Assembly (NCBI GenBank): GCA_027620495.1
Contig: JAQCEA010000016.1
Span: forward strand, 1 to 48,062
DNA length: 48,062 nt
From: Pseudomonadota bacterium
Lineage (GTDB): Bacteria; Pseudomonadota; Alphaproteobacteria; Puniceispirillales; Puniceispirillaceae
Direction of reading: 5' to 3'
The translations under genes were made by a program, and so were the position numbers. Under the pieces are notes generated by a model. It worked only from the letters and a program-made list of their open reading frames with translations, made no database searches and was not told where the DNA came from. Below are positions 1 to 48,062 of this stretch, piece after piece (the first letter of the stretch is position 1; each line of letters starts with the position of its first letter).

Positions 1-25
1 GCTCTATTGCTTATGTAGCAATGAG

Positions 26-75
26 ATTGGTGCATATTAGTGGCACATAACCACTTCTCAGCCGCACCAATTTTT
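26..75 (+). terminator. Nested hairpin with T-tract (probable terminator)
   Basis: Arms ATTGGTGC (26-33) and GCACCAAT (64-71) are perfect complements. They enclose a second hairpin, AGTGG (39-43) with CCACT (51-55). A T-run follows at 71-75. This is the form of a rho-independent terminator for a plus-strand gene ending to the left of the window. Nothing coding is visible in bases 1-223. Confidence 0.5.
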
Positions 76-223
76 CTTCATGTTTTCTTGATTATTTGCG
101 GTTTACATACGCCCGCCATGGCGCGGATTAAAGTCTAAGATCTGAGTTTCACTCTTTGGTCATGCAATTTGGATTAAACCCAATCGTGAAATCAGATGGA
201 TATTCAGACGGCGAATTTATTTT

Positions 224-1291
224 TTAGTGCCTGTCATCTTTTATGTTCACCTCGACCCCCACTGCTATTTTTGCGAGTTGGGCGATGCCTATCGCCATTT
301 GATGAAGATGATGCCGTGAATCTTTCTCGTCATATGACGCGTTATATTGCGTAACGTCTGGATCAGGTCTGGCATAAAAATCATCCACATTATTGATGCC
401 TATATTTAGTAATTCAGTCGCCTTTTTCACTTTATGATAAATATGGTCGGGCGTTTTGACATTCCATAAATCTGCCAGCGCGATTACCGTCAATGCAGAA
501 TTCGTCCCATATGAGTGATACCAAAACCCTCTTACACCACGAAACGAAGTTCCTTTAATATACCCGTCATCCATAAAAACACGGTCAATATTGGCAAAGA
601 TTTTAGCCAGAGTATCTCGTGCCAAATCTTCATCATTCTTCCAAAATGCATATGCTAGAACATTTATTCCACCATTGGCCATTTGCGAAAACTGCGTTTT
701 TTGTTGATGCATTTCAATGAACATTGGATGGATAAATTTTTTATGTAACGCATCAGCATATTGTGTAATACGAAACTGCTGGTCAGCCGACATGTCTGCC
801 TTTAACAGACTGGCCGCTATCAAAAAGTTCCCACCAAATTGTGTCGCAAATTGTGTCACATGAAATTTACAGACCGCGGTGGTGTCATTGCTACCAGCAT
901 AACAACGCCCACCTTTGGATCTGATTTCTTTGATGGATGGCGTTTCCAGCAGAGTATTCGCATCAGCAATATCAACCAACAATTTTGTTGTGGTGGATTT
1001 CAGTGGAGCATCATTTTCAGATACAGCCCGTTGTGCCAATACAAATAATTGCCGCGCAGGAACAGAGATTTTTTGATGCTTTACAGACAGCGAATTGCTG
1101 TTCTTGGCATGCTCAGTCACCCAGTCAAAACCAATAACCGATTTTATTATGTCTTCTGCTTCTTCGTCAGATTTAATATCTAACAGCACCGGGTGAACAG
1201 TTCCGTTCAAACACCCTTTTTCGCCAACTGTTTTTCCGAAGAAATAGTCAGAAAATTTAAGTGTCCCTGATACAATTTCGGTCTGTTTCAA
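224..1291 (-). CDS. Putative secreted alpha/alpha-toroid protein, weakly alginate-lyase-like
   Basis: This is a 355-residue ORF read from TTG at 1291, the only usable start codon in the open frame. The segment FWYHSYGTNSALTVIALADLW near residues 255-275 and the helix-rich remainder recall the (alpha/alpha) toroid of polysaccharide lyases such as the PF05426 alginate lyase group. I cannot confirm the family or a catalytic set from sequence alone. Two cysteines near residues 130 and 141 could form a disulfide, which would fit a periplasmic protein. The frame upstream of the TTG encodes a good signal peptide but lacks an ATG (see the next entry). The gene is isolated: it is divergent from the EamA exporter, with no lyase or sugar-uptake neighbours. 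Function is uncertain. Confidence 0.6.
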   Translation of the reverse strand: MKQTEIVSGTLKFSDYFFGKTVGEKGCLNGTVHPVLLDIKSDEEAEDIIKSVIGFDWVTEHAKNSNSLSVKHQKISVPARQLFVLAQRAVSENDAPLKSTTTKLLVDIADANTLLETPSIKEIRSKGGRCYAGSNDTTAVCKFHVTQFATQFGGNFLIAASLLKADMSADQQFRITQYADALHKKFIHPMFIEMHQQKTQFSQMANGGINVLAYAFWKNDEDLARDTLAKIFANIDRVFMDDGYIKGTSFRGVRGFWYHSYGTNSALTVIALADLWNVKTPDHIYHKVKKATELLNIGINNVDDFYARPDPDVTQYNASYDEKDSRHHLHQMAIGIAQLAKIAVGVEVNIKDDRH

Positions 1292-1374
1292 ATTATCTGC
1301 CCAACTTGCCGAAATATGCCAAAAGGCAAAAACATAAAGAACGATAACAAAGGCAATAGATTTTATTTTTTCAT
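1292..1374 (-). other. Out-of-frame signal peptide of the preceding gene
   Basis: Reading the minus strand, an ATG at 1374-1372 is followed by six A (1371-1366) and then a stop in its own frame. Shifting by one base gives an open frame that continues into the gene: lysine-rich KIK, then SIAFVIVLYVFAFW, then SASWA just before the TTG start. This is a classic Sec signal peptide with an Ala-x-Ala-like cleavage region. A seventh A would join ATG to it. The gene either carries a one-base deletion in a homopolymer, relies on slippage at the A-run, or the assembly is wrong here. Confidence 0.6.
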
Positions 1375-1647
1375 TTCACATGAATTTGTGCCAAAAATAA
1401 AATAACATCCAGACAACCCAAACACCGCCGGTATCAAGAGCGCTCAATGGAGTAGCAGGATAGTCTTAAGATATCTTGTATGTCCAACAAGAATGTGTGG
1501 CGGTTGGGCCCATCTGCGGCCGTTTATTATAAAGACGAAAAGAGAATAGCAATTGTTCTGCAACCGACTGTTTTCATTAAAAAAACTATTGTCTAAACAT
1601 TTTTTTTGATGAACTGTAAAAGCGTTTTCAGTGTGGGAATGCTTTTT
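1375..1647. other. Divergent intergenic region, no gene seen
   Basis: This is the divergent spacer between the secreted protein and the EamA exporter. No ORF with a ribosome-binding site was found on either strand. The only marks are a 10-bp palindrome AAGATATCTT at 1467-1476 and T/A-rich runs at 1580-1608. It presumably holds both promoters, but I could not assign -35/-10 boxes. Confidence 0.4.
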
Positions 1648-2592
1648 ATGAGTGATGATCGGCGCGGCATCCTGTTTATCTTAATCGGGATGTCTTTGTT
1701 TAGTGTGCAGGACATATTGGTACGGTCTTTGTCAGATGTCGGGTCGTTGATCCAGATCATGACTGTGCGGGGCCTGTTTGGCGGCATCATTCTGATCGGG
1801 TTTTTGAAATTTACCGGCCGGCCCGTATCGATTAAATCGGGCTATCCAATGCTGGCCTTTATCCGCATTTGTTTGTTTTTTTCCGGGTTTTTATGTTTTT
1901 ATTTTGCCTTGAGCGAAATGGCGCTGGCCGAAGTAACCAGCCTGTTTTTCTTCAGCCCCATTTTCGTGACCTTGATTTCCAAATTTTTCTTTAAAAATGA
2001 AATTGGCATCCATCGGCTTGGCGCGGTGCTTGCCGGGTTTGTTGGCGTGTTGTTGATCGTCAAACCAAGCCCAAGCCAATTTGAACAGATTGCGTTATTG
2101 CCGCTGTTATCGGCATTTTCCTATGCGGTGTCGATGATGATGGCAAAATTCACCCGCGACCGCGATACGGTGTGGGAACAAATGATGCATATGTATTGGG
2201 GCAGCTTTGCGCTGGGGGCGGTCGCATCGGTGGGAATTGCGCTGTTTGGCGGCGAAATCGGCCCGTCGAAAAGCTTGGCCTATTTATTGCGGCCGTGGGT
2301 GATATCGGACATGAACGCGGTGCTGACACTAGGCGCCATCTCGGTCATTGGCAGTGCCGGTATGTTGCTGTTGACCAGCGCCTATCGGGTGGCCAATCCA
2401 TCGGCAATCGCGCCGTTTGAATATGTGCTGTTGGTGATGGCCATCATCAATGGCTATTGGCTTTTTGCCGAAATTCCAGACCTGTATTCGGTTATCGGCA
2501 TGGCGTTGATTGCCTGTAGTGGGATTTATATTTTCTTCCGCGAGGGCATTCGAAAGACGCCAGTTGCGGTGAAAACAAGCCTGCGTACCTAA
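1648..2592 (+). CDS. EamA/DMT-family transporter
   Basis: A 314-residue inner-membrane protein with about ten hydrophobic helices in two homologous halves, the layout of the drug/metabolite transporter superfamily (two EamA domains). The first half starts RGILFILIGMSLFSVQDILV and ends near GAVLAGFVGVLLIVKPSP. The second half ends IGMALIACSGIYIFFREG. The substrate cannot be read from sequence; relatives export amino acids or other small metabolites. The frame is open from a TTG at 1606, but ATG 1648 is preferred: GGGAA lies 8 bases upstream and the protein then begins MSDDRRGIL just before helix 1. It stands alone, convergent with the His-rich protein gene. Confidence 0.85.
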   Translation: MSDDRRGILFILIGMSLFSVQDILVRSLSDVGSLIQIMTVRGLFGGIILIGFLKFTGRPVSIKSGYPMLAFIRICLFFSGFLCFYFALSEMALAEVTSLFFFSPIFVTLISKFFFKNEIGIHRLGAVLAGFVGVLLIVKPSPSQFEQIALLPLLSAFSYAVSMMMAKFTRDRDTVWEQMMHMYWGSFALGAVASVGIALFGGEIGPSKSLAYLLRPWVISDMNAVLTLGAISVIGSAGMLLLTSAYRVANPSAIAPFEYVLLVMAIINGYWLFAEIPDLYSVIGMALIACSGIYIFFREGIRKTPVAVKTSLRT

Positions 2593-2613
2593 ACCGTTTT
2601 GAACGTATTTAGG
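2588..2613. terminator. Hairpin over the EamA stop codon
   Basis: CCTAAA (2588-2593) pairs with TTTAGG (2608-2613), and GTT/AAC pairs inside it. The 5' arm contains the TAA stop. There is no T-tract, so it is a weak terminator candidate between two convergent genes. Confidence 0.35.
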
Positions 2614-2664
2614 CGTGTCGTAAATCAGCCCACACGTTGCGCCAGCCAGATGGCCGTCATACAG

Positions 2665-3324
2665 CTAGCGTGACGTCATCATCCGTTCATGAACCGCGCG
2701 CATGCCTCGTTCCGACATATCGCTTACCTCTGCGGCATGTTGCTGTAACAACGCGACAACCTCGCTGTTTGAAGATGTCTGAACAACTTGCACGCCGCGG
2801 TCTGTTACTTCCACACTGGTGTCTATTTCATCATAGCGATCAAACAGTAAATCGAGGGTAGGGGATTGAATAATCACCTGTGGGTTTCGCCCGTCTTCCA
2901 GCCGCGTAACCATAAACGCCACATGGGTTACGATTGACTCGCGCAGATCATCATCATCGGTTTCGGTAATGGTTTTGATACCATTTGGCAGATGTTCAAC
3001 GCTGCGTCTGATTTTCATGTGATTTATGAAAATATTTTTTAGATCGCTGATTTCCACCTCTGTGGTGTCGATGCCGCGCAATCCCGGCATATTGACCTGG
3101 TCATGCTGATGACGACGATGTTTTTCGGCATTTTGTGCGGTTTCGCCATTGTGATGCCCCATATAGGATTCGTCATGATGCCCAGGCCCATGATGCCCAT
3201 GCCCGTGATGCCCCGCACCATGATGTTCATCATGCATTTTTTGATAGCTTTCACTGGCATGTGAAATCGTTGCAAAGGCCAGCAATGGCACCAAAATAAT
3301 CCCGGTTTTGATCGTTTTTATCAT
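2665..3324 (-). CDS. Histidine-rich periplasmic protein, possible metal binder
   Basis: A 219-residue protein with an N-terminal signal peptide (MIKTIKTG, a hydrophobic core, then SHA-SES near residue 24). A linker at residues 30-75 is packed with HH, GHH and HxH motifs, followed by a soluble domain (about 80-215) without recognised catalytic residues. The C-terminal domain resembles an uncharacterised alphaproteobacterial family of exported proteins. The His cluster suggests binding of Cu, Zn or Ni in the periplasm. It is divergent from a CueR-type regulator with 199 bp between them, which makes copper the first guess. That function is inference: no copper ATPase or multicopper oxidase is present in the window. 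Confidence 0.75.
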   Translation of the reverse strand: MIKTIKTGIILVPLLAFATISHASESYQKMHDEHHGAGHHGHGHHGPGHHDESYMGHHNGETAQNAEKHRRHQHDQVNMPGLRGIDTTEVEISDLKNIFINHMKIRRSVEHLPNGIKTITETDDDDLRESIVTHVAFMVTRLEDGRNPQVIIQSPTLDLLFDRYDEIDTSVEVTDRGVQVVQTSSNSEVVALLQQHAAEVSDMSERGMRAVHERMMTSR

Positions 3325-3427
3325 CTTATTTTCACAGAGTTTTGCTGTTGGTTGATCGGCTAGGGTAAATTGGTATGTCAGACGGGTCTAGCCCATCCGG
3401 CCATTGCATTTGGTCTGGCGGGTTTTT

Positions 3428-3501
3428 TATCATTAGCTGGTATCATTTTCTGGTATCATTTGCACAGATAGGTGCCGGTATCTGTCAGCGGCTATCACCG
3501 C
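3428..3501. promoter_or_regulatory. Iteron-like repeats and dyad in the divergent spacer
   Basis: TATCAT occurs at 3428, 3441 and 3454, exactly 13 bp apart. The last two lie within a perfect 12-bp direct repeat CTGGTATCATTT (3437-3448, 3450-3461). Next comes a dyad CAGATA (3465-3470) with TATCTG (3479-3484), then a small GCGG/CCGC hairpin (3488-3501) just before the ribosome-binding site. These are probable operator elements of the divergent His-rich/MerR pair. No clean 19-bp-spaced MerR promoter could be drawn through the dyad. Confidence 0.45.
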
Positions 3502-3523
3502 TTCAAATAAAGGGGGGGCGTTA

Positions 3524-3925
3524 ATGAAAATCAGTCAGGCCGCGGCGGAATCGGGCCTCACCGTTAAAACCGTGCGCTATTACGCCAATATCGGGCTTGT
3601 CTGCCCGACCATCGACATCGCCACCGGCTATCGCCATTATGACGCCAGCGATATTGCCAAGCTGAAATTTGTTGGCACCGCGCGGCGATTTGATTTTTCC
3701 ATCGAAGATTGCCGCGAATTGCTGGCGCTTTATGAAGACAAAGACCGGCCCAGCCGTGACGTCAAAAAAATAGCCATGAATAAAATTGCCGATATCGATC
3801 GGCGGCTGGGCGAATTGCGGCGGTTGAAATCTGAATTGGCGGCGCTGGCCCATGCGTGTGATGGGGATGACCGGCCAGATTGTCCAATTATAGCAGGGTT
3901 GGCTGGCACCGCGCATGGGGGGTGA
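3524..3925 (+). CDS. cueR: CueR/HmrR-type MerR regulator (Cu/Ag sensor type)
   Basis: A 133-residue MerR-family activator. Its N-terminal winged helix contains SGLTVKTVRYYANIGLV (residues 10-26) and GYRHY (35-39); a dimerisation helix follows (about 78-108), then a C-terminal metal loop. Ser77, Cys112 and Cys120 (Cys-x7-Cys with D-C-P-I-I after it) fall at the same numbers as in E. coli CueR, the pattern of monovalent-metal (Cu+, Ag+) sensors. Such proteins untwist promoters with long spacers on metal binding. AAAGGGGGG precedes the ATG. The divergent His-rich protein is the obvious candidate target. The metal specificity follows from the residues; the target gene is inference. Confidence 0.85.
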   Translation: MKISQAAAESGLTVKTVRYYANIGLVCPTIDIATGYRHYDASDIAKLKFVGTARRFDFSIEDCRELLALYEDKDRPSRDVKKIAMNKIADIDRRLGELRRLKSELAALAHACDGDDRPDCPIIAGLAGTAHGG

Positions 3926-3966
3926 TCATCTCGATTTATATATATGGCAATCGCATGCCAGACCGA

Positions 3967-4401
3967 TCAAAAATTTGAAAAATTCCAGATGACGCCCGAT
4001 GTCCCAGAACTGGTATCTGGGGTTGTGGCCGGGGTTGATGTGGCCGGGGATGGTGCTTCCGGGGATGGTGTCTTCGGGGTTGATGTGGCCGGGGATGATG
4101 CTGCCGGGGATGGTGTCGCCGGGATTGATGCGGCGGTGCCATTTTGCGGCGGTACCAATCTATAGCATACCAATTTGCGCCCATCGGACCTGATAGCCGG
4201 AATCGATGGCGTATTTTCTTTTGCTGGTCTGCATCTATCCAGTTGTTCCCATGTGTATCCTTGGCTGATCAGCGCATCTCTTTGTGCAAAAAATGCATTT
4301 TGACCGCTGGAACAAGATGCCAACACCATACAAGCTATAAACATGCCCACATATTTGGTTGAGACGCTGATTTTAACGCGCTTGGCTTGAACAGTTTTCA
4401 T
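3967..4401 (-). CDS. Hypothetical lipoprotein with Pro/Ala/Ser/Thr repeat tail
   Basis: A 144-residue protein with a basic N-terminus, a hydrophobic stretch and lipobox LASC, giving Cys30 as the lipidated residue. A short globular part (about 31-85) has two further cysteines and the phrase QRDALISQGYTWEQLDRC. The tail (about 88-130) is a low-complexity run of five-residue units rich in P, A, S and T, likely a flexible linker. ATG 4401 is preferred over GTG 4404 because AAGGTG (4412-4407) then has 5-base spacing. It is convergent with the MerR gene. No function is recognised. Long ORFs on the other strand here are repeat shadows. Confidence 0.7.
   Translation of the reverse strand: MKTVQAKRVKISVSTKYVGMFIACMVLASCSSGQNAFFAQRDALISQGYTWEQLDRCRPAKENTPSIPAIRSDGRKLVCYRLVPPQNGTAASIPATPSPAASSPATSTPKTPSPEAPSPATSTPATTPDTSSGTSGVIWNFSNF
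4031..4135. repeat. 15-bp tandem repeat, seven units, within the lipoprotein gene
   Basis: Units of 15 bp (form GGGGATGGTGTCGCC on the plus strand) run from 4031 to 4135, with a partial unit before them. Units 1-3 and 4-6 match each other best, so there is a 45-bp higher-order period. The repeat encodes the Pro/Ala/Ser/Thr tail of the lipoprotein. Length variation between strains would be in frame. Confidence 0.75.
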
Positions 4402-4516
4402 CACTCACCTTGACCAATAAACCAGCGCATATCATGCCTGTAACTGGCGCGCTGGGCAATAATCAAAACTATTTTTGATAATCAGCCCCATGATGCATTT
4501 TTCTGGGTGCGACTCT

Positions 4517-4545
4517 CTTGAAAATACAGGCTGGTTTTCCCAAAT
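4517..4545 (+). promoter_or_regulatory. RpoH (sigma-32)-type promoter of htpG
   Basis: CTTGAAAA at 4517-4524 matches the heat-shock -35 element. CCCAAAT at 4539-4545 matches the CCCCAT-type -10 element, with a spacer inside the 11-16 range known for sigma-32. It lies 32 bases before the htpG ATG, which fits heat-shock control of this chaperone. Confidence 0.6.
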
Positions 4546-4576
4546 CTGCAACATACGGTTTTGTGTGGAGGGGGCC

Positions 4577-6445
4577 ATGTCCGAACAGTATCAATTTGCC
4601 GCTGATACGGGTAAAATTCTCGATATCGTTATCGATTCACTATATTCGCAAAAGGAAATCTTTCTGCGCGAATTGGTATCGAATGGGTCTGATGCCATCA
4701 GCAAGCGGCAGTTTGACTCGCTACAGGGGGCGGCGGCCGGATCGTTTGACGGGATGATTTCGATTGCCGTCGATAAAAAGGCAAAGCGCCTCACCATCAC
4801 CGATAATGGTATCGGGATGAACGACGAAGATTTGAAAAGCACCCTTGGCACCATCGCCAGTTCTGGCACCAAAGCCTTTCTTGAACAAATCGAACAATCT
4901 GGCGAAAAATCAAACAGCCAAAGCCAGCTTATTGGTCAGTTTGGCGTTGGGTTTTATGCAGCGTTTATGGTGGCCGAACGGGTTGAGGTATTGTCGAAAA
5001 AGTCAGATAGCAACCAAGCTTTTTGCTGGGCCAGCGATGGCAAGTCTGGCTTTACCATCAGCCCGGCAGACAAACAGGACACCGGTACGGCGATTACATT
5101 ATTCCTGAAATCTGATGCCAAAGAATATTTGGAAGAAGAACGCATCGCCCATCTGATCAAAAAATATTCCGATCATATTTCTTTTCCCATTAACTGGCTT
5201 GACAAAGATGGCGAGTTAAAACGCCTCAATGCCTCGACAGCTTTGTGGACAAAACCGGCAAAGGATATTTCTGAAGACGAATATAAGTCATTCTATAACA
5301 GCGTCAGCGCCAGCTATGATGCGCCCTTTGCGACGCTTCATAACAAGACAGAGGGCGTTGTTGAATTCACTAATCTTTTGTTCATTCCGTCTGTGGCCCC
5401 GTATGATCTTTACGATCCGGACCGCAAATCTAAATTACAGCTCTATGTGAACCGCGTATTCATCACCGACCAATGTGATGAGTTGGTGCCAAAATGGATG
5501 CGGTTTTTGCGCGGGGTAATTGATACACCGGATGTGAATCTGAATGTCAGCCGTGAAATGCTGCAGCATAGCCCGGTGATTACAAAAATTCGTAAATCAC
5601 TTGTCAAACGGGTGCTGTCAGAACTGAAGAAATCGATCGAAAAACGCCGTGATGCGTATCAGAATTTTTGGGATGGATTTGGCCGCGTTGTCAAAGAAGG
5701 CATTTATGAAGATGCCGAGAACCGCGCCAAAATTCTGGAAGTGAGCTTTTTTAAATCTGCAAAATCAAGCACAATGCTAACGCTTGATGAATATATCGAT
5801 GCCTTTGCCGAAGGTCAGGAAGAAATTTACTATCTGTCGGTTGAAGACCCAGTACTTGCCAGTGGCAGCCCGCATCTTGAAGGGTTTGAGGCAAAAGGCG
5901 TCGATGTGTTGATATTGTCTGATCCGGTTGATGATTTTTGGCTGGCCAATACCGCGGATTATAAGGGCAAGACATTCCGTTCGATTTCGCGCGGTGATGT
6001 TGATCTGACAGGCATTAAATCTGCCGATGGCAAAAACGCCGATGACGATCAAAAAGCGGCAGATGAAACCAAATCAGCCGATACCGCCGTTGCCAAAATC
6101 AAAGATGTGTTGAGCGCGCGGGTGGCCGATGTAAAACCATCAAAGAATCTGGCCAAAAGCGTGGCCCGTCTGATTGCCGATGAAAACGCCATGGATGCCC
6201 AAATGGAACGGTTTATGCGCATGCATGACGCCGATTTCAAAGGCGCTCCGAAAATACTCGAAGTCAACGCCAAGCATCCGTTGATCGCCGCTTTGAATGA
6301 TCGTTTGACCAAAGGCGATTTTGCCGAGGCGGATGATTTTGCTGAACTGATTTATCAATCAGCACTTATTTCAGATGGCAAGCAGGTTGATGACCCGCAC
6401 ACCTTTGCTGAAAAGCTGGCCAAAGTGATGCAGAAAGCGCTATAG
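4577..6445 (+). CDS. htpG: HSP90-family chaperone HtpG
   Basis: A 622-residue cytosolic ATP-dependent chaperone, close to the usual length for bacterial Hsp90. The GHKL ATPase domain shows the N-box with Glu32 and Asn36 (ELVSNGSDA, where most family members have NASDA), DNGIGM near residue 77, the lid segment GTIASSGTKAF and IGQFGVGFYAAFMVA. The middle domain carries NVSREMLQ and the end is a dimerisation domain. The frame is open from 4475, but ATG 4577 is the family start and has a GGAGGGG ribosome-binding site at 4567-4573. Heat-shock control is likely from the RpoH-type promoter upstream. A loose acidic and Ala/Lys-rich linker lies near residues 480-505. It is followed 84 bp later by a thioesterase gene. 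Confidence 0.97.
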   Translation: MSEQYQFAADTGKILDIVIDSLYSQKEIFLRELVSNGSDAISKRQFDSLQGAAAGSFDGMISIAVDKKAKRLTITDNGIGMNDEDLKSTLGTIASSGTKAFLEQIEQSGEKSNSQSQLIGQFGVGFYAAFMVAERVEVLSKKSDSNQAFCWASDGKSGFTISPADKQDTGTAITLFLKSDAKEYLEEERIAHLIKKYSDHISFPINWLDKDGELKRLNASTALWTKPAKDISEDEYKSFYNSVSASYDAPFATLHNKTEGVVEFTNLLFIPSVAPYDLYDPDRKSKLQLYVNRVFITDQCDELVPKWMRFLRGVIDTPDVNLNVSREMLQHSPVITKIRKSLVKRVLSELKKSIEKRRDAYQNFWDGFGRVVKEGIYEDAENRAKILEVSFFKSAKSSTMLTLDEYIDAFAEGQEEIYYLSVEDPVLASGSPHLEGFEAKGVDVLILSDPVDDFWLANTADYKGKTFRSISRGDVDLTGIKSADGKNADDDQKAADETKSADTAVAKIKDVLSARVADVKPSKNLAKSVARLIADENAMDAQMERFMRMHDADFKGAPKILEVNAKHPLIAALNDRLTKGDFAEADDFAELIYQSALISDGKQVDDPHTFAEKLAKVMQKAL

Positions 6446-6529
6446 GTAACGCGCCGTTTCCCATGCCATGCGTTTGACGCCCGTCAATGCGCCGGATTGG
6501 GATAGCATCGGCAAGATAAGAGCGAGTTC

Positions 6530-7012
6530 ATGTCAGAGCGTGACCAAAATCAAAAGCCAAAAACAAACCTCGGGGTTAAGCCCCAGGCAAAACCACGTGC
6601 GGCTTTTCTTCATTTTGCGTCATTTGACACAAGATGGCGTGATAATGACCGCTATGGCCATCTGAACAATGCCATCTATTACGAATTGTTTGACTCGGCA
6701 ATCAATCAATTGCTGATCGATCATGATATTCTTGATTTTGAATCGGGCGATCATGTGTTTTTGGTGGCGGCGTCGGGCTGCCATTATTTTAGCGAGCTTG
6801 CCTATCCAGATAAGCTAGAGGTTGGCCTTGCAGTCACCAGACTTGGCAACAGTTCGGTTACCTATGATCTTGGTCTGTTTAAAAAAGGCGCTGATTACAC
6901 CGCGGCGTGCGGATTTTTTGTGCATGTTCATGTGACACGGGACAGCTATCGCCCGGCGTCTATTCCCGCGCGGGATCGGGCGGCATTCGCCCCGTTTGTT
7001 ATCCCTGACTAA
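6530..7012 (+). CDS. Acyl-CoA thioesterase, 4HBT hotdog family
   Basis: A 160-residue protein with a single hotdog fold. The motif TRWRDNDRYGHLNNAIYYELF (about residues 35-55) is the 4-hydroxybenzoyl-CoA/FadM/YbgC signature, with the catalytic Asp in RDND and GHLNN starting the long helix. A basic, Pro/Gln-rich N-terminus of about 25 residues precedes the fold. It probably hydrolyses acyl-CoA esters in the cytosol; the chain length cannot be told. ATG 6530 has AAGAGCGAG just upstream. It lies downstream of htpG on the same strand and is convergent with the DUF1330 pair. Confidence 0.85.
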   Translation: MSERDQNQKPKTNLGVKPQAKPRAAFLHFASFDTRWRDNDRYGHLNNAIYYELFDSAINQLLIDHDILDFESGDHVFLVAASGCHYFSELAYPDKLEVGLAVTRLGNSSVTYDLGLFKKGADYTAACGFFVHVHVTRDSYRPASIPARDRAAFAPFVIPD

Positions 7013-7069
7013 CTTAGCCGCAAGCAATTAGCCCAGTCCAAGGCCGCTAACCACTTCTGATTTACCCAG

Positions 7070-7363
7070 TTATTCGGTGCCTTCAACGATACGTATTTCG
7101 CGCACAGCCCCGTCACCAAGTGCCGCCAGCGCTGCCGCATAGCCGTCACTGTCATGGGCCGCGATCGCGGCTTCGACACTAGGAAAGACCGACAAAACTG
7201 TTCGTTCTTTGATGCCAGCCTCATAGGTGGCGAGGGCAATACCGCGTGCCAGATATATGCCGCCATGCGCCTCAATCGCTGGGCCAGCAAGCTTGGCATA
7301 CGCCTCGATTTTGTTCATGTCTGAAATTGATTTATACGTGGTGATCCAATAGCCTTTTGCCAT
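7070..7363 (-). CDS. DUF1330 family protein (copy 2)
   Basis: A 97-residue ferredoxin-like dimeric alpha/beta barrel protein of family DUF1330. It begins KGYWITTYKSI and ends with the family-typical REIRIVEG. GAGAGG lies just before the ATG. By eye about 62 of 96 positions match the neighbouring copy (7464-7754), so the two are tandem duplicates. No enzyme activity is established for the family. It lies 100 bp downstream of its paralogue with a perfect stem-loop between them. Confidence 0.85.
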   Translation of the reverse strand: MAKGYWITTYKSISDMNKIEAYAKLAGPAIEAHGGIYLARGIALATYEAGIKERTVLSVFPSVEAAIAAHDSDGYAAALAALGDGAVREIRIVEGTE

Positions 7364-7396
7364 AAAACCTCTCCAGATTTATCTTGGTTTGATCAT

Positions 7397-7424
7397 GCAG
7401 ACAGGCTTTAAACTTCCTGTCTGC
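7397..7424 (-). promoter_or_regulatory. Intercistronic stem-loop between DUF1330 genes
   Basis: GCAGACAGG (7397-7405) and CCTGTCTGC (7416-7424) are perfect 9-base complements with a 10-base A/T-rich loop. On the transcribed minus strand no U-tract follows, so an mRNA-stabilising or attenuating hairpin fits better than a full terminator. Confidence 0.5.
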
Positions 7425-7463
7425 AACATGGCTAAACTGCCACTGTTTTGAAATAGCGGGGCG

Positions 7464-7754
7464 TTATGCCCCTTCGATAATCCGAATTTCACGGATGGCA
7501 CCATCATCCAGTGCCGCCAGCGCCGCCGCATAGCCCGGGCTGTCATGTGTGGCGATTGCCGCGTCAACCGAATCAAACTCAATCACCACAGTGCGTTCAT
7601 TTACGCCGGCTTCATAGGTTTTTGCAGGCATGCCTCGAACAATGAATTTTCCACCACCGGCGGTAATCGCCGGGCCAGCAAGTGCCGCATAGGCCGCCAA
7701 TTTGTCTGGATCATTGATCTTTTGATAGGTGCTTATCCAATAGGCTTTGCTCAT
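7464..7754 (-). CDS. DUF1330 family protein (copy 1)
   Basis: A 96-residue DUF1330 protein (SKAYWISTYQKINDPDKLAAY at the start, IREIRIIEG at the end), the upstream member of the tandem pair. An AGGA ribosome-binding site lies about 9 bases before the ATG. It carries no signal peptide and is probably a small cytosolic dimer. It is divergent from the YeeE/YedE genes across a 311-bp spacer, so the two sets could share control. That link is positional only. Confidence 0.85.
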   Translation of the reverse strand: MSKAYWISTYQKINDPDKLAAYAALAGPAITAGGGKFIVRGMPAKTYEAGVNERTVVIEFDSVDAAIATHDSPGYAAALAALDDGAIREIRIIEGA

Positions 7755-8065
7755 TCTTCTGTTCCTGTTTTAGCCGCATATGAGAAAAGGGGCGCAGAAC
7801 AAGCGGCCAGTGACGCGGAACAAACTGGTCGCCGGTGCGCAATTTGAGGGCAAAAATCTTTTTTGCCTTTTGCCTGCGCCTGATCTTGGGGAAGATTGGC
7901 AGTACCGGTGATGAATTTCAATAGCTATATCCGACTGTTGGCATAAAACCGTTGGATGCAACGGCCGATCGCATCATTGCCATGTCTGTGGCAATGGCCT
8001 ATATCAAAAGCCGCGCGGTACTTATTCTGCGGCTGAACATAGTTTCGAAACTGAGGACAAATTAA
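7755..8065. promoter_or_regulatory. Divergent spacer with two dyads
   Basis: A 311-bp spacer between the DUF1330 pair and the YeeE/YedE operon; I find no gene in it. It holds an A/T palindrome, GGCAAAAA (7849-7856) with TTTTTTGCC (7859-7867), and a perfect 8-bp inverted repeat, CATTGCCA (7975-7982) with TGGCAATG (7989-7996), 6 bases apart. The second lies 70 bases before the 8066 ATG and is a plausible operator. Which protein binds it is unknown. Confidence 0.4.
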
Positions 8066-8494
8066 ATGGAAATTGCATGGGCTGAATTTACCCCGGTGGC
8101 ATCATTTGCTGGCGGTGCAATGATTGGCGTAGCTGCGCTGTTTTTGATGCTGCTTAATGGCCGCGTCATGGGGATGAGTGGTATTTTGAGTGGCTTGTTG
8201 GTCAAACGTCCAGATTGGCCTTGGCGGCTTGCCTTTGTTATTGGTGTGATTGTGGGGCCATTTCTATTTATGGCCGTTGCTGGCGCGCCGATAGAACGCC
8301 AGACGGTTATGTCAGGCCCGCTTGTCTATGTTGCGGCGTTTTTGGTTGGTTTGGGTACAGCCGTCGGGTCGGGCTGTACATCGGGTCACGGCATTTGCGG
8401 CTTGTCACGTTTGTCGCTGCGCTCATTTGCGGCGGTTATGGCATTTATGGTCAGCGCCGTGATCACCGTTGCACTTGTAAGATTTTTCGGGTGA
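8066..8494 (+). CDS. YeeE/YedE-family half-transporter, N-terminal type
   Basis: A 142-residue integral membrane protein with about four helices. The hallmark GSGCTSGHGICG (about residues 102-113) is the first conserved cysteine motif of the YeeE/YedE (DUF395/TsuA-like) family, some of whose members import thiosulfate or sulfur compounds or are linked to selenium. Full-length family members carry both halves; here they are split over two adjacent genes. GAGGAC precedes the ATG by about 9 bases. It ends ten bases before the preferred start of the second half, so the two are surely cotranscribed. Confidence 0.85.
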   Translation: MEIAWAEFTPVASFAGGAMIGVAALFLMLLNGRVMGMSGILSGLLVKRPDWPWRLAFVIGVIVGPFLFMAVAGAPIERQTVMSGPLVYVAAFLVGLGTAVGSGCTSGHGICGLSRLSLRSFAAVMAFMVSAVITVALVRFFG

Positions 8495-8504
8495 GGTGGG
8501 CGTT

Positions 8505-8915
8505 ATGTTGATGATGATCACAGCACTTGGCGCCGGGACTATTTTTGGTGCAGGTCTGGCGCTTGCAGGCATGTTAAACCCAGCTAAAGTTGTCGGGTTT
8601 TTGGATATTTTCGGGATGTGGGACCCATCTTTGGGGCTGGTGATGGCTGGTGGCATTTTGGTGAATGCTACCGGGCATTATTTTGTGATTAAACGCAATC
8701 ATCCAGTTTTTGATACCCGTTTTGATTTGCCAACGTCGAATATTATCGATCGGCCGTTACTCATCGGCAGTGCGATTTTTGGCATTGGATGGGGCTTGGC
8801 TGGATATTGCCCGGGGCCTGTTGTGGCCACCTTACTGCTTCAGCCAGCGGATATGTTGCCGTTTTTAGTCACGTTGCTTGCCGGGGCTTTTATCGGCCGC
8901 TGGTTGCGCAGCTAA
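8505..8915 (+). CDS. YeeE/YedE-family half-transporter, C-terminal type
   Basis: A 136-residue membrane protein and partner of the preceding gene. It contains GAGLALAGMLNPAKVVGFLDIFG near the start and the second hallmark GWGLAGYCPGPVVATLL (about residues 96-112), whose cysteine pairs functionally with the CTSGHG motif of the other half in this family. The frame opens at GTG 8496, but ATG 8505 is preferred because GAGGTGG (8493-8499) then sits at a normal distance. The pair probably forms one channel for a reduced sulfur species. The substrate is inferred from the family only. Confidence 0.85.
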   Translation: MLMMITALGAGTIFGAGLALAGMLNPAKVVGFLDIFGMWDPSLGLVMAGGILVNATGHYFVIKRNHPVFDTRFDLPTSNIIDRPLLIGSAIFGIGWGLAGYCPGPVVATLLLQPADMLPFLVTLLAGAFIGRWLRS

Positions 8916-8940
8916 CGATACAGGGGGTGACGGCTTTGTC

Positions 8941-9846
8941 ATGCAGAATGATCAGCCACTAGCCTATATCGAACGGATCAGGAATTATTATAAAATTCTT
9001 GGTTATGGGGCGCCCTATGAATGGGCCTGTCACAATGACGTGCCATTTACCCCATTGCAAAAGCCGCTAGGTGAGTCCCGTATTGCTATTGTCACAACGG
9101 CGGCACCGTTTCAGCCTGATAAAGGCGACCAAGGCCCCGGCGCGCCGTATAATGGTGAGTCAAAATTCTTTCAGGTCTATGCCAACCAGGTTGATCCGTT
9201 CCCAGATGTCCGAATTGCGCATATCGCGATTGACCGGGCGCATACAACAGCAAGCGATATCGCCAGTTATTTTCCGCTTACCGCCATGATGAAACTGGCC
9301 GAGGCTGGCTATATTGGGTCTGTATCACCGCGTTTTTACGGCTTGCCAACCAATCGGTCACAACGCACAACGCGCGATATTGATAGCCCAGCATTGCTGG
9401 CATATTGCCAAGAAGATAATGTAGATGCGGTGGTGTTGGTGCCGAATTGCCCGGTATGTCATCAGTCGGTGGCCCTAGCAGCGCATTGTCTTGAATCAGC
9501 CGGGATCGCCACGGTGATAATGGGCTGTGCCAAGGATATCATCGAATATGTCGGGGTGCCACGTCTATTGTTTAATGATCTGCCGCTTGGCAATGCGGCG
9601 GGTCTGCCGCATGACGCAGGTTCGCAAAATCTTGCGGCAAAACTGGCGCTTGATCTGCTTGCCGAGGCAACAGCACCGCGCACCACAAGGCAATCACCGC
9701 TGGTTTGGTCCGGCGCGCCTGACTGGAAAAAAGATTATTCAAATGCGGCATTGCTTTCGGCTAAAGAAATCGCCGAACGCCGCGCTGAATTTGATCGGGT
9801 GAAAGCCGCCGCCGCCGCGATTAAATCAGCCAGCAAAACAGGCTAA
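8941..9846 (+). CDS. Glycine/betaine reductase selenoprotein-B-like protein, cysteine form
   Basis: A 301-residue cytosolic protein of the family annotated as glycine/sarcosine/betaine/D-proline reductase selenoprotein B (GrdB/PrdB-like). Recognisable stretches are VTTAAPFQPDKGDQGPGAPY, IDRAHTTASDIASYFPL, and LVPNCPVCHQS with Cys170 and Cys173, followed by MGCAKDI with Cys196. No in-frame TGA is needed, so it is a Cys version without selenocysteine. GrdA and GrdC partners are absent from the window, so classical glycine reduction is unlikely. It starts 26 bp after the YeeE/YedE pair, which suggests handling of an imported sulfur or selenium compound through the CPVC pair. ATG 8941 was chosen; the frame is open from 8878 but overlaps the previous gene. 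Its true reaction is unknown. Confidence 0.75.
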   Translation: MQNDQPLAYIERIRNYYKILGYGAPYEWACHNDVPFTPLQKPLGESRIAIVTTAAPFQPDKGDQGPGAPYNGESKFFQVYANQVDPFPDVRIAHIAIDRAHTTASDIASYFPLTAMMKLAEAGYIGSVSPRFYGLPTNRSQRTTRDIDSPALLAYCQEDNVDAVVLVPNCPVCHQSVALAAHCLESAGIATVIMGCAKDIIEYVGVPRLLFNDLPLGNAAGLPHDAGSQNLAAKLALDLLAEATAPRTTRQSPLVWSGAPDWKKDYSNAALLSAKEIAERRAEFDRVKAAAAAIKSASKTG

Positions 9847-11252
9847 TTCAGCTTGGCAATTTCGGCGGCAAGGGCCGCGGCCATTTCGCTTTCAGCTGGC
9901 ATGGTGCCGAGCAATTCTGTCCAGACAATCCGGGCGGTATCGATGTCGCCTGTTAATCTGGCGATATGACCTTTGAAAAACAGATATTGCGGGCCGCTTG
10001 CGCCGTTTGCGGCAAGTCGTGCTAACACGGTTTGTGCCATGCTGATTTGTTCGGCTGACATTTCTATGCCAATTGTGCGCTCAAGAAATTGATAAGCAAG
10101 TGGCGCATCGCCGGGTGCGGAATCTGTGGCACGTGCCAATGCGGTAAAGGCGGCATCAACATCGCCCAAAACATCATAAGCACGCACCAGCCGGAGCCAG
10201 CCTTCGGTATCTTCTGGCGTTGTGTTCAAACGGTCACGCAGACGCGCCACCATCGATAAAATCATGGCGTTTCGGTCATCAGCACTCATATCAGCCGCCG
10301 CGGCAATGCTGTCTTCATCGGTGCCAATTGCCGGGCGTAACGCAATACCACCAGCTTCGGCAGCTTGCTTGATATTTTCGCGAACAATCGGCAGCCATGG
10401 CGCATCTGCGGGGGATATCGACAATAAAGTTTGCCAGCGGGTGATGGCGGCCTGGTAATCGCCATCTTGAAATGCGGCAAGCCCCCATAAAAACAGCGCG
10501 CGTGGCTCATCAGGTTCGCTTGCCAATACCGTATCAATCAAATCACGGGCGGGTATAGTGACCTGCCCATCGGCGGCGCGGCTCAACGCCTCGGCCAAAA
10601 GCGAAAGCACGCCGGGGTCGTCAATAGTTAATTGCTGGGCCATACGCAATGCACGAATCTCGGTCGCGCTGTCATTAACCGCCGCCGCCGCTTCGGCCAG
10701 CTTTAGCCAGCTTTCAATATGATCTGGTGTGGCCACTGTTGCGGCTTGTGCGCGGGCCAAATTTTGTGCCAGATTTTCTTTTGTGGCGTTTATCGTCTCG
10801 CTACGGCTGGCGATTTCGGCTGTACGACCAATAAGCGGGTTGTCGGCCAAGTCAGGACGGCCCAAATCGGCATAAATAAGCGCCGCGCCTAATGGCAGGA
10901 TCATGGCCAGTCCGACAGCTAGCCGGGTAAATGTTTGGTCTTTCTGGTCTTTCGGGTCTGATACGCCGCCTTTTGCCAATTGATGGCCAAGGCCAAGTAA
11001 GCGGCGGTCAATATCAAGGCAAGTGGCGGCATAATCGCTGTCGCTAAGGCGGCCTGATTGGTGATCTTTATCGAGGGTGGTGCGGGCAAGCATCAGCTGG
11101 TCAATCTGATCATGCAGGCTTTTATCCCGGTCAGCGGTGTCGATGCCGCGCTGGTGGCGGCGTATATAGACCAGCATCGACCCGACCAACAGCAGACAGA
11201 ACATGCCGCCAACGATAAATATCACACTCATGTCCCCATCCATTATTGTCAT
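9843..11252 (-). CDS. ccmI: Cytochrome c maturation protein CcmI (CycH)
   Basis: A 469-residue inner-membrane protein. An N-terminal helix (about residues 9-27) is followed by a cytoplasmic coiled segment with the typical YIRRHQRG...DKSLHDQIDQL, a second helix (about 113-127) and a periplasmic TPR domain to the C-terminus. CcmI binds apocytochrome c and presents it to the CcmF/CcmH haem ligation complex. ATG 11252 overlaps the ccmH stop as ATGA, so translational coupling is likely; an internal ATG seven codons on is an alternative start. It is last in the ccmF-ccmG-ccmH-ccmI operon. It is convergent, with a 4-base overlap, with the selenoprotein-B-like gene. Confidence 0.9.
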   Translation of the reverse strand: MTIMDGDMSVIFIVGGMFCLLLVGSMLVYIRRHQRGIDTADRDKSLHDQIDQLMLARTTLDKDHQSGRLSDSDYAATCLDIDRRLLGLGHQLAKGGVSDPKDQKDQTFTRLAVGLAMILPLGAALIYADLGRPDLADNPLIGRTAEIASRSETINATKENLAQNLARAQAATVATPDHIESWLKLAEAAAAVNDSATEIRALRMAQQLTIDDPGVLSLLAEALSRAADGQVTIPARDLIDTVLASEPDEPRALFLWGLAAFQDGDYQAAITRWQTLLSISPADAPWLPIVRENIKQAAEAGGIALRPAIGTDEDSIAAAADMSADDRNAMILSMVARLRDRLNTTPEDTEGWLRLVRAYDVLGDVDAAFTALARATDSAPGDAPLAYQFLERTIGIEMSAEQISMAQTVLARLAANGASGPQYLFFKGHIARLTGDIDTARIVWTELLGTMPAESEMAAALAAEIAKLN

Positions 11253-11764
11253 GGCTGGTCAGGTTTGCTGGCTGTTTTATGGTTTTGTTTGAGCGCTTCA
11301 ATCTGCGCGCGGTCAGCATGGCTGATTGGCGAGGGTGCTGGTACAGTCGCCCGCCGCCGTATACCCAACGTTATACCAATGCCAAGAAGCAAAAAACCAA
11401 TCGGGGCCAGCCACAAAGCCATGGTGTTTTTTGCCATTGGCGGGGCCAAAAGAACAAAGTCACCATATTTGGCGCGCAAATCAGATAAAATAGCCTCGTC
11501 AGTTTTGCCTTGGACAAGCTGTGTGCGCACCTCGCGCCGCAAATCTTTGGCAAGGTCGGCATCACTGTCATCGATCGATTGATTTTGGCAAACAAGACAG
11601 CGCAATTTCTGGGATAAATTACGGGCACGAGTTTCCAACAAGGGATCGGCCAGCATTTCTTCGGCCGTGATCGCAGTTGCGGTGCCAACAAGCGGCGGCA
11701 TCAGCGTACCAGCACCAATGACAAAACCGCTTATCAGCAAAATATAGAGACAAGAACGGATCAT
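11249..11764 (-). CDS. ccmH: Cytochrome c maturation protein CcmH (CycL)
   Basis: A 171-residue protein with a signal/anchor helix (residues 3-22), a periplasmic domain with the LRCLVCQNQSIDDSDADLA motif (CxxC near residues 56-59), the conserved YGDFVLLAPP and a C-terminal helix (about 115-133). It reduces the apocytochrome CxxCH cysteines before haem ligation by CcmF. Its length matches single-domain CycL forms rather than the fused E. coli CcmH. Both ends overlap neighbours by ATGA junctions (ccmG upstream, ccmI downstream). Confidence 0.95.
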   Translation of the reverse strand: MIRSCLYILLISGFVIGAGTLMPPLVGTATAITAEEMLADPLLETRARNLSQKLRCLVCQNQSIDDSDADLAKDLRREVRTQLVQGKTDEAILSDLRAKYGDFVLLAPPMAKNTMALWLAPIGFLLLGIGITLGIRRRATVPAPSPISHADRAQIEALKQNHKTASKPDQP

Positions 11765-12306
11765 TGCATTTCGGCCAATTTTTGCATGAGTTGGCTAGTG
11801 ATTACATCGCGGGTAAGGGGGCCAGCATGCCGCCATTTGATTTGGCCGGATGGGTCAATCAAATAGGTTTCCGGCACCCCGTAAACGCCCCATGCCATGC
11901 CCGCACGGCCATCATCATCCCGGCCAATCGCAACAAACGGGTTGCCATATTGCTGCAGAAATTTCTGCGTGTCTTGTGGTCGGTCTTTATAGGCAATGCC
12001 AATGATGCTGATTTGGTTGGACAAATGTTCGAGTGCGGGGGCCTCGGCGCGGCAGGGGGCGCACCATGATGCAAAGAAATTCACCAATAAAGGCTGTCCC
12101 CGATAGGCGTCTAATGCCAGTTCGGCCTGACTGTCCTGCAACAAAGGTAGCGGCACGTCTGGGGCGGGTTTTCCAATCAGCACCGATGGTAACTGGTTGG
12201 GGTTGCGGCTTCCTGACAAGGTGCCTTGCAATGCCAGCCCACCAATAATGGCTAGCCCCAGAAAAGCGATAAGCGGAATAAAAAATGTCGGTCGAAAGCG
12301 GCTCAT
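11761..12306 (-). CDS. ccmG: Thiol:disulfide interchange protein CcmG (DsbE)
   Basis: A 181-residue membrane-anchored thioredoxin-like protein. One N-terminal helix is followed by a periplasmic domain with the active site FASWCAPCRAEAP and a later cis-proline region VYGVPETYLID. It keeps CcmH and apocytochrome cysteines reduced. The frame is open further upstream to 12417, but ATG 12306 fits the family and overlaps the ccmF stop as ATGA. Confidence 0.95.
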   Translation of the reverse strand: MSRFRPTFFIPLIAFLGLAIIGGLALQGTLSGSRNPNQLPSVLIGKPAPDVPLPLLQDSQAELALDAYRGQPLLVNFFASWCAPCRAEAPALEHLSNQISIIGIAYKDRPQDTQKFLQQYGNPFVAIGRDDDGRAGMAWGVYGVPETYLIDPSGQIKWRHAGPLTRDVITSQLMQKLAEMQ

Positions 12307-14285
12307 GCTGTATCTCGTGCCACGCTGTTGGGCAGTGGTGCCGTGACCGCAGATTGTCGCCGCCGTCCAATCATCGCGACAAGCCCCCCAGCGGCCATCA
12401 GCGCGCCGCCGCCCCAAATCCAGCTAATGAGCGGCTTGTAATATAGCCGCAAGCTATAGCCAATACGATCATCACCATCACCAAGCACCGCATAGTCATC
12501 ACCGCCCAATCGAGGGCGAATGGCGGCTTCGGTGGTTGTCTGCCGTTCTGCTGTATAGACACGTTTTTCCGGCATCAATCTGGCAATAAATTTGCCAGAA
12601 GCGGCATCTTTATATTCAAGCTCGGCTGTGAGGGCTTGAAAATTTGGACCTTGGCGCTCAAACACCCGCACCAATGTCACATCACGCCCGGCAATAGTAA
12701 CAACTTCACCCGGTTTGGCACGAACCACTTGTTCGCTTCGAAAAAGTACGTCACCTGTCGCCCCTAGCAAAAATACAACAATCCCAAAATGTGCGATCCA
12801 CATGCCTAACACTTCGGTTGGCAAACGGTGCCAGCGCGCCGCCAATCCGCCGCGTTGCAGGGGTTTGAGTTGAGTCCAGATATCTGTGGCAATGCCGATC
12901 GCCAGCCACGCAATCAGCATGATTGCGCCAACCGCACCAATGGCAATATCCTGCAGCAAGGCAACACCAATGACCCCCGCGATGATCGCCAAGACACTGG
13001 CCGCCAGCAAGGTTGTTTTGGCGCGTGGTGTGGCCCCGCGCCGCCATGCCATCACCGGGCCAATCACCATAATCACCACCAATATGCCCATGACCGGGTT
13101 AAAGGTGGCGTCAAAATATGGCGGGCCAACGGTAATGCGCGCACCGGTGATCATTTCCAGACCAAGCGGATAAAATGTGCCAAGCAACACGATTGCGGTG
13201 GCAACGACCAACAGCATATTGTTGGCAATCAAAGCGCCCTCGCGGCTCTTTAAATTAAAATCAGCAACGCTCATCAATTGTGGCCCGCGCCATGCATAGA
13301 GCAATAAGGGGATGCCAACGGCCACCAGCAAAATGCCCAAAATAAAGACCCCGCGCGCCGGATCAGAGGCAAAGCTATGTACCGAGGTTAATAAGCCTGA
13401 CCGAACAATAAAAGTGCCAACAAGTGACAGTGAAAAGGCCAGAATGGCCAGCAATACGGTCCAGCTTTTTAATTGCCCGCGTTTTTCGACAACAATGGCT
13501 GAATGCAACAGGGCTGTCGCCGCCAACCATGGCATAAGCGAGGCATTTTCGACCGGGTCCCAAAACCACCAACCGCCCCATCCCAGCTCATAATAGGCCC
13601 ACCAACTGCCAAGCGCGATGCCTAAGGTCAGCGCACACCACGCCGCCATAATCCAAGGGCGCATCCATTTTGCCCATAATCTGTCAACATCTCCGCCGAT
13701 CAGGCCAGCAACGGCAAAGGCAAAGGCAATGGACAAACCAACATAGCCGAGATAGAGCATTGGTGGATGAATAGCAAGACCGGGGTCCTGCAAAATGGGG
13801 TTTAATCCTTTGCCGTCAATCGGGGCGTTGGCAAGACGGGTAAAAGGGTTTGATGTAAACAGGCTAAAGGCCAGAAAGCCGCTGGTGATCATACCCTGAA
13901 CAGCCAGAATACGGGCCTTTAACAAGGCTGGCATGGTGCGTCCCGATATTGCCAAAACCGCCCCGTAAATCACCAAAATCAAAATCCATAATAACAGCGA
14001 CCCTTCGTGATTGCCCCAAGTGCCGGAAATTTTATAGATCAGCGGTTTTGCAGAATGCGAATGGTTGGCAACAAGCGCCACCGAAAAATCAGATCGAATA
14101 AATGACGTGACTAACGCGCCAAAAGCAATCACGCAGGCAACAGCGGCGCTGATTGCGGCGGCTGGGCCAACCAGCATAAGTTGCATGTTATGGCGTGCAG
14201 TCCCAATTAGGGGAACGACCGATTGTATCAATGACAGAACAAAGGCCGAGATCAATGCAAAATGGCCAAATTCAGTCAGTCCCAT
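12303..14285 (-). CDS. ccmF: Cytochrome c haem lyase subunit CcmF
   Basis: A 660-residue polytopic inner-membrane protein, normal for CcmF. It contains WGNHEGSLLLW (about residue 90) and the tryptophan-rich haem-handling motif WGGWWFWDPVENASLMPWL (about 235-253), flanked by helices with the conserved histidines, and a periplasmic domain near the C-terminus (about 530-615). It ligates haem to the CxxCH site of apocytochrome c. AGGGAGAG lies just upstream of the ATG. It is first of the four-gene minus-strand ccm operon; ccmA-E are not in the window and must lie elsewhere. The upstream spacer carries two tandem-repeat arrays. Confidence 0.97.
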   Translation of the reverse strand: MGLTEFGHFALISAFVLSLIQSVVPLIGTARHNMQLMLVGPAAAISAAVACVIAFGALVTSFIRSDFSVALVANHSHSAKPLIYKISGTWGNHEGSLLLWILILVIYGAVLAISGRTMPALLKARILAVQGMITSGFLAFSLFTSNPFTRLANAPIDGKGLNPILQDPGLAIHPPMLYLGYVGLSIAFAFAVAGLIGGDVDRLWAKWMRPWIMAAWCALTLGIALGSWWAYYELGWGGWWFWDPVENASLMPWLAATALLHSAIVVEKRGQLKSWTVLLAILAFSLSLVGTFIVRSGLLTSVHSFASDPARGVFILGILLVAVGIPLLLYAWRGPQLMSVADFNLKSREGALIANNMLLVVATAIVLLGTFYPLGLEMITGARITVGPPYFDATFNPVMGILVVIMVIGPVMAWRRGATPRAKTTLLAASVLAIIAGVIGVALLQDIAIGAVGAIMLIAWLAIGIATDIWTQLKPLQRGGLAARWHRLPTEVLGMWIAHFGIVVFLLGATGDVLFRSEQVVRAKPGEVVTIAGRDVTLVRVFERQGPNFQALTAELEYKDAASGKFIARLMPEKRVYTAERQTTTEAAIRPRLGGDDYAVLGDGDDRIGYSLRLYYKPLISWIWGGGALMAAGGLVAMIGRRRQSAVTAPLPNSVARDTA

Positions 14286-14397
14286 TTATCTCTCCCTATC
14301 CATCGCGGCGCCGGGCCTGCACCTTAACACATAATGATGGCCGCCAACATCTACCATAGCGGACAAGGTGCTCAAAAGACGATTTGTCGCAGGAAGC

Positions 14398-14433
14398 TGT
14401 TCGGCAAGATGTTCGGCAAGATGTTCGGCAAAA
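14398..14433. repeat. 12-bp tandem repeat, three units
   Basis: Three head-to-tail copies of TGTTCGGCAAGA (14398-14409, 14410-14421, 14422-14433); the last ends AAAA instead of AAGA. They lie in the 347-bp non-coding spacer (14286-14632) between ccmF and the divergent ABC operon. An 88-codon minus-strand frame across it is rejected as a gene. Confidence 0.85.
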
Positions 14434-14477
14434 TACACAATTGGCGTCAGCATTGTGTTGAGATTGGGCGTAGAGAC

Positions 14478-14541
14478 CGCAAGATGAGGCAGCCACAAGA
14501 TGAGACAGCCGCAAGATGAGACAGCCACAAGATAAGACAAA
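14478..14541. repeat. 16-bp tandem repeat, four units
   Basis: Units CGCAAGATGAGGCAGC, CACAAGATGAGACAGC, CGCAAGATGAGACAGC and CACAAGATAAGACAAA run without gap from 14478 to 14541. The second base alternates G/A/G/A, which hints at growth by a two-unit step. The array ends 91 bp before the ABC ATPase start. Apart from this array and the 12-bp array, the spacer holds no recognised signal. Confidence 0.85.
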
Positions 14542-14632
14542 ACACCTATCAAGTGCGGTATCTGGCGTTCCCCAGTTGATTGCGCCGCAAAGATGGATGA
14601 TAGTAGCAGTCCAAGCGAAATAAAGGCGCGTT

Positions 14633-15418
14633 ATGACGGAAAAATTGCCGGTTATCGAAATTCTCGATTTACATAAAAGCTATGACAATCTTGATGTTTT
14701 AAAAGGCGTTGATTTGGTGGCGCATGAAGGATGCGTTGTCAGCCTTATTGGGGCGTCTGGATCGGGCAAATCAACATTGCTACGTTGTGCCAACCTGCTT
14801 GAAAACAGCCAGCATGGCGATATCATATTCCATGGTGACAAGGTAAAATGGGCCGGACAAGGGGCGGCGCGTCATCCGTCAGACAAACATCAGCTTCGCA
14901 ATATCCGAAGCCAGCTATCCATGGTGTTTCAGCAATTTAACTTATGGTCACACATGACCATTTTGCAAAATGTCACCGAAGCCCCGATCACCGTTTTGCA
15001 GGAATCACCTGACGAGGTAGAAGCACGCGCCCGTGCGTTGCTCAAAAAAGTTGGCATTCTGGACAAGGCGGGTATGTACCCGGCACAATTGTCAGGCGGC
15101 CAGCAACAACGCGCCGGAATTGCCCGGGCGCTGGCGATGAATCCAAAAGCCATTCTACTGGATGAGCCAACATCCGCGCTCGACCCAGAAATGGAACAGG
15201 AAGTAGTGCAGGTCATAAAGGCGCTAGCAGATGAGGGGCGCACGATGATTTTAGTTACTCATGACATGAATTTAGCGTATGACGTATCAGACCATGTGGT
15301 GTTTTTGCATGAGGGCAAGATCCTTGAAGAGGGTTCGCCGCAAACTATATTCAAGACACCAAAGTCTGATCGGTTACAGCAATTTTTAAAATCGACGAAG
15401 ATTACGAAAGTACAATAA
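14633..15418 (+). CDS. Polar amino acid ABC transporter, ATP-binding protein
   Basis: A 261-residue ATPase of the HisP/GlnQ type. It shows Walker A GASGSGKST (residues 40-48), Q-loop VFQQFNLW, signature LSGGQQQRAGIARALA, Walker B ILLDEPTSALDPE and switch His in LVTHDMN. The family energises import of basic or polar amino acids across the inner membrane. AAAGG lies upstream of the ATG. It is first of a four-gene operon (ATPase, binding protein, two permeases) in the order of histidine/lysine-arginine-ornithine and opine systems. Confidence 0.93.
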   Translation: MTEKLPVIEILDLHKSYDNLDVLKGVDLVAHEGCVVSLIGASGSGKSTLLRCANLLENSQHGDIIFHGDKVKWAGQGAARHPSDKHQLRNIRSQLSMVFQQFNLWSHMTILQNVTEAPITVLQESPDEVEARARALLKKVGILDKAGMYPAQLSGGQQQRAGIARALAMNPKAILLDEPTSALDPEMEQEVVQVIKALADEGRTMILVTHDMNLAYDVSDHVVFLHEGKILEEGSPQTIFKTPKSDRLQQFLKSTKITKVQ

Positions 15419-15430
15419 AGGGAGATGCCT

Positions 15431-16156
15431 ATGAAAAAAATTATGCTCACTGCGGTTTTGGCCGTTTTCACCGCCACCGGTGCATTTGCAGAAACAGTCC
15501 GTCTTGGCACCGAAGGCGCCTACGAACCGTGGAATTTTGTAAATGATGCAGGCAAGCTGGACGGGTTCGAAATTGAGCTTGGTAATGAGCTGTGCAAACG
15601 TGCAAGCCTCAGCTGTGAATGGGTCAAAAATGATTGGGATTCGATTATTCCAAATTTGAAATCAGGCAATTATGACGCCATTATTGCCGGCATGTCGATC
15701 ACTGAAGAACGTCAAAAAGCCATTGATTTCACAGAAGAATACTATCCTGCAGACCCGTCATCATATGTTGGGTTGGCTGGTGCTGGTGACGCCGTCACCA
15801 AAGGTGTTGTTGCGGCACAAACAGCAACCATTCATGCTGGACATGTGGCCAGTTCTGGCGCGACATTGGTTGAATTTGCAACCGCCGAAGAAACCATCGC
15901 CGCGGTGCGCAATGGCGAGGCCGATGCGGTGCTGGCCGATAGCGGCTATTTAAAGCCAATTGTTGAGGAATCAAACGGCGCATTGGTATTTGTTGGCAAC
16001 CAGATCCAGATCGGTGGCGGTGTTGGCATGGGCATGCGCAAATCTGATGGGGCGCTTCGTGCGAAACTGAACGCGGCGATTGCATCGGTAAAATCTGATG
16101 GCACATTGAACAAGATGATTGCCAAATGGTTTGGTGCTGACGCGCCGCAATTCTAG
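15431..16156 (+). CDS. Amino acid ABC transporter, periplasmic binding protein
   Basis: A 241-residue family 3 solute-binding protein. The signal peptide KKIMLTAVLAVFTATGAFA is cut before ETVRLG. GTEGAYEPWNFVNDAGKLDGFEIEL and the domain MSITEERQKAIDFTEEYY are typical of HisJ/ArgT-like proteins that bind basic amino acids. ATG 15431 is chosen over ATG 15425 because AAAGGGAG (15416-15423) is then 7 bases away. It is followed by a strong stem-loop before the permease genes. The exact ligand is not certain. Confidence 0.9.
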   Translation: MKKIMLTAVLAVFTATGAFAETVRLGTEGAYEPWNFVNDAGKLDGFEIELGNELCKRASLSCEWVKNDWDSIIPNLKSGNYDAIIAGMSITEERQKAIDFTEEYYPADPSSYVGLAGAGDAVTKGVVAAQTATIHAGHVASSGATLVEFATAEETIAAVRNGEADAVLADSGYLKPIVEESNGALVFVGNQIQIGGGVGMGMRKSDGALRAKLNAAIASVKSDGTLNKMIAKWFGADAPQF

Positions 16157-16171
16157 GTTAATTGACCTGTG

Positions 16172-16220
16172 GATTTGGCCAGTTGGCACCCAGCTGTTAG
16201 ATGGTGTGGCTGGCCAAATC
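16172..16220 (+). promoter_or_regulatory. Intercistronic stem-loop between binding protein and permeases
   Basis: GATTTGGCCAG (16172-16182) pairs perfectly with CTGGCCAAATC (16210-16220), and an inner CACC/GGTG pair tightens the loop. It is followed by TTTG only. Such hairpins after binding-protein genes are known to stabilise that part of the mRNA, giving more binding protein than permease; here that role is inference. Confidence 0.65.
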
Positions 16221-16232
16221 TTTGTCTGACTG

Positions 16233-17105
16233 ATGTTTTTATTTTGCGCTGATCCCGCCGCCATAGAAGGGCTGACCTGGTTGTCTTGCTATCTGACGAC
16301 TGGCAAGCATATGGCCTTTTATCTGTCATTTTTGGTGGTGCTTGTGTTGATGGCACTCGCGGCACCGGCGGCGATGCTATTTGGGTTTGTCGGGGCATTG
16401 GCCTGTCGGTCGCGTGTGGCCCCGGTACGATTTTTGGGACAGGGCTATATCACCATGGTCCGCGGTATTCCTGATATCGCATTTTTCCTGTTTGTGCCGG
16501 TGGCACTTGATCAGGCTTTTGAATTTTTACGCCATAAAACATTTTGCAGTGAGACCACCCAGCCGGTGTGGCGGGGCAATGAATTTTTGGTCTGCGATGC
16601 GGCAAAACTGCCACTTGGAACCTCCCCGCAATGGGTGCATGAAATCTATGGATTTATGCTCGCCCTGCTGGCATTTGCGATTGTGTTTGGGGCCTTTGCA
16701 GGCAACACATTGCGCGGGGCGATGCGCGCTGTACCAGATGCCCAGCTTCAGGCGGCTGCCGCTTTTGGCATGACACGGCGGCAAATATTCTGGCGTGTTC
16801 ACCTGCCGCAAATGTGGGTGTTCGCATTGCCGGGCTTGTCAAATCTCTGGATGATTTTGGTCAAGGCAACGCCGCTTCTATTTCTGTTGGGCGTTGAAGA
16901 TGTCGTCTATTGGGCGCGTGAACTGGGCGGCAGTAAGACATCCGCGCATAGCTACCCGCATGGCGATTGGCGGCTGTGGTATTTTTTAGGGCTGTTGGTG
17001 TTTTATTTGGCGCTGACCTGGTTGAGCGAGAAATTTTTCACCAAGCTTATGGCGCGGTTTTCTTTTGGTCAGGCCACGCTTGGCGGTAGTGAGGCGGCAT
17101 CATGA
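16233..17105 (+). CDS. Amino acid ABC transporter, permease 1
   Basis: A 290-residue inner-membrane permease of the HisQ/HisM class. The ATPase-contact loop reads AAAAFGMTRRQIFWRVHLPQMWVFALPGLSN, and VRGIPDIAFFLF matches the family's RGTP-like segment. It is longer than HisQ (about 230) because of a periplasmic insertion near residues 95-130 with two cysteines (FCSETT and LVCDA). ATG 16233 has a weak ribosome-binding site; ATG 16311 is an alternative. Its last four bases overlap permease 2. Confidence 0.88.
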   Translation: MFLFCADPAAIEGLTWLSCYLTTGKHMAFYLSFLVVLVLMALAAPAAMLFGFVGALACRSRVAPVRFLGQGYITMVRGIPDIAFFLFVPVALDQAFEFLRHKTFCSETTQPVWRGNEFLVCDAAKLPLGTSPQWVHEIYGFMLALLAFAIVFGAFAGNTLRGAMRAVPDAQLQAAAAFGMTRRQIFWRVHLPQMWVFALPGLSNLWMILVKATPLLFLLGVEDVVYWARELGGSKTSAHSYPHGDWRLWYFLGLLVFYLALTWLSEKFFTKLMARFSFGQATLGGSEAAS

Positions 17106-17941
17106 CAAGCTGTGTTGATACCATTCAGGATTATGGGCTTCGCGCGATTGGCATTGGCGAGCGGCTGTTGCCAAAAAGCGATATCACGCTATGCGAGCAG
17201 TTTGTGCTGATTGGTAGCGGCCTTTTGTGGAATATTTATTTTGGATTTATTGCCTTGTTATTGGGATTTTGGCTGGCAACAGCGCTGGCACTTGGGAAAA
17301 ACAGCCATTTAATCTGGTTGCGATTGCCGTCAAACTGGTTTGTGTTTTTGTTTCGCGGGTCGCCGTTATTTATCCAGTTTTTTCTCGCTTATGAAGCGTT
17401 TGTATTACTGCCGAAAGTCGGTATTGAATTTGAAATTTTTGGCACTGTGTTTGCGGCGGAAACCAGATGGCTGACGCGGGCTTGGCTTGGGGCCTTGCTG
17501 GTTTTGTTCTGTAATACAGCGGCCTATTCAGCGGAAATTTTTTATGGGGCGCTAAAATCCATTCCAGTCGGCGAGATAGAGGCAGCTGACAGTTTTGGCA
17601 TGAGTGGCACCAAGAAATTTACCCGTATTATATGGCCCACCATGCTTCGGCTTGGCTGGCCGTCTTATACAAATGAGGCAATTTTTCTGTTTCATGCCAC
17701 CGCGCTTGTGTTTTTCTCAAGTTTTCCGGCATGGCGGCAAAAGGGTGATGCGCTCTATTACGCAAGCTATCTTGCTGATAAGACATTTAATCCATTTATT
17801 CCCTATCCGATTTTGGCTGGCTATTTTATTCTTGTGACGGTGCTGATCATCTGGATTTTCGGTTGTGTCAACCGGCGGCTTAACAGACATCTGCCCGACT
17901 CGCAGCGACCAAAACGGCCAAAATTTCAATTTATCAGATAG
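17102..17941 (+). CDS. Amino acid ABC transporter, permease 2
   Basis: A 279-residue inner-membrane permease and partner of permease 1, with FLFRGSPLFIQFFLAYEAF and the coupling loop AADSFGMSGTKKFTRIIWPTMLRLGWPSYTNE. Like its partner it is longer than HisM, with an inserted loop around residues 105-122. The start overlaps the previous stop as ATGA. It is last gene of the operon and convergent, 4 bp apart, with the FAD protein gene. Confidence 0.88.
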   Translation: MTSCVDTIQDYGLRAIGIGERLLPKSDITLCEQFVLIGSGLLWNIYFGFIALLLGFWLATALALGKNSHLIWLRLPSNWFVFLFRGSPLFIQFFLAYEAFVLLPKVGIEFEIFGTVFAAETRWLTRAWLGALLVLFCNTAAYSAEIFYGALKSIPVGEIEAADSFGMSGTKKFTRIIWPTMLRLGWPSYTNEAIFLFHATALVFFSSFPAWRQKGDALYYASYLADKTFNPFIPYPILAGYFILVTVLIIWIFGCVNRRLNRHLPDSQRPKRPKFQFIR

Positions 17942-17945
17942 ATCG

Positions 17946-18923
17946 TCATGCGTTTGTTTGGTTCAACGCCAGAAAGGCCCGCTGTCCGCTTGTAAACGCA
18001 TGTTCGATGCGCGCCCCGCCAAGCCAATCACCGGCTATGGCCAGATTATTTTGGCAAATAATCGCATACGCCGGGCTTGGCGTTGTCACTTTTGCATAAA
18101 GCCAGCGATGCGCATGCGCATGTAAAACCGCACCAATCTGGCACCCGGTCGCCAGTTGATATTTTTCGATCAGCTGTTTGATGATGCTGTCGGCTGTATC
18201 ATCTTTGTGGGTGGCACTCCAGTCCGCGTCAGCTTGAATGGTCAAAGCCGGGCGATGCTGTGCGGCGGCGGGCCGTGCGGTCTCGCACATGGCCCAGCCA
18301 ATATCATGCTGGGCTGATTTGACCGGCATTTTTGGTAACATTTCGTCATCGGCTAGCCCTAGCATGACCGTCAGGCAAGGCGCATAGGCGGCGTGGCTGG
18401 CGGTGGCCGCAAGATCGGGGAAATCATCTGCCAGCAAGACCGCGGTTTGTGGCGCCGGGGCTGTGCAGATCACTTTTCTGGCGGTAAGTGGCACATCATC
18501 TGTATCAACGCACGCAATATGGTCTGTTTTGCGAATAATTTTAGCAATTCGGCGATTTTGCTGGATTGGCAGATGAGCGGCCAAAAACATCGGGAGGTTG
18601 CGCATCATCGGCGTGCCGACCACGACCGTTTTTTTATTTTCAATCTGCCAGTTGGTTGCCATGCCAGCGGTGCTGGCGGCGCGCAAGATATCGCCAAAAT
18701 CAGATGATTTGCTGGTTGCAAATTGGGCGCCATGATTAAACACAAACCCATCGCTGCGGCGGGTTGATACGCGCCCGCCAACGCGCCGCCCTTTGTCAAT
18801 CAACATAACCTTTTGACCAGCTTTTTGTGCCATTCGGCCAGCGGCAAGCCCGGCGATGCCCGCACCAATGATCAAAAGGTCATAATGCGGCGAGGCTGTT
18901 GATGATGGCGGCGGTGCAGTCAT
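17946..18923 (-). CDS. Renalase-like FAD-dependent oxidoreductase
   Basis: A 325-residue flavoprotein with a dinucleotide-binding N-terminus (YDLLIIGAGIAGLAAGRMA, then LIDKGRRVGGRVSTRR) and the phrase FNHGAQFATSKS, typical of the renalase/amine-oxidase-like NAD(P)-FAD family. The end AIAGDWLGGARIEHAFTSGQRA closes the FAD site. The substrate is unknown. The frame is open from 19100, but ATG 18923 places the Rossmann motif properly and has AAGGA 10 bases upstream. It is divergent from the DUF429 gene. Confidence 0.82.
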   Translation of the reverse strand: MTAPPPSSTASPHYDLLIIGAGIAGLAAGRMAQKAGQKVMLIDKGRRVGGRVSTRRSDGFVFNHGAQFATSKSSDFGDILRAASTAGMATNWQIENKKTVVVGTPMMRNLPMFLAAHLPIQQNRRIAKIIRKTDHIACVDTDDVPLTARKVICTAPAPQTAVLLADDFPDLAATASHAAYAPCLTVMLGLADDEMLPKMPVKSAQHDIGWAMCETARPAAAQHRPALTIQADADWSATHKDDTADSIIKQLIEKYQLATGCQIGAVLHAHAHRWLYAKVTTPSPAYAIICQNNLAIAGDWLGGARIEHAFTSGQRAFLALNQTNA

Positions 18924-19064
18924 GATGTAAAAATCCTTGTTGGTCGGGCTTTTCCTATACCCTATCGCCAGCAATTGACAAATGCTAAAGCTGTGAATAA
19001 CGCCGTACCAATGATTTGAATTGATGATAGCCATGACGAACATATCCAACAAAGGCATGATGTG

Positions 19065-20033
19065 ATGCAGGATTGCCAAGCTGCAAACGGGTTTGGTCAC
19101 GCATGGTCAGGGTTTGTTGGCATTGATTGGTCTGGTGCGAACGGTCAATTTATTGCTGGGATTCAACTGGCCATGGCCAGACCCGGCACAACTGTACCAG
19201 ACACCATTTTGCCGCCACAAAATGACCATTGGTCGCGGCAGGATGTGATGACATTTCTGCTTGATCAAGCCGCACAGGTGCCAGCCGGGGCCCCGCTGTT
19301 GGTGGGGATTGATTTTGCCTTTGCCCATCCATTTGCCGATTATGGCACCTATTTTCCTGATTGCGGCGATGCCCCCAAAGATGCCGCCGCGCTATGGCGG
19401 CTTGTTGATGAGGTCAATGGGGATTTGCCGCATTTTTATGGTGGTGCGATGTTCCGGCATCCGGTATGGGGGGCATATTATCTGGCGCCCCCACATTTTT
19501 CTGCCCCGCGCTATCAATCGCGGCGGCGGGTGACTGAATTGGCGGCCAAGGCATCTGGGCGCAGCCCGTCACCAACATTCAAAGCGGTTGGTGCAGATAA
19601 TGTCAGCACCGGGTCAATGGCTGGAATGCGCTGTATTCATCATTTGCGTCAAAAACTTGGTGCGCGGCTTGCGGTGTGGCCGTTTGATGATCTTCGCCAA
19701 TGTTGGCCCGGCGTCAGGCTGGTGCTTGTGGAAATTTTTCCAAGCTATTATTTTTATCGGGCGGGTATGGTGCCAGCAAAACAAGCCGCCGCCGAGGCCA
19801 GTTTTTTAAACGCGGCGTTGGATTTTTACAACAGTGCCGGTGTCGCCACACAATTTATCGCAAAAGGGGCAGATGCAGACGAGGCAGACGCAATTATCGC
19901 GGCGGCGGCATTGCGTCACTTTGCCCAACAAACAACCAAGACGATGTTTGACTTGCCAGACCCGATGGGCTTAACTGCACGGCAAGAAGGCTGGATTTTT
20001 GGCGTTGACCCGATCCATGCCCAACAACCTTAG
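19065..20033 (+). CDS. DUF429-like protein (RNase H-like fold)
   Basis: A 322-residue protein. FVGIDWSGA near the start, VGIDFAFAHP, VEIFPSYYF and the C-terminal DEADAIIAAAALRHF give the acidic-residue pattern of DUF429 predicted nucleases with a ribonuclease H-like fold. No substrate is known. ATG 19065 is preferred to GTG 19062, with AAAGG 9 bases upstream. The TAG stop lies inside a 16-bp tandem duplication. Confidence 0.75.
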   Translation: MQDCQAANGFGHAWSGFVGIDWSGANGQFIAGIQLAMARPGTTVPDTILPPQNDHWSRQDVMTFLLDQAAQVPAGAPLLVGIDFAFAHPFADYGTYFPDCGDAPKDAAALWRLVDEVNGDLPHFYGGAMFRHPVWGAYYLAPPHFSAPRYQSRRRVTELAAKASGRSPSPTFKAVGADNVSTGSMAGMRCIHHLRQKLGARLAVWPFDDLRQCWPGVRLVLVEIFPSYYFYRAGMVPAKQAAAEASFLNAALDFYNSAGVATQFIAKGADADEADAIIAAAALRHFAQQTTKTMFDLPDPMGLTARQEGWIFGVDPIHAQQP

Positions 20034-20057
20034 TTATCAGTAACCTTAGTTATCAGT
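20026..20057. repeat. 16-bp tandem duplication over the DUF429 stop codon
   Basis: Two perfect adjacent copies of AACCTTAGTTATCAGT (20026-20041, 20042-20057). The first contains the TAG stop (20031-20033). The second is wholly untranslated. Confidence 0.85.
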
Positions 20058-20167
20058 CAGCTTGGTTATTTCGTTGCAAGTTATTTTGTTGCACGCCGAA
20101 ATTTTTATCGACACGCTCTGTTATGCTAAATTGGCGTAATGCCCCGAAATTGTAGAGAGACAAACCC

Positions 20168-21310
20168 ATGCCGTCACTTCTGCCGCACCTTGATCCAGAT
20201 GGATTGCTTGAATATTCAGTGGTGTTTACCGACCGGTCATTAAATTCCATGTCCGGTGCCTTTCAGCATGTAATGCGGGATTTATCGGCGTTGCTGAAAG
20301 AGGCTTACCGGGCGTCGGCTGTTGCGGTGATCCCGGGTGGCGGGACTTTTGGCATGGAATCGATTGCGCGGCAGTTCGCGAATGACCAGCATGTGCTGAT
20401 CATCCGTAATGGTTGGTTTAGCTTTCGCTGGAGTGAAATTTTGGAAAAAGGCAAAATCGCGTCCAGTACAACCGTGTTGGCGGCCCAACGCCAAGACAGC
20501 ACTGGCAGTAACCAGTTGGCACCATTTGCACCAGCACCGCTAGATGAGGTTGTTGCCACGATCCACAAGGAAAAACCAGCTGTTGTATTCGCCCCGCATG
20601 TTGAAACCTCTGCTGGCATGATCTTGCCAGATGCCTATATCAAAGCGGTCAGTGACGCGGTGCATGAGCATGGTGGTATTTTTGTTCTTGATTGTGTGGC
20701 GTCTGGCGCGTTGTGGATTGATATGGTGGCGCTTGGCGTTGATGTGTTGCTGAGCGCGCCGCAAAAAGGCTGGAGTGCTTCACCATGTGCCGGTCTTGTC
20801 ATGCTATCTGATCGTGGGCTGGCACGCGTCGCCGAGACGGAGTCATCCAGTTATGTCTGCGACGTAAAAAAATGGCTTGGCATCATGCAGGCCTATGAAA
20901 ATGGTGGGCATGCCTATCACGCAACGATGCCGACTGACTCGCTGTTGGTGTTTCGTGACACAATCATTGAGACCAAAAACTATGGGTTTGAAGCGGTGCG
21001 GCAAGAACAGATTGATATTGGTACGGCCATACGGTCACTGCTAGAAAGCCGCGGCTTTATCTCGGTGGCGGCTGACGGGTTCAAGGCGTCTAGTGTTGTC
21101 GTCAGCTTTACCGATGATGACAATATCAAGAATGGCAGTAAATTTGCCACGGCTGGTTTGCAAATTGCCGCAGGCGTACCGCTTCAATGCGGCGAGGGGC
21201 CAGATTTCAAAAGCTTCCGCATTGGGCTTTTCGGGCTGGATAAGTTGCATAACATATCGCGCTCAGTCAAAAATTTTGAAAAAGCGCTGGATCAGGTGTT
21301 GGCAAACTGA
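20168..21310 (+). CDS. Class V aminotransferase (alanine/serine-glyoxylate type)
   Basis: A 380-residue PLP enzyme. GGGTFGMESIARQFA binds the cofactor phosphate region, VFAPHVETSAGMILPD and FVLDCVASGA hold the cofactor Asp, and LSAPQKGWSASPCAGLVMLS carries the Schiff-base lysine Lys200. The family moves amino groups from alanine, serine or 2-aminoethylphosphonate to glyoxylate or pyruvate; which one applies here cannot be told. AGAGAG precedes the ATG. If it uses glyoxylate, it would connect with the dehydrogenase and glycerate kinase near 32 kb, but that is inference. The last 19 bases overlap the 3' end of the convergent GIY-YIG gene. Confidence 0.85.
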   Translation: MPSLLPHLDPDGLLEYSVVFTDRSLNSMSGAFQHVMRDLSALLKEAYRASAVAVIPGGGTFGMESIARQFANDQHVLIIRNGWFSFRWSEILEKGKIASSTTVLAAQRQDSTGSNQLAPFAPAPLDEVVATIHKEKPAVVFAPHVETSAGMILPDAYIKAVSDAVHEHGGIFVLDCVASGALWIDMVALGVDVLLSAPQKGWSASPCAGLVMLSDRGLARVAETESSSYVCDVKKWLGIMQAYENGGHAYHATMPTDSLLVFRDTIIETKNYGFEAVRQEQIDIGTAIRSLLESRGFISVAADGFKASSVVVSFTDDDNIKNGSKFATAGLQIAAGVPLQCGEGPDFKSFRIGLFGLDKLHNISRSVKNFEKALDQVLAN

Positions 21311-21549
21311 CTGGCAATCAGGTCGATTTTGGCTGATTTTCCCAAGGATTTTATCGCATATTCTCGTTGGCTGGCCTGTTTTCGGTCCAGCGCAGTTTCG
21401 CTGTAGCGCAGATATACCGGGCGGCGTGATTTGGTGTATTTGGCACCAAGCCCCGCATTATGGGCGGTGATCCGTTTTTCCAGATCATTTGTGATGCCTG
21501 TATAAAGGCTGCCATCATTACATTCGATGATATAGACATGCCATGTCAT
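21292..21549 (-). CDS. GIY-YIG nuclease superfamily protein (UPF0213/YhbQ-like)
   Basis: An 85-residue single-domain protein of the small GIY-YIG family. HVYIIECNDGSLYTGITNDLEKRITAHNAG gives the two-tyrosine signature and the Arg-rich helix, and KYTKSRRPVYLRY follows the usual pattern. These proteins are DNA-nuclease-like with poorly known roles. The 3' end overlaps the aminotransferase 3' end by 19 bp on the opposite strand. Confidence 0.88.
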   Translation of the reverse strand: MTWHVYIIECNDGSLYTGITNDLEKRITAHNAGLGAKYTKSRRPVYLRYSETALDRKQASQREYAIKSLGKSAKIDLIASQFANT

Positions 21550-21663
21550 GAAAACGGTCGTCTCCGCTCTGCGATTGGTCTAGCATAGCGGCAATTCAAT
21601 ATCGCCCAAGCCTTATTTTTGCGGTTTTTTTTGTCAGTAGCCTATCATCCGTGGATTGCGTTT

Positions 21664-22845
21664 GTGACTTTTGATTATGATGTTGTGATTATTGGTGCCG
21701 GGGCCGCCGGGTTGATGTGCGCGATAGAGGCAGGCAAGCGCGGTCGGCGTGTGTTGGTGCTGGATCATGCCAAAAAACTGGCCGAAAAAATCCGTATTTC
21801 CGGTGGGGGGCGGTGCAACTTCACCAATCTTTATGCAGATGCCGAAAAATTTCTGTCGCAAAACCCGCATTTTTGCAAATCTGCGCTGCGTCAATATAGC
21901 CAGCATGATTTTATAAATTTACTGCATGCGCATCGCATCGGGTTTCATGAAAAAAAACTAGGTCAATTATTTTGTGACAATTCATCGCAAGACATCATCA
22001 CCATGCTGCAAACAGAATGTGCCAGCGCCCGTGCCAACATCCGTCTAGACCAGCATATTGAAGATATCCAACGCATGGATACCGGCTTTGTTGTAGCGGG
22101 TAATTTTACCAAAATTACTTCTGAATCAGTGGTAATTGCCACCGGCGGGCTTTCAATTCCAAAAATAGGGGCGACCGGATTTGGATATGAGATTGCGCAA
22201 AAATTCGGTCTGACAATTGTGCCAACGCGCCCCGGCTTGGTCCCGCTTACATTTGATGCAGAAATGTTAACGCGTTGCAAATCATTGTCTGGGCTGTCAG
22301 TTGAGGTGACGGTTCATTGCCAGCGCACAGAATTTGCCGAAGGCTTGCTATTCACCCATCGGGGGTTGAGCGGCCCGTCGATTCTGCAAATTTCATCCTA
22401 TTGGCATGATGCTATGCCGGTGACGGTCAATCTGGCACCTGGCACCGATATTGCGGCGGCGCTGAAAGCCGGCAAGCGGCAGCACCCAAAACAGGATGTG
22501 GTAACCTGTCTTAGTCATTATTTGCCAAAACGTCTTGCCACTAATATTTGCGAGCAAGCTGGGATGGATTCGCAGCTTGCCGCGCATAATGATAACCGGC
22601 TTGGCCAGCTTGGTGCGGCGGTGAATGGATGGCAGTTGGTACCAGCAGGCACCGAAGGATATCGCACCGCCGAAGTCACGCTTGGCGGCGTCGACACGGC
22701 AGATTTATCCTCATCAACAATGCAAGCAAAACATGTGCCTGGCCTGTATTTTATTGGCGAGGTTGTGGATGTGACCGGTCATCTTGGTGGCTATAATTTT
22801 CAATGGGCGTGGTCATCTGGCTTTGTTGCTGGACAACATGTTTAG
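21664..22845 (+). CDS. HI0933/BaiN-like NAD(P)/FAD-dependent oxidoreductase
   Basis: A 393-residue flavoprotein of the HI0933 family. YDVVIIGAGAAGLMCAIEAG opens the FAD site and is followed by KIRISGGGRCNFTN, a strong family marker. VIATGGLSIPKIGATGFGYEIA and the C-terminal GLYFIGEVVDVTGHLGGYNFQWAWSSG complete it. Members include BaiN, but the substrate here is unknown. The frame opens at TTG 21619; GTG 21664 is preferred because it gives the usual short N-terminus before the Rossmann strand, though its ribosome-binding site is weak. Confidence 0.85.
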   Translation: MTFDYDVVIIGAGAAGLMCAIEAGKRGRRVLVLDHAKKLAEKIRISGGGRCNFTNLYADAEKFLSQNPHFCKSALRQYSQHDFINLLHAHRIGFHEKKLGQLFCDNSSQDIITMLQTECASARANIRLDQHIEDIQRMDTGFVVAGNFTKITSESVVIATGGLSIPKIGATGFGYEIAQKFGLTIVPTRPGLVPLTFDAEMLTRCKSLSGLSVEVTVHCQRTEFAEGLLFTHRGLSGPSILQISSYWHDAMPVTVNLAPGTDIAAALKAGKRQHPKQDVVTCLSHYLPKRLATNICEQAGMDSQLAAHNDNRLGQLGAAVNGWQLVPAGTEGYRTAEVTLGGVDTADLSSSTMQAKHVPGLYFIGEVVDVTGHLGGYNFQWAWSSGFVAGQHV

Positions 22846-22884
22846 GCCATTAGGCTGACGAATTGAGATGACGCGCAATGTTGA

Positions 22885-23535
22885 TTAATCCAGCGGGTCA
22901 AATTGTTCGTTGGTGGGGTCATATTGCAAAAGCAACCCATCGCCGATATCGTTCCACAGCCCGTGAATTGACAATGTTTCATTGGCAACTGCCGCGCTGA
23001 CAAAGGGAAAGCTCATCAAATTTTCAATTGCCACAATCACAGCTTGGCGCTCTAGTGCCTCTAGTTGTGCATCTATCGGCTGAATATCTGTCACGCGGTC
23101 ATAGCCAGGGCGCAAAATATCTAGCCAATGTCCGATGAAACTCGCGCTTTTTTTAAGCTCCGGCGAGGCCCCTGAACACATGTCGTGACAGCCTTTAACG
23201 CCACCACAATTTGAATGGCCAAGAACAATGATATGCGCAACTTTCAGCGCCATCACCGCATATTCAATCGCGGCTGAGGTGCCAGCATGATTGCCATTTG
23301 GTTGATAGGGAGGGACAAGTGCCGCAACATTACGGTGAATAAAAAATTCGCCCGAATCCGAACCAAAGATTGCCGAAGCGTTCACCCGGCTATCGCAACA
23401 GGAAATAACCATGGCGCGCGGGTGTTGTCCCATATCGGCTAGATGTTTGAACCAGCTTTTATTTTCGACAAATTTCGTTGCTTTCCAGCCCTTGTAGCGC
23501 TGTACAAGATAAGAAGGAAGAGGCGTTGCCGTCAT
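22885..23535 (-). CDS. Beta-class carbonic anhydrase
   Basis: A 216-residue zinc enzyme interconverting CO2 and bicarbonate. The zinc/active-site set is present: Cys46-x-Asp48-x-Arg50 in ISCCDSRV, and His107 with Cys110 in LGHSNCGG. FIHRNVAALVPPY and GTSAAIEYAV are family blocks. ATG 23535 is chosen among three nearby ATGs because AAGGA then has normal spacing. It lies just downstream of, and on the same strand as, the LysR regulator gene. Confidence 0.93.
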   Translation of the reverse strand: MTATPLPSYLVQRYKGWKATKFVENKSWFKHLADMGQHPRAMVISCCDSRVNASAIFGSDSGEFFIHRNVAALVPPYQPNGNHAGTSAAIEYAVMALKVAHIIVLGHSNCGGVKGCHDMCSGASPELKKSASFIGHWLDILRPGYDRVTDIQPIDAQLEALERQAVIVAIENLMSFPFVSAAVANETLSIHGLWNDIGDGLLLQYDPTNEQFDPLD

Positions 23536-23624
23536 GATCATCATCCTTGGTGAGCGATGTAAACTGGTCTGTCCTTGATAGCGGTTATTTACCGAAAAAT
23601 CCAGTAAAGACGGACAAAATACCG

Positions 23625-24554
23625 TTATTGATCGAGGTCTTTTGGAAAGCGTTCACCAAGTTCGGTAATCATAAGATCCATAAATTTAGCCGCCGCAACT
23701 GGCAAAACCCGCCCGCGCAAATGACCAATATGCAATTTGCCTTGCGGGACATCTGCGCTGTCTATTGGGCGCGCAATAAGACCATTTTCTGGTTGTCCAT
23801 TAGCCATGTTTTGCGGCAAACCAATTGGGATTTGAAAGCCGATCACCCGTTCATTGAGCAGGTAATTCTGGGTGAATTCCTGACTGTCGGTTTCCAGCAT
23901 CGTGGCAAGTTGCATGTTACGGCGCATCAGGCCAACATTTAAAAGCTGGCGAATGCCGCTATGAATTGTTGGTAAAATGACTGGGATATCAAGCAGGTGA
24001 TGCAAGCGGATGGTGTCAAAACTGGCAAGTTCATGCGTTTCAGCCATACAGCAATAGACAGCCTGCCTTGTGGTCGCAATGGTCTGAAAATCACTGCGTC
24101 GGATCGGTTCAAAAATAAGCGCAAGATCAGTTTCGAGTGACGCCAAAGCCGCCTCTGCCGCTTCACCATGCTGGCGGCTAATGTCAAATGTTACCGCGTT
24201 ATGCTCTGAACGGTACCGGGCAATCACATCAGGCAGGAAATGCCGCAGTGTTTCAGCACCGCTTGCCACCCGCACATGCCCCCGCCGGATACCCGATAAA
24301 TCTGCAATTTGTGATTGGACACGGGCCAAATCGGCTTGTTGCGTCCTGATATGCTGGACAAATAACTCGCCAGCCGTATTCAAACGCACCCCAGAAGCAA
24401 GCCGTTCAAACAGCGGTTGACCGATTTCGTCTTCGATCTGAAGAATACGGCGATTCAATGCGGTCGAGGTGATGGCCAGTTTTTCGGCGGCTTTTCTGAT
24501 CGATTTTTCCCGTGCAACCGCATCAATAAAGCGAAGTGATGTCATAAACCGCAT
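23625..24554 (-). CDS. LysR-family transcriptional regulator
   Basis: A 309-residue regulator. The N-terminal winged helix-turn-helix is SIRKAAEKLAITSTALNRRILQIEDEIGQPLFERL (residues about 18-52), and a two-lobed effector domain begins near residue 90 (HVRVASGAE). GAGAGGG lies 7 bases before the ATG. It is divergent from glnK-amtB across a 278-bp spacer and is followed 89 bp later by the carbonic anhydrase. Its effector and targets are unknown. Confidence 0.9.
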   Translation of the reverse strand: MRFMTSLRFIDAVAREKSIRKAAEKLAITSTALNRRILQIEDEIGQPLFERLASGVRLNTAGELFVQHIRTQQADLARVQSQIADLSGIRRGHVRVASGAETLRHFLPDVIARYRSEHNAVTFDISRQHGEAAEAALASLETDLALIFEPIRRSDFQTIATTRQAVYCCMAETHELASFDTIRLHHLLDIPVILPTIHSGIRQLLNVGLMRRNMQLATMLETDSQEFTQNYLLNERVIGFQIPIGLPQNMANGQPENGLIARPIDSADVPQGKLHIGHLRGRVLPVAAAKFMDLMITELGERFPKDLDQ

Positions 24555-24688
24555 AAAAATACCCTCTCTTGATCCAAAAAAACAAAAGCCTGTCTTGCCC
24601 TTATAGCAAGTGGTGCAAAAAACGCATCGCTATTATGCAAAATTAGCAGAATTTTTTATCACATGCGCCTGCTACCACAATGCCTGTC

Positions 24689-24711
24689 GGGGCTTTGGGC
24701 ACCAAACCCCC
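24689..24711 (+). promoter_or_regulatory. GC-rich hairpin upstream of glnK
   Basis: GGGG-c-TTTGG (24689-24698) and CCAAA-c-CCCC (24702-24711) pair with one C/C mismatch around a 3-base loop. It lies about 120 bp before the glnK ATG and no T-run follows, so it is not an obvious terminator. The rest of the 24555-24832 spacer shows no clear sigma-54 or NtrC site. Confidence 0.45.
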
Positions 24712-24832
24712 CGGCTGGAAAGGCGGCGCCATCGGGGATCACTCGTAAATGCCGTCACGAAATTTTTAAACGATGCCCGCAAGGCACAGCGCAGAACAGC
24801 GGCAATCACGCCGCAAATAGGAGAAACCAACA

Positions 24833-25171
24833 ATGAAATATATTGTGGCAATCATTCAGCCAGGAAAGTTAGAGGCGGTCCATGACGCTCTGCTTGAAAT
24901 TGGCGTGACCGGTTTAACGACCAGTGAGGTGCAGGGCTATGGCCGGCAAAAGGGCAAAAGCGAAATTTATCGCGGCGCCGAATATGTGGTGAATTTTTTG
25001 CCAAAGGTCAAAGTTGAAGTCGCCGTGCCAGCCAAAATTGCTGAAAAGGTGGTGGCGACTATCAAATCTTGCACCGCCACTGGCAAAATTGGTGATGGCA
25101 AAATTTTCACATTTGAACTGGCCGAGGCGATGCGGATCCGTACCGGAGAAACAGGCGCAGACGCGTTGTAG
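24833..25171 (+). CDS. glnK: PII nitrogen regulatory protein GlnK
   Basis: A 112-residue PII signal protein, the standard length. The T-loop reads GYGRQKGKSEIYRGAEYVVNFLPKVK with Tyr51, the site uridylylated by GlnD; the B-loop is TATGKIGDGKIF. PII trimers sense 2-oxoglutarate, ATP and ADP and block AmtB or control GlnE. AGGAG lies before the ATG. It sits 23 bp upstream of amtB in the classic glnK-amtB operon, hence the glnK rather than glnB assignment. Confidence 0.96.
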   Translation: MKYIVAIIQPGKLEAVHDALLEIGVTGLTTSEVQGYGRQKGKSEIYRGAEYVVNFLPKVKVEVAVPAKIAEKVVATIKSCTATGKIGDGKIFTFELAEAMRIRTGETGADAL

Positions 25172-25194
25172 AGCTGTATTTTTAGGAGATCATT

Positions 25195-26514
25195 ATGATG
25201 ACAACTAGTTACAAATATGTGCTGCCGGTTTTGGCGGCATCACTCATTGCCAGTCCGGCGTTTGCACAAGAAGTGCCAGAACATGGCGTGTTTATCCTGA
25301 ATTCACTATTATTCCTGATGGCAGGATTTTTGGTGATGTTTATGGCCTGTGGGTTCTGCATGCTCGAGGCTGGTTTGGTGCGGGCGAAAAACACCACCAT
25401 GCAGTTGACCAAGAATGTGGCGCTGTTTTCAATCGCGGCGGTTGGCTATTACTTGATTGGATATAATTTGATGTATCCATTGGGCAGTTGGTCGATCGAA
25501 GGCGTGTTGTCCGCTGTGTTCCCGTCAGTTGCCATTTTGGAAGCGGTGGGGATATCGGCAGAACAGGCGGATGATCTAAGCTATGCGGCAACTGGGTCTG
25601 ATTTCTTTTTCCAATTGATGTTCTGTGCCGCAACCGCATCGATTGTATCAGGCACGTTGGCTGAACGAATCAAGCTATGGCCATTTTTGCTTTTCACCCT
25701 GATGCTAACCGCGTTTATTTACCCATTGCAGGCAAGCTGGAAATGGGGCGGCGGCTTTCTTGATGAGATGGGCTTTTTGGATTTTGCTGGTTCAACTGTG
25801 GTTCACTCAGTTGGTGGCTGGGCGGCTTTGGCGGGTGCGCTCATTCTTGGCCCACGTCTTGGCAAATACAAAGATGGCCGGGTGAACCCCATGCCGGGTG
25901 CTAATCTGCCGCTGGCAACGCTTGGCACGTTCATTTTGTGGCTTGGCTGGTTTGGCTTTAATGGGGGTTCGCAATTGGCTATGGGTACAATTGGTGATGT
26001 TGCTGATATCTCGCGTATCTTTGCGAATACCAATGCCGCGGCGGCTGGGGGGTCCATTGTCGCACTGATTTTGACTCAAATCATGTATGGCAAGGTGGAT
26101 TTAACCATGGTTTTGAACGGTGCGCTGGCTGGGCTTGTATCAATCACCGCTGAACCGCTGACACCAACGCTTGGTGCGGCGACACTGATTGGCGGTGTCG
26201 GTGGTCTGATTGTTGTGTTTGCTGTGCCAATGCTCGACAAGATGCAGATTGATGATGTGGTTGGGGCGATCCCGGTTCACCTGATTGCTGGCATCTGGGG
26301 TACGCTGGCGGTGCCGCTGACCAATGGTGACGCCAATTTTGGTACGCAAATTATCAGCATTGCCATCGTCGGTGCCTTTACCTTTGTGGTCTCCGGTGTT
26401 GTGTGGATCCTGATCAAAATGGTGTTGGGAATCAGGGTGTCTGAAGATGAAGAAATCGCCGGGTTGGACAGTGCGGAACTGGGGATGGATTCTTATCCTG
26501 AATTTACCCGCTAA
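25195..26514 (+). CDS. amtB: Ammonium transporter AmtB
   Basis: A 439-residue ammonium channel. A cleavable signal peptide (to SPAFA-QEVP, about residue 24) precedes eleven predicted helices. The pore histidines are in STVVHSVGGW and IPVHLIAGIWG; other family blocks are GFCMLEAGLVRAKN and WLGWFGFNGGSQLA. The short cytosolic tail is acidic. AGGAG is 6 bases before ATG 25195. It is controlled post-translationally by GlnK in known systems. A strong terminator follows. Confidence 0.97.
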   Translation: MMTTSYKYVLPVLAASLIASPAFAQEVPEHGVFILNSLLFLMAGFLVMFMACGFCMLEAGLVRAKNTTMQLTKNVALFSIAAVGYYLIGYNLMYPLGSWSIEGVLSAVFPSVAILEAVGISAEQADDLSYAATGSDFFFQLMFCAATASIVSGTLAERIKLWPFLLFTLMLTAFIYPLQASWKWGGGFLDEMGFLDFAGSTVVHSVGGWAALAGALILGPRLGKYKDGRVNPMPGANLPLATLGTFILWLGWFGFNGGSQLAMGTIGDVADISRIFANTNAAAAGGSIVALILTQIMYGKVDLTMVLNGALAGLVSITAEPLTPTLGAATLIGGVGGLIVVFAVPMLDKMQIDDVVGAIPVHLIAGIWGTLAVPLTNGDANFGTQIISIAIVGAFTFVVSGVVWILIKMVLGIRVSEDEEIAGLDSAELGMDSYPEFTR

Positions 26515-26535
26515 TATCAAAACTATCTAAAAGCA

Positions 26536-26569
26536 CAGCCCCCGGCATGACCAAGCTGGGGGCTGTTTT
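26536..26569 (+). terminator. Rho-independent terminator of glnK-amtB
   Basis: CAGCCCCC (26536-26543) pairs with GGGGGCTG (26558-26565), a 14-base loop separates them and TTTT follows. It lies 21 bp after the amtB stop. The next 180 bp to the ABC gene show no gene and no clear signal. Confidence 0.88.
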
Positions 26570-26753
26570 GCGTTTGCTGGCCGGCAAAAAATCTGTGGCG
26601 GTGTTGGCGGGGGTCGCAATAGCGCAATAAAGCCACGCAATGGCGCAGGATGGCTTTACTTTTCAGGCGCCGAGACTTACCATCCGGCCCCTTATTGTGT
26701 TGAAGTTTGCGTCATAGGTGACGCGCCATAATTTGTTCATAGCCGGGCGTTTC

Positions 26754-28307
26754 ATGACCAGACCGCATGCTGCCACATCTTTGAAAACACCGCCGGTGCT
26801 AAACGCTGTTGGCCTTACCAAATCATTTGGTGATTTTCGGGCCAATGATGCGGTTTCATTTTCGATACAGCCCGGCGAAATTCATGCGTTGCTTGGTGAA
26901 AACGGGGCGGGCAAATCGACCTTTGTGAAACTTGTCTATGGTTTGTTGCAGCCGGATGAGGGGCAAATTTTCTGGCAAGGTCAGCCGGTAAATATTTCTG
27001 GGCCTTTGCAAGCGCGTCAACTTGGCATTGGCATGGTGTTTCAGCATTTTTCACTTTTCGAATCATTGAGTGTTGCTGAAAATATTCAGCTTGCCTTGCC
27101 AGCCGGTGAAAATTTGGCCGCGTTGTCAGACCGCATCCGCGACATGTCGGATAGATATGGTTTGGCTATCGATCCGGATGCCTATATTCATAATCTGTCG
27201 GTTGGTCAGCAACAACGTGTAGAGGTGATGCGGTGTTTGTTGCAAAACCCGTCCTTGCTGATTATGGATGAACCAACATCGGTGCTGACACTGCAAGAAA
27301 CAGACCAACTGTTTTCGGTGTTGCGGCAATTTGCTGATAGCGGCATGGCGGTGTTATTTATCTCGCATAAATTAGATGAAATCCGCGCATTAACAAGCCG
27401 TGCAACAGTGTTGCGACGGGGCCGTAATGTGGGAACGGTTGACACCAAGAAAAATAATAATCGCCAGCTGGCCGAATTGATGGTTGGTCGCAAAATTGCT
27501 GATGTCACCCGCCAGTCAGCACCAGACCAATCCAAAGCTGTGTGTGTGATCAAAAATTTACAAAGGCCAAAGCCAACGGCCTTTGCTGTGACATTAAAAG
27601 ACATCTCATTCACCGCCAATGCTGGTGAAATTCTTGCCATTGCTGGCATTGCTGGTAATGGGCAAGATGAAATTATGGCGGCGCTTTCGGGGGAATGGCG
27701 TCCCCCATCTGCCGATATTATTTTGCTGGATGGGCAGGATATCAGCCATTTGGGCCCGGCGGCGCGGCGGCGGGTTGGTCTTGGTGTTGTTCCAGAAGAA
27801 CGCAATGGCCATGCCGCGATCCCGTCAATGAGCTTGTCTGATAATGCCTTGCTGACCAGTCATTCGCTTGGCAAAGCTGTTCAGCATGGGGTGATCGACG
27901 GTGCCGCCACAAAAGCAATCGCCGCAGAGGTGATTGATAAATTTGATGTCCGTGTACCGTCAGATGATCCAATGGCTGCATCATTATCCGGCGGTAATTT
28001 GCAAAAATTTGTCGTGGGGCGGGAAATCATAAAATCGCCGCGATTGCTGGTGGTGGCACAGCCCACATGGGGGGTTGATGTGGGGGCGGCCGTATCAATC
28101 CGCAAATCAATGCTAGATCTTGCAGCGCGCGGTTCGGCCGTCATTATGATTTCGCAGGATCTTGAAGAGGTGTTTGCGATTGCGCATAAAATCGCGGTGT
28201 TACATGGCGGCTGTTTGTCAGATGTGATGCTGGCCAGCAAGGTCACCGCCGAACAGGTTGGCATATTGATGGGCGGCGGCGCTGATATCGAAGGGGCCAG
28301 CGCATGA
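26754..28307 (+). CDS. BMP-type (nucleoside/sugar) ABC transporter, ATP-binding protein
   Basis: A 517-residue protein with two fused ATPase domains, as in NupO/YufO and RbsA relatives. Domain 1 has GENGAGKST, VFQHFSLF, NLSVGQQQRVEVMR and LIMDEPTSVLT. Domain 2 has a changed P-loop, GIAGNGQDEIMAALSG, with Asp where the Lys-Ser/Thr usually sits, and SLSGGNLQKFVVGREI with VAQPTWGVDVGA. A degenerate second site is usual in this class. The frame opens at GTG 26718; ATG 26754 is preferred but neither has a strong ribosome-binding site. It overlaps the next gene as ATGA. Confidence 0.9.
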   Translation: MTRPHAATSLKTPPVLNAVGLTKSFGDFRANDAVSFSIQPGEIHALLGENGAGKSTFVKLVYGLLQPDEGQIFWQGQPVNISGPLQARQLGIGMVFQHFSLFESLSVAENIQLALPAGENLAALSDRIRDMSDRYGLAIDPDAYIHNLSVGQQQRVEVMRCLLQNPSLLIMDEPTSVLTLQETDQLFSVLRQFADSGMAVLFISHKLDEIRALTSRATVLRRGRNVGTVDTKKNNNRQLAELMVGRKIADVTRQSAPDQSKAVCVIKNLQRPKPTAFAVTLKDISFTANAGEILAIAGIAGNGQDEIMAALSGEWRPPSADIILLDGQDISHLGPAARRRVGLGVVPEERNGHAAIPSMSLSDNALLTSHSLGKAVQHGVIDGAATKAIAAEVIDKFDVRVPSDDPMAASLSGGNLQKFVVGREIIKSPRLLVVAQPTWGVDVGAAVSIRKSMLDLAARGSAVIMISQDLEEVFAIAHKIAVLHGGCLSDVMLASKVTAEQVGILMGGGADIEGASA

Positions 28308-29410
28308 TTTCTATGACCCCGCGAAAACATATCTCACTTCAACGCACATTGGTCACACCGGTGGTGTCCATCATGATGACATTATGCGTGGGGGCGGCAA
28401 TTTTTGCGATTTTGGGATATGATCCGCTCGCGGCACTTTATCAGTTTTTTATCGCGCCATTATCGCGGCCTGATCAGGTGGCAGATTTATTTGTCAAAGC
28501 CTGCCCATTGATCATCACCGCCACAGGGCTGGTTTTTTGTTACCGGGCCAATGTATGGAATATCGGGGCAGAAGGCCAGATCGTGATGGGGGCGGTTTGT
28601 GCTGGGGGTGTCGCGCTGTTTGTGCCCGGTCTTCCAGATATTTTACTGATGCCAACAATGATTCTGGCGGCGATGGTTGGCGGCATGGCGTGGGCGCTGA
28701 TCCCGGGTATTTTAAAAGCGCGGTTTAACACCAATGAAATTTTGGTGTCTTTGATGCTGACCTATGTGGCCGCGCTATTTATTGATTGGCTGGTCCGCGG
28801 GCCATGGCGTGATCCGCAATCTTTTGGCTTTCCTTTGACCAAATCTTATGACGAGGCGGCGCTGATTCAGCGTGTAGATCTGCCGGGCATTGGCACATTG
28901 GGCCAATTGCATTGGGGGGTCGTGGCGGCACTGGTGCTGGCGTTGGTTGCCTATTTTGTTATGTCGCGGACACTGTTTGGCTTTCAGGTCAAGGTGATGG
29001 GGGATGCCCCACGGGCTGGCGCATTTTCCGGATTTTGTGCGGCACGCACAACGATTGGTGTTTTATGTATTTCTGGGGCTTGTGCCGGTGTGGCTGGCAT
29101 GGTCGAAGTGTCGGCCAATATGGGGCAGCTTCAGCCTGAAGTGTCGTTTGGTTATGGCTTTACCGCCATTATCGTGGCGTTTTTGGCGCGGCTAAACCCG
29201 CTTGGGGTGATCGCGGCGGGGCTGGTTATTGCGCTGGCTGAATTGGGCGGCGATAGCGCGCAAATGGCGCTTGGCATGCCAAAGGTCGTCACCGGCGTGT
29301 TTAAGGGCATCTTACTATTTATGCTATTGGCGGGTGAGACCTTTAACCGCTTTCAACTGCGTATAAGCTGGCCAGCGTTGAGCCGGGCACCAGCGGCACG
29401 GGGGCGCTGA
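28304..29410 (+). CDS. BMP-type ABC transporter, permease 1
   Basis: A 368-residue polytopic membrane protein of the BPD_transp_2 class, equivalent to NupP/YufP. Family blocks are FCYRANVWNIGAEGQIVMGAV and FNTNEILVSLMLTYVAALFIDWLVRGPWRDP, and FGYGFTAIIVAFLARLNPLG is the typical late segment. It pairs with the next permease and the dual ATPase for uptake, most likely of nucleosides. The stop lies two bases before the next ATG. Confidence 0.9.
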   Translation: MISMTPRKHISLQRTLVTPVVSIMMTLCVGAAIFAILGYDPLAALYQFFIAPLSRPDQVADLFVKACPLIITATGLVFCYRANVWNIGAEGQIVMGAVCAGGVALFVPGLPDILLMPTMILAAMVGGMAWALIPGILKARFNTNEILVSLMLTYVAALFIDWLVRGPWRDPQSFGFPLTKSYDEAALIQRVDLPGIGTLGQLHWGVVAALVLALVAYFVMSRTLFGFQVKVMGDAPRAGAFSGFCAARTTIGVLCISGACAGVAGMVEVSANMGQLQPEVSFGYGFTAIIVAFLARLNPLGVIAAGLVIALAELGGDSAQMALGMPKVVTGVFKGILLFMLLAGETFNRFQLRISWPALSRAPAARGR

Positions 29411-29412
29411 TC

Positions 29413-30324
29413 ATGGATGCGTTGGTTCTCACGGTTATTTTGACATCTGTGCCGTTGATTCTGGCGGCAACAGGCGAGTTGATTGCCGAAAAAAGCGGCG
29501 TGTTGAATTTGGGGGTAGAAGGCATGATGCTGATGGGGGCGGTGGCGGCATTTGCCGTGACCAGCCTATCTGGCAATCCCTATTTTGGCATGATCGCGGC
29601 GGCATGTGCTGGCGGCATTACCGCGGGTGTCTTTGCCATTTTTGCACTGGGGCTGGCGACAAATCAGGTGGCGACTGGCTTGGCGCTGACAATTTTTGGT
29701 GCTGGTTTATCGGGGTTGATTGGTGCGCCCTATGTTGGCGGCACGATCGATGGGTTGACGGTTATCGTAGTTCCGTTTTTATCTGATTTGCCGGTGCTTG
29801 GCGGTTTGTTTTTCAAACTTGACCTGTTGGCCTATTTGTCAATCTTGATGCTGGGGCTTGTGGGGTTTTTCCTGAATAATACCCGTGCAGGGCTGATTTT
29901 ACGCGCTGTTGGCAACAATCATGATTCGGCACATGCGCTTGGCTATTCTGTTTTGCGGGTGCGTTGCGTGGCGGTCATATTTGGCGGGGTCATGGCTGGT
30001 TTGGCGGGCGCCTATCTGCCGCTTGTTCTCACCCCGCATTGGTCCGAAGGCATGACAGCCGGGCGGGGCTGGATTGCGCTGGCGCTTGTTGTCTTTGCAT
30101 CTTGGATGCCATCACGCATTTTGATTGGGGCTTTGTTATTTGGCGGGATCACCATTATGCAGCTTGTCGGACAGGCGCGCGGCTGGGAAATGCCATCACA
30201 ATTTTTATCTATGCTTCCCTATCTAGCAACCATCGCCGTATTGGTGTTAATATCGCGCAATCGTAATTTTGCCCTCATGCGTGCGCCGGCCCATCTTGGG
30301 CGCATTTTTATCGGCACAAAATGA
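29413..30324 (+). CDS. BMP-type ABC transporter, permease 2
   Basis: A 303-residue membrane protein equivalent to NupQ/YufQ. It opens with TSVPLILAATGELIAEKSGVLNLGVEGMMLMGA, diagnostic for this permease class, and continues with NQVATGLALTIFGAGLSGLIG and AGRGWIALALVVFASW. About eight to ten helices are present. It is tightly coupled to permease 1 and lies 44 bp upstream of the binding-protein gene. Confidence 0.9.
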   Translation: MDALVLTVILTSVPLILAATGELIAEKSGVLNLGVEGMMLMGAVAAFAVTSLSGNPYFGMIAAACAGGITAGVFAIFALGLATNQVATGLALTIFGAGLSGLIGAPYVGGTIDGLTVIVVPFLSDLPVLGGLFFKLDLLAYLSILMLGLVGFFLNNTRAGLILRAVGNNHDSAHALGYSVLRVRCVAVIFGGVMAGLAGAYLPLVLTPHWSEGMTAGRGWIALALVVFASWMPSRILIGALLFGGITIMQLVGQARGWEMPSQFLSMLPYLATIAVLVLISRNRNFALMRAPAHLGRIFIGTK

Positions 30325-30368
30325 GTTTTAAGATTGATTTCAATTTTTATCGTACCAAGGAGACATAA

Positions 30369-31505
30369 ATGAAGCTCAATAAATTCGTAATTTTGTTGGG
30401 TATTGTCGTTTTAGCTGGTCTGGCTTTCATCATGTCATCTCAAAAAGCCCCGGAAAAAGCCGCGGGTGTTGCTGATGACAAAAAGGTGAAAGTTGGATTT
30501 GTCTATCTGACAACGCCCGGGGATCATGGCTGGACTTATGCGCATGAGGTTGGCCGTCAAGATGTGATCGCGCGTTTTGGCGACAAAGTCGAAACAACCT
30601 ATATCGAAAATGTGCCGGAAGGCCCAGATGCCGCCCGCGTTATTCGTGATCTGGCGAAACAGGGTAATGACATAATCTTTACCACATCATTCGGCTATAT
30701 GGATCCGACCTTGAAAGTGGCCAAGGAATTCCCCGAAATTAAATTCGAGCATATTACTGGCTATAAGCGGGCACCAAATATGGCGACCGGCAATATCCGG
30801 TTTTATGAGGGGCGCTATGTCCAAGGCGTTGTGGCCGGTCTGATGACCAAGAGCAACAAGATTGGCTATATCGCGTCATTCCCGATCCCAGAAGTTATTC
30901 AGGGGATCAACGCGTTTGGTCTTGGTCTGCGCTCTGTCAACAAAGACGCGGAAGTGTCTGTTATTTGGGTAAATTCATGGTATGACCCGGTAAAAGAGGC
31001 CGATGCCGCCAAGGTGCATATTGCCGAGGGTGCGGATATTTTGGCACAACATACCGACAGCCCGGCCATGTTGCAAACAGCCGAAAAAGCTGGTGTCTAC
31101 GGGTTTGGTCAATCGAGTGATATGAAGGCATTTGCGCCAAAGGCCCAGCTATTTAGCTCAGTCAATAACTGGGGCATCTATTATATCAACAAGATTCAGG
31201 CTTTAATCGATGGCAGTTGGACCACAGGTGAGGGGCCAGACCATTGGGCAGGGAACACATGGGCTGGTATGGCCGATAATTTTCTGGTGTTGAGCGCATT
31301 TGAAAATATGCCTGATGATGTGGCAAAAGCGGCGCAAAAGGCGGCGGATGATATCAAGTCAGGTGCCAATAAAATTTTCACTGGGCCAATCCGTGACAAT
31401 ACAGGTGCGGAAAAAGTACCGGCAGGAAAAACCCTGAATGATGGTGAGTTGTTTACCACCCTTGATTACTATGTCGAGGGTATCGTTGGTAAAATTCCCG
31501 GCTAA
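30369..31505 (+). CDS. BMP-family ABC substrate-binding protein
   Basis: A 378-residue periplasmic binding protein of the Bmp/Med family. An N-terminal hydrophobic signal (FVILLGIVVLAGLAFIMSS) lacks a lipobox Cys, unlike many relatives, so it is probably soluble or signal-anchored. KVGFVYLTTPGDHGWTYAHEVGR, TTSFGYMDPTLKVAKEFPEIKFEHITGY and GYIASFPIPEVIQGINAFGLG are family blocks. Homologues bind purine nucleosides. AAGGAG lies 8 bases before the ATG, the best ribosome-binding site of the operon, which fits high expression. It is last gene of the importer. Confidence 0.9.
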   Translation: MKLNKFVILLGIVVLAGLAFIMSSQKAPEKAAGVADDKKVKVGFVYLTTPGDHGWTYAHEVGRQDVIARFGDKVETTYIENVPEGPDAARVIRDLAKQGNDIIFTTSFGYMDPTLKVAKEFPEIKFEHITGYKRAPNMATGNIRFYEGRYVQGVVAGLMTKSNKIGYIASFPIPEVIQGINAFGLGLRSVNKDAEVSVIWVNSWYDPVKEADAAKVHIAEGADILAQHTDSPAMLQTAEKAGVYGFGQSSDMKAFAPKAQLFSSVNNWGIYYINKIQALIDGSWTTGEGPDHWAGNTWAGMADNFLVLSAFENMPDDVAKAAQKAADDIKSGANKIFTGPIRDNTGAEKVPAGKTLNDGELFTTLDYYVEGIVGKIPG

Positions 31506-31536
31506 CGCGGGTGCCATTAACACGATAAATCTGACG

Positions 31537-31558
31537 GGCGCGGTCGGTTGGCCGCGCC
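31537..31558 (+). terminator. GC-rich hairpin after the ABC operon
   Basis: GGCGCGG (31537-31543) pairs with CCGCGCC (31552-31558) around an 8-base loop, 31 bp after the binding-protein stop. No proper T-tract follows, so termination may be partial. Confidence 0.5.
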
Positions 31559-31634
31559 TGCCTTGCTAAATATTCGTTTCATTTGCAACATATCTAATCA
31601 AACTTTTTGGGGTGCATTTTCGCATTTATTGACC

Positions 31635-32615
31635 ATGTCAAAGACATCTGCAAAACCAACTATCTTTGTAACAAGGCGCTGGCCTGATGCGGCCGAAGCG
31701 GCATTAAAACAATATTTTAATCCAACATTTAATGACAGTGATGTGCCGTTATCAGCGGCGCAAATCGCCGAAGGATTCGCTAGCCATGACGCGCTGGCAC
31801 CAACCGTTTCTGATCAGATTACCGCCGATATTATTGCCGCTGGTGCGGCCGGGTCTGGTCGGTTGATTGCGAATTTTGGTGTTGGCGTCAATCATATTGA
31901 TCTGGACGCGGCGGCATCTGCCGGGCTGGCGGTAAGCAATACCCCCGGTGTTTTAACAGATGCCACGGCCGATCTGGCCTTGACGCTGATGCTGATGGTG
32001 TCGCGCCGGGCGGGTGAAGGTGAACGCGAATTGCGCGCTGGCGAATGGCATGGGTGGCGGCCAACGCATCTTATGGGCCGGTCTTTGTCGGGTAAAACGC
32101 TTGGCATTATTGGTATGGGGCGCATTGGCAAGGCGGTGGCGCATCGGGCGGCGCTTGGCTTTGGCATGAAAATTATCTTTTATAATCGTTCAAAAGTGAC
32201 TGACATTGCCGATTATGAAGCCAAACAAATTGATGATTTTGATGTGTTATGCGCCCAGTCAGATTTTCTATCGCTACATTGCGCGGCAAGCGCGGATACA
32301 TTTCATATTTTGAATGAAGACCGGCTTCAGCGGATGCAAAATCATGCCTATGTGATCAATACAGCGCGCGGCGATGTGATCGATGAAGCGGCGCTGGTCA
32401 GGGCGCTTCATAGCGGCAATATCGGCGGTGCCGGGCTTGATGTTTTTCAAGGTGAGCCAGATATACATCCAGATATTTTGACCGCACCGAACACGGTTTT
32501 GTTGCCGCATCTTGGGTCTGCAACTGTTGAAACCCGCACCGCTATGGGGTTGAAAGTGGTTGAGAATGCCCGTGCCTTTTTTGCAGGTGAACGTCTGATT
32601 GATCCGGTTGTCTAG
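31635..32615 (+). CDS. D-2-hydroxyacid dehydrogenase (glyoxylate/hydroxypyruvate reductase type)
   Basis: A 326-residue NAD(P)H enzyme. The nucleotide fold is at GKTLGIIGMGRIGKAVAHRA. The catalytic set is Arg in NTARGDVIDE, Glu in DVFQGEPDIHPD and His in LLPHLGSAT. The substrate site has NFGVGVNHIDLDAA, typical of glyoxylate/hydroxypyruvate reductases (GyaR/GhrB). Five bases separate its stop from the glycerate kinase start, so hydroxypyruvate to D-glycerate, or glyoxylate to glycolate, are the likely reactions. The frame is open from TTG 31548; ATG 31635 fits the family. Confidence 0.9.
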   Translation: MSKTSAKPTIFVTRRWPDAAEAALKQYFNPTFNDSDVPLSAAQIAEGFASHDALAPTVSDQITADIIAAGAAGSGRLIANFGVGVNHIDLDAAASAGLAVSNTPGVLTDATADLALTLMLMVSRRAGEGERELRAGEWHGWRPTHLMGRSLSGKTLGIIGMGRIGKAVAHRAALGFGMKIIFYNRSKVTDIADYEAKQIDDFDVLCAQSDFLSLHCAASADTFHILNEDRLQRMQNHAYVINTARGDVIDEAALVRALHSGNIGGAGLDVFQGEPDIHPDILTAPNTVLLPHLGSATVETRTAMGLKVVENARAFFAGERLIDPVV

Positions 32616-32620
32616 CGCCT

Positions 32621-33925
32621 ATGAATGGCCGTTTAGACCATGATGTGACCAATTTTAGTGGCTGGATACGGGTGGCGTTTGATGCAGCCCTATTGGCTGG
32701 ACAACCGTTGCGCATCACCCAATCCGCCTGTCAATCGATTGCCGCGCCAACGGCTGTTGTGGCGCTTGGCAAAGCCGCCGGGGCCATGGCTGAAGGGGCG
32801 CGGGCGGCCGGTGTGACCGCGCCTGGTATCATTATCACCACCGATGAAAACCACCGTCAAATTGAAGGATTTGATTGTGTTGCCGCGTCTCACCCGGTGC
32901 CTGATCTGCGCGGGTTGCGCGCTGCTGAAAAGGTTACAGATTTGGTGATGCGGCTAAAGGCAGATGATCATTTGCTGTTGCTAATCAGTGGCGGTGGGTC
33001 CGCCTTGTTACCAGCACCAGCGGCCGGTATTTCACTGGAACAAAAAATTGCACTGAATGATGCGTTGCTGGCAAGCGGGCTGGATATTCACGATATGAAT
33101 GTGATCCGGCGGCTGTTTTCCGCTTTAAAGGGGGGGCGGCTTGCACGTTTGGCGGCCCCTGCAAAAATCACCCAATTTTTACTGTCTGATGTACCTGGTG
33201 ACCGTCTGGAATCCATCGCCAGCGGTGTTGCGGTGGCTGATCCGGTGCCATTTGACTATGCAAAAGACCTTGTCAAAAAACACCGCCTAGACCAGCTCGA
33301 TTTTGTTGCGGCACATATGGCGGCACTGGAAAAAAATGATGAATTGCGACCTGTGCGCCCGGGCGACCCGTGTCTGGACTTGGTGCATAGCTCGGTTTTA
33401 GCCAGCAATGCGCAATGCCGTGATGCGGCGGCGGGTTGGCTGGCCAAAGAGGTGCCGGAACTAGCACAAATAGATGCGCCAGAATTAGCGGGTGAAGCAC
33501 AGCAAATGGCGCGCCAGCTTGTAACCCAAATTTGCCAACACAAGGCAAGTCAGGGCAGTGCCAATCAAATTTTTGGCATTGTCAGCGGCGGCGAAACGGT
33601 GGTGTCTATTGACAGCATGACGGCCGGGCGTGGCGGCCGGTCACAAGAGCTGGCGCTCGCCTTTGCTTGTCATATGCGACAAGCTGGCCGTTCGGCCCCT
33701 GCCAATTGGGCGGTGTTGGCCGGGGGGACCGATGGCCGTGACGGGCCAACAGATGCGGCTGGCGGGATTTTTACATCACGCCAGAATTTTGATCTTGGTG
33801 CGGCCACAAATGCGCTGCAACGTCACGACAGTTATCATTTTTTGTCCGCGCAAAATAGTCTGGTTAAAACTGGGGCAACGGGTACCAACCTTGCTGATCT
33901 TGTTTTAATCGTCTGGTCAGGATGA
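32621..33925 (+). CDS. Glycerate 2-kinase (GckA/TtuD, MOFRL family)
   Basis: A 434-residue kinase making 2-phosphoglycerate from D-glycerate with ATP. VALGKAAGAMAEGA, the GGGSALLPAPAAGISLEQK loop, RRLFSALKGGRLA and the C-terminal MOFRL-like AGGTDGRDGPTDAAGG place it firmly. Some family members are annotated hydroxypyruvate reductase, an older name. With the dehydrogenase directly upstream it completes glyoxylate/serine carbon entry into glycolysis. Two hairpin-forming palindromes follow before mgtE. Confidence 0.92.
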   Translation: MNGRLDHDVTNFSGWIRVAFDAALLAGQPLRITQSACQSIAAPTAVVALGKAAGAMAEGARAAGVTAPGIIITTDENHRQIEGFDCVAASHPVPDLRGLRAAEKVTDLVMRLKADDHLLLLISGGGSALLPAPAAGISLEQKIALNDALLASGLDIHDMNVIRRLFSALKGGRLARLAAPAKITQFLLSDVPGDRLESIASGVAVADPVPFDYAKDLVKKHRLDQLDFVAAHMAALEKNDELRPVRPGDPCLDLVHSSVLASNAQCRDAAAGWLAKEVPELAQIDAPELAGEAQQMARQLVTQICQHKASQGSANQIFGIVSGGETVVSIDSMTAGRGGRSQELALAFACHMRQAGRSAPANWAVLAGGTDGRDGPTDAAGGIFTSRQNFDLGAATNALQRHDSYHFLSAQNSLVKTGATGTNLADLVLIVWSG

Positions 33926-33962
33926 GTCGTTTGGTACGCCGCAGATGATGGGTGCCGTTCTG

Positions 33963-34021
33963 CCGCTTTTGAAATATAATTTCAAAGCGGGCGCGATTAG
34001 GATTTTGAAATAATATTTCAA
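33963..34021. promoter_or_regulatory. Two copies of palindrome TTGAAAT-N3-ATTTCAA upstream of mgtE
   Basis: Copy 1: TTGAAAT (33969-33975), ATA, ATTTCAA (33979-33985). Copy 2: TTGAAAT (34005-34011), AAT, ATTTCAA (34015-34021). The arms are identical and the copies are 36 bp apart. Copy 1 extends outward with CCGC (33963-33966) and GCGG (33987-33990), with one extra T, so it could also fold as a hairpin ending the upstream gene. Copy 2 does not extend, so the shared part looks like a protein-binding site. Confidence 0.55.
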
Positions 34022-34132
34022 TTTGATTTTTGCCAGTAATGACCCAAACGGTAGTTCCGTCAGGCCATTCAGTCTGCTATGCTGGCGGCGCTGTAAATAT
34101 ACAGCCCATAAAGGGAATTGGAGCAGGCACCG

Positions 34133-35533
34133 ATGGCAGATACCACACAGGTTTCTGAACGCAAGGATGACCAGTCGGACCGGCTGACCTCTTTGTATGG
34201 TCTGACCCCAAAGGTGGAATCTGCCATCATTGACGCGGTTCAGTCTGGTGCGGTGCGTCGGCTTCGAACATTAGTGGCACCGTTGCATCCGGCAGATCAG
34301 GCTGATTTGCTTGAACGATTGCCAACCCGCAGCGCCACCGCCATGGTGCGTTTGCTTGGCGATCATCTAGATGCCGAAACCCTTACCTATGTGGATGAGT
34401 CCACCCGCGAAGCTATTATTGAGGCCATCGGCACGGATGGTCTTGCACGACAGCTTCAGGACCTGTCAACAGATGATGCCATCACCATTATCGAAGAACT
34501 GGAACAGGATGATTTGCAGGATGTTCTGGCGGCATTGTCTGCAGAAGACCGGGTATTGGTCGAAGAGGGGCTGTCCTTTCCAGAAGATTCGGCTGGTCGA
34601 TTGATGCAGCGTGAAATCGTCACGGTGCCATCATTTTGGACGGTTGGGCAAACCATTGATTTTTTGCGCAGTGGCAAATCTGCGATTGAAGATTTCTATC
34701 TTATTTTCGTGACCGACCCGTCACGCAAGCCACTTGGTGAAATTGCGCTGAGCCGTTTGTTGTGTGCGCAGCGGCCACGGCGCGTCTCGGAACTGATGGA
34801 TACCGATTTCAGATCAATTCCGGTTGATATGGATCAGGAAGAAGTGGCGGTATTGTTTCGCCGCTACGGTATGGTGAGCGCTGGTGTTGTTGATCCGCAT
34901 AACCGGCTTGTTGGCATGATTACCAATGATGATGTGATCGATGTGATCGATGAAGAAGCCGAAGAAGATTTGTTGGCATTGGCTGGTGTGGGCGATGCCA
35001 ATCTGCGTTCTGGTCTATGGGAAACATTGCAGGGGCGTTCATCTTGGTTATTTATCAATCTGCTAACGGCGGTTCTGGCATCTGCGGTGATTGGTGTTTT
35101 TGATGCCACGATTGAACAGTTAGTGGCCTTGGCCATATTGATGCCGATTGTGGCTTCGATGGGGGGCAATGCGGGGACGCAAACCATGACCGTGGCGGTG
35201 CGCGCCATTGCCCTGCGGCAACTTGATGCGGCGGCAACACGCCAATTTGTTTTGCGTGAACTGATTGTGGCGACAACCAACGGGTTGTTATTTGCTGCCT
35301 TGGCGGCGGGGCTATCCTATTTTTGGTTTGGGGATCAGAACATTGCCATAGTGATGGCGGTGGCGATGATGGCCAATTTGCTGGTTGCCGGGCTAAGCGG
35401 TACATTTGTGCCGGTTGGCCTGATGCGCGCCGGTGTTGATCCGGCTGTTGCCTCTAGCGTATTTGTTACCACCATTACTGATGTTGTTGGGTTTTTCGTT
35501 TTTCTGGGGTTGGCGGCGATGTATTTGATCTAG
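34133..35533 (+). CDS. mgtE: Magnesium transporter MgtE
   Basis: A 466-residue Mg2+ channel/transporter. A cytosolic MgtE N domain (about residues 25-130, ALHP-like LHPADQADLLERLP), a CBS pair (about 135-270, ending RLVGMITNDDVIDVIDEEAEED) and five helices follow in order. The pore motifs MGGNAGTQTMTV and DVVGFFVFLG are intact. Acidic residues in the N and CBS domains sense Mg2+ in known members. ATG 34133 is preferred to TTG 34118, with GGAG upstream. Two palindromes precede it. Confidence 0.95.
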   Translation: MADTTQVSERKDDQSDRLTSLYGLTPKVESAIIDAVQSGAVRRLRTLVAPLHPADQADLLERLPTRSATAMVRLLGDHLDAETLTYVDESTREAIIEAIGTDGLARQLQDLSTDDAITIIEELEQDDLQDVLAALSAEDRVLVEEGLSFPEDSAGRLMQREIVTVPSFWTVGQTIDFLRSGKSAIEDFYLIFVTDPSRKPLGEIALSRLLCAQRPRRVSELMDTDFRSIPVDMDQEEVAVLFRRYGMVSAGVVDPHNRLVGMITNDDVIDVIDEEAEEDLLALAGVGDANLRSGLWETLQGRSSWLFINLLTAVLASAVIGVFDATIEQLVALAILMPIVASMGGNAGTQTMTVAVRAIALRQLDAAATRQFVLRELIVATTNGLLFAALAAGLSYFWFGDQNIAIVMAVAMMANLLVAGLSGTFVPVGLMRAGVDPAVASSVFVTTITDVVGFFVFLGLAAMYLI

Positions 35534-35581
35534 CTGAATGGCGGGTCATGGCGCTCTTGATTGCCCGGTGGATAGTCTTTG

Positions 35582-35995
35582 ATGACAGTGCATTTGAAAA
35601 AATTATCGGTGGGGTCGCAATCGCTTGAGACTTTGCGTGCATGGCAGGCGTTACGTTTGTCGGAAACCGGCCGATTAATGCATGTCACGCGCAATCGGCC
35701 GCGCCTGGCCGAGGAAATTTTAGATGGCGGGTCGATTTACTGGATTATCAAAGGCGTGATGAGCGCGCGCCAAAACATTATTGATTTGGCCGAAGTGCAA
35801 CGTGCTGATGGTCAAGTTGCATGTGGTCTCGTGCTCAGCCCTGATCTTGTCGCTACAGTGCCGACAAAAATGCGGATTTTTCAGGGCTGGCGCTATTTAG
35901 AGACTGAAGACGCACCGGCAGATTTGACCGCCCCGTTTGACGAAAGCATGCCGCCCGCCTTGGTGGCGGAATTGCGCGAGCTTGGTGTGTTGTAA
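35582..35995 (+). CDS. DUF1489 family protein
   Basis: A 137-residue protein of DUF1489, a family found mainly in Alphaproteobacteria. HVTRNRPRLAEEILDGGSIYWIIKGVMSARQ and CGLVLSPDLVATVPTKMRIFQGWRYL are its characteristic blocks. No role is known. ATG 35582 is preferred to TTG 35579. It lies 48 bp after mgtE and may be cotranscribed. It is convergent with the nuclease-fold gene. Confidence 0.88.
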   Translation: MTVHLKKLSVGSQSLETLRAWQALRLSETGRLMHVTRNRPRLAEEILDGGSIYWIIKGVMSARQNIIDLAEVQRADGQVACGLVLSPDLVATVPTKMRIFQGWRYLETEDAPADLTAPFDESMPPALVAELRELGVL

Positions 35996-36025
35996 ATAGG
36001 CGATGGGGCGTAAGGGCTTGGGTAT

Positions 36026-36538
36026 TTAATTCTGGCGGCGCCATTCCCACGGCAGAATAAATGCCCCGCGCCAGACACCTTTGAGTGCTGTTTTTGCCTG
36101 TTCTTCATCTGCTATATAAAGATCAGAAAATTGCCGATACGCCACCGCATGTCCGGACCGCACCATGGCCGCGCCAATGTCGGTTGACCCGTTAAAGCAC
36201 TGCATGACCAACCGCCCATATCGGTCGACATCACGCAGGCTACATTGCAAATCTTTATCTGTACCTATCAGCGCGTTTAGCTGGCGTTGTGCGGCGCTGC
36301 CGCAGCCCCAAAGCACCCCGTTTTGATCTGTGCATTGTTGCTTTAATTCCGGGGCATCAATGCCAAAAAGGCGTATCCGCAAATCGCCGCTTCGCAAACT
36401 GTCACCATCGCTGACTTTTGTGATGTGTACGCGCCCTGATAAATCATAGGTAGTGGCGCGCGCTGTATCAGAAAGAACAGTTGCCCCGGCCAGAAAAATG
36501 GCAAAACATTTAAAAACAACCCGAAACACAAAACACAT
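36026..36538 (-). CDS. Secreted thermonuclease-like (SNase domain) protein
   Basis: A 170-residue protein with a signal peptide (FKCFAIFLAGATVLSDTARA) and one staphylococcal-nuclease-like OB fold. KVSDGDSLRSGDLRIRLFGIDAPEL gives the Asp/Arg catalytic strand, and RDVDRYGRLVMQCF and MVRSGHAVAYRQFSD complete it. Four cysteines in the middle part could make disulfides. It is probably a periplasmic or exported Ca-dependent nuclease. It lies downstream of the MFS gene on the same strand, with a 16-bp repeat array between them. Confidence 0.85.
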   Translation of the reverse strand: MCFVFRVVFKCFAIFLAGATVLSDTARATTYDLSGRVHITKVSDGDSLRSGDLRIRLFGIDAPELKQQCTDQNGVLWGCGSAAQRQLNALIGTDKDLQCSLRDVDRYGRLVMQCFNGSTDIGAAMVRSGHAVAYRQFSDLYIADEEQAKTALKGVWRGAFILPWEWRRQN

Positions 36539-36575
36539 ACGAAACGGTATAATGTTTACGATGAAATTGCCAGCG

Positions 36576-36639
36576 CCTGATGCTGTTCATTCCTGATGCT
36601 GTTCATTCCTGATGCTGTTAATTCCTGATGCTGTTAATT
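36576..36639. repeat. 16-bp tandem repeat, four units, over the MFS stop codon
   Basis: Two copies of CCTGATGCTGTTCATT (36576-36591, 36592-36607) are followed by two of CCTGATGCTGTTAATT (36608-36623, 36624-36639). The TAA stop of the minus-strand MFS gene (36636-36634) lies in the last unit; the other three units are untranslated. Confidence 0.9.
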
Positions 36640-37923
36640 TACGTAGGGATTATCCTTAAATGGATCTTTGGCCGCATCATCTTTGTCTTTGTCAGTCCAT
36701 TCAGCTTCTGGGTTCAGGCCAGCGGCGACACTGGTAATATTTTTTGGAAAGGCGACAAAGGGGCCTTGTGCTTGGTTTGGTACAGAGGTACGAAGCCGCA
36801 TCCGGATCACAACAAATATTGATAAAGCTACAAGGATAAGGGCGATTGCTGGCATAAAGCTGCGCGACCCCAAAATTTCAATGATGGTTGCGGCAAAGGG
36901 TGATCCAACCACCGCGCCAGCACCATTCACCATAAGCAGGCCAGAGGACATGGCCACCATCTGGCTGGGAGGCAGAAAATCATTGGCATGTGCGATAAAA
37001 AGCGAATAGAGCGAAAACGTCAAACCGCCAAAGATCACTGTAAAAATCAGCAATGATAAAAATTCATCAGCGCCAAAAAAACCGGCGATAGAAACGCAAA
37101 CCGCACCGGTAGAGGCGGCACCCAAAATCACCAGCCGCCGATCAAACTTGTCAGACAAACGTCCGACCGGATATTGCAAAAGCAATGTGCCGACCGTGAT
37201 CGCTGTCATAAAATAACCGATTTCTGTATTATTCAGGCCAAGATTGCGGCCATAAACCGGACCCATACCAAACAGCATTGATATGATAAGACCGGTTATG
37301 GCCATGCCAACAACCGATAGCGGTGATACTTGCAAAAGCCGGCGAAATCTTAGCCGGTCTGGGGCCTCAAAATTAGGCGCCGCATTTACCGTGATCAAGA
37401 TTGGCACAACCGCAATTGACACCATGACTGATGCCATCAAAAATAGGCCCACACCGCCGGGTTCGCCAAGGCCAATCATCAACTGGCCTAAACCCATGCC
37501 CCCCATATTCACAATCATATAAAGGGATAGCAATTGGCCGCGGGTGGCATTGGTGGCTTTGTCGTTTAACCAGCTTTCGCACACGATATACATGCCAGCA
37601 AAACCAAAGCCACTGGCAAGCCGCATGGAGGCCCACAAAATAGGGTCAGCAAAGGCAACATGCATCAAAACTGCGGCCGATGCGATCGCTGACATAGCGC
37701 CAAAAACCCGGACATGGCCAACACCTGCCAAAATATTTGGCACGATGATCGATCCTAAAAAAATGCCAGCATAATACCCAGACATCACAAAACCGGTGGC
37801 AATATTGCTAAAGCCAATTTCAGGCGCGCGTGTACCAAGCAAAACATTTTGCAGGCCACTGCCAGACGAAATCATCAGCAGACCAAAAAATAATGTCCAA
37901 GATGCTATGACCGAGCGAAACAT
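36634..37923 (-). CDS. MFS transporter (YcaD-like)
   Basis: A 429-residue major facilitator with twelve predicted helices. GFVMSGYYAGIFLGSIIVPNIL near helix 2 and QYPVGRLSDKFDRRLVILGAA after helix 8 carry the MFS loop motif. The C-terminus is a charged tail (EWTDKDKDDAAKDPFKDNPYVN). The layout resembles the YcaD-like subfamily; the substrate is unknown. AGGA lies 10 bases before the ATG. The stop codon sits in a tandem repeat array. Confidence 0.87.
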   Translation of the reverse strand: MFRSVIASWTLFFGLLMISSGSGLQNVLLGTRAPEIGFSNIATGFVMSGYYAGIFLGSIIVPNILAGVGHVRVFGAMSAIASAAVLMHVAFADPILWASMRLASGFGFAGMYIVCESWLNDKATNATRGQLLSLYMIVNMGGMGLGQLMIGLGEPGGVGLFLMASVMVSIAVVPILITVNAAPNFEAPDRLRFRRLLQVSPLSVVGMAITGLIISMLFGMGPVYGRNLGLNNTEIGYFMTAITVGTLLLQYPVGRLSDKFDRRLVILGAASTGAVCVSIAGFFGADEFLSLLIFTVIFGGLTFSLYSLFIAHANDFLPPSQMVAMSSGLLMVNGAGAVVGSPFAATIIEILGSRSFMPAIALILVALSIFVVIRMRLRTSVPNQAQGPFVAFPKNITSVAAGLNPEAEWTDKDKDDAAKDPFKDNPYVN

Positions 37924-38017
37924 ATGGCTGGAGTCCTAATGAAGTGGTGCGAATAGCCGTCTGTTTGCCTATCTGCAACACCAACGACGCTGTCACGCAT
38001 ATAATTCAGCATACAAG

Positions 38018-38070
38018 CTGTAAAGCGGCTGAATTTCATGCGCCACTGATACGGCTACAAAGCTTTACAG
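38018..38070. promoter_or_regulatory. 9-bp inverted repeat upstream of the MFS gene
   Basis: CTGTAAAGC (38018-38026) and GCTTTACAG (38062-38070) are perfect complements, 35 bases apart, in the 255-bp spacer between the MFS start and the glnE 3' end. This could be an operator pair or a long hairpin in the MFS leader. Confidence 0.4.
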
Positions 38071-38149
38071 GTCTGTCTTAAATGCGTTGAAAGGTCGTCG
38101 TTTTAACAACAATCGTTGCAGGTTGGGCTGATTTCATGACGGTTTTTCG

Positions 38150-38193
38150 GCTGGTGTCATGCTGGTGTCATGCTGGTGTCATGCTTGTGTCAT
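38150..38193. repeat. 11-bp tandem repeat, four units, over the glnE stop codon
   Basis: Three perfect copies of GCTGGTGTCAT (38150-38160, 38161-38171, 38172-38182) and one GCTTGTGTCAT (38183-38193). The TGA stop of glnE on the minus strand (38181-38179) lies inside the third unit, so the last codons of GlnE are written by the repeat. Confidence 0.9.
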
Positions 38194-41061
38194 ATAGGTG
38201 TCGATCGCCTGAATGACTGTGCTGACAATAAGATCAAAATGATGTTGAAATTGCGTTTCATCCGGAAAATCCAGCCGCCGCAGCATAAAATGATGCAACC
38301 CGTGCGGCAAGCTATCTGTTGCTGGTGCCAACGGGCCCAGCGTCAGACGCAAACTATGATGAATTTCGTTCAAAAATTTTGAAGCCTCGGTCATATCTTC
38401 ATAACAGTTGCTGTCAATCACGCCCTTGTCATAAAGGGTCTGCAGAATGACACGGGCGGATTGGCCACTGCCAGAAAATAGCGCGCCATATTGCAAGCGC
38501 CACGCCTGTGTCAGCAAATCAAAATCGGTTAAGCCGCCAGCGATCTGTCGCAGATGCCATTGTGATGCGGGCTTTTGCTGTTTTTGAATACGTTGGCGCA
38601 TATCTGAAATTGCCGTCACCAAACGATCTTTTGGCTGATTATGGTTGATGATGCTGTTGATCAGTTGCTGTATTTTGTCGTTCAGGTCAGCATCACCAGC
38701 AATCGGTCTTGCCTTTGTCAGGGCTTGCTTTTCCCAAATCCATGCGTCACGGTCAAAATATGTGGCAAGACGGTCAATCGATGTGGCGACAGCGCCAGCT
38801 TGCCCTTCGGGGCGTAACCTTAAATCGACATCATAAAGTGTGCCTTCGGCGGTTGGTGTGCTGATCCAACTGACCATGGTTTGCGCCAACCGTAAAACAT
38901 AACTGGCAGCTGGCAATTTTCGTTGACCATTTGAAACAACATCTGGGTCGGCATCATAAAGAATCAGTAAATCAAGATCAGACCCAGCGGTGAGCTGTTT
39001 GACCCCAAGCCGCCCCAGCGCGACAATACTGATCTCGACATCGATTTCACCATAACGCCGCACCATATCGGCACGCACCAATGTCAAAACGCTGTCAATC
39101 GCCGCCTCGGCAATGGCGGTGAGGCTAGCTTCGAGTTGATCTGTATCATTTGCAAAGCTTAATGTTTGAACCTGTGCGCGAAATTTTAACTCGCGCACCA
39201 AAATCTTAATTTGATCTAACGCCAATTCAACTGGCAGTTCCGCTATCTTTTCGTGAAACAGTTTTTTCAGACTGTTCGGTTCTTCAATGGGTGCGAAAAA
39301 AGCCCGGTATAGCAACAGGTCAAATAAAGCTGGATAGCGGCGCAACCGGTCACAAATTTGCGGCGATAGCACCAGCATGTCACAAAGCAATCTTGTTAAT
39401 TGCGGGTTGTAATCAAGCAACGAGAAAATTTGCACGCTGGCTGGCAACCCTTCGATAAATTGTGCAAGCGCGGCAAAAATATCATCAGGGGCGGCCGCGG
39501 TTGCAAAATGCATCAAAATGTCAGGCATCAGCCGGTTCAGCAAAACCCGTGCGCGCTCGCTTCTCGTGGCAGCAATCCGCCCTGCCATCCAGCCTGATAA
39601 TGTATCGGCAACATCATGCGGCCGGGCAAATCCGTTTTGCGCCAACCACGCCACCAGCGAGTCGTAATCATCAAGCAGGATATTTTTATGGCTTGCCGTA
39701 TGATCAGCTGGGCTGTGTAAAATTTTATGTTCGGCATGCAGGGCGATTATATCTTGCACGGCGGCGAGTGCGGCGCATAAATCTGCCGGTTCGGCATGTC
39801 CCATAAAATTGGCAAAATGCGCCAGTTCAGACTGGCTGCGGGGCAGGCTGTGTGTTTGGCTGTCTGCCAGCATCTGGATACGGTGTTCAGTCCGGCGCAA
39901 CTGATGATAGGCGGCGATTAATGCGCTGGCCTGATCAGATGTGATCCAGTCAAACTTGGCAAGGGCGCGCAAAGCGGCTGCCGTTTGATGTTGCCGCAGC
40001 GAGGGTTCTCTGCCCCCCGCCACAAGTTGCAACACATGGGTAAAAAATTCAATTTGCCGGATACCGTTTTTGCCAATTTTCAGATTATAGCCAAGCCATC
40101 CATTGCTTTGCGGCGGGCGTCTTAGCATTGTTTTCATATCTTCCATGACTGTGTAGTCAAGCGTGCGCCGCCAGATAAAGGGCTGGATTTGAGATAGAAA
40201 CCGCTTGGCAATCTGCACATCACCAGCAACAGGCCGCGCCCGGATAAATGCCGCGCGTTCCCATGTGCGGGCCAGTGATTCATAATAGCCAATCGCCGCA
40301 TCAACATCGATACTGACGGCGGTGGCACCGGGGTCGGGCCGCAGCCGCAAATCAACACGCCAGCCAATGCCATCAGCGGTTGTCGCGCTTAACAGCCTGA
40401 CTAGATCGCGGGTCAATCCCACATAAAATGGCTGGGCCTGTTCTTGTCTAAGTGGCGCTATTGCCAGATCGTGCAATATCAGCAGATCAACGTCAGACGA
40501 ATAATTCAATTCTTCAGCGCCAAGCTTGCCAAGGGCAATAATTGTCCAGCCACATCCCTGCATTGAACTGTCAACCGGACCAATTTTGCCGCGGGTCACG
40601 GCAAGATTAATCAAAAAGGCAAGGCTTGCGCCAAGTGCGGTATCGGCAGCATGGCTGAGCCACGCCATCTGGGTTTCGGTATCACATAAGCCAGCCAGAT
40701 CGCTAAGCGCCACGGCGAGACAGCTTCGGCCGCGCCAACGACGGATGGCCAGCATGGCACCAGCATCATCGGATGCGCGCTCCATTTCGGCCAAAAATTC
40801 CTGTTTGGCACGTGCCATGACATCTGCACCATGGCCATTTAGGATGCTGTTAATATCATCACTATGTTTCAGGGCTATACGCCGCAAATGTTGGCTGCCA
40901 ACAATCATACTGGCAATTTTTTCAGCGCTGAATGCGGGTGTGCCGACCGTTTGACTGGTCAGATTGGCCGCCAGTTCAGCATAAATATCCTGATCCGCCC
41001 CATGCAGAATTGGCATGTCAGGGCAGACAGAATCAAAAAATCTTTCACCACGCGAATCCAT
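38179..41061 (-). CDS. glnE: Bifunctional glutamine synthetase adenylyltransferase/adenylyl-removing enzyme GlnE
   Basis: A 960-residue enzyme, near the family length, that adds or removes AMP on glutamine synthetase under PII control. Two nucleotidyltransferase domains are visible: LGKLGAEELNYSSDVDLLILHD (about residues 174-195, deadenylylation side) and LGRLGVKQLTAGSDLDLLILYD (about 688-709, adenylylation side), joined by a long helical linker. The final residues MTQA are encoded within a tandem repeat. It lies 9 bp after the MATE gene on the same strand and is probably cotranscribed. It connects functionally with glnK-amtB at 25 kb. Confidence 0.96.
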   Translation of the reverse strand: MDSRGERFFDSVCPDMPILHGADQDIYAELAANLTSQTVGTPAFSAEKIASMIVGSQHLRRIALKHSDDINSILNGHGADVMARAKQEFLAEMERASDDAGAMLAIRRWRGRSCLAVALSDLAGLCDTETQMAWLSHAADTALGASLAFLINLAVTRGKIGPVDSSMQGCGWTIIALGKLGAEELNYSSDVDLLILHDLAIAPLRQEQAQPFYVGLTRDLVRLLSATTADGIGWRVDLRLRPDPGATAVSIDVDAAIGYYESLARTWERAAFIRARPVAGDVQIAKRFLSQIQPFIWRRTLDYTVMEDMKTMLRRPPQSNGWLGYNLKIGKNGIRQIEFFTHVLQLVAGGREPSLRQHQTAAALRALAKFDWITSDQASALIAAYHQLRRTEHRIQMLADSQTHSLPRSQSELAHFANFMGHAEPADLCAALAAVQDIIALHAEHKILHSPADHTASHKNILLDDYDSLVAWLAQNGFARPHDVADTLSGWMAGRIAATRSERARVLLNRLMPDILMHFATAAAPDDIFAALAQFIEGLPASVQIFSLLDYNPQLTRLLCDMLVLSPQICDRLRRYPALFDLLLYRAFFAPIEEPNSLKKLFHEKIAELPVELALDQIKILVRELKFRAQVQTLSFANDTDQLEASLTAIAEAAIDSVLTLVRADMVRRYGEIDVEISIVALGRLGVKQLTAGSDLDLLILYDADPDVVSNGQRKLPAASYVLRLAQTMVSWISTPTAEGTLYDVDLRLRPEGQAGAVATSIDRLATYFDRDAWIWEKQALTKARPIAGDADLNDKIQQLINSIINHNQPKDRLVTAISDMRQRIQKQQKPASQWHLRQIAGGLTDFDLLTQAWRLQYGALFSGSGQSARVILQTLYDKGVIDSNCYEDMTEASKFLNEIHHSLRLTLGPLAPATDSLPHGLHHFMLRRLDFPDETQFQHHFDLIVSTVIQAIDTYMTQA

Positions 41062-41070
41062 TGCGTCATG

Positions 41071-42471
41071 TTACCCCATTAAAATCGATCCGCCAGAATT
41101 TATCCGCTGGACAGACCGATGCATACGCCAGCCAAGCGAGAGCGCCGCGGCGGTCAGACCGATCAGCAGGCCAAGCCATAAACCAACCGGCCCCCCATCA
41201 AAATAAAATGCGAAAATGGCACCGCTAACCACGCCAATGCCCCAAAAACTGCCAACTGAAAGCAGGGCTGGCCATTTTGTATCATTCAGCCCCCGCAAAA
41301 CCGAAATGCCGATCACTTGTGCACCATCAACCGTTTGAAACATTGCGGTAATCATCACCAGCGGTATGGCAAGGCTGATGACATCTTTTGTTAATAGATC
41401 TGTCGCCCCCAAAAATAATTCGATCAGCGGTACCGGAAACAGCGCAATAAACAGCGCCGTAACACAGGTAACGGCCAGCGCGGCAATCATCGCCGCCCAT
41501 GCCGCCCGCCCGATATTGTTGCGGTCATTGGCCCCGGCAAAATGGCCGACCCGTACCGAGCTTGCCTGTCCAAGTGCAAGAGGTATCATAAAGGCAACGG
41601 CGGCAATCTGGTTGGCAATGGCCGAGGCCGCCAGCGGCGCTGTACCAAACAAACCAATCATCAACGCCACGGCAATAAACATGCCGGTTTCAGCCACAAT
41701 CGTCAGACCAATAGGCGTGCCAATTTTCAACATGCGCCAGGTAATTTGCCAATCCATCACCCAGATACGATGAAAGGGGGCAGAGGCACGATAGGGCGCG
41801 CTGAGGCCAATATAAATCAGCAAACCGCCGCCCATCAGCAGATAAATCACACTTGTTGACAAGGCAATCCCATTCAGCCCCATGGCCGGAAATGGGCCAA
41901 TACCATTGATTAGCATATGATTGGCGATGATATTGGCACCCAGCCCAAGGGCGGCTGCTACAACCTGTGGAATTGGTCGTTGATGCGAAATGACATATTG
42001 CCGGGCGACAAAATAAATAAAGACAAAGGGGATGCCAACTGCCAGCCACAACAAGAATTCATCAGCATGCGCGATGATGTCTGGGTCCTGGCCAAGCCAG
42101 ATCAGCACGGTGCGCCCTTTCGCAATAGGCAAGATAAAAACCAAACCAACAGCTACCGCTAGAAACAGGCCCTGACGAAATGCACGGCGGACCAAACGGT
42201 CGTCATTGCCCCCAAGCCCCTGTGCCACCAATGGGCCAACCGCCAACATCAAGCCCATACCCATAAAGAAAAATGGCTGGAAATAACGTGCCGCCAATGA
42301 CCCGGCGGCAAGCTCATGCGTGCCAAGCTGGCCCATCGCGATAATATCCGCCGTATTAATGCCAATTGACATTAATTGCCCGAGTGCCAGTGGGATGGCG
42401 AGGGTCAGTGTTTTGCGAAAATGCACGGTCCAAGACATGGTCTGGCTTGTAACAGGAGGGCGGCGGGTCAT
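41071..42471 (-). CDS. MATE-family efflux transporter (NorM-like)
   Basis: A 466-residue inner-membrane antiporter with twelve helices in two MatE repeats. LAIPLALGQLMSIGINTADIIAMGQLGTHELAAGSL begins repeat 1 and GTPIGLTIVAETGMFIAVALMIGLFGTAPLAAS begins repeat 2, both typical of NorM. It exports cationic drugs or metabolites using Na+ or H+. ATG 42471 has a weak ribosome-binding site; ATG 42438 is an alternative. It is upstream of glnE in one transcription unit and divergent from rlmE. Confidence 0.92.
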   Translation of the reverse strand: MTRRPPVTSQTMSWTVHFRKTLTLAIPLALGQLMSIGINTADIIAMGQLGTHELAAGSLAARYFQPFFFMGMGLMLAVGPLVAQGLGGNDDRLVRRAFRQGLFLAVAVGLVFILPIAKGRTVLIWLGQDPDIIAHADEFLLWLAVGIPFVFIYFVARQYVISHQRPIPQVVAAALGLGANIIANHMLINGIGPFPAMGLNGIALSTSVIYLLMGGGLLIYIGLSAPYRASAPFHRIWVMDWQITWRMLKIGTPIGLTIVAETGMFIAVALMIGLFGTAPLAASAIANQIAAVAFMIPLALGQASSVRVGHFAGANDRNNIGRAAWAAMIAALAVTCVTALFIALFPVPLIELFLGATDLLTKDVISLAIPLVMITAMFQTVDGAQVIGISVLRGLNDTKWPALLSVGSFWGIGVVSGAIFAFYFDGGPVGLWLGLLIGLTAAALSLGWRMHRSVQRINSGGSILMG

Positions 42472-42532
42472 ATCATCTGGTACTGCTTAAACATGTGAGG
42501 GGCCGCCGGAATTAGGCGCGAAAAAATATCAC

Positions 42533-42545
42533 GTAAAAATTTTAC
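42533..42545. promoter_or_regulatory. Small palindrome in the MATE/rlmE divergent spacer
   Basis: GTAAAA-A-TTTTAC at 42533-42545, a perfect 13-bp palindrome in the 184-bp spacer. The A/T content is high, so chance or promoter composition could explain it. Confidence 0.3.
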
Positions 42546-42655
42546 TGTAAAAGCCATAGTAATGCTAAGGTCGTTTTACTCAATTTTGTCCGGTGTTATG
42601 ACATGCCGGTGATGCAGAGTTTAACCTGATTTATCGATTTGGTGGGTATCCAAAA

Positions 42656-43411
42656 ATGGCAAAGCAAAATGGCGGCAATGCCGGGAAAAAAGGCCCATCA
42701 GGCCGCAGTTACCGCAATGCAACGGGTCTTACTCGTCAGCCTAAAAAAATGCGTGGCCGCAAGGTGTCGTCCCAGCGTTGGTTGACCCGGCAATTAAATG
42801 ACCCGTTCGTTGCCGAAGCCAAATCACGGGGTTTTAGGTCGCGGGCGGCGCTAAAACTTGAACAAATTGACGATCGCTACAATTTACTAAAGCCCGGCAT
42901 GGCGGTTGTTGATCTTGGTTGTGCGCCGGGGGGCTGGATGCAGGTTGTGTCGATGCGCACCAAATTAGGCCAAGGCACCGCCCGCCTTGTTGGTATTGAT
43001 TTGCTGGAAACTGAGGGGGTAGTCGGGGCTGATATTTTCGCAGGAGACGTCACCGACCCGCAGATGCTAACCGCGGTTGAAACAGCGATAGGCGGAGCGG
43101 CTGACGGGGTGTTGAGCGATATGGCCGCCGATACCACCGGGCACCGGCCGACAGATCATTTACGTACCACGGCGTTGTTAGAAGCGGCGCTGGATTTTGC
43201 CCTCGGTATATTGAATGAAGACGGATTTTTTCTGGCAAAATGTTTTCGCGGCGGGGCTGAAAAAACAGTGCTTGATGTGATGCAGCAGAATTTTGCCACG
43301 GTGCGTCATGTCAAACCAGCGGCCAGCCGGTCAGAATCAGTCGAAAGCTATGTTTTGGCAACTGGGTTTCATGGCCGTAACCGCACGGCGATGCAGGAAA
43401 TAGACAGCTGA
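42656..43411 (+). CDS. rlmE: 23S rRNA 2'-O-ribose methyltransferase RlmE (FtsJ/RrmJ)
   Basis: A 251-residue SAM-dependent enzyme that methylates the 23S A-loop uridine (U2552 in E. coli). The catalytic K-D-K-E set is visible: RSRAALKLEQID, LSDMAAD, FLAKCFRGG and SESVESYVLA. The SAM site is VVDLGCAPGGWMQV. A basic N-terminal extension of about 45 residues (rich in K, R, G) is longer than in E. coli and usual in Alphaproteobacteria. GGTGGG lies upstream of the ATG. Confidence 0.95.
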   Translation: MAKQNGGNAGKKGPSGRSYRNATGLTRQPKKMRGRKVSSQRWLTRQLNDPFVAEAKSRGFRSRAALKLEQIDDRYNLLKPGMAVVDLGCAPGGWMQVVSMRTKLGQGTARLVGIDLLETEGVVGADIFAGDVTDPQMLTAVETAIGGAADGVLSDMAADTTGHRPTDHLRTTALLEAALDFALGILNEDGFFLAKCFRGGAEKTVLDVMQQNFATVRHVKPAASRSESVESYVLATGFHGRNRTAMQEIDS

Positions 43412-43527
43412 TATTTTGCCCAATGGCTGGCGGTGTCACCCGGTTCTGGCGGAAATTTGCCACCCTGTCATTTTGCCGGAATATTTTCACTTATTTCCCT
43501 ATCAAAACCAGATGGCTTTGGGTATAG

Positions 43528-45027
<1,500 letters not shown>

Positions 45028-45127
45028 CCCCGACATGAAGTTTACACCGCAACCCGGCAAAGAATTGAGCGTGCAAGGGTGCCGTTTTTTAAAGGGCCGG
45101 TTCGCGCCCGTATGTGGATAGAGTGAT

Positions 45128-46456
45128 ATGACACCAGCCGCGCGGATTGCCGCAGTGATAGATATTTTGGACGGGCTATATGCGGATGGTGCGGTGACAT
45201 CATCGGCGGCACAAGCGTTGCGGTCATCAATGCAGCGGCGGCGCTATGCCGGGTCTGGTGACCGTAACGCCATCAGCGATTTGTTCTGGCAAATTCAGCG
45301 GGGGTTATCGCGGCTATGCTGGCATCTAGAAGGCTGCAACGCCGCGGTCACTGGGCGGCATTTGGTGCTGGCCGCATTGGTATTGATGGATCGCCAGCAT
45401 GACAGCTTGGCAGCTTTGTTTTCCGCTGAAGTCGCGCATGCCCCAGCCCCGCTAAGTGACGCTGAAATCACCATGGTGGCAAAGCTGGCAGACCGGCATT
45501 TTGTTGACCCGGCAATGCCGCCGCATATTGCGCTGGAATGGCCGGAATGGTTGATGGCAGACACAGCCGCCGCGCTTGGTGATGATGTGGCGGCTAATTT
45601 ATCGGCGCTGACGGTGCCGGCTCCAACCGATATTCGGGTGAATCCACTAAAAATATCTGATCAGCGCCAGCTTCGTGACCGGCTTGCCGGGCGCGGCATC
45701 AAAGGCCATCCAACCCCCTTGTCGCCATTTGGTGTGCGTCTGCAAAAACGGACTCGTCTTGACGATTTGCAAGACTGGAAAAATGGGCTGTTTGAGATTC
45801 AGGATGAAGGTTCGCAATTGGCCAGCTTGTTATGTGATGCCCGGCCCGGCATGCAAATTGCCGATATGTGCGCGGGGGCAGGCGGCAAATCCCTGCTGAT
45901 GGCGGCGATGATGCAGAATAAAGGTCGCATTCTGGCACTTGATACGGCGGCAGAGCGTCTAGAGCGCGGCGGCGAGCGATTGCGCCGGGCCGGGGTGCAT
46001 AATGTGGAACGCAAACTGGTTGCCGAAAAATGGTCGAGCCGGTCATGGCGCGGCAAATTTGACCGGGTGGTTGTTGATGCCCCTTGTTCTGGGTCTGGTA
46101 CTTGGCGGCGGCAGGTTGACGCCCGCTGGCAATTGACCCCGGAACGCCTTGCATTTTATCAAGAAACACAGGCGATTTTGCTGGAAAAGGCACGGGCCAT
46201 GGTCGCCCCCGGCGGCCGGATTATTTATATCACCTGTTCGTTATTGGCGAGCGAAGGCGCCGAACAGATAAAAAAATTTCTGCAAACAGCCACCGAATTT
46301 GAACCTGCTGATATCGGCGATATTTGGCAGGATACGGTGGCGGCGGCCGGGGGTGGTGCGTGTCCACCGCATCAGCCGGGCATGTTGCAATTGTTGCCGG
46401 GGCGGGATGGTACAGATGGGTTTTTTATTGCTATCCTGCAAGCCAGATTACGCTAG
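45128..46456 (+). CDS. RsmB-like rRNA cytosine-5 methyltransferase (NOL1/NOP2/Sun)
   Basis: A 442-residue SAM-dependent RNA m5C methyltransferase. An N-terminal NusB-like helical region (about 1-130) is followed by IRVNPLK, the SAM motif IADMCAGAGGKSLLMAAMM, VVVDAPCSGSGTWRR with Cys320, and IIYITCSLLASEGAEQ with the catalytic Cys370. The domain order fits RsmB (16S C967), but the exact site cannot be assigned. It lies between guaB and guaA and is probably cotranscribed with them. Confidence 0.9.
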   Translation: MTPAARIAAVIDILDGLYADGAVTSSAAQALRSSMQRRRYAGSGDRNAISDLFWQIQRGLSRLCWHLEGCNAAVTGRHLVLAALVLMDRQHDSLAALFSAEVAHAPAPLSDAEITMVAKLADRHFVDPAMPPHIALEWPEWLMADTAAALGDDVAANLSALTVPAPTDIRVNPLKISDQRQLRDRLAGRGIKGHPTPLSPFGVRLQKRTRLDDLQDWKNGLFEIQDEGSQLASLLCDARPGMQIADMCAGAGGKSLLMAAMMQNKGRILALDTAAERLERGGERLRRAGVHNVERKLVAEKWSSRSWRGKFDRVVVDAPCSGSGTWRRQVDARWQLTPERLAFYQETQAILLEKARAMVAPGGRIIYITCSLLASEGAEQIKKFLQTATEFEPADIGDIWQDTVAAAGGGACPPHQPGMLQLLPGRDGTDGFFIAILQARLR

Positions 46457-46496
46457 TCACTGTGTCGGATAAGCATTTCAAGAAACGAGAATCATC

Positions 46497-48044
46497 ATGG
46501 CTGATACAATTCTGATTATTGATTTTGGGTCGCAAGTGACCCAGCTGATTGCCCGCCGCTTGCGTGAAACCGGCGTCTATACAGAAATTCTGCCATGTAC
46601 CACCGCGCCAGATAACATCGCGGCGGCAGCGCCAAAAGGCATTATTCTATCAGGCGGGCCGAATTCGGTGGCGCTTGCCGATACACCGCGTGCGCCGCAA
46701 ATTGTGTTTGATCTTGGCGTGCCTATATTGGGCATTTGTTATGGCCAGCAAACCATGTGCGCCCAGCTAGGCGGGCGGGTGGAACCCGGCACAAGCCGCG
46801 AATTTGGCCGCGCCGAGCTGGAGATTGCCGAAAATTCAGCCCTGTTTGATGGCGTCTGGTCGCAACATAGCCGCCACACTGTATGGATGAGCCATGGGGA
46901 CCATGTGGCGGCCTTGCCAGATGGGTTTCGGGTGGTCGCAACATCGGCTGGTGCGCCTTATGCGGTGGTTGAAGATGCGGCACGGCGCTATTACGGGGTG
47001 CAATTCCATCCAGAAGTGGTGCATACCGATGGCGGTGCAGATTTATTGCGGCAATTTGCGCTTGGCATTTGCGGGTGCAGCGGCAGTTGGTCTATGGCGG
47101 CGTATCGACAGCGGGCGATCACGGCCATTCGTCAGCAGGTTGGTACGGCGCGGGTGATTTGCGGGCTGTCTGGTGGGGTTGATTCATCCGTTGCCGCGGT
47201 TTTAATTCACGAGGCGATTGGTGATCAGCTGACCTGTGTGTTTGTTGATCATGGGCTGTTGCGCGCTGGTGAAGCCGAAGAGGTGGTGCGTTTATTTGGC
47301 GATCATTATAATATTCCGCTGGTGCATGTTGATGCGTCAGATATGTTTTTGGACCGTCTGGCAGGGATCAGCGACCCGGAACAAAAGCGTAAAATCATTG
47401 GTGCCAGCTTTATCGAGGTATTTGATGCCGAAGCCAGCAAAATTGCTGATGCAAAATTTTTGGCACAAGGCACCCTATACCCGGATGTGATCGAGAGCAT
47501 TTCTGCTGCTGGCGGCGATGCGGTGACAATAAAATCGCACCATAATGTCGGCGGCCTGCCTGATGATATGGCATTGGAACTGGTTGAACCTTTACGCGAA
47601 TTGTTTAAGGACGAAGTGCGCGATCTTGGCCGTGAATTGGGGCTGCCAGATACGCTGGTTGGGCGGCATCCATTTCCCGGGCCGGGCCTTGCTATTCGTA
47701 TTCCGGGCGATATCACACCTGAAAAGCTGGATATATTGCGGGCGGCTGATGCGGTCTATCTCGATGCCATTCGCAAGGCCGGACTATATGATGAAATTTG
47801 GCAGGCTTTTGCCGTGTTGTTGCCAGTGAAAACGGTTGGGGTGATGGGTGATGCCCGGTCATATGAATATGTTTGTGCGTTGCGGGCGGTGACGTCTAGC
47901 GATGGTATGACGGCGGATAGCTATGCGTTTGATCATGCGTTTTTGTCGCATGTAGCCACCCGGATTGTGAATGCAGTAAAAGGCGTGAACCGCGTGGTCT
48001 ATGATGTGACGTCAAAACCCCCGGGCACTATTGAGTGGGAGTAG
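46497..48044 (+). CDS. guaA: GMP synthase (glutamine-hydrolysing) GuaA
   Basis: A 515-residue enzyme converting XMP to GMP with ATP and glutamine. The class I amidotransferase domain has Cys81 in [17 protein letters not shown] and the His-x-Glu pair in [10 protein letters not shown]. The ATP pyrophosphatase P-loop is [14 protein letters not shown] (from about residue 223). The dimerisation domain ends with the conserved [15 protein letters not shown], so the gene is complete. With guaB upstream it makes the guanine branch of purine synthesis. Confidence 0.97.
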
Positions 48045-48062
48045 TTTTTTAATTGTAAGTAA

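Follow-up and report, generated by a model that had tools for sequence, protein, structure and literature searches.

The window, by which we mean the whole 48,062-nucleotide stretch of contig JAQCEA010000016.1 that was analysed, comes from a genome of the family Puniceispirillaceae, which we take to be SAR116. Here we describe a 207-bp spacer in this window, lying between a gene for a DUF4147/MOFRL protein and mgtE, the gene for an MgtE-type magnesium transporter. The spacer holds two palindromes and a predicted promoter element, as follows.

32621–33925, plus strand: upstream gene, DUF4147/MOFRL protein (Pfam)
33969–33985, no strand assigned: distal palindrome TTGAAAT-ATA-ATTTCAA, putative operator site (core GAAAT-ATA-ATTTC), exact and conserved in relatives
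34005–34021, no strand assigned: proximal palindrome TTGAAAT-AAT-ATTTCAA, putative operator site, exact and conserved in relatives
34075–34083, plus strand: predicted extended -10 element TGC-TATGCT of the mgtE promoter (conservation)
34133–35533, plus strand: mgtE, MgtE-type magnesium transporter, presumed target (Pfam PF01769, PF03448 and CBS; TIGR00400)

The mgtE assignment made in the preliminary description is borne out by matches to PF01769, PF03448 and CBS and by a TIGR00400 score of 307.5 bits, above the cut-off (232.75), and the gene starts with ATG at 34133. One search found mgtE in 49 of 61 relatives, and it is present in 44 of the 61 family genomes. The DUF4147/MOFRL gene lies outside the unit, since a gene for an ScfR-type regulator precedes mgtE instead in the 20 relatives fetched. 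Downstream, a DUF1489 gene follows mgtE (34133–35995 for both), apparently in the same order in several relatives, as read from loci on the reverse strand.

Twin palindromes upstream of mgtE

The preliminary description had reported two copies of TTGAAAT-N3-ATTTCAA with 7-base arms, 36 bp apart. Both are exact and lie where it had placed them, and the distance holds as a centre-to-centre value, the gap proper being 19 bp. Across the whole genome (2,403,379 bases), these two are the only exact matches, while up to two mismatches are tolerated at 28 places, against three for a reversed-pattern control. Within the window alone, matches at up to three mismatches are not in excess (6 versus 5.22 expected), so that the signal resides in the exact pair. 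Boxes for Fur, Mur, Irr and PhoB are inverted or direct repeats in front of metal or phosphate genes, and the consensus of the window palindromes is presumably different from all four. The mgtE leader has another inverted repeat, GCTGTA-AATA-TACAGC, at 34090–34105, which was not seen in the aligned relatives.

Conservation was assessed in 42 of the 44 family upstream regions with mgtE (G017 and G018, cut by contig ends, were omitted) and in 15 of the 19 with mgtE from outside the family (G048, G049, G053 and G054 were left out), using a matrix trained on promoters of lrpX, a regulator gene described below. Scores above 6 bits were reached in 32/42 family upstreams, 0/15 upstreams outside the family and 3/118 window tiles; the preliminary description had named absence of the motif upstream of mgtE in related genomes as evidence against it, and the family counts are the opposite. 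Two sites above 6 bits occur in 20 of the 42, and 19 of these pairs are spaced by 26, 36 or 37 bp. Moreover, the second-best place falls at one of these three distances in 26/42 family upstreams, compared with 1/15 outside the family and 1/118 window tiles. The spacing follows lineage: the 36-bp pair recurs in seven other genomes of the genus (G002, G003, G004, G006, G007, G008 and G012) and in G020, the 37-bp pair in 7/8 genomes of g2 and 3/4 of g8, and the 26-bp pair in members of g3, g5, g10 and g11, mostly with one site degenerate. Additionally, a relaxed scan of 136 order genomes, allowing up to three mismatches, returned the 36-bp pair with zero or one mismatch in eight genomes, all upstream of mgtE.

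The surrounding DNA has diverged. In eight relatives, picked because the pair is present, 85% of site positions match the window sequence, against an identity of 42% between the sites and, over flanks of 60 bp, of 31% on the upstream and 41% on the downstream side. Ten upstreams score below 6 bits (G001, G009, G014, G005, G035, G023, G061, G062, G070 and G073), including that of G001, the closest sister, whose mgtE is 93% identical and whose upstream region is without both palindromes. In this G001 region (L012), the downstream promoter sequence is still recognisable, which would fit loss of the operator segment by deletion.

That the pair is conserved, at fixed spacings and within DNA that has otherwise diverged, supports two protein-binding sites, in line with the dimeric regulator bound twice that the preliminary description had suggested, and the twin palindromes are very likely a functional tandem operator. 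Chance formation of palindromes in AT-rich DNA agrees with the lack of an excess in the window at three mismatches, but it would hardly leave only two exact copies 36 bp apart that are conserved while their background diverges; on this conservation we reject it, at negligible probability.

The palindromes could alternatively act as RNA, either by terminating transcription of the upstream gene or as a hairpin in an mgtE leader. In favour of this, the distal palindrome continues beyond its arms to give a stem of -12.1 kcal/mol (z -2.15). The proximal hairpin, however, is no better than shuffles (z -0.09), and fully complementary 7-base arms are found in only 6 of 52 family sites. Relatives often combine a left-hand GAAAT with a right-hand ATTAC, and since such arms cannot pair fully, RNA pairing is very improbable. 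A hairpin or terminator is rejected because the arms are not kept complementary and because the terminator scan of 33900–34200 gave no terminator-like match at the palindromes, its two matches lying inside mgtE at 34172–34188. A riboswitch or leader RNA is likewise rejected, as there is no Rfam match within 33400–34600 at E up to 1.

LrpX and other candidate binders

A candidate binder comes from the other places at which the motif occurs. Near-exact sites were located at 41 places in 14 relatives, 13 of them at mgtE, and the other 28 were read. The regulator genes with such a site in their promoter are lrpX, in G033 and G027, and scfR, in G033. The lrpX site of G033 is exact and lies 86 bp before the gene, and G027 has the orthologous site. 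LrpX is a protein of the Lrp/AsnC family, with an AsnC-type HTH followed by an Lrp/AsnC ligand-binding domain, as seen in the G033 protein (PF01037 63.6, PF13412 55.9 and PF13404 48.8 bits, all past cut-off). The copy in the window's own genome is remote from mgtE (G000:C38:136943-137416) and matches Lrp-family NCBIfam models below their cut-offs; for the E. coli Lrp equivalog (NF008370, PRK11169; cut-off 233), it scores 111.7 bits and the G033 protein 111.3. Genomes with a close orthologue number 54/61 in the family, 100/136 in the order (E up to 1e-45) and 85/144 in the class (E up to 1e-50).

The lrpX matrix was seeded on nine promoters of the genus and trained without any mgtE sequence, with the bias that its seed had been spotted by eye for resemblance to the mgtE site. 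Training settled on G[CT]AAT-AWT-NTT[AG]C or a near variant of it, at no less than 9.7 bits in all 54 family lrpX promoters, which are the training set of the matrix. The window genome's own lrpX element is weak (GCAATTAACTTGC, 12.4 bits), and the strict motif, at 13–14 of 14 positions, is present in 5/54 lrpX promoters (four g3 genomes and G023). Beyond the training set, scores above 6 bits were obtained for 25/28 class-wide lrpX promoters and for 1/28 class-wide mgtE upstreams, each set comprising 28 of 30 loci obtained, out of 85 and 100 matching genomes. For other Lrp paralogues, three from the window's own genome and eleven spread over four further genomes, no promoter matches the motif at more than 12 of its 14 positions. 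Applied to the 48-kb window, the matrix ranks the proximal palindrome first (14.0 bits) and the distal palindrome second (12.4 bits), with the next place at 9.5 bits, and only 1 of 2000 symmetric column permutations equals its performance on the family mgtE upstreams. In genus g3 (G027 and G033), the lrpX and mgtE sites are both TTTTGTAAT-N3-ATTAC.

These matches suggest that the twin palindromes are probably a two-site operator for LrpX. By analogy, this reading is also supported by fit to the literature on Lrp sites, which matches both the 13-bp palindrome and the clustering. Several observations argue against it: G001 and G009 keep LrpX while their mgtE upstreams score below 6 bits, no LrpX match was found in G007 (93% complete, 280 contigs) though that genome has the mgtE pair, the spacing is half a turn off, and mgtE and lrpX sites do not co-vary among genera, the observed similarity being reached in 348 of 500 shuffles (28 genomes, 9 genera). 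Moreover, LrpX is present in f2 and f4, yet none of the 15 upstreams outside the family has a site. We keep LrpX at the same confidence because the result on ScfR given below speaks for it, whereas the pair without LrpX in G007 and the lack of co-variation speak against it.

The same observations bear on an unlikely alternative, in which another dimeric regulator also acts at lrpX, so that the shared motif would mark a common regulator of both genes and not LrpX itself. Sites missing where LrpX is present, the sites in G007, mgtE and lrpX sites that do not co-vary by genus and the weak own lrpX element would all suit such a regulator. It is countered by the retention of the element at 25/28 class-wide lrpX promoters, as autoregulation predicts, and by the fit of 13-bp palindromes to the Lrp family in the available extracts of PMC2995911 and PMC8707732. 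It is further countered by a Burkholderiales MAG in which the pair precedes an unrelated Lrp gene: there, the 36-bp pair is placed between a divergent gene and, about 65 bp downstream, an Lrp/AsnC gene other than lrpX, whose product is 33% identical to LrpX. The G033 lrpX element is similarly placed, between a divergent PF06258 ELM1 gene and lrpX; given these positions between divergent genes, the G033 element and the Burkholderiales pair could each serve the other gene.

Some minor features of these promoters may be recorded. A third similar palindrome follows the Burkholderiales pair (L130, about 2000–2016). In the lrpX promoter of L285, two elements of 9.6 and 5.3 bits are 36 bp apart. Four class-wide lrpX loci (L284, L292, L308 and L310) also have ORFs that read as an ELM1-family gene divergent from lrpX, and in this arrangement (G033 L146 409–1428 and the class-wide loci) the conserved element sits between the genes or just before lrpX.

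A different candidate binder is ScfR, a regulator of the XRE/ScfR family whose gene is the immediate upstream neighbour of mgtE in many relatives. This arrangement holds in 20/20 relatives fetched (L346–L365), and G033 has a 13-of-14 match to TTGWAATNNNATTWCAA about 60 bp before its PF09856 (ScfRs) gene, scoring 4.8 bits with the lrpX matrix. The scfR promoters, however, have a palindrome of their own, GTAAA-N3-TTTAC, in 20/20 cases and 62–109 bp before the start. At the 97% tile threshold, a matrix of this element detects 2/42 mgtE upstreams of the family, where the lrpX matrix detects 32/42, and in the window the scfR matrix places the two palindromes 25th and 197th. Furthermore, the window's own genome, g3, g5, g10 and others retain the sites with other genes upstream, as judged by reading. 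ScfR is thus a most improbable binder, as its matrix fails on the mgtE sites. The top match of the scfR matrix in the window is CACGTAAAAATTTTACTGT at 42530–42548 (13.8 bits), which lies between ORFs that read as a MATE transporter-like gene and a 23S rRNA methyltransferase-like gene.

Position of the sites and effect on mgtE

A sigma-70 consensus scan found no promoter at mgtE, and the assignment of the -10 element therefore draws on conservation only: of the 32 family upstreams with a site, 28 have TGNTANNNT on the downstream side of the proximal one. In the window, the first base of TATGCT lies 65 bp from the centre of the proximal site. This distance is 65–67 bp within the genus and 35, 44–47, 57–59 or 68 bp elsewhere; values of 71, 80 and 94 bp come from G064, G031 and G067, in which the proximal site is weak or missing. 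A phase test gave R 0.74 at 10.5 bp (p ~0.0004) for 12 hand-picked lineages, whose values are post hoc and non-independent. These 12 values were taken from 32 upstreams, with G020, G024, G031, G034, G064, G067 and G068 dropped because they have no clear -10 or because the proximal site is weak or missing, the 71, 80 and 94 bp values being among the latter. The pair spacings of 26 and 36–37 bp differ by one turn and correspond to about 2.5 and 3.5 turns.

From sequence comparison, we infer LrpX as the binder, cooperativity between its sites and their position at the promoter, and the parts would fit together as follows. Each 13-bp core, GAAAT-N3-ATTTC, would be occupied by one LrpX dimer, and the pair of dimers would act jointly, perhaps as part of a larger Lrp assembly. 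Relative to the core promoter, the two sites would be upstream, and they would be roughly in helical phase with the -10 element. The likeliest effect would be activation of mgtE upon a small-molecule nutrient signal; both the activation and the signal are guesses, and activation is slightly favoured on account of the sites lying upstream of the predicted core promoter.

LrpX might instead bind and repress mgtE, for example by wrapping DNA across the promoter, and repression and DNA wrapping are indeed reported for Lrp-type proteins in the extracts of PMC2995911 and PMC8707732. The location of the sites, 35–68 bp upstream of the predicted -10 element in steps of about one turn and outside the core promoter, makes such repression doubtful, though it retains a real share of the probability.

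Relation to known systems and wider distribution

According to the available part of PMC2995911, an Lrp-family dimer binds a 13-bp palindrome, target regions carry several sites, and archaeal sites are spaced by two or three whole turns. The operators of Lrp/AsnC proteins, such as the archaeal FL11 palindrome (PMC2995911 and PMC8707732, in extract), share with the window sites a 13-bp semi-palindrome, an AT-rich centre and clustering, and an element before the presumed cognate gene. Lrp-type operators are (semi-)palindromes of about 13–15 bp with an AT-rich centre, which the window core GAAAT-N3-ATTTC matches, and the two window sites are clustered at 36 bp. The same element also stands before an Lrp gene, which is usual for such operators without being strictly defining, the window genome's own copy being weak. 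They differ from the described operators in that the target is a magnesium transporter and the spacing is 2.5 or 3.5 turns (26 or 36–37 bp) instead of whole turns, a regularity that is usual in archaea and not defining. Co-variation of operator and cognate promoter among genera, expected of such a pair and likewise not defining, was not found here.

Three other systems offer comparisons. ChrS of Bacillus (PMC10991351) is also an Lrp/AsnC regulator of an ion transporter, for chromate, but it is described as a repressor of chromate efflux genes, and the window genome's LrpX scores 54 bits where the ChrS cut-off is 250. PA2577 of Pseudomonas aeruginosa (PMC8707732) likewise regulates a membrane transporter gene, yet it represses its divergent neighbour PA2576, whereas mgtE is not beside lrpX here. 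The M-box (ykoK leader, PMC4974804) also controls mgtE, but through RNA, for which the spacer has no Rfam match. Among the matches listed from open-licence papers, none links Lrp-family proteins with mgtE, and none of the literature matches listed offers a usable alphaproteobacterial Lrp motif. PMC5343134 has no text on Lrp or mgtE, and the extracts of PMC11975290 and PMC7486931 deal with neighbours of trxB.

The kind of system is known, and its novelty lies in the gene targeted, in an element found class-wide and in the unusual spacing. We tentatively propose, at somewhat less than even confidence, that a class-wide alphaproteobacterial Lrp regulator may have been rewired to mgtE in one marine family, coupling the transporter to nutrients or amino acids, with dimers offset by half a helical turn (26 or 36–37 bp), unlike the whole-turn arrays of Lrp proteins. 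If true, this would provide a candidate regulator, motif and target for an Lrp/AsnC protein of 85/144 sampled class genomes, and would connect a feast/famine regulator with the import of magnesium in a marine clade. Natural variants, with spacings of 26, 36 or 37 bp and lineages devoid of sites, make the mechanism directly testable.

The motif also occurs beyond mgtE and lrpX. A search of five genomes for a wider regulon gave 76 places matching GNAATAWTNTTNC, 16 of them strict palindromes: five at mgtE, three at lrpX and eight elsewhere, the latter comprising six in long ORFs, one intergenic (G020) and one ambiguous. Beyond the strict palindromes, the reading covered twelve asymmetric places, all of them in ORFs. 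When genomes of named species were scanned for the exact pair, eight stretches came up, four of them from this family. Besides the Burkholderiales pair described above, the matches outside the family are one within an ORF (L135), one intergenic (L136) and one, also intergenic, about 160 bp before a gene for a cNMP-binding-domain protein (L131). Given the position of this gene downstream, the L131 match may also mark the promoter of a regulator.
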